Both the position numbers and the translations under genes were made by a program. A stretch of 54,643 nucleotides of DNA, from contig JAPLXG010000004.1 of assembly GCA_026396175.1 (NCBI GenBank), forward strand, positions 1-54,643, read 5' to 3'. This DNA comes from Candidatus Moraniibacteriota bacterium. GTDB taxonomy: Bacteria; Patescibacteriota; Minisyncoccia; Moranbacterales; UBA2206. Each line of letters starts with the position of its first letter. The stretch's first letter is position 1. The notes under the pieces were generated by a model. That model was not told where the DNA came from and searched no databases. It saw nothing but the letters and a program-made list of their open reading frames with translations. Shown here one piece after another: positions 1 to 54,643 of the stretch.

Positions 1-152
1 TGCCCTCACCTGTCACGTGCTCGTGACATCCTCTCCCGAGGGGAGAAGAGGAGTTGAAGGGACTATTCCATAGCCTCACCTGTCACGAGTACGTGACATC
101 CCTGCCTACCGGCAGGCAGGCTCTCCCTAAGGGAGAGGAGGGAATTTTTTTA

Positions 153-1529
153 TTATTTCATAAAATCTTTCCCCCTCAACTTCTTATGATATGTAATCGC
201 AAAACGATGCGCTTCGTCGCGCACGCGCTCGATAATTTCATCCGAAATTTCTGGCACACTGCCAAAGGCATAGCGGTCTAGTTTTTTGCGGGCGGGACCT
301 TTCGCCACTGCGAGGAGTGGAATTTCCAGATGAAAATTCTTGAGCACACGTCGCACCGCCGTGAGATGACCTTGTCCGCCGTCGAGTATAATCAGATCGG
401 GCTTGGGCCAACTATTGCCAAATCTGCGCCCCAACACTTCCGCCATCGACGCCGTGTCATTCGCACCTTCAATTGTTTTGATTTTAAATTTCCGATACTG
501 ACTCTTATTTTCTGTTAGCTCTCCCTGAGAATTATCAAAAACCACCATAGACCCAACACTAGAACGGCCAGAAATATTAGAAATATCATACCCTTCGACG
601 CGAAATATTTTTGAATTTGCATTTTTGTTATATGTTTCATGTTTCATGCTATATGACACGAGCGCAATATCCGCAATATGCTGCAACGCAAAAATAGCAT
701 TCCGCACTTTCCCCGCTCTTTCAAATTCCTGCTTTTCGCTATAAGCCGACATTTCTTTTTTCATTTTCGCAAGCAATGTTTTTTTCTTGCCCTCCAAAAT
801 CATCTTGATTCCCCGAATATTTTTAGCATAATCCTCTTTCGAAATCGCCCCAGCATACGGCCCCGGACAAAGCCCAATCTGAAAATCCAGGCACCCTTTT
901 TCGGTTTTTTGCGCCTTGGAATGATAGGGGGAAATCTTGCGCAAAATCTTGAGCGCTATCTCAATATTTTTCTTTGAGATATAGGGACCAAAAACCCTAT
1001 CGGGTTCAATTTTCAATTTTAAATTTTCTCCGCCAGCTGGCGGATTCAATTCGTTTGAAAATTTAGGAATTGGAAATTGGGTTTTGTTTAGAAATTGGAA
1101 ATTAGAAATTGGAACTTTGAGCAACTCTGTCTTACGTAAAATTACAATTCGCGGAAACAACTCTTTAGTAATAACAACGTAGCAGAATGACTTATCATCT
1201 TTCCCATCCACATTAAACTTCGGCTGCCACTTTTTGATCAAGTCCTGCTCCAAAATATATGCTTCCAAAACAGTTTCGGTTTTCCGAACTTCAATATCTA
1301 CAACTTGGTCTATGAACATTTCAATCGGCCGTTCCCCCATTCGCATATTCGCGTCATTCGCATCAATTCGCGTATTTGTATTAAATTGGAAATATGAAGA
1401 AACGCGATCCTTCAGAGACGTCGCTTTGCCCACATACAAAATAACCCCGGCATTATTTCGGAAAATATAGACCCCTGGAGAGGTTGGCAACTTTTTTAAT
1501 TTTTGCGCTAATTTGCTTGACATTTGCAT
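153..1529 (-). CDS. uvrC: UvrABC system protein C, shortened: GIY-YIG and UvrC catalytic regions present, C-terminal (HhH)2 absent
   Basis: N-terminal LPTSPGVYIFRNNAGVILYVGKATSLKDRVSSYF; C-terminal DLIILDGGQGHLTAV and RDEAHRFAITYHKKLR, then stop. Confidence 0.93.
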   Translation of the reverse strand: MQMSSKLAQKLKKLPTSPGVYIFRNNAGVILYVGKATSLKDRVSSYFQFNTNTRIDANDANMRMGERPIEMFIDQVVDIEVRKTETVLEAYILEQDLIKKWQPKFNVDGKDDKSFCYVVITKELFPRIVILRKTELLKVPISNFQFLNKTQFPIPKFSNELNPPAGGENLKLKIEPDRVFGPYISKKNIEIALKILRKISPYHSKAQKTEKGCLDFQIGLCPGPYAGAISKEDYAKNIRGIKMILEGKKKTLLAKMKKEMSAYSEKQEFERAGKVRNAIFALQHIADIALVSYSMKHETYNKNANSKIFRVEGYDISNISGRSSVGSMVVFDNSQGELTENKSQYRKFKIKTIEGANDTASMAEVLGRRFGNSWPKPDLIILDGGQGHLTAVRRVLKNFHLEIPLLAVAKGPARKKLDRYAFGSVPEISDEIIERVRDEAHRFAITYHKKLRGKDFMK

Positions 1530-1589
1530 AGATATAAGCTACATTACAATATCTTCTTTGACAATACAATTAACCAAATTGGAGGTTAT

Positions 1590-1772
1590 ATGGCAGAAAA
1601 AAAATTATTGCACGAATATCTTATCGTCATTAGCCGTGAAGGTGAACTAGAAGTTGTTCCCTTTGGAAATGAATACGCCATAAAAGAAATAGAGGCATAT
1701 TTTAATCGCGTTTCCGAACAATGGTCGGATGCATATTTATGTAAAGTTATCAGAGGACCGATTGAAATTTAG
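1590..1772 (+). CDS. hypothetical small protein (60 aa)
   Basis: ATG preceded by SD-like GGAGG; internal start of ORF 1524..1772. Confidence 0.5.
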   Translation: MAEKKLLHEYLIVISREGELEVVPFGNEYAIKEIEAYFNRVSEQWSDAYLCKVIRGPIEI

Positions 1773-1962
1773 ACAGCAATTTTCTTTGACAATAACGCAC
1801 AACCAAAAAGGAGGCACAGGCGAGAGGAAGCTTTCATAGAAACGACCCGCAATGGCAAAGAGACAGGGTCATGGTGCTTTATCGTATTGCACCGATTGTT
1901 TTTCTAATCATTTTCACTATCGCATTTTTCTGCGATAAATAACCCAGATAAGGAGGTCAGGG

Positions 1963-2256
1963 ATGATTATCAATGGTACTTTTAAAACAATACACGGAAA
2001 GAATACAACGATTGAAAGCGGAGATTGCATGAACTATGACCGTGCCGAAAAAGCGATTGGCTTTTTCCGCAAGGACAGACTCATGCAATTAAACAACTCG
2101 CGCAATGTTTCATTGCCACTCGAGCTCGAAACAGATCGCGTGGCTTTTAAGAACATGGCGCTGGTAATGGCCACACTTTCCGGCCTAAGTGTTGAGGTTG
2201 ACTGCTCAAACGAGCATGTCTTCTTGGCCAATTTTTTTAACAATCGAGGAAGTTAA
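1963..2256 (+). CDS. hypothetical protein (97 aa)
   Basis: ATG preceded by AAGGAGG; followed by a hairpin plus T-run. Confidence 0.6.
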   Translation: MIINGTFKTIHGKNTTIESGDCMNYDRAEKAIGFFRKDRLMQLNNSRNVSLPLELETDRVAFKNMALVMATLSGLSVEVDCSNEHVFLANFFNNRGS

Positions 2257-2271
2257 AGACTTCACATCTCC

Positions 2272-2316
2272 GACCATGCAATGTTATTTTTTCCTTGCTG
2301 GTCGGTTTTTTTATTT
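2272..2316 (+). terminator. rho-independent terminator-like hairpin
   Basis: CCGACCA...TGGTCGG followed by TTTTTTT. Confidence 0.55.
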
Positions 2317-2334
2317 TCCCAAAAACCTCCTCCC

Positions 2335-2456
2335 TTGTCATTCCCGCGCAGGCGGGAATCTAGTCTAAAAACTAAATTAACTAGACTGACCCAATGCTTG
2401 GATTAACTATTTTAACAAAAAATTTACACTGGATCCCCGCCTCCGCGGTGATGACA
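2335..2456. repeat. Non-coding TIR element with the GIY-YIG-module termini
   Basis: TTGTCATTCCCGCGCAGGCGGGAATCTAGT ... ACACTGGATCCCCGCCTCCGCGGTGATGACA. Confidence 0.75.
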
Positions 2457-2510
2457 TAAAAGGAAGGTTTTTATCTTGAAATTTGCATTTTACATTATAC
2501 ATAATACATT

Positions 2511-5500
2511 CTACTTCCTACTTAATACTTCTTTTAGGTATTTCCCCGTCCAACTCTCCTTATGCCACTTCGCAACTTCTTCCGGCGTGCCGGAAACGAT
2601 TACTTTCCCGCCCTCTTTCCCACCTTCCGGTCCCAGATCAATAATCCAATCGGCGGTTTTGATTACGTCTAGGTTATGCTCGATTACAATCACAGTATTA
2701 CCCGCATCAACTAAGCGATTGAGAATTCCCAATAATTTTTTGATATCATCAAAATGCAAGCCTGTCGTTGGTTCGTCTAAAATATATAAAGTATCCCCTG
2801 TCGCCCGGCGAGACAGTTCAGTGGAAAGCTTGATTCGTTGCGCTTCTCCGCCGGAGAGTGTCGTGGCGGATTGGCCGAGTTGAATGTAGCCCAAGCCGAC
2901 ATCTTCCAAGACTTTGAGTTTGTCGGCAATGTCGTGAAAATTGGCGAAAAATTCGCGCGCTTCGGAAATGGTCATCGCCAAGACATCGGCAATGTTTTTA
3001 TCGCGATATTTTACTTTGAGCGTTTCGCTGTTGTAGCGTTTCCCAGAGCAAACATCGCACGGCAAATAGACATCCGGCATAAATTGCATTTCAATTTTGT
3101 TGTATCCATCGCCTTCGCAATTATCGCATCTTCCCCCACGAACATTAAAGGAAAATCTTCCCGGCGAATAGCCTTTCGCTTTGGCATCGCGCGTCTCAGC
3201 AAACAGCTCGCGAATCGCCGTGAATAGTCCCGTGTAGGTCGCCGGATTAGATCTGGGTGTGCGACCAATCGGTGACTGATCAATCATAATCACTTTGTTG
3301 AGATAGTGATCACCCACAATTTCGCTGTGCTTGCCCGGCCGTTCCAGCGAACGCATAATCTTAGCTGAAAGAGCTTTATATAATATATCTTCAACCAGAG
3401 TTGATTTGCCTGAACCAGATACACCAGTCACGCAGGTCAAAACTTTGAGTGGAAACGACACAGTAATGTTTTGCAAATTATGCTCGCGCGCTCCGCGCAC
3501 CACGAGTGTTTTTTTATTTTTGAGCGATCGCCGAAAAGCCGGAATTTCAATCTGCATTTCCCCTCGCAAATATTTCGCGGTGAGGGAATTTTTGCTTTTC
3601 ATCACTTCTTCGGGCGACCCTTGCGCCACAATTTCTCCGCCGTGTTTTCCCGCACCCGGCCCAATGTCCACGAGATAATCCGCCGCACGCATTGTTTCTT
3701 CGTCGTGCTCCACAACAATTAAAGTATTGCCGACATCTCTGAGTTGCAAAAGTGTGGCAAGCAATTTTGCGTTATCGCGCGCATGAAGTCCAATTGATGG
3801 TTCGTCAAGAATATAGAGCACGCCGACCAGTTGCGAACCAATTTGGGATGCCAAGCGGATGCGTTGGGATTCACCGCCGGCTAGAGTGTTCGCGGCGCGA
3901 CCAAGCGAAAGATACCCAAGACCGACGTCTTGCAAAAAGCCCAAACGGTTTTGAATTTCTTTGAGGATCCGACTGGCAATTAATTCTTCGCGCTTACTCA
4001 AATTTATTTTTTGAAAAAAATCCAAAGTTTCTCGCACGCTAACATTGGAAACTTCCTGGATGTTTTTATTTCCCACGGTTACGAGTAGCACCTCTTTTTT
4101 ATAGCGTGAACCTAGACAAGTCGAGCAGGGATTTTGCGACATATATTTTTCAATATCTGTGCGCACGCCTTCTGAATCTGTTTTGAGATAGCGATCTTGC
4201 AAATAGCCGACCACTCCCCGCCAACGCATATTATATTTCCAACTTGATCCAGTTTTGCTCCGCAAAGTCACCGGAATTTCGTCCGCCTCTTCTTCGGCAA
4301 TCATATCCTGGGCTTCCGGTCTGCCATAAAGCAAAGTATTAAAGTCATCGTCAGATAAATCCCGCAGCCGCACATTATCGCGGATATGATAGAAATTCGT
4401 CACAGCGCGCAAAATCGTCCCCTGCCAATTATTTTTCTTGTAACTCCACGGCATAATTCCGCCTTCAGCGATAGTTTTATTCATATCCGGCACAACCAAA
4501 TCTGGATCAATCTCTTTTTTCACGCCCAAACCTTCGCAAGATGGGCAAGCACCAAAAGGACTATTGAAAGAAAACAAGCGTGGCTCCAGTTCGGGAAAAT
4601 CCACCTCATGCACCGGACAAGAAAAATTCTGATTAAAAATCATCCCGCTGTTTTCATTTTTTTCTCCATCTGTAGCACTGCTTGTTTTTTTATCCTTTTT
4701 GTCATTGGTATTTTGGGTTTTGGATTTGATTTGAAATTGGAAATTTGAAATTGGAAATTTTACCCTCACTATGCCCTTGGAAAGTTTCAGTGCTTGCTCT
4801 ACGCCTTCAAAAATCCGCGAAATATTCTCGGAATTAATTTCCACCTTGTCGACCAAAATATCAATATTATGTTTTTTGTAGCGCTCCAACTTCACCCGCG
4901 TCCCAATCTTTTCATCCAGCGTATATTTTTTTCCATTGACTACTGCGGTGGAAAAACCGCGCCGGAACATTTCCTCAAGGAGCGTCGAGTATTCACCTTT
5001 GCGCTCTCGCACAATCGGAGAAAAAATTTCAATCGCGCACCTAGACGCATTAAAATGCGTCTCTACATTATTTTTTACGTCACAAACATTCAAAATTCGA
5101 TCCACAATTTCATCTGTGGAAAGTTTCACGATTTCGTGACCGCAGATGGGACAATGCGCCACGCCGATTTTAGCATAGAGCAAACGCAAATAATCATGAA
5201 TTTCCGTCACCGTTCCCACAGTTGAACGCGGATTATGTGAAGCGGCTTTTTGATCAATCGAGATCGCCGGGCTTAGTCCTTCAATCGAATCAACTTCCGG
5301 CTTTCCCATTTGCCCCAAAAATTGCCGCGCATAGCTCGAGAGACTTTCGAGATATCTCCGTTGCCCTTCGGCAAAAATGGTATCAAAAGCCAGCGTACTC
5401 TTCCCTGAGCCGCTGATCCCGGTAAAAACAATAAATTTATTCCGCGGCAGGTCAAGGTTTACATTTTTCAAATTATGCTCTCTTGCACCGCGAATGATTA

Positions 5501-5513
5501 ATTCATCTTGCAT
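2511..5513 (-). CDS. uvrA: UvrABC system protein A
   Basis: Two ABC cassettes: GISGSGKSTLAFDTIFAEGQRRYLESLS, GVSGSGKSTLVEDILY, TLSGGEAQRIKLSTEL. Confidence 0.97.
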   Translation of the reverse strand: MQDELIIRGAREHNLKNVNLDLPRNKFIVFTGISGSGKSTLAFDTIFAEGQRRYLESLSSYARQFLGQMGKPEVDSIEGLSPAISIDQKAASHNPRSTVGTVTEIHDYLRLLYAKIGVAHCPICGHEIVKLSTDEIVDRILNVCDVKNNVETHFNASRCAIEIFSPIVRERKGEYSTLLEEMFRRGFSTAVVNGKKYTLDEKIGTRVKLERYKKHNIDILVDKVEINSENISRIFEGVEQALKLSKGIVRVKFPISNFQFQIKSKTQNTNDKKDKKTSSATDGEKNENSGMIFNQNFSCPVHEVDFPELEPRLFSFNSPFGACPSCEGLGVKKEIDPDLVVPDMNKTIAEGGIMPWSYKKNNWQGTILRAVTNFYHIRDNVRLRDLSDDDFNTLLYGRPEAQDMIAEEEADEIPVTLRSKTGSSWKYNMRWRGVVGYLQDRYLKTDSEGVRTDIEKYMSQNPCSTCLGSRYKKEVLLVTVGNKNIQEVSNVSVRETLDFFQKINLSKREELIASRILKEIQNRLGFLQDVGLGYLSLGRAANTLAGGESQRIRLASQIGSQLVGVLYILDEPSIGLHARDNAKLLATLLQLRDVGNTLIVVEHDEETMRAADYLVDIGPGAGKHGGEIVAQGSPEEVMKSKNSLTAKYLRGEMQIEIPAFRRSLKNKKTLVVRGAREHNLQNITVSFPLKVLTCVTGVSGSGKSTLVEDILYKALSAKIMRSLERPGKHSEIVGDHYLNKVIMIDQSPIGRTPRSNPATYTGLFTAIRELFAETRDAKAKGYSPGRFSFNVRGGRCDNCEGDGYNKIEMQFMPDVYLPCDVCSGKRYNSETLKVKYRDKNIADVLAMTISEAREFFANFHDIADKLKVLEDVGLGYIQLGQSATTLSGGEAQRIKLSTELSRRATGDTLYILDEPTTGLHFDDIKKLLGILNRLVDAGNTVIVIEHNLDVIKTADWIIDLGPEGGKEGGKVIVSGTPEEVAKWHKESWTGKYLKEVLSRK

Positions 5514-5523
5514 AATAATACAC

Positions 5524-5713
5524 TGTCATTCCCGCAAAGGCGGGAATCCAGGTTCCACTAGTTATAAACTCTCGAAAATCGAATTGAGAATTCTCTAGCT
5601 TTATGTTTCAGTTAGCTTACTGCTTAATTAATTCGTATTATTTATTATCTATAGCCCGAGGTGCCTGGATCCCCGCCGGAGTTTATACTCGTGAAACGGG
5701 TGCGGGGATGACA
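5524..5713. repeat. Non-coding TIR element with TGTCATTCCCGC... / ...GCGGGGATGACA ends
   Basis: TGTCATTCCCGCAAAGGCGGGAATCCAG ... CTGGATCCCCGCC(inserted loop)GCGGGGATGACA; starts ~11 bp upstream of uvrA ATG. Confidence 0.7.
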
Positions 5714-5785
5714 CAAAAAATTTAGTATAGTTTAGTTTAAAACTTTTTGACTTTTCCTGCAAGCCAATGACTTAGATAAAATAAT

Positions 5786-5816
5786 AGCCGGCTTCAGATC
5801 GCTGAAGTCGGCTAAA
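5786..5816 (-). terminator. hairpin downstream of the small-ORF cluster
   Basis: AGCCGGCTTCAGATCGCTGAAGTCGGCT imperfect hairpin 3' of the minus-strand gene. Confidence 0.4.
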
Positions 5817-5839
5817 GTCCTGGTACCGCTGGGACTGGA

Positions 5840-6025
5840 TTAATAAAAAATTACAACATTCCCTGATTCGAGAGAGATGTCTTTTTTTACCCCTTTGTTA
5901 AGATCAAATGAGTTGGATCCGAGTTCAACTGTTTTCGAGCTTGCAACTGAGGCTGGATCATATCTGTATACTTTCTCGATAAACTCACCGAGAGTTTTCG
6001 AGTCTACAACTGGAAATTCCGGCAT
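5840..6025 (-). CDS. hypothetical small protein (61 aa), resembles 8209..8403
   Basis: SD-like AAGGAGAT before ATG; C-terminus NVVIFY. Confidence 0.55.
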   Translation of the reverse strand: MPEFPVVDSKTLGEFIEKVYRYDPASVASSKTVELGSNSFDLNKGVKKDISLESGNVVIFY

Positions 6026-6040
6026 ATCTTATCTCCTTTT

Positions 6041-6286
6041 TTAATCGAAAAAACCAATTCCCCCGATGGGTCGACAATCAAGCTTGAGTGCAACGATGGC
6101 ACCCTCTCCAACAGGAACGCTTCCGAGATCTTCCTGGCAGGGAACATATACCTCCTTGCCACCACTTCCAAAGTTGTTGATGACCTCAATAGTGGTGACT
6201 TTTTCCATCATATCAGGATCGGAAATACCTACGCCCTGGACAATTGCTCCCAATGTTGTGGGGACTTCAATCTTTTTTTTAAGCAT
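6041..6286 (-). CDS. hypothetical small protein (MLKKKIEVPTTLG...)
   Basis: GAGGAGG SD before ATG at 6286; shorter than ORF-track call 6041..6328. Confidence 0.5.
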   Translation of the reverse strand: MLKKKIEVPTTLGAIVQGVGISDPDMMEKVTTIEVINNFGSGGKEVYVPCQEDLGSVPVGEGAIVALKLDCRPIGGIGFFD

Positions 6287-6737
6287 ACATCCTCCTCTTG
6301 GAAAAAGTTGAAAAACAATCTCACGCATCGGAAAGAATCCCCGACCAGTAAACTTTACTGTCCAGGAAAATAGTCACAGACTCTCCTGTGACCAACAAAA
6401 CATTCTTGGCAATTTCCGAATAAATATGCCGCAAATGCCTTGGTCCGACAACCACCCTCCTGATGTTATCCGGTGAAATCTTATTTTTCTCCAACAATTC
6501 GAGCAAGTTTCTCGATTTGTGGATCGCTACTGCTCTGGTAAAGCATAACTATCAAATATGCTCATGATACCCCCTCTTTTTCCTGAATTGACAAAAAACA
6601 AAAACTACTCCAGCCTCTATCCATATAATAAGCCAGTATGTCGCAAAAACCCAATTTTGTCAAGCTAACTATCACGCCCTTGACACGAAGCATTAAAACT
6701 GCTATATTTAGCGTAGAATTACTACGAAAAGATCCCC

Positions 6738-7259
6738 TTAAGGTTCCGTCCTTCTGGGGCGCTTTTTATTTTTATACCCCAATTTATCTTTTAACTCATT
6801 AAGAAAAGCAAGTCTATTCCGAGCCGTTTTCTTTATGAGCGCTGAATAATTATGCATATCCGGAATTAACACTTTTTCTAATTTGTCATTTTCTAATAAA
6901 TATTTAATCAAACAATAAAAATCACCATCGCCTGTCACAATAACCGCTTTCTCATATTCCCGATAATCAATCATTGACTGTAGGACGAGTTCCGCATCGC
7001 AATTACCCTTTATTCTGCCATCCTTATTTTTTAATGTTGGCTTAAAAACTATTATGTAGCCATTTTTCTGTAAAGAATTATACAGATTTTGATTTTCCGG
7101 AACATACCCTATAAATATGTAGGCTATTTTTACTTTATACTTTTCTTTCAGATAAACTCTAAATTTGAAAAAATCCAACTTCCAGCCCAAACGTTGAATT
7201 GATAAATTCAAATTCTGGCTATCGATAAACGCATAGTTTTTTACCTCTTTATTTTGCAT
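6738..7259 (-). CDS. NYN domain (LabA/DUF88-like) putative nuclease
   Basis: YAFIDSQNLNLSI, CDAELVLQSMID, AVIVTGDGDFYCLIKYL. Confidence 0.85.
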   Translation of the reverse strand: MQNKEVKNYAFIDSQNLNLSIQRLGWKLDFFKFRVYLKEKYKVKIAYIFIGYVPENQNLYNSLQKNGYIIVFKPTLKNKDGRIKGNCDAELVLQSMIDYREYEKAVIVTGDGDFYCLIKYLLENDKLEKVLIPDMHNYSALIKKTARNRLAFLNELKDKLGYKNKKRPRRTEP

Positions 7260-7272
7260 ACTTTTTGTTTTC

Positions 7273-7932
7273 TTATAAACTCACATATTTCACCGGCAAA
7301 ACTTTGCGGAAAATTCCGGCGAAAATGAATGAGTCGGATTTGTGGATGAAGATTGGTTGATGGATCGGATTGGTTGATTTGGGAAAAAGGCCAATCACAT
7401 CTTCGCTGACTTTTTTGTAGCGCTTGATGGTTGCCATTCCATTCACTACCGCAACAACAATTTTGCCTTCCAACTCTTCCTGCTGTTCATATTTTTCAAA
7501 AATGACATAATCGCCGTCGTTGATTTTTTCTTTGTCCATTGAATCGCCGAGAGCCTTCACCGCAAAAAGTAGCGACTCGTCTTTGTCGCGAAAAAGGGCT
7601 TTAGAAATTTGCAAAAAGCCATCGACATTATCCTGCGCATAGGCCAGCGCTTCGCCGCAAGACGCCAAGCCATAGACTGGAACAGAGAAGATATTTTTGA
7701 AATTAGTATAATTCTTATTTTCCACCAGATAAATTTTCTTTTTCTTGTCGCGCTTGATCAAATCTTTTTTCTCCAACGATTCAATCACTTGCATCACCGA
7801 TTTCAAACTGTCTCTCCCGCCTTGGGACTCTAAAAATTTTTGCAAACGATAACTAGTGGGGTTTTCTTTCCCCTGACTAATTAGTTCTCGAATTGATTCG
7901 AGAATGTTTTGTTGTTTGGCCGTTAGAAGCAT
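7273..7932 (-). CDS. lexA: LexA/UmuD-like self-cleaving repressor (S24 peptidase family)
   Basis: N-terminal winged-helix-like segment; VPVYGLASCGEALAY cleavage region; catalytic GDSM and GMATIKRY Ser/Lys dyad. Confidence 0.85.
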   Translation of the reverse strand: MLLTAKQQNILESIRELISQGKENPTSYRLQKFLESQGGRDSLKSVMQVIESLEKKDLIKRDKKKKIYLVENKNYTNFKNIFSVPVYGLASCGEALAYAQDNVDGFLQISKALFRDKDESLLFAVKALGDSMDKEKINDGDYVIFEKYEQQEELEGKIVVAVVNGMATIKRYKKVSEDVIGLFPKSTNPIHQPIFIHKSDSFIFAGIFRKVLPVKYVSL

Positions 7933-7943
7933 AATTTTGTTTT

Positions 7944-8073
7944 ATCCCCCACCACTTTTCCGCTTATAAATTACCACGACTCTATTAGCTACATATTACA
8001 CGGCGCTATCAGCAGCAATTCAATAAGCTTTTTTAATTGCGCACAAAGTGCGAGCGGAAAAGTGGTGGGGGAT
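7944..8073. repeat. GTGGTGGGGGAT-TIR element, copy 1
   Basis: ATCCCCCACCACTTTTCCGCTT ... GCGAGCGGAAAAGTGGTGGGGGAT. Confidence 0.85.
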
Positions 8074-8208
8074 GAATTTAATTAATTACAGTGTTATTTT
8101 ACCATTGATAGCCTAACACTGTCAAGTAGCTACTCTCAAGAAAAAACAAGGCCAGTCGCGAGAGTCTCGAAACTGGCTGTTTGTGGCAAAACTATCCTGG
8201 ATCGGTTC

Positions 8209-8403
8209 CTAATAAAACACCACTCGATCCTTCTCGGAAAGGAGCAGCTCTTCAGAATCCTGTAAATTAAATATACCCTTTTTGATAATGCCAACCATAT
8301 GAGCATTATCAAAAAGACCCGGATACAGCTCTTTGACATGTGTCCAAAGCTGTCCAACAGTATTGAAACCGTCGGCACCAAATTCATTGTCTCTTTTGAT
8401 CAT
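8209..8403 (-). CDS. hypothetical small protein (64 aa), resembles 5840..6025
   Basis: AAGGAGGGAAGTC before ATG; C-terminus RVVFY; hairpin downstream. Confidence 0.55.
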   Translation of the reverse strand: MIKRDNEFGADGFNTVGQLWTHVKELYPGLFDNAHMVGIIKKGIFNLQDSEELLLSEKDRVVFY

Positions 8404-8547
8404 GACTTCCCTCCTTTTAATGTAGCGGCTTCTATTTGCCTAGCTAAACACTAATTCAACTAATTGCCTTTGTCAAATATCAACCAAAAAAACAGAACCA
8501 AGAAACTAATCTCGGTTCTGCTAAATTCTCTTTTTTTTCCGACAAAA

Positions 8548-9645
8548 TTAATTTCCGCAAGCAGCTCCGGCAGCAGCGCCAGAACCAGCAGGGGCAGTCC
8601 CCTCACCAAATCCTGATGCGGGAGCAGTTGTTGAAAGAGTTGTTGAACATTCTTTTGGAGCAGTTTTGAATCCGGAACAGATTGTTTTGAGAAGACTGGC
8701 TGAATCTCGTCCAGCGGCAGAAGCTTCCGCGCCATTGATCACGAGCGTCGGAGAACCTTTCACGCCATATTTATCATTGTCCGCTTTGTTCACCTCAAAC
8801 ATTGGGAAAGTTCCTTGATAGGTACTCTTGTCCTGGAAATCTTTCGTCACATTAAACTGTTTGTCTGCTTGGGTCATACAACTTGCCACTGTTGCGGCAT
8901 TGACGCCGGCAGATTGCATACAGCTGGTTTCTGTTCCTTTTCCGACCTTAAGAAAGCAGGTCAGATAGGTGCTCAGCTTGGCCGGTTGATTTTTTTGGAT
9001 ACAATATTGTCGCAAGTTTTCATCCAACTCTTTTCGGTCATTAGAAGCGAGGTCATTATGCATCGAGTAGGACACAAATTTCAAAGTATAATTGATCTTT
9101 GCTCCCAAGGCAGTAATGGCCGGGATGATGCCTTTTTCAATTTGCGTTCCATATGGGCAATAACTCATCACAAACAATTCCACCGTTGGTTTGTCGGTTT
9201 TGGGAATATCTGCTTGTTTCGCCGCCGCAGCTTGACTGGCGTCCGGCTTAGCTTTCTGTTCGATCTCGGCGATATCCATCACGCTGGGAAAAAATTTCGT
9301 TCCATCGACTGAAAGGTAGGAGGTGATGGTTTGTTTTTGTGTTCCCTCACCAATTTCCACCGCTACCTTAAACATTCCGTTCTCCTTGGTCACCGAAGCA
9401 ATATTCGCCTTCATTCCGCCTTGCATCAAATTATTGTTGATGAAATCCTCCACTTTCGTCTTCGCCTCAGCCTCACTTAAATTGTGCTTTTTCCAAACTA
9501 ATTTATAGTAAGCAAATCCACCAAGCACAACCACCAACAGCACCGTGGCGATTATTTTTGGCAGATGTTTTTTATACTTCTCGCAACCACACTTGTTTTT
9601 TTCACAACAGTCCGCGTCTTTGGACTCTTTTTTTTCTTCTTCCAT
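8548..9645 (-). CDS. Membrane-anchored thioredoxin/DsbA-like protein
   Basis: Single N-terminal TM; VELFVMSYCPYGTQIEKG; late cis-Pro-like GSPTLVING. Confidence 0.75.
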   Translation of the reverse strand: MEEEKKESKDADCCEKNKCGCEKYKKHLPKIIATVLLVVVLGGFAYYKLVWKKHNLSEAEAKTKVEDFINNNLMQGGMKANIASVTKENGMFKVAVEIGEGTQKQTITSYLSVDGTKFFPSVMDIAEIEQKAKPDASQAAAAKQADIPKTDKPTVELFVMSYCPYGTQIEKGIIPAITALGAKINYTLKFVSYSMHNDLASNDRKELDENLRQYCIQKNQPAKLSTYLTCFLKVGKGTETSCMQSAGVNAATVASCMTQADKQFNVTKDFQDKSTYQGTFPMFEVNKADNDKYGVKGSPTLVINGAEASAAGRDSASLLKTICSGFKTAPKECSTTLSTTAPASGFGEGTAPAGSGAAAGAACGN

Positions 9646-9654
9646 AGTTTATTT

Positions 9655-9781
9655 ATCCCCCACCACTTTTCCGCTTTTTTAAATTATTTTGCAACAGGTT
9701 ACCGCTCGGTCTTATACGCGATAACTCGCTAAATTATTTCTTGCCCGTACATAAGGTGCGAGCGAAAAAGTGGTGGGGGAT
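9655..9781. repeat. GTGGTGGGGGAT-TIR element, copy 2
   Basis: ATCCCCCACCACTTTTCCGCTT ... GCGAGCGAAAAAGTGGTGGGGGAT. Confidence 0.85.
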
Positions 9782-9912
9782 GAATTAAGTTTGTTATTTA
9801 TTAGTTTTATCGGCTCATTTCCGATACTTTTAGTATTATAAACAATCCGCAAATTTAGTGCAAGTATCCCGCAATGGCAGCTCTTGCCAAAAAATAATGC
9901 TCGTGATGCCAT

Positions 9913-10350
9913 TTAATGCGGCATCTGCGAAACAATCGCTCCCAAAATTTCTTGCCGAACAGCCGCCGCTTGCTCCTCTTTTCCCACATATTTAATTTCT
10001 TTACCCTCTACCGCGTTGGCGACAACGCAAGTCACGTATTTTAGCCGCTCAGCCAAACCATCTTTGCGAGTAGGACTAATCCTTTGCCCAATTTTTTCCA
10101 TTTCCCTGAGAATAGGCCACAGTCCCTGAAGATTGAATTTCTTTTCATCCGTGTAAACAATAACATTTTCCAACCTACTGAAAATATTCCTGACTTCTTC
10201 TTTCAGGGAATCTTCGATTTGTTCTTTGTTTGGAAATTCAATTATCTTCCCATTTCCCTCGCCACGAGACAGCATTTGCTCTCTCTTCGGCATACCGCCA
10301 GGAATAACGGTAAATTTATTTCCTTCGCTCATAGATTTATTACTTTTCAA
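9913..10350 (-). CDS. hypothetical protein
   Basis: 145-aa ORF, no family recognised. Confidence 0.5.
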   Translation of the reverse strand: MKSNKSMSEGNKFTVIPGGMPKREQMLSRGEGNGKIIEFPNKEQIEDSLKEEVRNIFSRLENVIVYTDEKKFNLQGLWPILREMEKIGQRISPTRKDGLAERLKYVTCVVANAVEGKEIKYVGKEEQAAAVRQEILGAIVSQMPH

Positions 10351-10362
10351 AAAATTATCCAG

Positions 10363-10866
10363 TCAACAGAACAACTCAAAATATCTCTTCATATTCGGCC
10401 CGAATTTCTCTGGCTGTTCCTTGAGTTGCTTTTCTAATTCTTCTGGCGAGATCCAATCCACCCCTTCAACTTCCTCCGCTTGTAATTCAAATTCGCTGAG
10501 CTTTTTATCCGTTGTCATCGTGTACCACTGAAGAAAAAAAGAATCATTATGCTGTCCCATTTTTATCTTGGGCCCCGGTTCTGGCTTGATATTTTCAAGT
10601 CCCAATTCTTCTTTGGCTTCCTTGATGATATTATCCAAATATGACTCGCCCACCTCAACAGTTCCCGCGACAGCCGGGCCCCATGTTCCCGGATGATGAA
10701 ACTTATTGCGATGACGCTTGGCAATTAAAATTTCCCCGCGAGAATTGGTCACCCACAAAGCAGAAACGCGACAGATATCTTGCTTTACCGTAGCACCTCT
10801 CTCTTTGAAGCCAACAACTTCGTCATTTTGATCAACTATGATTATTTTTTGTTTGGCTGGTTCCAT
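10363..10866 (-). CDS. NUDIX hydrolase
   Basis: GTVEVGESYLDNIIKEAKEELGL Nudix box. Confidence 0.9.
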   Translation of the reverse strand: MEPAKQKIIIVDQNDEVVGFKERGATVKQDICRVSALWVTNSRGEILIAKRHRNKFHHPGTWGPAVAGTVEVGESYLDNIIKEAKEELGLENIKPEPGPKIKMGQHNDSFFLQWYTMTTDKKLSEFELQAEEVEGVDWISPEELEKQLKEQPEKFGPNMKRYFELFC

Positions 10867-10872
10867 AATTTT

Positions 10873-11286
10873 TTATAAATCTTCTTCCGTCAAAACTTCG
10901 ATGCCATTTTCTTTGAGCAGTTTCGTCGTGATTCCATCACCTTCAATAATATTTCCTGAAAAAGTCCCGTCATAAATTTTCCCGCATCCGCAAGAAGGAC
11001 TCTTTTGTTTCATAATAACACTCTTTATTCCTTTAGCCTTGGCAATCTTCAAAACTTGCTCGGCGCCCTTTTTGAAGCTGGCTGTAACGTCAACCCCGCT
11101 TTTCGTGAAAACTCTATCACCTTTTGGCTCAGTTTGTTCTCGCGGAGTTGAAAAACCGCCCAACTGTTCCGGGCAAACTGGAATCAAAATTTCTTTTTTA
11201 GCCAATTCCAAAACTTTCTCATTAGCTTTGTCGCCGCCATCATAGCGGCATTTTATGCCCAGAAGACATGCACTGCAAAGTTTCAT
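10873..11286 (-). CDS. DUF523 family protein
   Basis: CSACLLGIKCRYDGG, CPEQLGGFSTPR, KSPSCGCG. Confidence 0.88.
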   Translation of the reverse strand: MKLCSACLLGIKCRYDGGDKANEKVLELAKKEILIPVCPEQLGGFSTPREQTEPKGDRVFTKSGVDVTASFKKGAEQVLKIAKAKGIKSVIMKQKSPSCGCGKIYDGTFSGNIIEGDGITTKLLKENGIEVLTEEDL

Positions 11287-11786
11287 AGTTTTTTTCTTAT
11301 TGATAGAGCCAACTTGCTTAATTTTTTAAAATCCGCCATTGGACCATCAGCTGAACTCAGGTAGCCTGCATATTTTTTGAAGTAATCAGTTTTTTCACTA
11401 TTGTATCGTTTCCAAATCCCCTTTTTCATGTGTCCCGTTCCGTGCATCGGAATGAGCTTAATGTGCGCATGATCAATTCCAGTGCCTTCCATAATGAGCC
11501 CGACTCGACCAACATCTTTGAAATAGTTTTCTAAGATTTTTGCCACTCTTTTGGCAGCCAAAATAAATTTCAAAAGAGCCTTATCCTCCATTTTCAAAAC
11601 GTCACTGGCGTAATGCTTTTTGGGAATGATCATCGCAAACCCCTCAGTATTAGGAAAAGGAGAAAGCCAAGCCATAAAATCCCTATCCTCCCAAATTAAA
11701 CCATCGCCCAAAGGTTTAATTTTGCCCTTGGCGATTTCACAAAAGATACATCCGCCTGCGTCTGTTTTGGTTTTATAGTTTGCCAT
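11283..11786 (-). CDS. HIT family protein
   Basis: CIFCEIAKGKI; GIDHAHIKLIPMH. Confidence 0.85.
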   Translation of the reverse strand: MANYKTKTDAGGCIFCEIAKGKIKPLGDGLIWEDRDFMAWLSPFPNTEGFAMIIPKKHYASDVLKMEDKALLKFILAAKRVAKILENYFKDVGRVGLIMEGTGIDHAHIKLIPMHGTGHMKKGIWKRYNSEKTDYFKKYAGYLSSADGPMADFKKLSKLALSIRKKL

Positions 11787-11817
11787 AATATTTTCGTGTT
11801 ATCTTACTCATCCCAAA

Positions 11818-12303
11818 TTATTGTATATTGCCATTTATAATATTCAGCCCATACTCAGTAAAAGCCTCACCCCGATGGCTTGCGGTCAAGTCATTTTTAA
11901 CACTAATCTTATAACCCAAATCAAAACCATCATAGGCAGACGCAAGAACACATGCGTCTGTGTCGAAACCGCACAAAGTTAGTTCTGCTATTTTATTTTT
12001 TTTAATATATCTAAGAAAAGATTTTGATTTGAAAATGGAATATGTACTTTTAATAAAAACTGTATCTTTTTTCGTATAGGGTAAAAGATTTTTGCAAATG
12101 TCGGTGTCTGGCGATGAGCACATTTTTTTCCAGCTTAAATTATTCCAAAAACTTGAGCCTTTATTGTTTACAAATTTGGCAAACAAAATATAGTCAAAAT
12201 TAGTTTGCTTTATGTATTTTTCGATTTTCAGAGGCAGCTTTTCCGTGTAGCTATTAATATAGTAGTTTTGGACATCAATAATGAGCAAGGCTTTTTTTGA
12301 CAT
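11818..12303 (-). CDS. isochorismatase-like cysteine hydrolase
   Basis: ALLIIDVQNYY; LTLCGFDTDACVLASA. Confidence 0.85.
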   Translation of the reverse strand: MSKKALLIIDVQNYYINSYTEKLPLKIEKYIKQTNFDYILFAKFVNNKGSSFWNNLSWKKMCSSPDTDICKNLLPYTKKDTVFIKSTYSIFKSKSFLRYIKKNKIAELTLCGFDTDACVLASAYDGFDLGYKISVKNDLTASHRGEAFTEYGLNIINGNIQ

Positions 12304-12526
12304 GAGTTTTATTTAGAGTCCATTATTTACTGTCGGTTCAAGTCTCTGACTTGAACCTTTCATTTCTTACCCAACTTTATCATAAACAATAGCTATTTTC
12401 AACGTGTAGCCGGGTTGGCATAAGAATAAAAAAGCCGCGCGGGTTCTGTTGTAAACTCAAAGTTTGCAATCAAAACCACACGCGGCCAAAGGAGTCTGCT
12501 TTTTCAGATTATTTTCTATACATAAG

Positions 12527-13165
12527 CTAATCAGAAAAAATAACCCAGGGATGCTCATCAATCCATACCCAATGTCTTTCCCAATCCCTCAAAGTCATCC
12601 ACGACGATCCCAGGGATGCCAGATGAAGCATCTCCTCTTCTAACGCCCTTATTTTAGCCCAGCGCTCACCACAGTCCGTCGCCGCATCTGTCAGTATTTT
12701 TCTTGCCTTACTTGGAATCTTTCCTTTTTTGGGCGGTTCAATATGAGTGGCGCCGTACCAAGAACAGTGCTCATTAAATGCCAGCCACGTCTGATTTGCC
12801 TCGAAAAGAGCGTGCAGCGATTTATCTCTATCGGTTCTGTCCCCCCAACTAGCATCTCTTTTCAGATACCGATTTACATCACGATACAACATCCAGAGAT
12901 AGCGATCATAGCTTCTGTCAAGAAGCTTAAACACTTCATCTCTGGCACAGGCACGCCTCCTTTTGTCGAACATTATACTGTTAATGTACGCCATCCCTTG
13001 CTCGACGCAGGGATGAGCGTAGCCACCACGATCCTCTGCGATTATTTCCCAAAGATGGGAAAGATCTGCATAGAATTCTGCTTTTTTGGTCATTTCGCGC
13101 AATTTTATCCACGCTACTACGACCACGATACACACGATAATCGCCCAAATTACATGACTGTTCAT
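12527..13165 (-). CDS. hypothetical protein with N-terminal TM
   Basis: HVIWAIIVCIVVVVAWI then soluble Trp-rich region. Confidence 0.6.
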   Translation of the reverse strand: MNSHVIWAIIVCIVVVVAWIKLREMTKKAEFYADLSHLWEIIAEDRGGYAHPCVEQGMAYINSIMFDKRRRACARDEVFKLLDRSYDRYLWMLYRDVNRYLKRDASWGDRTDRDKSLHALFEANQTWLAFNEHCSWYGATHIEPPKKGKIPSKARKILTDAATDCGERWAKIRALEEEMLHLASLGSSWMTLRDWERHWVWIDEHPWVIFSD

Positions 13166-13314
13166 GAGGACCTACTCCTTTATTTTGTTTGGGCATAATT
13201 GCCCTAATTTAAGGTGCTATTTATTTCTCAGGCGTTAGGCCCAAGAATACACCGAACGTAGCATAGAAATTCAACCTAATCAAGTTGATAGCTATTTTGA
13301 ATCTTATTTCTTAC

Positions 13315-15414
13315 CTAACTCCTCTGCATCTTCCGCAACTGTGAAATCTCGTCGCGAATAATCGCCGCACGCTCAAATTCCAAGTTTCTGGCGGCGTCTT
13401 TCATTTCTCGTTCGCGCAATTTCACATAGCCCGCAATATCTTCCAGTGTTTCCAGTTGGGAAAAATCTTGCACGATTTTGGGATTGATTTCGTGATCGAC
13501 AATCGAGCTGATTTTTTTCTTGATTGTTTTAGGTGTAATGTGGTGCTTTCTGTTGTATTCCCTCTGCAACTTTCTGCGTCTTTCTGTTTCTGCAATAGCC
13601 CGTGTCATTGAACCGGTCATTTGATCGGCATAGAGAATGACTTGTCCGTGGACGTTTCTGGCCGCGCGACCAATCGTTTGAATGAGCGAAGTTTCACTGC
13701 GCAAAAAGCCTTCTTTGTCAGCGTCAAGAATAGCGACCAATGCTACTTCAGGAAGATCTAAGCCTTCACGCAAAAGATTAACACCAACCAAAACATCAAA
13801 TTCCCCACGCCTAAGTTTTTCCAAAATTCTAACTCTGTCCAAAGTGTCCACACCACTGTGCAAATATTCCGCTTTCACTCCACTCTCTTTCAAAAAATCC
13901 GACAGGTCTTCAGCCATTTTCTTGGTGAGCGTCGTCACCAGCACACGATTTTTTTTGGCAACCGTTTTTTCAATTTCCAGGACGACATCCTTCACCTGAC
14001 CTTTGGCCGAGCGGATAATGATTTCCGGATCAATGAGGCCGGTTGGGCGGATGACTTGTTCAATGATGCCGGTGTATTCTTTGGGCAACGGGGTTTTAGA
14101 CGCAATGAATTGCGTCTCTACCGCATTTTTTATGATAGATTTTTCAATTTCATATTTCCCCGGTGTCGCCGACACAAAAATTGTTTGCGCCATTTTATTT
14201 TCAAATTCTTGGAATTTTAACGGTCGATTATCAAAGGCGCTGGGCAAACGAAAACCATTGTCGATTAAATTTTCTTTTCGTGAATGATCGCCGTTATACA
14301 TTCCGTTCAGTTGAGAAACAGTCACGTGAGATTCATCGATCACGGTCAAGAAGTCTCTGCTGTCTCCAGTATTATGTGAAGCGTTACGGGCGGACCCGCC
14401 CGCAACGCTTCGCGTAGCGATGCGGGCGGGGAAGTAGTCCATCAAGGTGTAGGGTGCTTCGCCGGATTTACGACCGGTTAAATATAGCGAATAATTTTCA
14501 ATGCCATTGCAATAACCAACTTCGCGCATCATTTCCAAGTCTTGCCGCGTCCGACGCCAAATTCGCTCCGCTTCCAAAATCTTTCCTGCATCTCGAAAAT
14601 ACTTTTTTTGATCTTCGAGTTCTTTTTCAATTTTTCCCAGCGCGCTTTCCATGATCGCTTCCGGCACGACAAAGTGCTTGGCCGGATAGATGAACGTCTG
14701 TTCGAGCGTCGCTAGTTTTTCGCCAGTCAAAAAATCATATTCCACAATTTTTTGAATTACATCCCGCTCCAAATCAATCCGCGTCACAATTTCCCGACCC
14801 GGTGTGATGACTTCGAGCGTCGTTCCGGTCAAGCGAAATTTTCCCCGCGCCAAAATATCCGAGCGCGCATATTGCATATCGACGAGAATTCGTGCAATTT
14901 TTTCCCGTTCCATTTTCGCGCCGATTTTCATTTCCAACATCGAATTGCGATAATAATCCGGACTGCCCAAACCATAGATACAAGACACAGACGCGCAAAT
15001 AATCACATCATCGCGACTCATCAACGCCGCCGTGGCGGCGTGGCGCAAACGATCAATCTCTTCATTGATCTGAGATTCTTTTTCGATGTAGGTGTCCGTC
15101 GAAGCAATGTAGGCTTCGGGTTGATAGTAGTCATAGTAGGAAACAAAATATTCCACCGCATTTTTGGGAAAAAAAGTGCGAAATTCTTGTGCCAGTTGCG
15201 CGGCCAAAGTTTTGTTTGGCGCAATGACCAGTGTCGGCTTTTGCACTTTTTCAATTACGTTGGCAATCGTAAAAGTTTTCCCTGACCCAGTCACACCCAA
15301 AAGCGTCTGGCTTTTCTTGCCAGCATTTAGCCCGGCCGTCAGTTGCGCAATCGCATTAGGCTGATCGCCTTCGGGACGAAATTTAGATGAAATTTTGAAT
15401 TTGTTTTCAGACAT
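13315..15414 (-). CDS. uvrB: UvrABC system protein B
   Basis: LLGVTGSGKTFTIANVI, YYDYYQPEAYI, VIDESHVT, GVNLLREGLDLPEVALVAILDADKEGFLRS. Confidence 0.97.
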   Translation of the reverse strand: MSENKFKISSKFRPEGDQPNAIAQLTAGLNAGKKSQTLLGVTGSGKTFTIANVIEKVQKPTLVIAPNKTLAAQLAQEFRTFFPKNAVEYFVSYYDYYQPEAYIASTDTYIEKESQINEEIDRLRHAATAALMSRDDVIICASVSCIYGLGSPDYYRNSMLEMKIGAKMEREKIARILVDMQYARSDILARGKFRLTGTTLEVITPGREIVTRIDLERDVIQKIVEYDFLTGEKLATLEQTFIYPAKHFVVPEAIMESALGKIEKELEDQKKYFRDAGKILEAERIWRRTRQDLEMMREVGYCNGIENYSLYLTGRKSGEAPYTLMDYFPARIATRSVAGGSARNASHNTGDSRDFLTVIDESHVTVSQLNGMYNGDHSRKENLIDNGFRLPSAFDNRPLKFQEFENKMAQTIFVSATPGKYEIEKSIIKNAVETQFIASKTPLPKEYTGIIEQVIRPTGLIDPEIIIRSAKGQVKDVVLEIEKTVAKKNRVLVTTLTKKMAEDLSDFLKESGVKAEYLHSGVDTLDRVRILEKLRRGEFDVLVGVNLLREGLDLPEVALVAILDADKEGFLRSETSLIQTIGRAARNVHGQVILYADQMTGSMTRAIAETERRRKLQREYNRKHHITPKTIKKKISSIVDHEINPKIVQDFSQLETLEDIAGYVKLREREMKDAARNLEFERAAIIRDEISQLRKMQRS

Positions 15415-15514
15415 TTGACAATTTAGTTAAATTGTGCTAGTATATGTGGTTCTCTTGGTATTAGTAATATATTAGCACCTTACCATCAATCAATATAGAA
15501 AAGGAGTAAACAAG

Positions 15515-15955
15515 GTGAACAAAAAAACATTTCTTACTTTCCAAGCAAAATATTATGACGCCCTGTGCATAGTTCTAAACTTGCCCATAAATGAGAGTTT
15601 TTCTATTGAGGAACTGGGTTGTAGAAGAGCAGTTATACAAAGCATGTACCGAGACATATCCAAATATAATCTCGGCAAGGGCTTGGCTTTTTTTGGAACA
15701 ATCGCATCTTGGTTTATCCAAATAACCTTAGCAGAAAGTTGGGATTCCAATGCCTCTGATTGTACATGGGAAAATCTTAAGAAAGTCCTAGCTAAGGACG
15801 AAAAATGGACAAGGCTTTATCTGCGCTTTTTTACAATAAATCCCATCCTTGCATTATCCGGATTTAATTTTAAAGATACCGCAGAAGAAAAACTAATTGT
15901 ATCCGAATTAGCATTGATGTGGTATGAGATGCACAAATCTTGCGCCAAAAAATAA
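15515..15955 (+). CDS. hypothetical protein (GTG start)
   Basis: 146-aa ORF preceded by an AAGG motif. Confidence 0.5.
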   Translation: MNKKTFLTFQAKYYDALCIVLNLPINESFSIEELGCRRAVIQSMYRDISKYNLGKGLAFFGTIASWFIQITLAESWDSNASDCTWENLKKVLAKDEKWTRLYLRFFTINPILALSGFNFKDTAEEKLIVSELALMWYEMHKSCAKK

Positions 15956-16074
15956 CATGACCAACGACACCTCTTACCACCATCAAGCCAACTCCTTTCA
16001 TCAAGTCAGCATTTTTCCACCCATTGCGGATTCGGAGAGGTGCTGGCTTTTTACTTTGGCTTGGAAAAAAATAA

Positions 16075-16249
16075 TGTCATTCCCGCGGAGGCGGGAATCT
16101 AGTCTCGGAATTATCTTAGAATACCAATTACCAGAACTAAGCCTATTCTACTGAATTCATTCCCTTTACTTTCATTGCTTACCAAAACATATAGCTATTC
16201 CTTTTTTCTTAAGCTTCTACACTGGATCCCCGCCTCCGCGGGGATGACA
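16075..16249. repeat. Non-coding TIR element with the GIY-YIG-module termini
   Basis: TGTCATTCCCGCGGAGGCGGGAATCTAGT ... ACACTGGATCCCCGCCTCCGCGGGGATGACA. Confidence 0.8.
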
Positions 16250-16258
16250 CAAAAAAAA

Positions 16259-17299
16259 CTAAAGATATTTCTCCAACCCCCGCACCTTTATCTCTTTAAC
16301 TAAACTAGAAATCCTAACCACATCATCCTTGTGCACAACCACGATGGCGTCTTTGGTATTGACGACCACCATACCTTTGAGGCCGACTGTCGTCACTATT
16401 TTTCCTGGTTCAAAATTATAGACCAAACTATCCTTTGTTTCAAAGTCCACCACATGGCCTTTGGTCACATTCGAATCACTACTTTTTTCCAGTGCTTCTT
16501 TCAGCGCATAGAGTGTGCCAGGATCACTCCAACCCATATTGGTTTTGAGGATGACAGCGCTCGAAAGATCAACTTTTTCGATGATGGCGTTGTCAAAAGA
16601 CAGTTTTTCGCACGTTTCATATTTTCCCTTGGTCACACATTTGAAAATTTCCGGTGCTAGTTTTTTGTAGCAATCATGCAAAAATTCCACAGAAGTGATG
16701 AAGTAGCCAGGGTTCCAATAATATTCGCCTGATTTAAACATCTGATCGCAAAGCGCTTTTTCCGGTTTATACTTCCAGCCTTCAAAACCAAAATAATCGC
16801 GCTTCCCAATCTCCCCCTTTTGATCTCCCACTTTCATCCAGCCCAAATTATTATTAGCAAAGCGCGGACGCTCAGCAATGAACACAAAACGATCGGATTT
16901 TTGCTCAATCAATTTTTCACCCGCTTTCAGGGCTTTCGTAAATTCGCCAACCCGATCCATTAAATGATCTGCCCAAACAATTGCCATCGGGCCACTGTGA
17001 CCCATTTTGACCAATTGATTAACGGCAAAGCAAACGGCCGGACCATTATCCCTTCGGGCCGGTTCAAGAAAAATATTGCCTTTTGGCAAACCGGGAAGTT
17101 GTTTGCGAATCATTTTCTGATAGGCCGGCATGGTTTGGATAAAAATATTTTTCGCGCCAAAAGCGGGGGCCACTCGATCATAGGCTAATTGCAAAGTGGA
17201 TTTCCCATTAAAAATCTTATCAAACTGCTTGGGAGAATTTTCCCGAGACAGTGGCCACATTCTTGTTCCGACTCCTCCGGCGGAGATAACTATTTTCAT
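16259..17299 (-). CDS. manC: mannose-1-phosphate guanylyltransferase
   Basis: ISAGGVGTRMWPLSRENSPKQF signature; ORF-track start 17320 lies in the adjacent repeat. Confidence 0.92.
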   Translation of the reverse strand: MKIVISAGGVGTRMWPLSRENSPKQFDKIFNGKSTLQLAYDRVAPAFGAKNIFIQTMPAYQKMIRKQLPGLPKGNIFLEPARRDNGPAVCFAVNQLVKMGHSGPMAIVWADHLMDRVGEFTKALKAGEKLIEQKSDRFVFIAERPRFANNNLGWMKVGDQKGEIGKRDYFGFEGWKYKPEKALCDQMFKSGEYYWNPGYFITSVEFLHDCYKKLAPEIFKCVTKGKYETCEKLSFDNAIIEKVDLSSAVILKTNMGWSDPGTLYALKEALEKSSDSNVTKGHVVDFETKDSLVYNFEPGKIVTTVGLKGMVVVNTKDAIVVVHKDDVVRISSLVKEIKVRGLEKYL

Positions 17300-17308
17300 A
17301 GTGTTTTT

Positions 17309-17437
17309 ATCCCCCACCACTTTCTTGCTTATTATAATGCTCTATTCCATAAACTACTCCCGTGTGCTTATGAAATATGGCACCAACTCAACATTTCTAA
17401 TCACGCATAAAATGCGAGCAAAAAAGTGGTGGGGTAT
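17309..17437. repeat. GTGGTGGGGGAT-TIR element, copy 3
   Basis: ATCCCCCACCACTTTCTTGCTT ... GCGAGCAAAAAAGTGGTGGGGTAT. Confidence 0.82.
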
Positions 17438-17640
17438 GAATTATCTATTTATGCTACCCTCTAATTAAACCACACCACCCAAAAAAACGAAAGGCAGTCG
17501 TTTTTATCCCGCGCTATTTTGGCTATCCCAAGCCAAAAAATGGCTAGAAATAGCCAAATTGCCCTTGACGAAAGAATAGCGCTGTGCTAATCTCAAATGA
17601 GTTATTGGACAGAATTTTTAATCTTTTTGAATTTAAAAAA

Positions 17641-17871
17641 ATGCTAAAAATAATCAACATTGTGGAAATCGTGATCGCCATCGCGCTTATTGTTTCCATT
17701 CTTTTGCAAAACAGAGGCGCGGGACTTTCCGGAACATTCGGCGGCGGATTTGGAGGATACTACACACGACGCGGCTTTGAAAGCTTCCTGGTTTATTTTT
17801 CCATTTTTCTCTCCACCGCTTTTGTCATCTTAGCTATTATTAATTTGATTTTGTCTAACAAGTTAAATTAA
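17641..17871 (+). CDS. secG: preprotein translocase subunit SecG
   Basis: VSILLQNRGAGLSGTFGGGFGGYYTRRGFE between two TM segments. Confidence 0.85.
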   Translation: MLKIINIVEIVIAIALIVSILLQNRGAGLSGTFGGGFGGYYTRRGFESFLVYFSIFLSTAFVILAIINLILSNKLN

Positions 17872-17999
17872 AATATATTAGTAACATAACCGAAAATTAC
17901 AAACGGTTCTCACCACAAGGCATCCTCGCGCTCTACCGAGTCAGCAATTTTAAAGAAAAAATTCTCCTTTCTTTTTTAGTTTTACTTTTTATTTCTTCT

Positions 18000-19583
18000 T
18001 TGGGTTATTGGGGAATTTCTTCCTATTATTCTCACACTACCGCGCTTCCGAGTTATGGCAGTGAATACATTGAAGGTAGCGTCGGACAACCGCAACACAT
18101 CAATCCCCTCCTTGCCGCTTCTAATGACGTCGACGCCGATATTTCCAAGATTATCTACAATGGACTTTTGAAATATGACGGGAAAGGCGGACTCATTCCC
18201 GACCTCGCTGAAAGTTATGAGATTAGCGATGATAAAACCACCTATACGTTTCATTTGAAAAAAAATGTCACCTGGCACGACGGCACACCATTTTCCGCCA
18301 GAGACGTCATTTTTACTTTCAATTTAATTACCGACCCGGCCTACAAAAGCCCTTTGCGCGCCAACTGGCAGGGCGTTTCTGCTAATCTCGTTGACGACTC
18401 CACGGTCACTTTTGTCACCAGCCCCTATGCCGGATTTTTGAATAATGTTACTTTTGGCATCTTGCCCCAGCACATTTGGGACAGCGTAAAGCCAGACAAT
18501 TTTCCTCTGGCGCAACTAAACCTGGAACCAATCGGTACGGGTCCGTTTAAATATAATGCCTTTCAAAAAGATTCTAAGGGCAACATTCTTTCCTACAAAT
18601 TAGTTGCCAATCCTAACTATTTCGACGGCAAGCCTTATCTTTCTAAAATCACTTTTAATTTCTATGTCGACGAGACCTCCGCACTTGATGCCTACAACCG
18701 CAAAGAAATTATGGGAATGAGCAACATCTCTTCGCAAAAAATTACTGAAATTAAAAATCAAAAAAGTTCCCTGGAACATTCTTTTTCCATTCCAAGATAT
18801 TCCGCTGTCTTTTTCAATCAAACAAAAAGCTTGCCACTGACTGATGACAAAGTAAGAGAAGCACTGAACCTCGCGACTGATCGAGACGATCTGATTAAGG
18901 CTGTGCTCAATGGAAAAGGTACTCCCGTCTATTCGCCAATCCTGCCCGGTATGCTGGGATATTCGGCTGACTTAGGAAGAGTCAGTTATGATCCGGAAAG
19001 AGCCAAGCAGATTCTGGATGATGCTGGTTGGAAAATGTCGGATGACAACTTCCGCAAGAAGAATGATAAGACGCTAGAGGTAAGCATCGTCACGACCGAT
19101 TGGGACGAATTTTCCAAAAGCGCCGAGGTTCTCAAAGCTCAATGGAAAAAAGTGGGCGTGAAAGTCAACATTAATAGTCTTTCTGTATCTGACATCCAAC
19201 AGAACTACATCCGCCCAAGAGAATATGAAGCTTTGCTTTTCGGACAAGTGATGGGCGCTGACCCCGATCTCTATTCTTTTTGGCACTCCGCCCAAAAGAA
19301 AGATCCGGGACTAAACCTGGCACTGTTTGGTGACAGCGCAACCGACAAGCTGATTGAAGACGCCCGCGTCGAATTCGATCAAAACAAGCGCGCTGACCTC
19401 TATGCGCAATTCCAACAAAAATTAGTAGCCGAAATTCCCGCCATCTTTCTTTGCTCCCCGGAATATATCTATCCGGTAAACAAAAGCGTCCAAGGCATCA
19501 CGGCAGTGAACATTTCTTCTCCGGCTGAACGTTTTTCGAATGTTGCGAAGTGGTATATTAATACTAAGAGGGTGTGGAAATAA
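18000..19583 (+). CDS. ABC transporter solute-binding protein, peptide/OppA family (true start probably upstream, non-AUG)
   Basis: GLLKYDGKGGLIPDLAESYEISDDKTTYTFHLKKNVTWHDGTPFSARDVIFTF. Confidence 0.9.
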   Translation: MGYWGISSYYSHTTALPSYGSEYIEGSVGQPQHINPLLAASNDVDADISKIIYNGLLKYDGKGGLIPDLAESYEISDDKTTYTFHLKKNVTWHDGTPFSARDVIFTFNLITDPAYKSPLRANWQGVSANLVDDSTVTFVTSPYAGFLNNVTFGILPQHIWDSVKPDNFPLAQLNLEPIGTGPFKYNAFQKDSKGNILSYKLVANPNYFDGKPYLSKITFNFYVDETSALDAYNRKEIMGMSNISSQKITEIKNQKSSLEHSFSIPRYSAVFFNQTKSLPLTDDKVREALNLATDRDDLIKAVLNGKGTPVYSPILPGMLGYSADLGRVSYDPERAKQILDDAGWKMSDDNFRKKNDKTLEVSIVTTDWDEFSKSAEVLKAQWKKVGVKVNINSLSVSDIQQNYIRPREYEALLFGQVMGADPDLYSFWHSAQKKDPGLNLALFGDSATDKLIEDARVEFDQNKRADLYAQFQQKLVAEIPAIFLCSPEYIYPVNKSVQGITAVNISSPAERFSNVAKWYINTKRVWK

Positions 19584-19586
19584 TTT

Positions 19587-19715
19587 ATCCCCCACCACTT
19601 TTTAGCTTTTGATTTCTTATTCACTTTATTTAGAATTACGCTAATCTTGTTTATAAATAATTTAATCAACATCCCTCATTTGCGCTACGGCGCGAGCTAA
19701 AAAGTAGTGGGGAAT
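19587..19715. repeat. GTGGTGGGGGAT-TIR element, copy 4
   Basis: ATCCCCCACCACTTTTTAGCTT ... GCGAGCTAAAAAGTAGTGGGGAAT. Confidence 0.8.
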
Positions 19716-19729
19716 GAAAAACAAATACT

Positions 19730-20338
19730 ATGCAAAACAACTTTGAATTTGTGCCCAAGCACTATGCGGCACGCGAACATGAAAAAATGGTCGACGTCCT
19801 GATGGATCCCAACGGCGTGGGTCCGGCCATTCACTACTATATGATCCGCGGCGGAATTGAGCAAAAAAATATTACCGTCTGGGAACCGGGCACGATTTCC
19901 GGGGAATATATCAAAACCTATGGCCACTACCACGTCGGACAATTAGACGAAACTTACAATATCCTCTTTGGCGAGGGCATCGCACTTTTGCAAAAATTAT
20001 CCGTTGACGAAAATGGTGAAATGATCGCCGATTCAGTTTCCGAGTTCAAAGCGATTGTCACAAAAATCGGAGAAGAAATTTATATGCCACCAAGCTATGG
20101 CCATCTCTTGGTCAACACCGGACACACCTATTTTGTCACTGCAGACACCAGCCCGGTTAATTTTGACGAAAAAAATCCAGTAAGCTTTCCCGGCCACGCT
20201 GATTACGAACCAGTCAAAAAAATGCGCGGCTTCGCCTACTATGTCGTCGAACACGATGGCAAACCAGCACTCAAAAAAAATCCGCTTTACAAAGAAATTT
20301 TGAATGAAGATTTGGGAGGATTGCCGATAATCAACTAA
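19730..20338 (+). CDS. cupin-type glucose-6-phosphate isomerase
   Basis: ITVWEPGTISGEYIKTYGHYHVGQLDETYNILFGEG. Confidence 0.85.
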   Translation: MQNNFEFVPKHYAAREHEKMVDVLMDPNGVGPAIHYYMIRGGIEQKNITVWEPGTISGEYIKTYGHYHVGQLDETYNILFGEGIALLQKLSVDENGEMIADSVSEFKAIVTKIGEEIYMPPSYGHLLVNTGHTYFVTADTSPVNFDEKNPVSFPGHADYEPVKKMRGFAYYVVEHDGKPALKKNPLYKEILNEDLGGLPIIN

Positions 20339-20352
20339 TAATTCCAAAAAAT

Positions 20353-20757
20353 ATGCCTGACACCAACAGCGAAAAAATCAACGAACGTCCCTGGGGAAGA
20401 TATGACATAATGTCGATCCCCAAAAATCATCAGGTCAAGATACTCACCGTTTATCCTGGTGGCATATTGAGCCTGCAATCACACAAGCACCGCTCGGAAC
20501 ATTGGATCGTCCTACGCGGAACAGCGAAAGTTACTAATGGGGAAAGCGTGAAAATTTTCAATGAAAATGAAAGTGTTTTCATCCCCGTTGGCAATATCCA
20601 CCGCCTGGAAAATCCGGGAAAAGCACTCCTAGAAGTCATTGAGGTGCAAATTGGTGATTACTTAGGAGAAGATGACATTATTCGCTATGAAGATCACTAC
20701 AATCGCGAAACAGAAAAGTCCACACCTACCAACATACCAGAAAAAACTTTAATCTAA
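20353..20757 (+). CDS. mannose-6-phosphate isomerase-like cupin
   Basis: RPWGRYDIM...GGILSLQSHKHRSEHWIVLRGTAKV. Confidence 0.88.
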   Translation: MPDTNSEKINERPWGRYDIMSIPKNHQVKILTVYPGGILSLQSHKHRSEHWIVLRGTAKVTNGESVKIFNENESVFIPVGNIHRLENPGKALLEVIEVQIGDYLGEDDIIRYEDHYNRETEKSTPTNIPEKTLI

Positions 20758-20846
20758 CTGAACAAAAAATCCCTGCGTCTTGTTGCAGAGATAAATTGCC
20801 TAAGTCTTAAAATAATCGCTTCTAATTTATCATTAGGGCGATTTTT

Positions 20847-21671
20847 TTATTTATTGCTCAGATACTTTTGATAGGCTTTTTCGTCGTGCAGATGCACCCA
20901 ATCTTGGTCTAATTGATATCCATACAGCTCGCCTTGCTGGGACAGAGTTGGAAAGATGTCACGCTCCATTGAGATATTGGCTTTTTTGGCCAGAGCAAAA
21001 ACGCCCGGTTCGAGAAAATAGACACCGCCGCTCACCAGGGGCAACACTCTATCCTTGGTAGATGGCTTTTCACTAAAGCCCGTAATTTTTGGCCCTTTCA
21101 TCGTGACCGCTCCCAGCCCAACTGGATTATTGACTACCGCCACGCTAAGCGTCGCCAAACCGCCTTGCTTTTTGTGATAATTATACATATCCTCAATATC
21201 AATTTTGTCTAAAAGAATATCGCCATTCATCATCAGAAATGTTTCCTTGAACTGCTTTTTAACATGCACAAACATTCCGGCCGTGCCACTCTTTCCTTCT
21301 TCATAGAAACTAATTGCTACTCCCAGCTTTTCACCATTCCCGACAACTTTTTTAATTTCGCTCACCCATTCGCGCGCGGAGATGATCACTTCGCTAACGC
21401 CGAAGCGTTTCAGGGTTTCGAGATTTTTTTCGAGCAGGGTTGTCTTTCCTAGTGGCACCAAAACCTTGGCAATAGTTTTGCTACCCAACTTCACTCCCTG
21501 TCCGCCGGCCAAGATAACCGCTTTGTTGAGAATATGATGCTTGAGAACGATTGTCTCAATCGCATTAGACCGATTGCGCACCTTCTCGCCGTCGATAATA
21601 GTATCGATTTTATTCATCACATCCGAGCGGATGGTAATGGTAATTCTTTCTCGTCGCATATTTTTGAGCAT
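20847..21671 (-). CDS. sugar-phosphate nucleotidyltransferase with N-terminal ribbon-helix-helix domain
   Basis: RRERITITIRSDVMNKIDTIIDGEKVRNRSNAIETIV followed by AVILAGGQGVKLG. Confidence 0.85.
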   Translation of the reverse strand: MLKNMRRERITITIRSDVMNKIDTIIDGEKVRNRSNAIETIVLKHHILNKAVILAGGQGVKLGSKTIAKVLVPLGKTTLLEKNLETLKRFGVSEVIISAREWVSEIKKVVGNGEKLGVAISFYEEGKSGTAGMFVHVKKQFKETFLMMNGDILLDKIDIEDMYNYHKKQGGLATLSVAVVNNPVGLGAVTMKGPKITGFSEKPSTKDRVLPLVSGGVYFLEPGVFALAKKANISMERDIFPTLSQQGELYGYQLDQDWVHLHDEKAYQKYLSNK

Positions 21672-21721
21672 TAGTTAATTATTTTAGAACTTACTCGTTC
21701 ACCAAAAAAACAACTAAACTG

Positions 21722-21860
21722 TGTCATCCTGAGCGAAGCGGAGCGAAGTCGAAGGATCTACTTTCTATTATCATAAGCCCTGCTATTAATTAGAAAGCTC
21801 TGGGTTACGGTTAGCAGATCCTTCGGCTGCGTCTGAGTACAGACTTCGCTCAGGATGACA
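21722..21860. repeat. TIR element with TGTCATCCTGAGCGAAG ends
   Basis: TGTCATCCTGAGCGAAG...GAAGGATCT ... AGATCCTTCG...CTTCGCTCAGGATGACA. Confidence 0.8.
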
Positions 21861-21936
21861 GGTTTAATTTAAGCATGTAGGTCTTATACCCAAACAATCA
21901 CATTATATCATACAAAAACAGCCCCAATCAACAGGC

Positions 21937-21974
21937 TTGACAAAATATCAATGGTATGATAGTATCATACCATT
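21937..21974 (+). promoter_or_regulatory. sigma70-like promoter overlapped by a 25-bp operator-like palindrome
   Basis: TTGACA-17 nt-TAGTAT; AATGGTATGATA-G-TATCATACCATT at 21950..21974. Confidence 0.6.
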
Positions 21975-22045
21975 AGTTTTTTGACAAGCAGACGGCTTCA
22001 AAACCGTCGAAAATATTAACCGCAACTAATCAGAGGAGGAGCAAC

Positions 22046-22432
22046 ATGAATAGTCTGACATTTTTTATTTTTGTATTTTTGATAAGCGTGATTATGACAC
22101 TAGTTGGCAACTCGACCGGTGCAACAGCACTCTTGTTTAAACTTCCTTGGTGGGTCGCTCTCAGCTATTACATGGCCAATATACTCTTTGGAATGGCAAT
22201 TTATCTAGCAAGTTGCCGTTTCGTAAAATGGTGGAAGTGGGCGCTATTGGTGGTCATAGCTGTCGTTGAAGTTCAGGTCAGAAATGCAACTGGGGCCACG
22301 CTAGCTCTAAGCGGGCTATCTAGATGGCATGTATGGATATTTTCCTTGCCCATATATGCTATGGGAATTTTCCTAGCCATTTGGATAAGAAAACTACATG
22401 AAGAAAGGAGGTGGAGGAAAAGGAAAAAATAA
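22046..22432 (+). CDS. hypothetical integral membrane protein
   Basis: GAGGAGG SD before ATG; multiple hydrophobic segments. Confidence 0.65.
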   Translation: MNSLTFFIFVFLISVIMTLVGNSTGATALLFKLPWWVALSYYMANILFGMAIYLASCRFVKWWKWALLVVIAVVEVQVRNATGATLALSGLSRWHVWIFSLPIYAMGIFLAIWIRKLHEERRWRKRKK

Positions 22433-22435
22433 GCC

Positions 22436-22478
22436 CGAAGCGCCGGAGTGAGCATATCACTTCCGGCGCTGTTTTATT
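22436..22478 (+). terminator. terminator-like hairpin
   Basis: AGCGCCGGAGTGAGCATATCACTTCCGGCGCT followed by GTTTTATTT. Confidence 0.6.
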
Positions 22479-22580
22479 TATTCTGGCCCATTTCCGCCCA
22501 ATTAGCGCCAGTTTATTCAAAAACAATCGATTTTGTGCTATTATGGCGTTATAGATAATTAACCATTAACTACAAAAAAT

Positions 22581-24020
22581 ATGAAAGTAAACCCAAATAT
22601 TTTTCGGGGCTATGACCTGCGGGGCATTGTCGACAAAGATCTTAGTCCGGAAATCGCCGAGCATCTTGGCAAGGCGCACGGAACGTATATGAAAAGGCAC
22701 GGCGTGACGAAAGCGGTGGTTGGACGTGATTGTCGATTTACCAGCGCCGAGTATGGTGAAGCTCTCATTCGCGGATTTAGTTGGGCTGGGGTGGACACAA
22801 TTGATATTGGAATGTGTTTAGTGGGGACTTTTTATTGGGCGCAGTATTATCTCAAATCACCCGGTGGCGCATTTGTCACTGCTTCGCATAATCCCTCGGA
22901 ATATAACGGCTTCAAATTCGCGATTGATTTTTCCGAAACGCTGGTCAGCGAAAGCATCCAGGAAATTCGCCGAATGGTTGAGGAGGAAGATTACGTTCAA
23001 GGCGAAGTGTCAGGAAAGATTGAAAAGCAAGATATTGGTGAGGCTTACTTTCAAGATTTAAACAAGCGATTGCCGATCACGAAAAAATTCAAAGTTGTTG
23101 TTGATCCAAGCAATTCCACTGCCGGCGCAATTGTGCCAGAATTTTTGCGAAAAATTGGTTGTGAAGTTGTAGAAAAGAATTGTAATATTGACCCATCGTT
23201 TCCATCGGGAACGCCCGATCCAACCGAAAGCCTAGTTGCGAATAGAATAAGCCAAGAAGTTCTCGAAGCAAAAGCGGATATCGGATTTTCCTATGACGCC
23301 GATGGCGATCGCATTGGCATTGTTGACGACAAGGGTGGAATCATTTGGAACGACGTGTTGGTCGCTATTTTTGCCACTGATGTTTTGCACACGCATCCGG
23401 GAGAAAAAATAATGTATAACACCCTATGTTCAAAAGTGGTGGAAGACACAATCCTGGCCAATGGTGGCGTTCCTTTTATGTGGCGAACCGGCCATTCATT
23501 TCTCAAGAAAAAAAATCAAGAAGTGAAAGCGGCATTCATTGGAGAACTTTCCGGCCACTTCTTTTTCTCGGCTGATTTCTATAACCACGACGATGGAATC
23601 TATTCCACTTTGCGCCTGCTCGCCTATCTCTCGCGAACAAATCAATCCCTTTCAGAAGTGGTTGAGAAATTGCCAAAATACATCTCTAGCCCGGAAATTA
23701 AACTGGGTTGCCCCGATGACCAGAAAGTTGCCCTAATTGAAAAAATGAGCGTAGTGCTGGAAAAAGATTATCCTGAAGCTGAAGTGATTTCTGACGAGCG
23801 CGCGGGCGATGGCGTCAGACTCAACCTGACTGATTCAATGTTTGTAGTGCGCTATTCCCAGAATGGACCATATCTCACCATCAAGTTCGAAGCACAGACC
23901 CAAGAGCGCTATGACGAACTGAAAAAATATCTCAATGAATTTCTGCATGGTTATCCAGAAGTAGACTGGACCGGAAAAACCATCACTACAGTCAATGCGG
24001 AGGCGATTGAGCTAGACTAA
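22581..24020 (+). CDS. manB: phosphomannomutase/phosphoglucomutase
   Basis: IFRGYDLRGIVD; VTASHNPSEYNGFK; DADGDRIGIVD; GELSGHFFF. Confidence 0.93.
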   Translation: MKVNPNIFRGYDLRGIVDKDLSPEIAEHLGKAHGTYMKRHGVTKAVVGRDCRFTSAEYGEALIRGFSWAGVDTIDIGMCLVGTFYWAQYYLKSPGGAFVTASHNPSEYNGFKFAIDFSETLVSESIQEIRRMVEEEDYVQGEVSGKIEKQDIGEAYFQDLNKRLPITKKFKVVVDPSNSTAGAIVPEFLRKIGCEVVEKNCNIDPSFPSGTPDPTESLVANRISQEVLEAKADIGFSYDADGDRIGIVDDKGGIIWNDVLVAIFATDVLHTHPGEKIMYNTLCSKVVEDTILANGGVPFMWRTGHSFLKKKNQEVKAAFIGELSGHFFFSADFYNHDDGIYSTLRLLAYLSRTNQSLSEVVEKLPKYISSPEIKLGCPDDQKVALIEKMSVVLEKDYPEAEVISDERAGDGVRLNLTDSMFVVRYSQNGPYLTIKFEAQTQERYDELKKYLNEFLHGYPEVDWTGKTITTVNAEAIELD

Positions 24021-24043
24021 CCAATAATAAATCCTTCATCACT

Positions 24044-24069
24044 AAAAAAGAGCCGCGAGGCTCTTTTTT
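24044..24069 (+). terminator. rho-independent terminator
   Basis: AAAAAAGAGCCGCGAGGCTCTTTTTT. Confidence 0.75.
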
Positions 24070-24111
24070 GTTATACTATGACGAAAAACTTAAGTAAACG
24101 CTGGAAAAACA

Positions 24112-24417
24112 ATTGTCATTCCCGCGCAGGCGGGAATCCAGTCACGCAATTAGCTTAAAATAGAGGTCGTCCCAGTTAGGATTATTTTGTTCGATAAGAT
24201 TTATTTTCCACGCTCTGTTCCATTTTTTGAGTGCTTTTTCCCTGGCAATAGCTACTAAATCCATCAGTAATCTTGGTTTTATGTTGCTGGATTCTTTTAA
24301 TTAAATCTGAGGTTACGCCGATGTATAGTGTCCCGTTTCTGTTACTAGCTAAAATATAGAGATAGTAGCTTTTCATTAAGTCTTTACACTAGATTCCCGC
24401 CTGCGCGGGAATGACAA
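24112..24417. mobile_element. GIY-YIG TIR module, copy 1 (decayed)
   Basis: ATTGTCATTCCCGCGCAGGCGGGAATCCAGT ... ACTAGATTCCCGCCTGCGCGGGAATGACAAT enclosing a GIY-YIG ORF with internal deletion. Confidence 0.8.
24182..24376 (-). pseudogene. GIY-YIG nuclease, frameshifted by ~56-bp internal deletion
   Basis: SYYLYILASNRNGTLYIGVTSDLIKRIQQHKTKITDGF then an out-of-frame tail; the missing segment is present in the 38890..39201 copy. Confidence 0.85.
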
Positions 24418-24433
24418 TAATTTTTTGGATTTT

Positions 24434-25585
24434 TTACAAAACAAACCCCACTTTCTTTTTCACCTCATCCAATTTCTTTTTCGCGAGCGGCCTGACTTTT
24501 TTTGCTCCATCTTCTAAAATCTTCAAAACTTTTTCGTCAGACAACTCCCCCATTTTCTTTTGGAATGGCTCGAGAAATTTAATAATTATTTCTGCGAGTT
24601 CAGTCTTAAAGTCAGAATATTTCTTGCCAACAAGAAGTTTTTCGACTTCTTTCGGTGTCTTATTATCTAGGAGGCTATAGATATTAATCAAGTTTTTTAG
24701 CGCTGGCTTATCATCACTATAAACTATTTCGCTACCGGAATCCGTCACCGCTTTTTTGATTTTCCTGCGCACCGTTTCGGCGTCATCATTGAGAGCAATG
24801 TAGTTATATTCCGATTTGGCCGATTTGGACATTTTCTTGGTTGGATCATCGAGGCCCATAATGTTTTCGCTTTCTGGTTTTGTGTAGGCCTCAGGGATAA
24901 TGAAAGTTTCGCCGAATTTATGATTAAATCTTTGCGCTAATGTTCTAGCTAATTCAATATGTTGTTTTTGGTCTTTGCCGACCGGCACCACTTGCGTGTC
25001 ATATAAAATAATATCCGCAGCCATCAATACTGGATAATCGAAGAGGCCAACAGCTGATTTATTGAATGGCGCAAGAATTTCCTGCTTAAATTGATCCACT
25101 ATAGATTTGTATAACAAACTAACCTGCCTCGCTCTATCCATTTTGTTATACGCAACACTATCAACTTCAGGGAAATTTTTTCTTACATAATCCTCACTCA
25201 TTACATCACCCGATTCTATGAAGGTATTAAAATCTGATTGAATGCCTGTCTTGTCTTTGAACTGTGTCATTTTTGACAAATCACTATTCCTTGCAATCGT
25301 ATTTAAAATCCAACATAATTCAGCATGTTCAGAAACGTGCGACTGAATAAAAATAGCGCATTTCTTTGGGTCAATGCCCGCTGCTAAATAAATCTTCGCG
25401 ATTTCGATTGTACGTTTGCGCAAAACTTCCGGGTCTTGCGGAACGGTGATGGCGTGCATATCCACGACACAAAAAATTGAATCATACTCCTCTTGCAACT
25501 TGACCCAATTCTGGATTGCGCCGAGATAGTTTCCGATGTGAAGGTTGCCTGATGGCTGAATGCCGGAAAAAATTCGTTTTTTCAT
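24434..25585 (-). CDS. trpS: tryptophanyl-tRNA synthetase
   Basis: RIFSGIQPSGNLHIGNYLGAIQNWVKLQ; KMSKS. Confidence 0.95.
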   Translation of the reverse strand: MKKRIFSGIQPSGNLHIGNYLGAIQNWVKLQEEYDSIFCVVDMHAITVPQDPEVLRKRTIEIAKIYLAAGIDPKKCAIFIQSHVSEHAELCWILNTIARNSDLSKMTQFKDKTGIQSDFNTFIESGDVMSEDYVRKNFPEVDSVAYNKMDRARQVSLLYKSIVDQFKQEILAPFNKSAVGLFDYPVLMAADIILYDTQVVPVGKDQKQHIELARTLAQRFNHKFGETFIIPEAYTKPESENIMGLDDPTKKMSKSAKSEYNYIALNDDAETVRRKIKKAVTDSGSEIVYSDDKPALKNLINIYSLLDNKTPKEVEKLLVGKKYSDFKTELAEIIIKFLEPFQKKMGELSDEKVLKILEDGAKKVRPLAKKKLDEVKKKVGFVL

Positions 25586-25589
25586 AATA

Positions 25590-26609
25590 TTATTTGGTAA
25601 GCTTAAAAGTTTTAATGATGCCTTGGACTTCTTTCATCCTTGCTTCAATATCACTATCTTTGGCGTATTGAGCTTGCGCCCAGACGAAAACATAGGTTCC
25701 ATTTTCGCCGAGTAATTCCGGCACTGGACCGCCTTCGCTTTTGATCGCCTCCCACTGTTTTTTGGTGTGGAAACTGATATTGAAAAGCCCATCCGGTTGA
25801 GCGGGAAGACCAAAATCAATCGAATCGCTCTGCCCATCACTGCCCCAATCCAAAGTTCTGTTTGTCGCGTTATAGTCTTGCCAAGTAGCCGGGAAAGTCA
25901 GTTCAAATCCATATTTAGCATTTTTATAGACCTGAGTGGCAGTGGCCGCGCTATCGATTGGTTTTGTCAGCAATGATTGATAGACAGAAACTCCATCAAG
26001 CTTGATGCTATTTAACATTTCTCCGTCAACTTGGCAATCAAAAATACAAGCCGGCTGGAGACTGAAAGTCACTAAGGTTTTTAGCCCCTTAGAATAGGCA
26101 GCGTAGACTCGGAAACTTTCCAAATTGGCCACACTGACTTCAGGATTTTCCTTATCCACTGTCCAGGATATTTTATTGGGCAATGCTAAATTTTTGTATT
26201 TATCTTTTACATATTTTTCGGCGCTGATTTGATCGGAGCTAGCTACATAATAAATCGAAAGAATAGGATCGATGTAACTGCCATTAACACTCTCCCCTTC
26301 TTGCATCTGCCCGATAGACACAGTCTCTCCGTTTTTTGTCACAAATAAATCATGACAGGCGGCGGAGTCCTGGCAAATCTTGGCCGGGTACTCAAAACTA
26401 AAAGCCGTCCCATTGAAGGAAAAAGTTTTCCATTCGGCTTTTTTATCTACCTGAGCTTCCGGCGCCGGCTGTTCCACTACAGGCGCTGGTGTCGGTTGTG
26501 TCTGAACCACTTGCGACTGTCCACATCCCGCCAAGAAAATTATTCCCAAAAGTACCACACTTGTTTTAAGTATTTTTTGCATAGTTTTTTTAAATAAATT
26601 ATTTAGCAA
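25590..26609 (-). CDS. putative lipoprotein
   Basis: LGIIFLAGCGQS lipobox; ORF start may be at the internal Met (MQKILKTS). Confidence 0.7.
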   Translation of the reverse strand: MLNNLFKKTMQKILKTSVVLLGIIFLAGCGQSQVVQTQPTPAPVVEQPAPEAQVDKKAEWKTFSFNGTAFSFEYPAKICQDSAACHDLFVTKNGETVSIGQMQEGESVNGSYIDPILSIYYVASSDQISAEKYVKDKYKNLALPNKISWTVDKENPEVSVANLESFRVYAAYSKGLKTLVTFSLQPACIFDCQVDGEMLNSIKLDGVSVYQSLLTKPIDSAATATQVYKNAKYGFELTFPATWQDYNATNRTLDWGSDGQSDSIDFGLPAQPDGLFNISFHTKKQWEAIKSEGGPVPELLGENGTYVFVWAQAQYAKDSDIEARMKEVQGIIKTFKLTK

Positions 26610-26624
26610 TTTTATTTTTCTTCG

Positions 26625-26903
26625 CTACTTCCAATACTCGCGGAGCCACCGCATCGGACGATTTACCGCTCTTTCTCCCTCTTTTTGAACTACCGAGGAT
26701 TCCTCGGATGTTCGTTTTTCTTCCAATTCTCTTTCTGTGTAGATATTTTTTAGATGCAAAGCAACATTATCCACACTACAATCAAAAAGTTCCGCCATTT
26801 GCTTTTGTGAAAGCCACACTGTTTCACCATCAAAACGCACATCAATCTTAGTCTCGCCCGTTTCTGTTTTGTAGATAATTATTTGTGATTGCGGTTGTTT
26901 CAT
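26625..26903 (-). pseudogene. RhuM-family N-terminal fragment
   Basis: KIDVRFDGETVWLSQKQMAELFDCSVDNVALHLKNIY; stops after ~92 aa. Confidence 0.6.
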
Positions 26904-26959
26904 AACTCCATTTTAGCCCATTTTCCCGTTTCAAGCAATTCTCGACACAGTCAAAGCAA

Positions 26960-26983
26960 AAGTCCCGCTCAGGCGGGGCTTTT
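26960..26983. terminator. hairpin AAGTCCCGCTCAGGCGGGGCTT followed by TTG
   Basis: Inverted repeat and T-run. Confidence 0.5.
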
Positions 26984-27042
26984 GTTTGAATATTATTTGT
27001 ACATTCGTATATTCGTACTAAATTCGTAATTCGTAGAGAAAT

Positions 27043-28860
27043 CTACACCTCAATAATCACCGGCAGAACCATCGGACGCCTTTGCGTTTGTTGGAAGAGG
27101 TAGAGTCCAACGACTTCGCGGATGTTGTCTTCGATGAATTTCTTTTCCGGTGAAGTTTTTTTCGATGTTGTGTCTTTGATTGCTTTTTGCACTCGCCTTT
27201 TGGTTTCATTGATCAGATCAAAATTATCTTTGACGTAGATGAAACCACGGGACGTGATTTGAATGTTTCCAACCACTTCTTTTTTCTTGCTGTCCAAAAT
27301 AACAGTGATGACAAACATACCGTCGGCACTGAGCACTTGGCGGTCACGAATGACCACCTGCCCCACGTCGCCCACGCCCAGTCCGTCCACCATAACGTAG
27401 CTTGTATCCACTTTTTTCGGTAACAGTTTTGCCTGGCCACGTTGCACTTCGAGTACATTGCCATTGTCCATAATGAAAATGTTTTCTTTGCGAAAACCAA
27501 TTCGCACAGCTAACTTTTCCGCTTCTTTTAGCATATAGTGATTGGCATAGACCGGCAGGAAAAAGTCCGGTCGCACTTGCCTGAGCATTTCTTGAATATC
27601 CACCGCACTGCAATGACCGCTGGTGTGCACATCCATCACGTCAGAGTGGATAACATTGTCGCACTTGCGATAGAGATTATCTTTCAAGCGTTGAATTGTT
27701 CTTTCATTGCCCGGAATGACCGAAGAGGAAAAAACAATTGTATCATTTTTTTTGACTTTGATGTGTCGGTGATTGTCGGTAATGATTCGAGAGAGCACAG
27801 CGTTACCTTCGCCTTGCGCGCCAGTGCAAACAATCACCACTTTGTTTTCCGGATATTTGTGCAAATCGTTGACGGAAATTAAAGTTTCTTTGTGCATTTT
27901 GATGTAGCCCAGTTCTTTGGCAATGTCGATATTCATTTTCATACTATAGCCATCCAGTGCCACTTTTTTGCCGATCTTTTCGGCGTATTCCAAGATATGA
28001 CCAACTCTTCTGATTTGCGAAGAGAATGTGCCGATGATGATTTTACCGGTCGCTTCACTGATCAGTTTTTCCAAGTTGTGATACATTTCATCTTCTGTCG
28101 TGCGTGAAGGATTGGTCACAATCGCGCCAAGACTTTCCAGCATCAAGATGCGTGGGCTTGGCAATTTGGCCAGATGATTGTAATTCACCAGACTTCCGCC
28201 ATGGGGAGTTTTTTCCATCGTCCAGTCGCCAGGATGAATGACGGTTCCATCCGGAGTTTTGAGAATCACGCCGACGGCGTCCATAATGGAATGCTCCACT
28301 TCAAAAAATTCAATTTCGAATTTTCCCAAACGCAATTTATCTTCCACACTTTTTATGCGGATTGTTTTTAAATTTTGCGCGGAACCTTTTTCAAAGTCTT
28401 CCAATTTTTTCTTGACCATCGCCAAGGTCATATCGCGCCCAATAATTGGCGGATAGCCGAGTTGACGCAAAAGGATTGGCGCGGCGCCGATGTGGTCCAA
28501 GTGACCATGACTCAAAATCACGCCCCGGATATTTTTTTCCTTGCCTTTGAGATAGCTGATGTTGGGAATGATGTAATCAATTCCCGGCATATCCTCTTCT
28601 GGAAATTGCAGACCCATGTCCAAAATGACAATATCCCCGCCATATTCAAACAGCGTCATATTGCGACCAACTTCTTCTTGGCCTCCCAGGGGGATGATTC
28701 TCAAGGCTCCCTTGGTGCTTCCCGAATTCATCTGCATCGGCATCGGGTTCCGATTAGTCTTGGGTTTTATCCTCGCGAGACCATCGAGGTTTCTGGGTAT
28801 CGTAAAGCTGTTTGGACGTGCCAAACCAGCCGGCGATACATTGGTTGTTTTTTTAAACAT
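27043..28860 (-). CDS. rnj: ribonuclease J
   Basis: IPLGGQEEVGRNMTLFEYGGDIVILDMGLQFPEEDMPGIDYIIPN; SHGHLDHIGA; beta-CASP domain. Confidence 0.95.
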   Translation of the reverse strand: MFKKTTNVSPAGLARPNSFTIPRNLDGLARIKPKTNRNPMPMQMNSGSTKGALRIIPLGGQEEVGRNMTLFEYGGDIVILDMGLQFPEEDMPGIDYIIPNISYLKGKEKNIRGVILSHGHLDHIGAAPILLRQLGYPPIIGRDMTLAMVKKKLEDFEKGSAQNLKTIRIKSVEDKLRLGKFEIEFFEVEHSIMDAVGVILKTPDGTVIHPGDWTMEKTPHGGSLVNYNHLAKLPSPRILMLESLGAIVTNPSRTTEDEMYHNLEKLISEATGKIIIGTFSSQIRRVGHILEYAEKIGKKVALDGYSMKMNIDIAKELGYIKMHKETLISVNDLHKYPENKVVIVCTGAQGEGNAVLSRIITDNHRHIKVKKNDTIVFSSSVIPGNERTIQRLKDNLYRKCDNVIHSDVMDVHTSGHCSAVDIQEMLRQVRPDFFLPVYANHYMLKEAEKLAVRIGFRKENIFIMDNGNVLEVQRGQAKLLPKKVDTSYVMVDGLGVGDVGQVVIRDRQVLSADGMFVITVILDSKKKEVVGNIQITSRGFIYVKDNFDLINETKRRVQKAIKDTTSKKTSPEKKFIEDNIREVVGLYLFQQTQRRPMVLPVIIEV

Positions 28861-29145
28861 ACTTTTCGAAAAAATAAAGATACCAAAAAAAAGTTGGTTA
28901 TCTCGAATAAAAGCGACTTCGCGCTTTTTCTAATTAAAGAAATTAAGATAATAAAAGAAATAGAATAAAATGACTAAAACAAAAGGTTTTCTTCCACTAC
29001 TGAAATTATATCATACTATTATACACGCATCAATGGATTTGTCAATAGCGGCTCATATTTTACTAATCCCCCCAACTGTTATATGCTTAAAACAGTTTAA
29101 TTTGTATATTTGTAAATTTGTACTAATTCGTAATTTGTAGACCTT

Positions 29146-30192
29146 ATGAAGATCGGAATTGTCGGCCTCCCGAACGTCGGAAAATCAACCCTGTTTAAGG
29201 CGCTGACCAAGACGCAAGTGGATATTAGCAATTATCCTTTTTGCACGATCGAACCTAATGTGGGAATCGTGAAGGTTCCCGATGAGCGCCTCGAAAAGCT
29301 CTCCGAGATGTCAACGTCGGAAAAAATCATTCCGGCCATCATCGAGTTTGTCGATATCGCCGGCATTGTGAAAGGCGCTTCGACTGGCGAAGGCTTGGGT
29401 AATAAATTTCTCTCAAATATCCGTGAAGTTGATGCCATCTGCCAAGTGGTGCGAGTTTTTGATAATTCGAATATTATTCATGTTAATAATAAAATTGATC
29501 CGGAAAGTGACATTGAGACAATCAACACTGAATTAATCTTGGCTGATTTGGAAACTATCCAAAAAGTGAAAATTCGCCTCGAGAAAGAAACGCATGGTAA
29601 TAAAAAAGGCGCCGCCGAACAACTGGCCGTGCTTAATCATATTAGGGAAAATCTTGAAGCTGGCCAAGTTGCCAACTCCACTAGCCTAGATTTTGAAGAC
29701 GAAAACACCAAAATTATCGTGCGCGAACTGTCACTGCTCACTATGAAACCGTTTTTATATATTTACAATGTTTCCGATGTGGCAGAAAAACTGCCAGAAA
29801 ATTTAGAAAAATTACCCCACGTCAAATTAGACGTTAAGATAGAAGAAGAGTTAATCGAAATGACAAAAGTTGAAGCAGAGGAGCTTGGCGTCAAATCAAA
29901 TCTAGACGAGCTCATTGTCCGTGCCTATGAACTTTTAGGACTAATCACGTTCCTAACTACCGGCAAAGATGAAACGCGCGCTTGGACAATCAAAAAGGGC
30001 TGGACGGCGCCACTGGCTGGCACTGCCATTCACAATGATTTCAAAGATAAATTCATCCGCGCCGAAGTAATCAACTGGCAAAAATTATTGGACGCCGGGT
30101 CGTGGTCGAAAGCGAAAGAGCTTGGGACACTCAGACTTGAAGGTAAGGAATATGTGGTGCAGGATGGGGATGTTGTAGAATTTAAGATATAA
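29146..30192 (+). CDS. ychF: redox-regulated ATPase YchF
   Basis: [48 protein letters not shown]. Confidence 0.97.
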
Positions 30193-30351
30193 CAAAAATG
30201 GGGATGCCTGCCCCGTGCAATCCGCCAGCTGGCGGAGATTTTACGGGGTGATTGAATTTAAGATTTGATAGAGTGGACCATGATTTGATTTAGCATAATC
30301 CTCGAAAACATTCACAATGACACGAGGCTACTAAAAATAAAAACCAGCAAG

Positions 30352-30714
30352 ATTGTCATTCCCGCGAAGGCGGGAATCCAGTGTAAAAACTCAATGAAAA
30401 GCTACTATCTCTATATTTTAGCAAGCGAAAAAAACGGCACCCTATATATTGGAGTAACTTCAAACTTAATCAAAAGAATCCAAGAGCACAAAACCAAGAT
30501 TATAGATGGCTTTACTAAAGAATATGGCATAAGCAAGCTCGTGCACTACGAACAGACAGAAAATATTCATTCGGCTATTGCCAGAGAAAAAGCGCTGAAG
30601 AAATGGAATAGGGCGTGGAAAATAAAGCTCATCGAACAAAATAATCCTAACTGGGATGACCTCTATTTTAAGATAATTGCGTGACTAGATTCCCGCCTGC
30701 GCGGGAATGACAAT
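30352..30714. mobile_element. GIY-YIG TIR module, copy 2 (intact)
   Basis: ATTGTCATTCCCGCGAAGGCGGGAATCCAGT ... ACTAGATTCCCGCCTGCGCGGGAATGACAAT directly flanking an intact GIY-YIG ORF. Confidence 0.85.
30394..30684 (+). CDS. GIY-YIG nuclease family protein (96 aa)
   Basis: SYYLYILASEKNGTLYIGVTSNLIKRIQEHK...KLVHYEQTENIHSAIAREKALKKWNRAWKIKLIEQNNPNWDDL. Confidence 0.92.
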   Translation: MKSYYLYILASEKNGTLYIGVTSNLIKRIQEHKTKIIDGFTKEYGISKLVHYEQTENIHSAIAREKALKKWNRAWKIKLIEQNNPNWDDLYFKIIA

Positions 30715-30779
30715 TATTATTTAATATTTAAACCTAAGTTTTCCGTCATAATAAAAAATAATTATATAACTATATTTCT

Positions 30780-31583
30780 ATGACAACAATCCACGCAATA
30801 ATTTTCGGCATCATCCAAGGTTTGGGAGAATTTTTGCCTATCTCCTCCTCGGCGCATTTAATTATCTTCCCCTGGCTTTTCAAGCTTCCTGACCCGGGCT
30901 TGTCTTTTGATGTTGCTCTGCATTTTGGTACGCTCATCGCAGTGGTGCTCTTTTTTTGGAAAGATTGGCTGAACATTATCGCACGCGCTTTTGGTTTTGG
31001 GGAAAAATTAAAATTATCTGCTGTTATAAATTATCCGAAAAATACGCTTTGGCTTTTGGTGATTGCCACAGTTCCCGGAGCAATCTTTGGATTTCTGTTT
31101 GAAAAACAAGCGGAAACAATTTTCCGCGCGCCTCTGCTCATTGCCGGCACGCTGACACTCGCCGGATTGGTTTTATATTGGCTAGACATTACCAGCAAAA
31201 AAGATCGGGATTTCACCAAAATTTCTCCTAAAAATGCCCTTCTCATCGGCCTTTCTCAAGCCGTTGCCATTATTCCGGGAATCTCTCGCTCCGGCGCCAC
31301 CATTTCCACCGGCCTCGCTTTAGGCTTCAACCGAACCAGCGCCGCCCGTTTTTCCTTTTTGATGTCCGCGCCAATAATTTTTGGCGCCACTATTTTGAAA
31401 TTCAAAGAACTTTTGCACAACTTCACCTCGGTCGAATTTGTAGCAATTCTTTCCGCCGCCATCACCGGCTACATTGCCATCGCCTGGATGCTAAAATTCA
31501 TCGAACGCATAAGCTACAAAATCTTTTTTTGGTACCGCCTGGCTTTTGCTTTGATTATTGTTTTGGTGTTTTTCTGGCGGTAA
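30780..31583 (+). CDS. uppP: undecaprenyl-diphosphatase
   Basis: GIIQGLGEFLPISSSAHLII; IPGISRSGATISTGLALGFNRTSAARFSFLMSAPII. Confidence 0.95.
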   Translation: MTTIHAIIFGIIQGLGEFLPISSSAHLIIFPWLFKLPDPGLSFDVALHFGTLIAVVLFFWKDWLNIIARAFGFGEKLKLSAVINYPKNTLWLLVIATVPGAIFGFLFEKQAETIFRAPLLIAGTLTLAGLVLYWLDITSKKDRDFTKISPKNALLIGLSQAVAIIPGISRSGATISTGLALGFNRTSAARFSFLMSAPIIFGATILKFKELLHNFTSVEFVAILSAAITGYIAIAWMLKFIERISYKIFFWYRLAFALIIVLVFFWR

Positions 31584-31605
31584 AATTATTATGTCGACAG
31601 CGGAG

Positions 31606-31655
31606 CAAAAATCGGAGCTCAACTCCGGAGCTCCGGAGTTGAGCTCCGATTTTTG
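31606..31655. repeat. 50-bp perfect palindrome
   Basis: CAAAAATCGGAGCTCAACTCCGGAGCTCCGGAGTTGAGCTCCGATTTTTG. Confidence 0.95.
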
Positions 31656-31816
31656 ATTTTTTTCAAACAAAAAAGACTGCCCAATGAAGGCAGCTTTTTT
31701 TATATACAAAAAGTTGAAATAATATTTATGGTATCTTGGGGTGCGTCGCTGCGCTCCCCAAGATTGCTACCAAGTCGATTGTCGATTGTCATTTAACTTT
31801 CAGGTTCGGAATATAC

Positions 31817-32524
31817 TTACACAAATAAAAGGGTTCCGGTTGAGGTTTCCGCATTCAGATTTTCTTCCATAGAGTGATTTAAGCCGCTGGCATTTGAGGC
31901 GAAAATCATAGCCCCCATTCCAAAGCCGGTATCCGTGGCAGCGCGTGAGGAGCCCAGGTCGGAAGAGCCGTTAATAAACGCAACACGTAGAGGAGCCCCC
32001 ATTGCCGGTTCGACCGTGACAACGCACAGGGCCTGGCCAATAGCGTTAAAGACATTTTCAGGAACCACCGCCTTGATATACGAGGTTGTCGTCTCAGGAG
32101 TGTTTGCCGCTTTACTTGAAAGAATCCATGCGCCGCTGGTATTGCCGTCGATGGTTGCCAGCGCTGCTGCTGATTTCGTATCCGTGTATTGATCTGCAAT
32201 AATGTACGTGGCGCCGATTACGGTCGGGGCTATGTCTTTTTTCATCGAGAAAATGGCTGTCGGGGCACTGGCTGTGTTGGCACCGTACAGTACGACTTCG
32301 GAAAAGGGTGCGGACGCATAAACCATGACGGCGCCCGGGAGGTATTGATTGAAACTGATTGTCGTAATATCACCACGAACGTCCGCCGAGTGAATCGCGA
32401 CTGCCTGCGTCTGATCATTGTTGAAATTCGTCGCCTGTGCTTGACCATTTGTCCCGAGTGTCATCAGCGCGAAGGCCACAAGTGCAATCAATAAAAACAT
32501 TTTTTGCTTCATGAACCGTTTCAT
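31817..32524 (-). CDS. hypothetical secreted protein with signal peptide
   Basis: MKRFMKQKMFLLIALVAFALMTLGTNGQAQA; AGGAATTT upstream of ATG; shorter than ORF-track call. Confidence 0.65.
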   Translation of the reverse strand: MKRFMKQKMFLLIALVAFALMTLGTNGQAQATNFNNDQTQAVAIHSADVRGDITTISFNQYLPGAVMVYASAPFSEVVLYGANTASAPTAIFSMKKDIAPTVIGATYIIADQYTDTKSAAALATIDGNTSGAWILSSKAANTPETTTSYIKAVVPENVFNAIGQALCVVTVEPAMGAPLRVAFINGSSDLGSSRAATDTGFGMGAMIFASNASGLNHSMEENLNAETSTGTLLFV

Positions 32525-32631
32525 AGACAAATTCCTTTCACATGATAGGTTGAAAAAACAATCGACTTGTGTAGGTACTACATCTAAATTAGCTTGCTGA
32601 GCGAAACTTGTCAAATCCAAGTCTAGGTAAA

Positions 32632-32677
32632 AAACAGAAGCTAAGCTTCGGGAGCTCCCGAAGCTTAGCTTCTGTTT
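32632..32677. repeat. 46-bp perfect palindrome
   Basis: AAACAGAAGCTAAGCTTCGGGAGCTCCCGAAGCTTAGCTTCTGTTT. Confidence 0.95.
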
Positions 32678-33048
32678 CAATCAGGTGTAATCAGGAAAAT
32701 CATGTGCTAACTTGTCTGCCGGCGAGGCAGATCAGTGGTCAAATTTGACTAATCCCCGATTATGCGTTAAGCTATAGAAACAATCTAGAAAGCCCCAAAG
32801 TTCTCTCGCCTGGCCACTCGCCAGGATAAGAGCACAAACATTCCGCACAGGGGCGATTCTGGGGCGGATTTTCGTTATTCGCTTCGCGAACCCCCACTAC
32901 CTGCCTACCGGCAGGCAGACGAAAGGGGAATATGCGAATGAATTTATATATAATTATTTTTAACAACGAATGATGCAGGTTTTCTGCAAATATATAACTA
33001 AGCTAATTTGTATATTTGTAAATTTGTATTTAATTCGTAATTTGTAGT

Positions 33049-33555
33049 ATGCGTTACGAACTATTCTATCTCGTCGGCGTTTCCAAGGAACTCGATCTGG
33101 AGAAAATTAAAGCTGAGGTGGACGAAATTGTCACCGGTCACTCGGGCGTTTTCGAAGAGAAAATGACTCAGGAGAAAAGAAAGATGGCCTACAAAATTAA
33201 AAAGGACACCCATGGCATCTATATTGCCAAGCGGTTTTCCACAGAGGAACCAGCTAATGTGCCGGAAATCATCAATAAGCTTAATTTGAATCCGGGAGTT
33301 TTGCGGTTCATCATTAGCGATGCGTCAGAATTGCCAGAGCTGAAAACCAAAGAAGAGCGCATTGAACAAGAAGAAAAAAGAGGCGAAGTAGAAAAAATGC
33401 GTGAAGCCAAAAAAGAAGCCGCGGAACTCGAGAAAAATCCACCGAAAAAAGAAGAAGTCGCTCCAGCCGCTCCAAAAACTGAAGCTGAAAAAATTCAACA
33501 AGCCCAAGATTCAGAGGCGATTGATAAAAAATTAGAAGAAATACTTAATATCTAG
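33049..33555 (+). CDS. rpsF: 30S ribosomal protein S6 with charged C-terminal extension
   Basis: YELFYLVGVSKELDLEKIKAEVDEIV; gene order before ssb and rpsR. Confidence 0.93.
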   Translation: MRYELFYLVGVSKELDLEKIKAEVDEIVTGHSGVFEEKMTQEKRKMAYKIKKDTHGIYIAKRFSTEEPANVPEIINKLNLNPGVLRFIISDASELPELKTKEERIEQEEKRGEVEKMREAKKEAAELEKNPPKKEEVAPAAPKTEAEKIQQAQDSEAIDKKLEEILNI

Positions 33556-33609
33556 TTTTTAATTATTTAAAACCCCTTAGTCGTACCGTCTTGCTTAGCC
33601 AGCGGGCCT

Positions 33610-33645
33610 GCCCGCAACGCTTCGCGTAGCGATGCGGGCGGGGAA
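33610..33645. repeat. palindromic repeat shared with uvrB coding region
   Basis: GCCCGCAACGCTTCGCGTAGCGATGCGGGCGGGGAA identical to 14398..14433. Confidence 0.9.
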
Positions 33646-33654
33646 AATAAACTT

Positions 33655-34137
33655 ATGAACATCAACAAAGTGATTCTCGTGGGAAGATTGACCCGAGATC
33701 CTGAAGTAAGAACGACAGCAACTGGACAAACCGTCACTTCAATCTCAATGGCGACTAACCGCTTTTGGAAAGATAAAAACGGACAAAAACAAGATCAAAC
33801 AGAATTTCACAATGTCGTACTTTGGGGAAAATTAGGAGAAATCGCCGGACAATATTTGACTAAAGGACAAGAGGCATATATTGAAGGAAGAATGTCTACG
33901 AGAAAATATACTGGAAAAGACGGACTCGAAAGACGCACAACAGAGGTGGTGGCAGAAAATATGCAACTCGGATCCCGCGCCGGACAAGGTGGCGTACAAG
34001 CAACGGGAACATACAACAGACCAGCCGCCGCTCCTGCTCAAGCCCAAGCTCCACAAGCACCGATGGTAGAAGAAATTCCCACCATCAATCTTGATGAAGA
34101 AGAAGATGAGGTGAGGATTGAGGATGTTCCCTTTTAG
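33655..34137 (+). CDS. ssb: single-stranded DNA-binding protein
   Basis: NINKVILVGRLTRDPEVRTTATGQTVTSISMATNRFWKD; acidic tail ending DVPF. Confidence 0.96.
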   Translation: MNINKVILVGRLTRDPEVRTTATGQTVTSISMATNRFWKDKNGQKQDQTEFHNVVLWGKLGEIAGQYLTKGQEAYIEGRMSTRKYTGKDGLERRTTEVVAENMQLGSRAGQGGVQATGTYNRPAAAPAQAQAPQAPMVEEIPTINLDEEEDEVRIEDVPF

Positions 34138-34148
34138 GTTATTATAAT

Positions 34149-34345
34149 TCCTCCTCTCCCTTAGGGAGAGCCTGCCTGCCGCCTGCCTGCCGGTAGGCAG
34201 GGTAGGCAGGGATGTCACGTACTCGTGACAGGTGAGGGAAAAGGGTTGAAAATTATAAGCAAACTAAATAAAATTAGTTTTTCTATATTATCAAGTCCCC
34301 TCCCTCATCCGCCCTTCGGGCACCTTCTCCCTAAGGGAGAAGGGG
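34149..34345. repeat. double-hairpin TIR element (CTCCCTTAGGGAG family), copy B1
   Basis: TCCTCCTCTCCCTTAGGGAG...GTCACGTACTCGTGACAGGTGAGGG ... CCTCATCCGCCCTTCGGGCACCTTCTCCCTAAGGGAGAAGGGG. Confidence 0.8.
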
Positions 34346-34380
34346 TAATTCGTTTAATTTGTAATTAAGTAATTTAAAGT

Positions 34381-34623
34381 ATGTATAACAATCGCAACAG
34401 CAATGAAATCAGTGTAGTGGAGAAAAAACTCTGTCACTTTTGCCAAAATCGAATTGAGAAAATCGATTTCAAGGATGCCTATTTCATCCGTCGTTTTATG
34501 AATTCTCAAGGCAAAATCTATCCACCAAAACGCCACGGCACTTGCACCAAGCACCAAAGAATTCTTACCAACGCCATCAAAAAAGCCCGCGTTATGGCGC
34601 TTGTGCCTTTTGTGGCGAGATAA
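34381..34623 (+). CDS. rpsR: 30S ribosomal protein S18
   Basis: CHFCQNRIEKIDFKDAYFIRRFMNSQGKIYPPKRHGTCTKHQRILTNAIKKARVMALVPFV. Confidence 0.96.
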   Translation: MYNNRNSNEISVVEKKLCHFCQNRIEKIDFKDAYFIRRFMNSQGKIYPPKRHGTCTKHQRILTNAIKKARVMALVPFVAR

Positions 34624-34630
34624 TAAATAT

Positions 34631-34781
34631 CCCCTTCTCCCTTAGGGAGAAGGTGGCTGAAAGCCGGATGAGGGAGGGAACTTTCAATAATCCACATTCC
34701 ACTGATTAGAAAGATTTTCCTTCCTACTTAGCCCTTTCCCTCACCTGTCCTCCGGACATCCTCTCCCTAAGGGAGAAGAGG
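34631..34781. repeat. double-hairpin TIR element, copy B2
   Basis: CCCCTTCTCCCTTAGGGAGAAGGTGGCTGAAAGCCGGATGAGGGAGG ... CCCTCACCTGTCCTCCGGACATCCTCTCCCTAAGGGAGAAGAGG. Confidence 0.85.
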
Positions 34782-34825
34782 CTTGTTCATTTGATTTCTA
34801 ACCTACTAAAAAATAAAACTATCTT

Positions 34826-35383
34826 ATGATTGGAATTTCCGATATTAAAACTGGGAAAAATATAATTTTGAATGGTATGCCGTTTGCTGTTCTGTATCAC
34901 GAACATTCTAAAACCGGCCGCGCCGGATCAGTTTTGCGCACACGACTGAAAAATCTGACCAACGGCGCAGTGCTGGAAAAAACTTTTCAAGGTTCTGAAC
35001 ACGTTGAAGAAGCACAGATCACCAAATCAAAAGCGCAGTTTCTCTATAAGGAAAATACGGATTATTGTTTTATGGATAATGAATCCTATGAACAATTTTC
35101 TCTTTTGACAGAAACACTAGGTGATAATGTTGACTATCTGACTGAAGGCACGGAAGTTTTATTTCTAAATTTCGACGGCGTTGCCATCAACATTGAACTG
35201 CCGGTCAAAATGAAATTGAAAGTCACTGAAGCGCCACCAGGCATCAAGGGCAACACCGTTTCCACCGGCGGAAAAATGGTCACGCTGGAAACCGGCAAAA
35301 AAATCTCCACTCCCCTTTTCGTGGAAGCCGGAGATGAGATTATCGTCAACACGGAAAAAGGGGAATATGTTAGTCGAGCATAG
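34826..35383 (+). CDS. efp: elongation factor P
   Basis: ISDIKTGKNIILNGMPFAVLYHEHSKTGRAGSVLRTRLKNLTNGAVLEKTF. Confidence 0.95.
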   Translation: MIGISDIKTGKNIILNGMPFAVLYHEHSKTGRAGSVLRTRLKNLTNGAVLEKTFQGSEHVEEAQITKSKAQFLYKENTDYCFMDNESYEQFSLLTETLGDNVDYLTEGTEVLFLNFDGVAINIELPVKMKLKVTEAPPGIKGNTVSTGGKMVTLETGKKISTPLFVEAGDEIIVNTEKGEYVSRA

Positions 35384-35402
35384 AATTTAGAATGATTTGT
35401 GC

Positions 35403-35473
35403 GTAGAGACGCAATTCATTGCGTCTAGAAACCTCGCAATCATAACCCAAGACGCGATAAATCGCATCTCTAC
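35403..35473. repeat. paired GTAGAGACGC palindromes
   Basis: GTAGAGACGCAATTCATTGCGTCT ... AGACGCGATAAATCGCATCTCTAC. Confidence 0.8.
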
Positions 35474-35492
35474 AACAACATGTTATTTTACA

Positions 35493-35811
35493 AAATACTT
35501 TTAGGGGAGTTAAAAAAGGAGGCCATATGCCCATCGCAACGGAAGCTACTAAATTCGTTTGTCCTGAGTGCCATACGCAGGCAGTAAGGGATGAAAAGAC
35601 TGGTCAGCTGTCTTGTTCTAAGTGCAAAATTCAACCCACTACTTTCATTGGATCGGGATACAATCTTTTCACAGCTGGATTTGACGAGGAAATGAAATTT
35701 CCTGAAGATTTTCCGTTTAATCCAAAATATTATCGCCATCAAGATTTTTGATTTCGAAACCACTCCCCAAGGGGAACTGTGAATTACAGCTCCCCTCCCC
35801 TAAAAGTATTT
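35493..35811. repeat. 17-bp perfect inverted repeat enclosing a zinc-ribbon ORF
   Basis: AAATACTTTTAGGGGAG (35493..35509) and CTCCCCTAAAAGTATTT (35795..35811). Confidence 0.85.
35527..35751 (+). CDS. small zinc-ribbon protein
   Basis: FVCPECHTQAVRDEKTGQLSCSKCK; AAAGGAGG SD. Confidence 0.7.
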   Translation: MPIATEATKFVCPECHTQAVRDEKTGQLSCSKCKIQPTTFIGSGYNLFTAGFDEEMKFPEDFPFNPKYYRHQDF

Positions 35812-35830
35812 GGCGAAATTTTCCATTTAG

Positions 35831-35962
35831 GCAGGAGCGGGTTTGAAACCCGCTCCTTTTAGTTTACTAACTGCAAATTTTATCAAACGCACTCTAAATA
35901 AAAATCCATCCAAAAAAAATAAATAGTAAACTATGCGAAACGGGTTATAAACCCGTTCCTGC
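35831..35962. repeat. TIR element GCAGGAGCGGGTTT...AAACCCGTTCCTGC
   Basis: Each end is a hairpin: GGAGCGGGTTTGAAACCCGCTCC and ACGGGTTATAAACCCGT. Confidence 0.8.
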
Positions 35963-36013
35963 GTTAATGACAAATTTTTTTGCCAACGCCCAAAAAAATG
36001 CTAGACTAGGTTT

Positions 36014-36457
36014 ATGGGCACACTAGCAATCAACAAAAAGGCGGGTTTGGACTATTTCCTCGAAGATCTTTACGAGGCTGGTTTGGTTTTGAATGGGCAA
36101 GAGGTGAAATCGGTCAGATCGGGGCAAGTTAGCCTCAAGGAAAGCTTTGTGACACTCAAGGGCACGGAGCTATACCTTACCAACGCCTATATCGCCCCCT
36201 ACAAACAAGCGGGTTTGAAGCAAATCAACGACCCAACCCGACCCCGGAAGCTCCTTTTGAAAAAGTCAGAAATCCGCCAATTGATTGGAAAAGTACGCAC
36301 GGAAGGCTTGACATTAGTGCCACTTCGGTTGTATACTAAGAAACGACTATTAAAGCTGGCTTTTGCCGTGGGAAAAGGCAAAAAGAAGTTCGATAAGCGC
36401 GAAGATATCGCCAAAAGAGAGGCGAAACGGAGTATCGACCGAGCTTTAAAAAGTTAA
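36014..36457 (+). CDS. smpB: SsrA-binding protein SmpB
   Basis: AGLVLNGQEVKSVRSGQVSLKESFVTLKGTELYLTNAYIAPYKQA; adjacent to ssrA. Confidence 0.95.
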   Translation: MGTLAINKKAGLDYFLEDLYEAGLVLNGQEVKSVRSGQVSLKESFVTLKGTELYLTNAYIAPYKQAGLKQINDPTRPRKLLLKKSEIRQLIGKVRTEGLTLVPLRLYTKKRLLKLAFAVGKGKKKFDKREDIAKREAKRSIDRALKS

Positions 36458-36669
36458 GAATTTTTAATTTTATAATTTTTGAATTTTTAAATAATGTCCC
36501 AATTTTTGAATGTTTAAAAATTGAGTCATTTAAAATTATTTCAAAAATTACCTGCCTGCCGGTAGGCAGGAAAATTAAAAAATTAAAAATTTCCTTCCAA
36601 TCTTCACTACAGTCAGATTTCTCCACTTATATTACTTTACTGCCCAGTCTATCAGTAAGCAATATAGTT

Positions 36670-37227
36670 GGGGATGCCTGGTTTCGACAGGTTGTACGTT
36701 TAAAATATGCAAGCCGAGCTCTTATGGCTGCTCGTTTATCCCCCACCACTTTTTTACTCGCACTTTGTGCGCGAGAGATAGTTTACTAATTTATCATCAG
36801 TAAGTTAATAAAAAACGACTTACATGCAAGATAATTTCAAAAAGTAGAAAAGTGGTGGGGGATGAAAAACCGCTATTAAAGTTATAAGTGCAAACTTACT
36901 AACAAAAGCAAAAACTGCGATTGCTGAGGCTTTCACAGTCAACTTTGCTACCGCTCTTGCCTAATACTAGCCTTTACTAGTTAGGGCATAAGCCATCGAA
37001 TTTATTTTCGCCCAAGGGGTAAATTTCGGTGTCATATTATTGGGCTAGCTTTTGGCACTTTTCTTGGCTGCCACTTGCGAAATCAATGCCGAGAATAGAT
37101 TGAGAAGGTTTTGTTCGCCTTTCACTTTTCGATCGACCCCGCCTCGTGTGGGAACCAAGGCGAAATAAGCTTGTAGTATATTTTAGATGAATAATTTTGG
37201 ACGCGAGTTCAACTCTCGCCATCTCCA
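36670..37227 (+). ncRNA. ssrA: tmRNA, interrupted by a ~126-bp TIR element
   Basis: 5' GGGGATGCCTGGTTTCGACAG and 3' GGACGCGAGTTCAACTCTCGCCATCTCCA; 7-bp acceptor GGGGATG/CATCTCC; tag ORF 36890..36964 = ANLLTKAKTAIAEAFTVNFATALA*. Confidence 0.93.
36738..36863. repeat. GTGGTGGGGGAT-TIR element, copy 5 (inside tmRNA, inverted orientation)
   Basis: ATCCCCCACCACTTTTTTACTCGCACTTTGTGCGCGAG ... AGAAAAGTGGTGGGGGAT. Confidence 0.9.
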
Positions 37228-37235
37228 CGTGCAGC

Positions 37236-37354
37236 TCTCTACGAACTACGAATTAAGTACGAATATACGAATAATTTATATCCAGCTATTTCTAGCTTTC
37301 GCCGGCTTTCTGTTTTAGATTAGTATATTCGTAAAAATTCGTAGTTCGTAGAGA
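37236..37354. repeat. 19-bp inverted repeat element just 3' of tmRNA
   Basis: TCTCTACGAACTACGAATT (37236..37254) ... AATTCGTAGTTCGTAGAGA (37336..37354). Confidence 0.8.
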
Positions 37355-37431
37355 CTACGTAAAACATAACCACTAACACTAAATTTATCAGACGAACACC
37401 CTACAAAAGACCAGTTGTCAGAAAAGGTCCG

Positions 37432-37938
37432 ATTACCAGAATTAACGATCAAATCCGCGTGCCGGAAGTACGTGTTATTCGTGATTCCGATAATGCCCAA
37501 CTTGGAGTCATCCCAACTACCCAGGCGCTAGAGCTTGCTCGCGAAGAAGGCCTGGACATCGTGGAAATCGCGCCACACGCAAAACCACCCGTTTGCAAAA
37601 TAATGGACTTTGGAAAATTTCAATATCAAAAATCCCGCCTGGAACGCGTGAATAAATCCAAACAGAAAAAATCAGAAGTAAAAGGCATTCGTTTGGGAGT
37701 GCGCACTGACACGCATGACTTGGAATTCAAAAAAGCCCAAGCGGAAAAGTTTTTGAAGAAGGGCGCGAAAGTTAAGATAGAACTGACGATGCGCGGCAGA
37801 GAAAAAGCTCATCAAGATCTGGCTCGCGAAAATCTGAAACAGTTTCTTCACGAAATCGCGATTCCCTACAAAATTGAACAAGAAATCAAACGTTACCCGG
37901 GAGGATTTAATGCGATTATAGCTCCCGATGAAGAGTAA
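37432..37938 (+). CDS. infC: translation initiation factor IF-3 (start uncertain, non-AUG: ATT 37432 or ATA 37366)
   Basis: RINDQIRVPEVRVIRDSDNAQLGVIPTTQALELAREEGLDIVEIAPHAKPPVCKIMDFGKFQYQ. Confidence 0.93.
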   Translation: MTRINDQIRVPEVRVIRDSDNAQLGVIPTTQALELAREEGLDIVEIAPHAKPPVCKIMDFGKFQYQKSRLERVNKSKQKKSEVKGIRLGVRTDTHDLEFKKAQAEKFLKKGAKVKIELTMRGREKAHQDLARENLKQFLHEIAIPYKIEQEIKRYPGGFNAIIAPDEE

Positions 37939-37950
37939 TTTTGTTTATAT

Positions 37951-38115
37951 CCCCTTCTCCCTTAGGGAGAAGCCTGCCTGCCGGTAGGCAGGGTGGTCGA
38001 AGACCGGATGAGGGAAAGGGTATTATGCTAAGAAAAAATAAACTTAGATTATTCTTAACGTAAAGCCCTTGCCCTCACCTGTCCTCCGGACATCCTCTCC
38101 CGAGGGGCGAGGAGG
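37951..38115. repeat. double-hairpin TIR element, copy B3
   Basis: CCCCTTCTCCCTTAGGGAGAAG...GCCGGATGAGGG ... CCCTCACCTGTCCTCCGGACATCCTCTCCCGAGGGGCGAGGAGG. Confidence 0.82.
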
Positions 38116-38163
38116 ATAATTTCATTAAGCTAAATAATTATTGAGTTAGACTGGAAAAAATTT

Positions 38164-38358
38164 ATGCCAAAGCTAAAAACTAAAAAAGCGCTAGCGAAGA
38201 AAATTAAGATTACCAAGAACAAAAAAGTAATCCGCCGCTCAACCGGACAAAATCACTATAACTCCAAGGAAAACGGCAAAGTCGGGCGAGAGAAAAAGGG
38301 CGACAAGAGACTTTTCAAGGCTGACGAGAAAAATGTTCTAAAAAGAATGCAAGTATAA
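38164..38358 (+). CDS. rpmI: 50S ribosomal protein L35
   Basis: MPKLKTKKALAKKIKITKNKKVIRRSTGQNHYNSKENGK; position between infC and rplT. Confidence 0.88.
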   Translation: MPKLKTKKALAKKIKITKNKKVIRRSTGQNHYNSKENGKVGREKKGDKRLFKADEKNVLKRMQV

Positions 38359-38454
38359 TAAGTAAATTTTTAAATTATAAATTTCGAATCAATTTGAGAT
38401 TATCAATGCATTTCATTGAAAATTGAAAATTGAAAATTGAAAATTACCCCAAAT

Positions 38455-38799
38455 ATGACCAGAGTAAAACGCGGGATGGCCTCCTCAAAAAGAAGAAAGA
38501 ATTTATTGGAAGACGCCAAGGGTTTCAAATGGAGAAGAAGTACTAATTATCGCGCCGCGAAAGAAGCGGTGATTAAGGCTGGCTCCTATGCCTTTCGTGA
38601 TCGTCGTGCCAAGAAACGCGTGATGCGAAAATTGTGGATTACGAGACTCAATATCGCGCTTCGCGAATTGGGACTAAAATATAGCCAATTCATCAAGATT
38701 ATGATTGATAAGCACATTGAATTGGATCGCAAGGTACTTTCTCAACTGGCAGTGAGCGATCCGAAAGTTTTCGCTAAATTGATTGAGTCGGTAAAATAG
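38455..38799 (+). CDS. rplT: 50S ribosomal protein L20
   Basis: MTRVKRGMASSKRRKNLLEDAKGFKWRRSTNYRAAKEAVIKAGSYAFRDRRAKKRVMRKLWITRLN. Confidence 0.96.
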   Translation: MTRVKRGMASSKRRKNLLEDAKGFKWRRSTNYRAAKEAVIKAGSYAFRDRRAKKRVMRKLWITRLNIALRELGLKYSQFIKIMIDKHIELDRKVLSQLAVSDPKVFAKLIESVK

Positions 38800-38817
38800 A
38801 TTTATTGTTTTAAATAC

Positions 38818-38850
38818 AAAAAAATTCCCATATTGTGGGAATTTTTTTGT
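38818..38850 (+). terminator. rho-independent terminator after rplT
   Basis: AAAAATTCCCATATTGTGGGAATTTTTTTGT. Confidence 0.8.
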
Positions 38851-38860
38851 ATTTATTTTT

Positions 38861-39141
38861 TTGTCATTCCCGCGCAGGCGGGAATCCAGTCACGCAATTA
38901 GCTTAAAATAGAGGTCGTCCCAGTTAGGATTATTTTGTTCGATAAGATTTATTTTCCACGCTCTGTTCCATTTTTTGAGTGCTTTTTCCCTGGCAATAGC
39001 TGAATGAATATTTTCAGTTTGTTCATAATGAACTAATTTTCTAACATCATACTTTTTACTAAATCCATCAGTAATCTTGGTTTTATGTTGCTGGATTCTT
39101 TTAATTAAATCTGAGGTTACGCCGATCGCGGGAATGACAAT
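38861..39141. mobile_element. GIY-YIG TIR module, copy 3 (5'-deleted)
   Basis: TTGTCATTCCCGCGCAGGCGGGAATCCAGT left end; junction GCCGAT|CGCGGGAATGACAAT at the right end. Confidence 0.82.
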
Positions 39142-39201
39142 CTTATTTATTTTATTTTTAGTAGCGCTGTGCCATTGTGAATGTTTTTGAGGATGATACA
39201 C
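38890..39201 (-). pseudogene. GIY-YIG nuclease with the N-terminal GIY/YIG strand deleted
   Basis: IGVTSDLIKRIQQHKTKITDGFSKKYDVRKLVHYEQTENIHSAIAREKALKKWNRAWKINLIEQNNPNWDDL; N-terminus replaced by unrelated MYHPQKHSQ... Confidence 0.85.
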
Positions 39202-39208
39202 GAAGATG

Positions 39209-39409
39209 CTACCTCTTCTTCCCCAAAATCACCTCCCGAATCAGTCGACGGAGTCCATAAAAGGGTAGCCAGATCCAGAGCGTTTTCAAGACCCATTTAT
39301 TCCAAAAACCATTCGGGTTGGTGGAGAAATAATCAAAAACCAAGTAGAGCAAAAAAAGGATTAAGATAAAAGGCCCGAAGGTGAGAACATACGCGTCAAA
39401 TTTATTCAT
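39209..39409 (-). CDS. hypothetical small membrane protein
   Basis: MNKFDAYVLTFGPFILILFLLYLVFDYF. Confidence 0.6.
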   Translation of the reverse strand: MNKFDAYVLTFGPFILILFLLYLVFDYFSTNPNGFWNKWVLKTLWIWLPFYGLRRLIREVILGKKR

Positions 39410-39415
39410 AGTTTT

Positions 39416-39544
39416 ATCCCCTACCACTTTTTCACTCGCGTTCGCGATATGCAGGCAGAGTTTTGTTAATTAAATTATTTACAGCTTATCTAAGCAAACT
39501 CAAATGTAAATTAAGGTAAAAAAAGTGAAAAAGTGGTGGGGGAT
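39416..39544. repeat. GTGGTGGGGGAT-TIR element, copy 6 (inverted orientation)
   Basis: ATCCCCTACCACTTTTTCACTCGCG ... AAAAAGTGGTGGGGGAT. Confidence 0.82.
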
Positions 39545-40305
39545 TAATTCTTATTATTAATTTCATAGATCACATCTTTTTTCTCTACCACAATTCTCCA
39601 CTGATTTTTCTCCGCAATTTTTCGCAAATTCAAATCTGGATTAAACGCAATCGGCCGATCAACCAACTCCAAAAATGACGCGTCGGATTGGGTATCCCCC
39701 ATCCCGAAAGAATCAACCAGCGAAATATCATTTTCAGCGACGAATTGTTTCACCACCGATCCCTTGTCATGCGTTGGTTCAAAAATCGTACGCCCGGTAT
39801 AAATTTTGTTTTTATCAATTTCATAGACACTGCCGAAATAGGCATCAAAACCAAAAATCTCCGCATATTCTTTCACAATCTCGATTGGCGAGCCGGAGAT
39901 CACAAGCATTACGTGATCGCTGCGCATTTCTTCAATCAGTTTTTTGGCAAAAATATAGGTTCGCTTGATATTGAACTCAGCCACGATTTTGGCGGCTTTC
40001 ATGATGTCTTCCTGGCTTTTGCCGGCAATGTTTTTTTCATACAGCTCCACCAGCTTTTTGCGATAGGCTTCATAGGTGCCTTCGTTGTCCAGCCAATGAC
40101 CATAGAGACCGATCAGTTCATTCCTGACAATTTTGGGAAAAATCTTCATCCAGGAGAGTTCGTTTAAAAGTTCAAAAGCTAAATTTTTGCGAAAAATTGT
40201 ACCATCAATATCAAAAACGGCTAACTTTTTTTTGTGCGTTTTCTTGCAAATTTCTTTTATCATAAAAAAATAAAAATACAAACCCTGGGGCAAGCGCTGG
40301 ATCAT
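39544..40305 (-). CDS. HAD-superfamily phosphatase (SerB-like, HAD-IB)
   Basis: LAVFDIDGTIFRKNLAFEL; LVISGSPIEIVKEYAE; DSFGMGDTQSDASFLELV. Confidence 0.85.
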   Translation of the reverse strand: MIQRLPQGLYFYFFMIKEICKKTHKKKLAVFDIDGTIFRKNLAFELLNELSWMKIFPKIVRNELIGLYGHWLDNEGTYEAYRKKLVELYEKNIAGKSQEDIMKAAKIVAEFNIKRTYIFAKKLIEEMRSDHVMLVISGSPIEIVKEYAEIFGFDAYFGSVYEIDKNKIYTGRTIFEPTHDKGSVVKQFVAENDISLVDSFGMGDTQSDASFLELVDRPIAFNPDLNLRKIAEKNQWRIVVEKKDVIYEINNKN

Positions 40306-40372
40306 CTCCTTGATAAGCCACAGAGAATTTACTTAAAATTAGCTCGTCCGCCGAAGCTTCAGCGTAGGAGGA

Positions 40373-41041
40373 TCAAAATCTCAAATATTTATCCCAGTGC
40401 GCATAGAGTTCGGCAGTCGTTACCAAGTCCCTCGCGCAATAGCGGGCGATTTCTAAATATTTTCCGGCCTGATAGAGTTCGCCAACCATCGACCCAGTAG
40501 TCCCCTCGTCCTTGGAACTTTTGATCCCAAAATATTTTGCATAAAAATCCAGAGTATATCTGCGCGTCGCGCCATAGAAAGTTAATTGCTCCAGCAAATC
40601 ACAATGCGTCTTGTGGTCATAGCGATAACCGAATAAATTCTTGGCTGGATGAATCTCGTGCTTGGCACTACGCAATGAAAGAAATGGCCCGTCAAAACTG
40701 CGCCCGTTGAAAGTGATCACTTGATCATAGTTTTTCACCAGCTCCCAAAATTTTTCCAAAATGGCTTTTTCTGATCCACTTTCATATTGGATACCGTTCT
40801 CTTCAAACTCGCTTTTTTCCTCCTCTTTATTTTGAAATAACACGATGCCTTTTCGCGTTTCCGGATTGAGCATTCCGATTGTCACAATTTCGCCCGTCAG
40901 CGGACTGAGCGCCAATTTCTTTTTTACCTCCTCACGCTCCTCATCAGTTTCGCTATACTTGAACAAATACTCTTGCGTTTTCTTTTCAAACGCCTCAAAA
41001 TCAACTCCGATCGTCTCGATATCGACAACTATTTTCGGCAT
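40373..41041 (-). CDS. predicted 3'-5' exonuclease (PolB-like RNase H fold)
   Basis: PKIVVDIETIG; ITFNGRSFDGPFL; HCDLLEQL. Confidence 0.8.
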   Translation of the reverse strand: MPKIVVDIETIGVDFEAFEKKTQEYLFKYSETDEEREEVKKKLALSPLTGEIVTIGMLNPETRKGIVLFQNKEEEKSEFEENGIQYESGSEKAILEKFWELVKNYDQVITFNGRSFDGPFLSLRSAKHEIHPAKNLFGYRYDHKTHCDLLEQLTFYGATRRYTLDFYAKYFGIKSSKDEGTTGSMVGELYQAGKYLEIARYCARDLVTTAELYAHWDKYLRF

Positions 41042-41057
41042 ATTATTAGAAAAAATA

Positions 41058-41228
41058 TTACATCCGTAGCTTAACATATATCCCATAAACCGCTAAAATC
41101 AAAGCGATGAGCATCCATTGAGTTCCCGCGAGTCCAAAAATATCTGCTTTAAATAGAAAATTAAAACCGGAAACCAGCGCCGCCAGAACGGAAAGTCCCA
41201 TCAAAATATCGCTGTGTTTTTTCATCAT
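41058..41228 (-). CDS. small two-TM membrane protein (56 aa), absent from ORF track
   Basis: MMKKHSDILMGLSVLAALVSGFNFLFKADIFGLAGTQWMLIALILAVYGIYVKLRM; GAAAGGAGGTGGG SD. Confidence 0.75.
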   Translation of the reverse strand: MMKKHSDILMGLSVLAALVSGFNFLFKADIFGLAGTQWMLIALILAVYGIYVKLRM

Positions 41229-41318
41229 AACCCACCTCCTTTCTTTTTTTATACTAGCATATTGAGCTAAATTTTAAAAACAGGGAAAAATTCGAGCTTC
41301 TGCTGACCATTTTTGCCT

Positions 41319-42068
41319 TCATTCAACCACGATCATCGCTTTTCGTCCTGTTTCAATCTTTTTCGCGTCGCCCGGAAAATCGTAAATAGCGCCATAGAGC
41401 GTTTTGATGTTATAGCGATAGCCCTGGCCTTTGCGCGTCCCTGGATCATTAGTGATAATCGTGTCGCCATCATAACCAATGAGCACGAGATTATGATAGA
41501 GCGGACCGGGCGCCGTGAAATTAGGATTGCCCAGTCGCCTTCCCGCGGCCGGCACAATAATCGGTTTTCCTTGTGAGAGATATTTTTTCAAATCCTCCGC
41601 GGTGAAATCATAGACCACGCGCAAATTTTTTAGACCATAATAATTTTCACCTAGCGTTGCTGTTTGGGCCACCGTGCTGTCTTCATAGCCTTTGGCAAAT
41701 TTAATTTCATAAGCGATAAGCGCTTGAATTTCTTTTTCCGCCACGACTGGCGTCAGCTTTTTGTTCTGCAAGAAATAGTCCAACATCACAAGTGATGCCT
41801 CTTCACAAGCTTCCTCGTGATAGGCGTCCCACTTTCCAAATGGTGCTTGAGAAGTGAACGGCACATCGATTAAAATTTTTGTTGCTTCGCCCGCCGTAGC
41901 TTTTTTATCCGCCAAAGCTTTAGCGTCGGAGGAAGCGGAGGAGGGTTCAGTAATGACATTATTATTTTTTATTTCTTCGGATACTATTTCTGAATTATTA
42001 GCTGTTTTTGAAGAAATGTTTTCTGCGGGAGAAAGACGTGACAGTGCCACGTCTCTACGAATATGCAC
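41319..42068 (-). CDS. C39-like peptidase family protein, N-terminus probably frameshifted
   Basis: IDVPFTSQAPFGKWDAYHEEACEEASLVMLDYFL; YHNLVLIGYDGDTIITNDPGTRKGQGYRY. Confidence 0.8.
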   Translation of the reverse strand: MHIRRDVALSRLSPAENISSKTANNSEIVSEEIKNNNVITEPSSASSDAKALADKKATAGEATKILIDVPFTSQAPFGKWDAYHEEACEEASLVMLDYFLQNKKLTPVVAEKEIQALIAYEIKFAKGYEDSTVAQTATLGENYYGLKNLRVVYDFTAEDLKKYLSQGKPIIVPAAGRRLGNPNFTAPGPLYHNLVLIGYDGDTIITNDPGTRKGQGYRYNIKTLYGAIYDFPGDAKKIETGRKAMIVVE

Positions 42069-42232
42069 AATTAAAAATTAATGACGCTAAAATAATTAGC
42101 GCCACTAGATACCAAGAAGCTTTTTTAATTGTTTTGTTTTTAGTAGCCACAGAAATTAACACTCTGCAGGTTCAGGCATCTCGTCTAAACCCATGGAATA
42201 TTATAATAAAAGCCTGTAAAAATACTTTTAAT

Positions 42233-42802
42233 TTAATCCCGTGTGACTTGTTCTGAGCTATACGCTTCAATTGCCAAATTTGTCACACTTATTATTGTCG
42301 CCATGCCATCATTCGTACTCGGATTATAAATATCACATGCCATCTCAAGGATTTTTTCTACAACATTCCATTTTAAAACCCCTGCATACTCTCCTGTTCC
42401 CATATCATTAAGCTCAACACGTCTTTTTGATTCTTTCAAGATTAGCTCTACAGCCTTAAGCGCTAAATCCGTTGCCTCTTCCACCGACATCGGCTTATTT
42501 CCGTCTTTATACTTATCAAATAAAAGTTTCGCTGCATAGAACACTTCGTCAGTCACTTTCTCGACAAAAGCTTCATTGGAAATTCCAGTTCCTTTATTAT
42601 TTAAGCCTCTAAACCTTTCCCTTTCCTCTAGAAATATATTCATCACTTCAAGCTTAAAATCACTAACTTCTAAATCAACCGTATCATCCCTTTGAGCTAT
42701 TTCTTCCATCTCAATGACTTCACTTTTTGGATCATCGATTTTAACGGCATCAGGCATTTTCGGTTGGTTTAAATTTCCAGTCCATTCTTGTTTTTCGACC
42801 AT
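42233..42802 (-). CDS. hypothetical protein
   Basis: 189-aa ORF, no family recognised. Confidence 0.5.
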   Translation of the reverse strand: MVEKQEWTGNLNQPKMPDAVKIDDPKSEVIEMEEIAQRDDTVDLEVSDFKLEVMNIFLEERERFRGLNNKGTGISNEAFVEKVTDEVFYAAKLLFDKYKDGNKPMSVEEATDLALKAVELILKESKRRVELNDMGTGEYAGVLKWNVVEKILEMACDIYNPSTNDGMATIISVTNLAIEAYSSEQVTRD

Positions 42803-42839
42803 ATCATTTTCCTTTAAATAATTAAGTTATACTTCTATT

Positions 42840-43988
42840 CTAATATACAATTAATGGCGTGCCAATCTCCGCCCAGTCGTAGACAATTTTAGCCGGACCG
42901 ACTCCGAGGCGAATACAACCGTGCGAAACTGGCGTGCCCAAATGATTGGCACCTTCCTTGTAGCCTCCTGGCCATTCCGGCAGTTCGTGAATGCCCATTT
43001 TGCCATCCGCCAAAAACGCCATCCAGTTAGGCATATAGAGGCCGTAGGCCTTGGAATAGGCGCGGGGAGACTTGTTGTAGATCTGATGCGTGCCAATGGG
43101 TGTTCCCATTCCCCTTTTGCCAGATGAAACCAGATAGGCATCCAACAGCGTTCCGTTTTCAAAGGTCGTCATTATTTGGGTTGTTAAATTAACGTCGATA
43201 TATTTTCCAGTCGTTATTTTCGCTTTAGTATATTTCCTGGCTTGATCGAGGCGTATTGCAAAATCTTTTTCCCAAGCGACCGGAGTGGTTTTCAGCGTTT
43301 CAAATGATCCGGCATAGAGCGCTTGATAGTGCTCATCGCTATCGCCCGCCGCTTTTATGGAAATTTTTAGCGAATATTGAACACCGTCTTCCACTTTGCT
43401 TCTGGGTAAAATTTTGAACTCGGTCTTTTCGGGATTATTTTGATATTCCACTCCGCCGTCCGGATTTAATTGAAAATCGACATAATAATCTTTGGTCGAT
43501 TTATCAAAATCGATGATAATCGGGTCTTCCGCGCCAATAATCACACCCTTGGTTCCATCAGTCGGAAAAACTTTTGTTACTTGCGGAAAATTGGCCACGG
43601 AAAAAGTCAATTTTTTCCCGGCAATTTTGGTCAGCATCGCTGTGCGCCCTTCCGGCAACACAATCGCATAATCTGTTCCGGATTGCCAAAATTTTTCCGG
43701 GGTGATGATTAGTTTTCTTTTTGCCCCATCAAAATCCAGTTTGATTTTTTCTTCCGGCACAGTTTTTATTTTTGTCGCGTAGTCTTTATTCCAAACCGGC
43801 ACGGAAAAATTAACTTCAAGCGCCTCTTTCACTTCAATATTTTTTGCCTTTTTCAAGGTCACATTTTCCGCGTAGGATTTTTGATAGAACTGCCAACCAT
43901 AAAAAATAATCAACGCCAAAGAAGCCAACGCCAAGGAGAGTAGGAAGGTTTTGGTGAAGATTAGGAAAAAGTTTGATTTTTGTTGCAT
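42840..43988 (-). CDS. L,D-transpeptidase (YkuD)
   Basis: GIHELPEWPGGYKEGANHLGTPVSHGCIRLGVGPAKIVYDWAEIGTPLIVY. Confidence 0.93.
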   Translation of the reverse strand: MQQKSNFFLIFTKTFLLSLALASLALIIFYGWQFYQKSYAENVTLKKAKNIEVKEALEVNFSVPVWNKDYATKIKTVPEEKIKLDFDGAKRKLIITPEKFWQSGTDYAIVLPEGRTAMLTKIAGKKLTFSVANFPQVTKVFPTDGTKGVIIGAEDPIIIDFDKSTKDYYVDFQLNPDGGVEYQNNPEKTEFKILPRSKVEDGVQYSLKISIKAAGDSDEHYQALYAGSFETLKTTPVAWEKDFAIRLDQARKYTKAKITTGKYIDVNLTTQIMTTFENGTLLDAYLVSSGKRGMGTPIGTHQIYNKSPRAYSKAYGLYMPNWMAFLADGKMGIHELPEWPGGYKEGANHLGTPVSHGCIRLGVGPAKIVYDWAEIGTPLIVY

Positions 43989-44018
43989 AAACCTTAAATT
44001 GTGGGATAAAATTTAATT

Positions 44019-44177
44019 CCCCTTCTCCCTTAGGGAGAAGGTGGCCGGAGGCCGGATGAGGGAGGAGCCTTTTGATAATTGACCAGCACTATTTCAAATA
44101 TCGTTTTCTTTTTTATCAACGCCCCCTTCCCTCACCTGTCACGAGTACGTGACATCCTCTCCCTAAGGGCGAGGAGG
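44019..44177. repeat. double-hairpin TIR element, copy B4
   Basis: CCCCTTCTCCCTTAGGGAGAAGGTGGCCGGAGGCCGGATGAGGGAGG ... CCCTCACCTGTCACGAGTACGTGACATCCTCTCCCTAAGGGCGAGGAGG. Confidence 0.85.
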
Positions 44178-44182
44178 AAAAT

Positions 44183-45202
44183 TTATTGACTTTGAAACAT
44201 AACTTTCGCCGCGTCCCAAACTTCCGGATGATTATTCCCGAATTTGAGCCAATACCACCATTCTGCGCCCCACAGATAAATTTCCGGAAAACCGACTTGT
44301 CTGGCAAAAGAAACATTGGCTTGCAACTTCTGCGCGTTCATCGATTCAAATTGTTTGTCTAGCGGTTGATTGGTCGTCCAACCGGCAATCCAGGGTTCCG
44401 CCTGCAGTTCGATCACAATCGCGTTATCGTTTTTAGTAAATATTTGATTCATCCAATATTTAAACTGGAAAAAGCGCGGACCGATTGGATAGGTATAAAA
44501 TCCACCATACTTAGCGCTATAAATCGTGCGGTACATCGTTGTGCCAAAGATATCGGCGCGCGAAATTGCTTGCCGCCACAAGCTCAATTCTCCCGAATCG
44601 GTGATGATAATTTTGCGGCTCGGATCAGTCTGCCGCGCCACAGCAATTTCACTGTCCAAAAGATTAGTGTCGAGATCCGGACAAACACCAAACTTCAAAA
44701 ATGGTTCGTTTTCAATCTGCCAATATTTCACCGCCGAAGAATTTTTATAACGCGAAACGACGACACGCACAAAATCCACCAGTTCTGTTTTTCTTTTAGC
44801 ATCATCATTTTTGAGATATTCCGGGATAAAGCACTCCGGCCAGCGTGGCACTTTTTGTCCAACTACCAAAATTAATTCCGCATTTCTTTCTTGGGCTTCT
44901 TGCACTTGCCAATCTAAATCTTTGAAATCATATTGCCCGAGTTGCGGTTCCACCCAATCCCAATAAACCGGAATGCGGATTTTCCGCGCGCCCAAATCAT
45001 CCATAGTAGCGAGATAGACCGCGCGCCAATCCAGCCCGATATCCTCGGCATAGCGCTTGGAAAAAGTGATGCCCAATTTCGCGTCAGTATTTTCATTGAG
45101 CACGGGAATGTTGAAATAAATCAAAAGAATGCAAGCCAAGGCGAAAATCACAAGAAAGGTTTTGAAAATAAATTTGAGCACAGCTTTGATTTTTTGTTTC
45201 AT
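44183..45202 (-). CDS. membrane-anchored glycoside hydrolase-like TIM-barrel protein
   Basis: GARKIRIPVYWDWVEPQLGQYDF; YWQIENEPFLKFG; VIELQAEPW; N-terminal TM. Confidence 0.75.
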   Translation of the reverse strand: MKQKIKAVLKFIFKTFLVIFALACILLIYFNIPVLNENTDAKLGITFSKRYAEDIGLDWRAVYLATMDDLGARKIRIPVYWDWVEPQLGQYDFKDLDWQVQEAQERNAELILVVGQKVPRWPECFIPEYLKNDDAKRKTELVDFVRVVVSRYKNSSAVKYWQIENEPFLKFGVCPDLDTNLLDSEIAVARQTDPSRKIIITDSGELSLWRQAISRADIFGTTMYRTIYSAKYGGFYTYPIGPRFFQFKYWMNQIFTKNDNAIVIELQAEPWIAGWTTNQPLDKQFESMNAQKLQANVSFARQVGFPEIYLWGAEWWYWLKFGNNHPEVWDAAKVMFQSQ

Positions 45203-45375
45203 ATTTATTTATAAACCCTGTGTCCAAAAGAAGCCTGATCCACAGCGTTGAGAATAATAATTCTAAATTTTAAGTTTAAAATTTTAAATAAAGTCTAAAT
45301 TAAAAGAATTTTAAATTAAGAATTTAATCATTTGGATTTGATTTTAAATTTTAAATTTAGCCTTTCAAATTTCAT

Positions 45376-46344
45376 TTACTTCTTCATATGCGAAACTAAA
45401 AATATTCCAATAGCGATAATCACAATCGCGAAAATTTTCTGCAAAACGGTTTTGAGATCCTTTTTTTCTTGCATCACTTCCGGCACCCAGGCGGAAAAAA
45501 TAATGCCAAGGATGAAAATAAAGACATATTCCACGGAAACCAGGGCGCTGACAATCGTCACGCTGGCAGCCGCCAGCGAAGTGGCATATTCCTTGAGAAA
45601 TGATCCACTACCACCTAAAATTTTGGCTAAAACGAACGATCCGCCGGATTGCTTGCTTTCTTTTCCCGGTTTTTTGAATTTCAAAAGTGAACCCAAAATG
45701 GCTTTTCGCCAAGTGGGAATCAGAAAAAAACTGAGTGTCCCTAAGAATGCCCCCATCCGCGTCCAGCCAAAAACATTCAAAAAATTATCGTGGATATAGA
45801 GCGATTTGATCATCGTCGCCGCTATGGCTAGAAAAAACCCCGCCAAAAGCGAAGCTCGAAAACCCCGGAAAAATACGCGCTCCTCTAGCTTATCCAATTC
45901 AAAAGAGATGAGCAGTCCGCCGAAAATGAGGACTCCAATTCCCAAAATTCCGCGCGCGCCTAAACGCTCGTGCAAAAATATGACCGCCAGGAAAAAAGTG
46001 ACAATTGGAATCACCGCCCCCACCACCGGAAGCACGCGACTGGCCTCGCCTTTACGCACGGCAAAAAACAACGCCAACATTCCATAGATAAAAATCATTC
46101 CGGCAATGAAGCTGAAAAATATCTTTGCCAGACTAATGATATGAAAACCGCCAAAAACAAGACCAATAACAATGGCGAAGAGCCCCATCGTCCCGGAATA
46201 AAAGGCATAGATGGCCGGATGGGAAACGCGTTTGGAAGAAAGCAAAAACTTGTCCAGAATAATTTCCAACGCCAAAAGAAAATACGCGACTATGGTAATG
46301 ATTAGCCAGTTCATAAGTTTATTATACACCATAATTTGACACAA
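45376..46344 (-). CDS. EamA/DMT-family transporter
   Basis: ~10 hydrophobic segments; RKGEASRVLPVVGAVIPIVTFFLAVIFLHERLGARGILGIGVLIFGGLLIS. Confidence 0.82.
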   Translation of the reverse strand: MCQIMVYNKLMNWLIITIVAYFLLALEIILDKFLLSSKRVSHPAIYAFYSGTMGLFAIVIGLVFGGFHIISLAKIFFSFIAGMIFIYGMLALFFAVRKGEASRVLPVVGAVIPIVTFFLAVIFLHERLGARGILGIGVLIFGGLLISFELDKLEERVFFRGFRASLLAGFFLAIAATMIKSLYIHDNFLNVFGWTRMGAFLGTLSFFLIPTWRKAILGSLLKFKKPGKESKQSGGSFVLAKILGGSGSFLKEYATSLAAASVTIVSALVSVEYVFIFILGIIFSAWVPEVMQEKKDLKTVLQKIFAIVIIAIGIFLVSHMKK

Positions 46345-46370
46345 AACCAGCTTTGGACTAAAATTATGTC

Positions 46371-46727
46371 ATGGTAAAAAACACTAAGACAAAAAACGAG
46401 TATATTACCTCCAAGGACTTAGCAGAACAAACTAAGACCATTCTTGAAGCGGTTGATTTTTCTTTGCAAAAATATCACAAAGAAACGGAGGCGCGATTCG
46501 ATGGTTTAACTAAGGAATTATATGCAGTCAGAAGTGAATTAAAAACCGAGATTAGAGAGGTAAGAGATGAGCTGAAAGCTGACATTAATAATGTTCAAAT
46601 TTTGATTGACGGTTATGTTAAGGCGCAGGAAGATTTTAAGCAGGAATTCGTGATTATGAAAGAAGAGGTGCGGATGATGAAACAGATTTTCAAAGAAAAA
46701 CTGGGCGTAGAAATTCGGGCATTTTAA
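46371..46727 (+). CDS. hypothetical coiled-coil protein
   Basis: ARFDGLTKELYAVRSELKTEIREVRDELKADIN. Confidence 0.7.
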   Translation: MVKNTKTKNEYITSKDLAEQTKTILEAVDFSLQKYHKETEARFDGLTKELYAVRSELKTEIREVRDELKADINNVQILIDGYVKAQEDFKQEFVIMKEEVRMMKQIFKEKLGVEIRAF

Positions 46728-46746
46728 TTTGAATTTGTTTTGATTT

Positions 46747-46775
46747 TAAAAACCGACGATTAGTCGGTTTTTTTG
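46747..46775 (+). terminator. rho-independent terminator
   Basis: AAAACCGACGATTAGTCGGTTTTTTTG. Confidence 0.75.
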
Positions 46776-46840
46776 TGTTTTTCAATCAGTGCAATCAGAA
46801 AAATCAGTGCGAACCTGCCTACCGGCAGGCAGGTCAGTGG

Positions 46841-47566
46841 TCACGAATTCGCCTTTCCATAATATAGCGCCACGTCTGAAATCCATTTGCGCACGCCGGC
46901 CGGATCGTGCCCGGCGCAACTGGAACCGCATTTCCAAACTACCATTTTTTCCGCCGTATCAATTTTTTTATCCAATAGCTCCCGGATTCTTTCTCCTACC
47001 ATCGCGATTGCTTGTTCGGGCGAATCAAAACAGCTGTAGCCGGAATCAGTTTGATTATATGTCCCGCGATAGCCCCAATAGTTGAAGCAATCACGACCAT
47101 CTTTTTGGGGAGCATATTTTCCAAAATCACTTTCTTTTTTGGCAATCGCGATTAAAAAGGAAGCGGTTTCATTGTCGCACTTAGCGATAAACGGCAACAT
47201 TTCTTCCAATGGACTACCGGATACTAAATCTTGATATTTTTGCTCTTGGTCATTTTTCGGTTCAGTGTCCTTTCTCTCCTGCGCGCTTTTTTCTTGTTGC
47301 TCTTTCTGTTTTTCCAGCTCAATTTTCTCCACACTATTTTTGACCTTTTCCATCGGATCAAATTTAAGTAGGGACGGTTCATAAATCGCGTCTATGCTGT
47401 TGATGCTAGCATCCGGCATAACCTCCAGATCCGCTTTGACGGAAGTCGCTAGCGTGCTGTTTTCCTGAAAATAGACTGAAAAAAACAGCCCCATAGCGAG
47501 TATGAGCGTCATTTTGCCTCTAATATTTGGTTTTCCGATCCCCTTACTCGGCAGTTCGTCGTCCAT
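46841..47566 (-). CDS. secreted lysozyme-like/glucosaminidase-like protein
   Basis: ASFLIAIAKKESDFGKYAP...CFNYWGYRGTYN...SPEQAIAMVGERI. Confidence 0.6.
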   Translation of the reverse strand: MDDELPSKGIGKPNIRGKMTLILAMGLFFSVYFQENSTLATSVKADLEVMPDASINSIDAIYEPSLLKFDPMEKVKNSVEKIELEKQKEQQEKSAQERKDTEPKNDQEQKYQDLVSGSPLEEMLPFIAKCDNETASFLIAIAKKESDFGKYAPQKDGRDCFNYWGYRGTYNQTDSGYSCFDSPEQAIAMVGERIRELLDKKIDTAEKMVVWKCGSSCAGHDPAGVRKWISDVALYYGKANS

Positions 47567-47675
47567 AAAAGCCTTGCCCCTGTCCTCCTTCGCTCTTCAA
47601 TTATGGTTAAAAAATCACCCAATTATTCTAGCAGGAATCGGATTTAAGGTCAAGCGCCTATTTCTCTTTTTGAGA

Positions 47676-48791
47676 TCAATCCAAGCATTTTTTAAATTCC
47701 GGATATCTCTCAAAAAAATCTGTGTCTTGGTTTTGGGTTATTTTCTTTTCCGAAAAACAATAGTTGAGGATTTTTTGCAAGTACTCGGTAGATACCGGTC
47801 CGTAATCAGGAATAAATTTTTCCAGATTGCCAAAATTCATCAGGGATGACTCGGTCGGTCGGATAAAATTGTCCGATCCGGCGCAAGTTTTGAAATAACC
47901 GACACGGTTGGGATATTTTTTGGCCAAATCCCCCCACCATTCTTTAGCCGTTTCCTCATCCGGAGCGCAGTTGGGACCATCAGGTGTGTGGGGCGCGCCA
48001 TCCGCTTTGGCAATAACAAATTTTTCTTCGTCTTTTAGGCCGAAAGAATGACCAAGTAAATGAGCAAACAGATAGCTGATGGCAAGACTGTTGCTCTCAT
48101 CGAGTTTGTCTTTCAAGCTGAAAAATATCCCAGAATTTTCCAGGCGCGTCACGTTGGCCCAAGATTGAAAATCTTGTCGAGAAAGCACGATCAATCTGAA
48201 ATTTTCCAATTGCAACTTTCCTAGATAATCATTGATTTTTGCGTCGCAACGCAAGACGGGCTTTCTCTCGTTTTCCGTCTTGACCTGACACAATTGCGTT
48301 TCCATTCCCGGATTTATTTTATAGATATTATAATTAGCATATGTCTTCCATGGCTCAATCTGCCCTATACCAATCATCAGATCAGTAATGTCATTATCAA
48401 ACTCGTCCCAGGAATTATAGTCATCGGCGAAAAAAACCAAATTCAGTCCGCGCGGATGAACTGCTTGGGGATTATGATAGAAATCCGTTTTTTTGACTTC
48501 TTGCGAACTCGCAGGATTTGCCGGAACTAAAAAATCATTTTTAGCATTATGCCGGAAACTAAAAAAGTAAACTATTCCCAGTGCTAAAATGATCGCGGAA
48601 AGAAAAATCAGCAATTTAAATCGGCCCTTTTCTGTTGTAGGATTTGGTTTTTTTGTGTCTGCAAACGTCTTGTCATCGGTTATTTTTAAAACAGATCCTT
48701 TTCTTCCAAAAAAATACCAAAAAAGAGCAGCCAGCAAACTGCTGTTTAGGATGACCACGCAAATAATGACGAGAATTAACTTAATATCCAT
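47676..48791 (-). CDS. membrane-anchored M64-like metallopeptidase homologue with degenerate HExxH
   Basis: LVFFADDYNSWDEFDNDI; SYLFAHLLGHSFGLKDEE. Confidence 0.55.
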   Translation of the reverse strand: MDIKLILVIICVVILNSSLLAALFWYFFGRKGSVLKITDDKTFADTKKPNPTTEKGRFKLLIFLSAIILALGIVYFFSFRHNAKNDFLVPANPASSQEVKKTDFYHNPQAVHPRGLNLVFFADDYNSWDEFDNDITDLMIGIGQIEPWKTYANYNIYKINPGMETQLCQVKTENERKPVLRCDAKINDYLGKLQLENFRLIVLSRQDFQSWANVTRLENSGIFFSLKDKLDESNSLAISYLFAHLLGHSFGLKDEEKFVIAKADGAPHTPDGPNCAPDEETAKEWWGDLAKKYPNRVGYFKTCAGSDNFIRPTESSLMNFGNLEKFIPDYGPVSTEYLQKILNYCFSEKKITQNQDTDFFERYPEFKKCLD

Positions 48792-48797
48792 AGCGGT

Positions 48798-49352
48798 CTA
48801 TTTTTTTATCAGATCCAGTTCGCCTAAGTCTTTTTCCGAATTGGCCTCGAGAAAAAAAGCTGGGGCATCGCCTTTCAGGCGGTAAGTATTGTCCTCGGGA
48901 AGCACCTCGGCGTAGTAACGGCCGGAATTCAAAGAAATCTCTATTTTTCCACTTTTATCCGTCTTGGTTTCAAAAATCTTTTCGCCTACCGCGATGAATT
49001 TTATGCGCACGGAAAAATCCGGAGCTTTTTCGGTGTCCGCCAAAAGAATTTTCGCCCTGATTACTCCGGGGGCAATCGCCGGATCAAAAGCCGGCGCGCT
49101 TGGCTCTGCTTGGGCGGCGGCAACTTGTTCATTTCTGGCTTTCGTCTCAGCATCAATTTTTGTGAGTTCCGCCAAGTCTTTTTGTTCTTGGCTCTGATAA
49201 TCCACAATTTTTGTTTCTTGCGCTTGGTAGGCGGGATTATTGGAAAACAATTCCTCTCCATAGGAAGTTAGTTTGACAATAGTGTAGGGAGAAAAAACGA
49301 TCGCCAGGATAATCAAGGGGAAAATTATGAACGTGATTTTTTTGTTTGGCAT
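48798..49352 (-). CDS. hypothetical secreted/membrane protein
   Basis: ITFIIFPLIILAIVFSPYTIV; carboxypeptidase-regulatory-like segment IEISLNSGRYYAEVLPE. Confidence 0.5.
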   Translation of the reverse strand: MPNKKITFIIFPLIILAIVFSPYTIVKLTSYGEELFSNNPAYQAQETKIVDYQSQEQKDLAELTKIDAETKARNEQVAAAQAEPSAPAFDPAIAPGVIRAKILLADTEKAPDFSVRIKFIAVGEKIFETKTDKSGKIEISLNSGRYYAEVLPEDNTYRLKGDAPAFFLEANSEKDLGELDLIKK

Positions 49353-49414
49353 AGATTTTTTTTGTTAGGAATAATTAGTTTTCTAGTTTGACACCTGAAA
49401 AATTTGACTTACAC

Positions 49415-52400
49415 TCAATTGCAACACATAACATGGTTACCGGTAGCACAAGAGCTAGCTGATTGTACGGCAGAATTTGGATAAATCATCGTTCCATAAT
49501 AACTACCTGAATTAGTTGTCCAGTTCCAACAGTCGCTATTAGTTGTGTTATTGCCTCCATTATTAGAATGGTTATCCACCCAACCGCCACTGGCAATAAC
49601 TGTATACCCCAATGTGAAATTATATATTCGTCCAATATACTCCGTTTGCGTACACATATGATAACCGGTAGCACAGGCTGTGGATGCACTTGCACCATCA
49701 GGTGTCCCCGTTGTTAAATAATAATAGCTTCTCATATTGCTCTGAACATACTTTATCGCCGCAAACAAAGTCGAACTCATCGAAGCCGCATCCGCATTCG
49801 TGCCGATCCTTGAAAGAATCGTCGTTTGATTAGCCGCTGTTGCGTCGCCAAAAGCGGATGAATCAAAACCATCTAATTTATCAGCATTCAAGGCATAGCC
49901 AACTTTCACCGGTGAGCCATGATTGGAAGTTATGTACCAATACGTACCATCCCAAGCATTAGAGATATAATAGGATCCCGGATGAGAGGTGGACCAAAGA
50001 TAGGTGGAATAAGTTGATGTTGTGGCAGTAGTAGCTGTTGTGGCAGTAGTAGCGCTTGTCGCATTGCCTGATAAAGCACCGGAAAAGGTAGGCGCGGTCA
50101 CGGTGCCGGTGCCATAGATTGGACCCTGAAAATACCCGGCGTAAGCTGACCCAGTTGCCAATAAACCATATCCTCCCGTACCGTTAGCATGGATTGTCCA
50201 GTCCGCAGCGGATTGAGTGACCTGAAGTTTATAGGAAGCAGCGGACGTATCACCTATTTTTACATTCCCATATGCCATAATAGTTCCTCCTGAGTTACCG
50301 ATTCTTGTCGGACCCGAGCCGTCTTGGTTGTAATAACAGGAGCCTCCATTGTTGCAATAAAACTGGTTTGAATCTTGTATTGTGCTTGAGTCATTAGTGA
50401 CACGGAAAGATGTACCGTATACAGTACTAGAAAATGAAGAGTAACTTGCATAGTTACCACTATCAAGCATCTTTCTCCACGCTCTCAATGTCCCTGCCGT
50501 AGCCTGACGCACATAAACATTGTCATCACTATATTGACCAACAATCTGAATACCATAACCACCAGAATAGTGCATTGATTGAAAACCCTGCACATGAGAC
50601 AAGCCCGACGGATAACCTGTTCCACCCCACACATCAATGAACCCAGCCCGCCCGTTAGTGAAAACTTCATCCGGCCCTTGAGCGTTGCGCCCCATCGCAC
50701 CCGTGTCATAGGTAGGATTCGCACCATCCGCTCCATAAGGATCACCATGATTGTAATGCTGAAGCCTAAGGCCATTAATCGTAGTTGTTACATTGGTGGC
50801 GGTTGCCGCATTACCACTTATGTTAACCTGCGGATTCGCTGCAGAGTATACACGATTGCCTACATCATATAACCCGGAAGCATTTAAAGAAGTATTAGAA
50901 TAAAGCCCCCAAGTGGTACTCCCAGCTAAATAATATGAGGCGTTTGTTCCCGATCCTTGACCAGATTGATAACCGGGATAAATATACTGCGCAGTGCCTT
51001 GGGTCACGGTACCGTTTAAATATACGCCCGCTGAATTACCAACGTTCGTTACTCCGGTACCTGACCAGTTGAGATAACAGGCAGATGCACTGTTGCAATA
51101 AAACTGATTACTGTTCATGCGGGAAAGAGCCCCGGCAGTGCTGATAATCTCACCGCTTAAATTCACATTTGCAAATGTCGGACTTGATGTCGTTAATACT
51201 GCCTGATTTAAATAAGCAGAAAGATAGGTACTTCTTACACCAAGATAAATATCATTATTTGCCCAAAAGTTATAGGCTGCCCAACCCTTCGTTCCATAGG
51301 CACCAGCATCATTATAAAGATACACCCAATCACCAGATTGCAGAAACTTCATATCCGTTCCAAGCCAAAGAGTAGCGCCCGCAATATCTAATGTCCCAGT
51401 TAAGGCAGCGGCAGAACTAATTGTCTGACCATTAATGAGGCCAGAAGTGATTGTGTTTGCTCCAAGATTAAGAGCGCCACTTGAAGTAATTGCACCAGAA
51501 TTAAATGTCCCTGCTATTTGCATATTACCAGTTGTAACTTCTATTGCGGCTTTTGGTGCAACGCCTGTAGCACCCCAGACAAATCCTCTTCCTGCCGTAG
51601 CATCCATTTGGGTTTTAATACTATAAGTTGTAACTGGACCATAATAATAATCAGCAGCAGCTCCCATGGAAATTTTGTAATTTGTACAATCAGTCCAGAA
51701 ACAAAGGCCATTGCCACTAGCGGCTGAAACCTTATAATATGGTGCTGTTACATCAGTAGAGACCGCCACGGTGCCCGTAAAATTCGCCGCGGAGGAAATT
51801 GTTTGACCATTAATGAGACCGGAAGTGATGGTGTTGGCTCCCATTGCCAGCGCTCCCGAAAGAGTAAGCGAGGTCAATGTTCCCACAGAAGTTATGTTGG
51901 GCTGAGCCGCTGTTGTTACTGTCGCCGCAGTTCCGGTTGTATTTTGATTTAGCGTTGGAAAATCCCCCGCCACAGCAATGCTTGGCACGCCTGTTCCGGT
52001 AGTATTTTTGAGAATTCCAGTACCCAAACCGGACATCAATGTGCCATTAATTTTAACCACCGTGAGGGCGGTTGCTCCCGTGGCATCTCCAGTATGCGTA
52101 GCATTAGTGACTAGGCCAGAGTAGAGTGTGTTGACGGCATTGTCTCCGGTGTTGCTTCCACTAAAAGAGAGATTTGGAACGTTGCCTAGGCCAACCATCG
52201 TGGCAGTAACACCCGAAACTGTGCCAGTAAAAGTGGGACTGGTAAACATTGTTGCTTTGCTTTCATTGGTGACATTTCCTAAACCAATTTCACTGGCAGT
52301 ATAAGTCGGTTTAGTAGCCGCCTTTGCCCAGGCATAAATAGTGGGATCGGTTTCGCTGAAGCTATTTGAGCTCCAGCTTGGCACCCCACTAGAAACGGTA

Positions 52401-53158
52401 AGAATTTTACCTTCCGCCCCAATCGCTAATTTAGAAAGCGTCGTACCGGAAGCGTAGTAGAGAATGTCGCCACTGGTATAGCTGGAAATTCCCGTGCCAC
52501 CATTGGGAACAGTTAGGGCAAGCGTTAAGTTTAGATTGTTGAAAGTGGGCGTATCGGTCGTTTGAACATTTTGATTCATAGCATACAGTTCGTATTGGCC
52601 TTGACCGGTACTGAGTGTGGCGAAAGTCGGACCACTGGTGGTGGTGATATTTTGAATCGTGTCGAGGGTGGTACCACCGGTCAGTTTGAAATTGGTGACA
52701 CTGTAGTTTAAACTGGCTGTGTTCGTGGTAAGGTTGAGTGGCGCCGTCCAACTATCGGCTCTGTTTGTGTAAGCCGTGTTCCAGTTAGTGGAAGTGCCAC
52801 CAGTTGTAGTAATCACTCCAGAACCCATATCCAGTGCCGTGCCGGGAGCAGTCGTGCCGATACCGAGGCGGTGATTAGTTGAGTCGAGGTAAAGTGTGCC
52901 ACTATCAAAGTTCAGCGAGTAGTGATTGATGGTGGGGTCAATGGTCAGATTAGCGTCTAAGGTCATGGCATTTTTCATCTCGCTAAAGTCAATCGAGTTA
53001 GCTTGGATGATGCCGGTTTCACCGGAGACCGCTCCCCAGTAAGCAGAGTGGTTCCTTGGCCGGTGATGAGGTCTCCTCTTTGCACTGTTCCTGGATTGGT
53101 GTCGGAGTGAGAAATGGACAGCAAGGGATGGGCGACAGCGGTCACAGCGGAAGCCCAA
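49415..53158 (-). CDS. large surface/tail-fibre-like protein, C-terminal part
   Basis: FTNGRAGFIDVWGGTGYPSG...YGIQIVGQYSDDNVYVRQATAGTLRAWRKMLDSGNY (pyocin-knob-like); ADKLDGFDSSAF; Cys-rich C-terminus. Confidence 0.75.
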   Translation of the reverse strand: MGFRCDRCRPSLAVHFSLRHQSRNSAKRRPHHRPRNHSAYWGAVSGETGIIQANSIDFSEMKNAMTLDANLTIDPTINHYSLNFDSGTLYLDSTNHRLGIGTTAPGTALDMGSGVITTTGGTSTNWNTAYTNRADSWTAPLNLTTNTASLNYSVTNFKLTGGTTLDTIQNITTTSGPTFATLSTGQGQYELYAMNQNVQTTDTPTFNNLNLTLALTVPNGGTGISSYTSGDILYYASGTTLSKLAIGAEGKILTVSSGVPSWSSNSFSETDPTIYAWAKAATKPTYTASEIGLGNVTNESKATMFTSPTFTGTVSGVTATMVGLGNVPNLSFSGSNTGDNAVNTLYSGLVTNATHTGDATGATALTVVKINGTLMSGLGTGILKNTTGTGVPSIAVAGDFPTLNQNTTGTAATVTTAAQPNITSVGTLTSLTLSGALAMGANTITSGLINGQTISSAANFTGTVAVSTDVTAPYYKVSAASGNGLCFWTDCTNYKISMGAAADYYYGPVTTYSIKTQMDATAGRGFVWGATGVAPKAAIEVTTGNMQIAGTFNSGAITSSGALNLGANTITSGLINGQTISSAAALTGTLDIAGATLWLGTDMKFLQSGDWVYLYNDAGAYGTKGWAAYNFWANNDIYLGVRSTYLSAYLNQAVLTTSSPTFANVNLSGEIISTAGALSRMNSNQFYCNSASACYLNWSGTGVTNVGNSAGVYLNGTVTQGTAQYIYPGYQSGQGSGTNASYYLAGSTTWGLYSNTSLNASGLYDVGNRVYSAANPQVNISGNAATATNVTTTINGLRLQHYNHGDPYGADGANPTYDTGAMGRNAQGPDEVFTNGRAGFIDVWGGTGYPSGLSHVQGFQSMHYSGGYGIQIVGQYSDDNVYVRQATAGTLRAWRKMLDSGNYASYSSFSSTVYGTSFRVTNDSSTIQDSNQFYCNNGGSCYYNQDGSGPTRIGNSGGTIMAYGNVKIGDTSAASYKLQVTQSAADWTIHANGTGGYGLLATGSAYAGYFQGPIYGTGTVTAPTFSGALSGNATSATTATTATTATTSTYSTYLWSTSHPGSYYISNAWDGTYWYITSNHGSPVKVGYALNADKLDGFDSSAFGDATAANQTTILSRIGTNADAASMSSTLFAAIKYVQSNMRSYYYLTTGTPDGASASTACATGYHMCTQTEYIGRIYNFTLGYTVIASGGWVDNHSNNGGNNTTNSDCWNWTTNSGSYYGTMIYPNSAVQSASSCATGNHVMCCN

Positions 53159-54609
53159 GATGGTGCGCCACTGGAAAGAACCAGAATTTGACCATCGGAG
53201 CCTTTGGCTAGTTTGGAAAGCGTGGTGCCGGAAGCATAGTAGAGAATGTCGCCGGTAGTGTAGGAGTTTAGTCCCGTGCCTCCGTTGGCCGTGGTTAGTT
53301 GATTGGTAAGCGTGAGGCTACTAAAGGTTGGGCTATCGGTGGTGCGGACATTTTGATCCATGGCATACAGTTCATATTGACCTTGGCCGGTGCTGATGGA
53401 AGCGAAAGTGGGAGTGCTCGTTACCGCGATGGATTGAGGTAAACTTAAAGTAATAATTCCTGTAGCGGCCGTGGCGTTGATTTGATTGGTAGTACCGGAA
53501 AGATTAGTTACGCCGGCATTGGTGATCGTCACTACTCCCGCGCCATTGCTCACCGTGATGCCGGTGCCTTGGGTGAGGGTGGAGAGCGTTAAGTTATTGA
53601 AAGTTGGGCCATCGGTTGTTCTCACATTTTGATCCATGGCATACAGTTCATATTGTCCTTGACCGGTGCTGATTGTCGCAAAGGTGGGTGTGCTGGTTAC
53701 CGCAATGGATTGAGGCAGACTAAGTGTGATACTGCCGGTGGCGGCAGTGGCATTAATTTGGTCAGTCGTGCCAGTGAGATTAGTCACGCCGGCATTAGCA
53801 ATGGTGATTGTTCCCGCGCCATTACTGACTGTGATGCCAGTGCCTTGAGTAAGTGTGGAGAGAGCATATCCAGTGCCATTGCCAATGAGGAGTTGTCCAA
53901 TACTGGGAGTGGTAGTGAGACCGGTGCCACCGTTTCCAATCGCCACGGTAGTACCATTCCAAATTCCCGTCGTAATCGTACCGAGGGTAGTGATGTTGGT
54001 TGTGCCTGCCCAAGTGGAAAGGGCAGTATTTTCCACACTGCCAAGATTGATGTCGGTTTTAGTTAAAGTATACCAAGCGCTGTCTGTGCCGTCCGAGCGC
54101 AAAAATTGTCCACTGGTTCCAAGTGCCAAGCGACTCCAGGTAGTTGTTGCTCCTTGTCCAGTGATCAAATCCCCTCTTTGCACTGTGGCCGGAGTGGTGT
54201 CAGGATGCTGCCCCGATAAGAGGCTATGCGAAGTCGCCGGAGCAGTGCCACTCCAAGCCGGCACACCGTCTTTGACGATGAGCATATAGCCTTCTGTGCC
54301 GATGGGCAAATTAGTCATCGCACTGCCGGAATCGTAGTAAAGCATATCCCCGGCGGTATAGCTGGTTAGTCCTAGGCCGCCATAAGTCGTTGCCAGTGTA
54401 CCCTGAATGTCACTGGCTAGATTAATTTTTTTGATACTCAGGCTTTGGCCGGAAATGGAAATGAAACTGGCACCGCTGACAGTTAGTGTTTTCAGGCGTT
54501 TATCATTGCCCAGCACTAATTGATTAGTGCCGGTGCCGGTGGGGAGACTACTGATGTCAATTTGACCGCTGGCGTCAAGGGCGACGATGTCACCGGTATT
54601 TGTGCCCAC
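52975..54609 (-). CDS. large surface/tail-fibre-like protein, N-terminal part (different frame; extends beyond window)
   Basis: Tandem TQGTGITVSNGAG...YELYAMDQNVRTTD units matching those in 49415..53158. Confidence 0.75.
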   Translation of the reverse strand: MGTNTGDIVALDASGQIDISSLPTGTGTNQLVLGNDKRLKTLTVSGASFISISGQSLSIKKINLASDIQGTLATTYGGLGLTSYTAGDMLYYDSGSAMTNLPIGTEGYMLIVKDGVPAWSGTAPATSHSLLSGQHPDTTPATVQRGDLITGQGATTTWSRLALGTSGQFLRSDGTDSAWYTLTKTDINLGSVENTALSTWAGTTNITTLGTITTGIWNGTTVAIGNGGTGLTTTPSIGQLLIGNGTGYALSTLTQGTGITVSNGAGTITIANAGVTNLTGTTDQINATAATGSITLSLPQSIAVTSTPTFATISTGQGQYELYAMDQNVRTTDGPTFNNLTLSTLTQGTGITVSNGAGVVTITNAGVTNLSGTTNQINATAATGIITLSLPQSIAVTSTPTFASISTGQGQYELYAMDQNVRTTDSPTFSSLTLTNQLTTANGGTGLNSYTTGDILYYASGTTLSKLAKGSDGQILVLSSGAPSWASAVTAVAHPLLSISHSDTNPGTVQRGDLITGQGTTLLTGERSPVKPASSKLTRLTLAR

Positions 54610-54643
54610 CTTTTTGCCATTAAGGAGCAGTGCATTAGCGGAA

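Follow-up and report, generated by a model that had tools for sequence, protein, structure and literature searches.

A putative transcription regulator of Patescibacteria and DPANN archaea joins a NikR-like DNA-binding domain to a sugar nucleotidyltransferase with a degraded active site

The window, by which we mean the whole 54,643-nt stretch of Candidatus Moraniibacteriota DNA analyzed here, encodes a protein in which a ribbon-helix-helix (RHH) DNA-binding domain is fused to a sugar nucleotidyltransferase (NTase) domain that lacks several catalytic residues. We think it rather likely that this protein is an autoregulated repressor whose dead NTase domain serves as a sensor of sugar nucleotides, here of the mannose/GDP-mannose supply. 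Considering that catalytic residues are eroded, that the pocket positions are kept and that a matching DNA site lies at its own promoter and ahead of its relatives, the RHH-NTase probably represents a widespread type of sensor, as yet undescribed, by which sugar-activation genes are switched.

An earlier note on this DNA had described a fusion of these two domains at positions 20847-21671, and the fusion was borne out. A NikR/CopG-like RHH domain occupies residues 5-44 and an NTP_transferase domain (PF00483) residues 50-258, and both halves lie in a single continuous frame in every relative that we read. The fusion is therefore real and not a product of joining during assembly or annotation. 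The coordinates stand except for the start. The minus-strand ORF at 20847-21671 encodes 274 aa from an alternative upstream ATG at 21671, but the internal ATG at 21659 is probably the real one, because a 76% identical relative from a Falkowbacteria MAG (L052) begins there (MRRKRITITIRSD). This gives a likely gene extent of 20847-21659 and a protein of 270 aa.

The RHH domain (21540-21659, minus strand) carries the family motif RxTxT ... [IV][RK]NRS[HN]AIE. Of the profile searches that the earlier note had proposed, the one for NTP_transferase scored above its cut-off, while that for RHH_1 did not when the window protein was used as a single sequence (PF01402, E=0.12). This single-sequence Pfam search was indecisive, and a family profile was required. 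Such a profile, built from 27 members, made the assignment firm, matching the solved NikR structure 1q5v at E=4e-7 and CopG weakly. In addition, 16/53 family members matched RHH_1 at E≤0.01, and the window sequence itself matched the NikR model TIGR02793 over residues 8-42 (E=1.6e-4). In the AlphaFold2 model, an extended N-terminus is followed by helices at residues 12-22 and 30-40. This is the beta-alpha-alpha order of the RHH fold that the earlier note had placed in residues 1-45, predicted with a confidence (pLDDT) of 55-66 in the domain against a mean of 88.9 for the whole model. A Foldseek search with the isolated 46-residue domain, a low-confidence fold, returned NikR as the best match (E=0.47); a weak match is expected because the RHH fold needs its dimer. 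In the window's clade, R9, T11, T13, N33 and S35 are present in 12/12 members. The domain thus has the beta-alpha-alpha order and conserved polar strand residues of the MetJ/Arc/NikR group. In NikR, the residues of the R-x-T-x-T strand make the base contacts.

The NTase domain (20886-21524, minus strand) was recognized with confidence, as PF00483 matched at E=9.7e-24 with 84.7 bits (cut-off 21.2). This half folds confidently in the AlphaFold2 model, and its nearest solved folds include GDP-mannose pyrophosphorylases, among them the GMPPA/GMPPB complex (Foldseek, best E 1.6e-18), so that both profile and fold place it in the PF00483 superfamily. Active sugar-1-phosphate NTases possess the GxGxR Arg, a PK motif and two metal-binding Asp residues, a set that the window protein does not have in full. 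In the 274-aa numbering, it has K61 in place of the Arg, A68-K69 in place of Pro-Lys and H260 in place of a metal-binding Asp; D151 and K69 are kept. The same holds for its well-supported clade in the phylogenetic tree (n=12), where the catalytic Arg (R61) was found in 1/12 members, the PK Pro in 0/12, the PK Lys in 3/12 and the second metal-binding Asp (D260) in 0/12, whereas the pocket positions G129, T130, E201, K202 and G216, as well as W258, were each present in 12/12. We take E201/K202 and the glycines to be contacts to sugar, phosphate and base, roles that we transferred from RmlA-type enzymes by alignment rather than by way of a liganded structure. Catalysis has likely been lost from the window protein, to judge by these substitutions. 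Some other NTases may stay active despite substitution at one catalytic position, and the loss is therefore likely rather than proven. Pseudogene decay was rejected, since both halves are under purifying selection (pN/pS between the window gene and L052 of 0.05 for the RHH and 0.21 for the NTase half).

Other branches of the family differ in the state of the active site. Archaeal members kept the Arg in 32/33 cases and both the PK Lys and the first metal-binding Asp (D151) in 33/33, with position 260 occupied by D in 26, N in five and P in two. Bacterial members outside the window's clade nearly always kept the PK motif and both Asp residues, and had the Arg in 10/54 cases. The presence and absence of the Arg require at least seven changes on the tree. 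At the other extreme, nine shortened relatives of 207-224 aa (L167-L175) have deleted the EKP motif along with the catalytic loops but kept the RHH domain, and three of the nine have exact operators. The loss of the EKP pocket motif from this subfamily means that sugar sensing is not universal. Several genomes carry both shortened and full-length forms.

A direct repeat, GTATGA-N4-GTATGA, recurs upstream of RHH-NTase genes. Its core, TATGA-N5-TATGA, was present without mismatch in 29/78 upstream regions of the family versus 2/621 control regions, taken upstream of the remaining genes of these loci (Fisher 4e-28). With up to one mismatch allowed, the counts were 45/78 and 11/621, respectively, leaving 33/78 family regions (roughly 40%) with no operator at this threshold. 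The signal is specific to a period of 10, as the remaining periods between 5 and 18 yielded 0-3 exact matches, and dinucleotide shuffles predicted a mean of 0.07 exact repeats. After dereplication of similar proteins, the exact repeat remained in 11/25 regions, and it occurred in 10/30 loci that had not been used for motif discovery. Archaeal members had the operator in 6/32 regions exactly and in 16/32 with up to one mismatch. A reversed-motif control, AGTAT, gave 7/78 exact matches. This control is not clean because AGTAT occurs within the operator itself, and we relied instead on the shuffles, the other repeat periods and the other upstream regions. Repeated half-sites at predicted promoters are what would be expected of the operators of an RHH factor.

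The position and form of the operator vary among relatives. In L052, it lies 30 bp before the ATG. In L053, the exact palindrome of the window, GTATGATAGTATCATAC, is found just after the RHH-NTase gene (8850-8866), 86 bp before a gene for a 347-aa protein with no Pfam match, which suggests a second target. In two Doudnabacteria loci, GTATGA occurs three times in a row with a 10-bp step, about 500 bp (L082, 509-534) and 380 bp (L083, 7610-7635) upstream of the RHH-NTase gene. The operator is mostly absent from eight Gottesmanbacteria-type loci (L087, L090, L093, L095, L099, L105, L107 and L115). Their RHH-NTase genes often follow UppS and mevalonate-pathway genes and appear to lie within other operons, and may thus be controlled differently or have another role.

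In the window, two candidate operators lie between the fusion gene and a divergent operon. Site A (GTATGATATAATGTGA, 21898-21913, minus strand) is a direct repeat. It overlaps the -10 box, TATAAT, of a promoter predicted at 21931-21902 and directed toward the fusion gene. At site B (AATGGTATGATAGTATCATACCATT, 21950-21974), an inverted repeat without mismatch contains the -10 boxes of two predicted promoters, one with TTGACA on the plus strand (21937 to 21965) and one with TTGTCA on the minus strand (21987 to 21959). These two promoters belong to a near-symmetric region of 55 bp (21935-21989), whose 27-nt arms are 85% complementary. Within the 54.6-kb window, site A ranks first among direct repeats and site B first among inverted repeats. 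The score of site A, 15 bits, is low for the family (range 8-30). A pattern search of the 976-kb genome at up to one mismatch found site B as the sole match to its 17-bp core, and three matches to the direct repeat, site A among them. The uniqueness of site B and the few direct-repeat matches suggest that the regulon is probably local, comprising the fusion gene itself and the divergent operon, which encodes the small hydrophobic protein and the phosphomannomutase. A 139-bp palindromic repeat element (21722-21860) with perfect terminal inverted repeats of 17 nt now separates the operators from the fusion gene. Its end sequence, TGTCATCCTGAGCGAAG, occurs 55 times in the genome at up to one mismatch, often as facing pairs about 120-140 bp apart, which places the element in a MITE/REPIN-like family.

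Sugar-activation genes surround the fusion gene. The first gene after the plus-strand promoter in site B (22046-22432, plus strand) encodes a hydrophobic protein of 128 aa with no Pfam match, and a phosphomannomutase/phosphoglucomutase gene (PMM; 22581-24020, plus strand) likely lies within the same divergent operon. On the other side are genes for cupin-type mannose-6-phosphate isomerase (PMI; PF01050, 20353-20757, plus strand) and glucose-6-phosphate isomerase (GPI; PF06560, 19730-20338, plus strand), and a ManC-type mannose-1-phosphate guanylyltransferase gene, identified by profile, whose GVGTR and PK motifs are intact (16259-17320, minus strand). Further away, a 92-aa minus-strand ORF (26625-26903) has an N-terminus that, when its translation was read by eye, resembled a RhuM/DNA-binding virulence-type domain and appeared truncated. 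Locus L054 repeats much of the GPI/PMI/PMM/ManC set, together with TrpRS. Directly downstream of the RHH-NTase gene and on the same strand, 22/30 archaeal loci have a phosphohexomutase gene, which in most cases overlaps or is no more than 40 bp away, and 9/39 bacterial loci have ManC. The suggestion of the earlier note that the protein couples nucleotide-sugar metabolism to transcription thus gains support from the operator conserved upstream of the family's own genes, from the operator pair in the divergent promoter region and from the association with phosphohexomutase and ManC in operons. Since catalytic residues have been lost from the window protein, this coupling is more likely to operate by sensing than through a working bifunctional enzyme.

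We also determined how widely the fusion is distributed, as the earlier note had advised, and found relatives in both Patescibacteria and DPANN archaea. The fused N-terminus was present in 3/55 near-relative genomes and in 16/384 genomes of the class, the window's own genome being counted in both, and a search of the phylum found matches spanning the RHH domain to the protein end in about 43/380 genomes. A scan of one genome per species revealed 233 places that encode relatives. The best 80 of these were mainly from Patescibacteria and DPANN archaea (Woese-, Aenigm-, Alti- and Nanoarchaeota and Diapherotrites), together with a single contig of an Aminicenantes MAG and a few records labeled simply as bacterium or archaeon. 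These 80 were selected on the RHH (NRS) motif, and conservation of the motif among them is therefore not evidence. The Aminicenantes contig (L084) groups with Woesearchaeota in the tree and is thus either a mis-binned archaeal contig or a case of transfer. A Diapherotrites contig (L106) contains a pair of distinct RHH-NTase genes separated by about 1 kb (5071-5877 and 6896-7741), with sugar epimerase and UDP-glucose dehydrogenase genes as neighbors and an operator-like site overlapping or abutting the start of the first. A literature search, conducted largely without subscription articles, found no description of the fusion or its operator, nor any match for RHH together with mannose-1-phosphate guanylyltransferase; the architecture may be listed in automated domain databases.

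Taken as a transcription regulator, the NikR-like RHH fused to a sugar-1-phosphate NTase would act as follows. An RHH dimer would read TATGATA subsites through its R-x-T-x-T strand, and the regulator would bind sites A and B, which lie where its own gene and the phosphomannomutase operon diverge. Once bound, it would cover the -10 boxes and so repress both. The NTase half would make no nucleotide sugar, but would bind one, or its sugar phosphate, and the bound ligand would set the affinity of the regulator for DNA. For the window protein, the ligand may be mannose-1-P or GDP-mannose; a mannose-pathway ligand is likely because GPI, PMI, PMM and an intact ManC surround the fusion gene. The fusion, its spread, the operator and the overlap with predicted promoters come from computation, and the missing catalytic residues from the sequence itself. 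DNA binding and self-control are well supported by these data, while repression, binding as a dimer, the identity of the ligand and the direction of the switch are what we infer. Those archaeal relatives whose active site is intact probably still work as enzymes while repressing their own operon as well, which would be the ancestral state.

This last description could be extended to the window protein itself, as a working sugar NTase that represses its own operon until binding of substrate or product releases it from the DNA. The nearly invariant Arg, PK Lys and D151 of the archaeal members, their mostly conserved D260 and the phosphohexomutase genes that follow them are in line with it, as is the precedent of PutA, an autorepressor in which RHH and enzyme are joined (PMC5293562). 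It is probably right for the archaeal relatives and less so for the window protein, where we find it unlikely, as the clade has lost the Arg, the Pro of the PK motif and the second metal-binding Asp, and a gene for an intact ManC lies 3.5 kb from the fusion gene. Slightly more doubtful is that the protein is an autorepressor only, in which the NTase remnant binds no ligand and forms a dimer or tetramer scaffold that sets the operator spacing. The short relatives without catalytic loops and EKP, which nevertheless keep the RHH domain and sometimes the operator, point in this direction; the pocket positions shared by all 12 members of the window's clade and the purifying selection on the NTase half argue against it.

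It is very improbable that the N-terminus is an oligomerization tag or a chance look-alike of an RHH domain in a protein that does not bind DNA. The sub-threshold RHH_1 score and the low AlphaFold2 confidence would fit such a look-alike, but the family profile matches NikR, the R/T/T strand residues and NRS are conserved, and a matching operator recurs upstream of the family's genes. A fusion of an RHH antitoxin to an NTase toxin of the AbiE/MNT kind has in its favor the general knowledge that, in toxin-antitoxin systems, RHH proteins are common as antitoxins and NTases as toxins. We give this reading hardly any credence, considering that the domain is a PF00483 sugar NTase with a GDP-mannose pyrophosphorylase fold rather than one of AbiEii/MNT type, and that the gene context is sugar metabolism. 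No AbiEii/MNT domain was found among Pfam hits to the window protein up to E=1. No full-length match to it was found in phages, and the plasmid matches listed covered the NTase part alone, except for weak ones (23-28% identity) that extended further. Domain type and the pattern of phage and plasmid matches led us to reject the toxin-antitoxin reading as well as that of a mobile element.

The preferred reading, that of a repressor with an NTase-derived sensor, places the RHH-NTase among RHH regulators fused to enzyme or ligand-binding domains. Like NikR, it has an N-terminal RHH domain with a matching strand and NRS motif and, as proposed here, a C-terminal domain that senses a ligand. Its operator hexamer, GTATGA, is identical to the half-site of the E. 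coli NikR site, GTATGA-N16-TCATAC (PMC7055735), which fits the R-x-T-x-T strand that the two have in common. The half-sites are arranged differently. Those of the RHH-NTase are either repeated in tandem every 10 bp or inverted across a gap of 5 bp, whereas those of NikR are inverted across a gap of 16 bp. Moreover, the sensor domain of NikR binds metal, whereas the C-terminal half of the RHH-NTase is PF00483 and not a Ni-binding domain. In the trifunctional proline utilization A protein (PutA), an RHH domain is fused to a metabolic enzyme and acts as an autogenous repressor (PMC5293562). Archaeal RHH-NTases resemble trigger enzymes of this kind, but the PutA enzyme is unrelated and catalytically active, unlike the window's clade with its missing catalytic residues. 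GMPPA, a non-catalytic paralog of the GDP-mannose pyrophosphorylase GMPPB that binds GDP-mannose and acts in feedback control (PMC11228364), has the same NTase fold and provides a precedent for a dead NTase that binds a nucleotide sugar, although it acts on the enzyme through protein contact and has no DNA-binding domain. The PF00483 domain and fold are also found in the sugar-1-phosphate nucleotidyltransferases MurU, RmlA and ManC, which are active enzymes without RHH.

Little is known about gene control in genome-reduced Patescibacteria and DPANN archaea, for which this family, the DNA site that goes with it and the genes it likely controls constitute a testable set. The operator was found in bacterial and archaeal members alike. 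We judge the chances to be evenly balanced that these proteins form a single transcription-factor family across both domains, in which a retired NTase site senses a nucleotide sugar or sugar phosphate, the GTATGA operator is shared and the steps from active enzyme to deleted site are still visible. The series from intact through catalytically dead to deleted active sites would then represent a natural record of the change from enzyme to regulator. If true, these probably host-dependent organisms would possess an enzyme-derived sensor of their supply of activated sugars, which is limiting for building the cell envelope.
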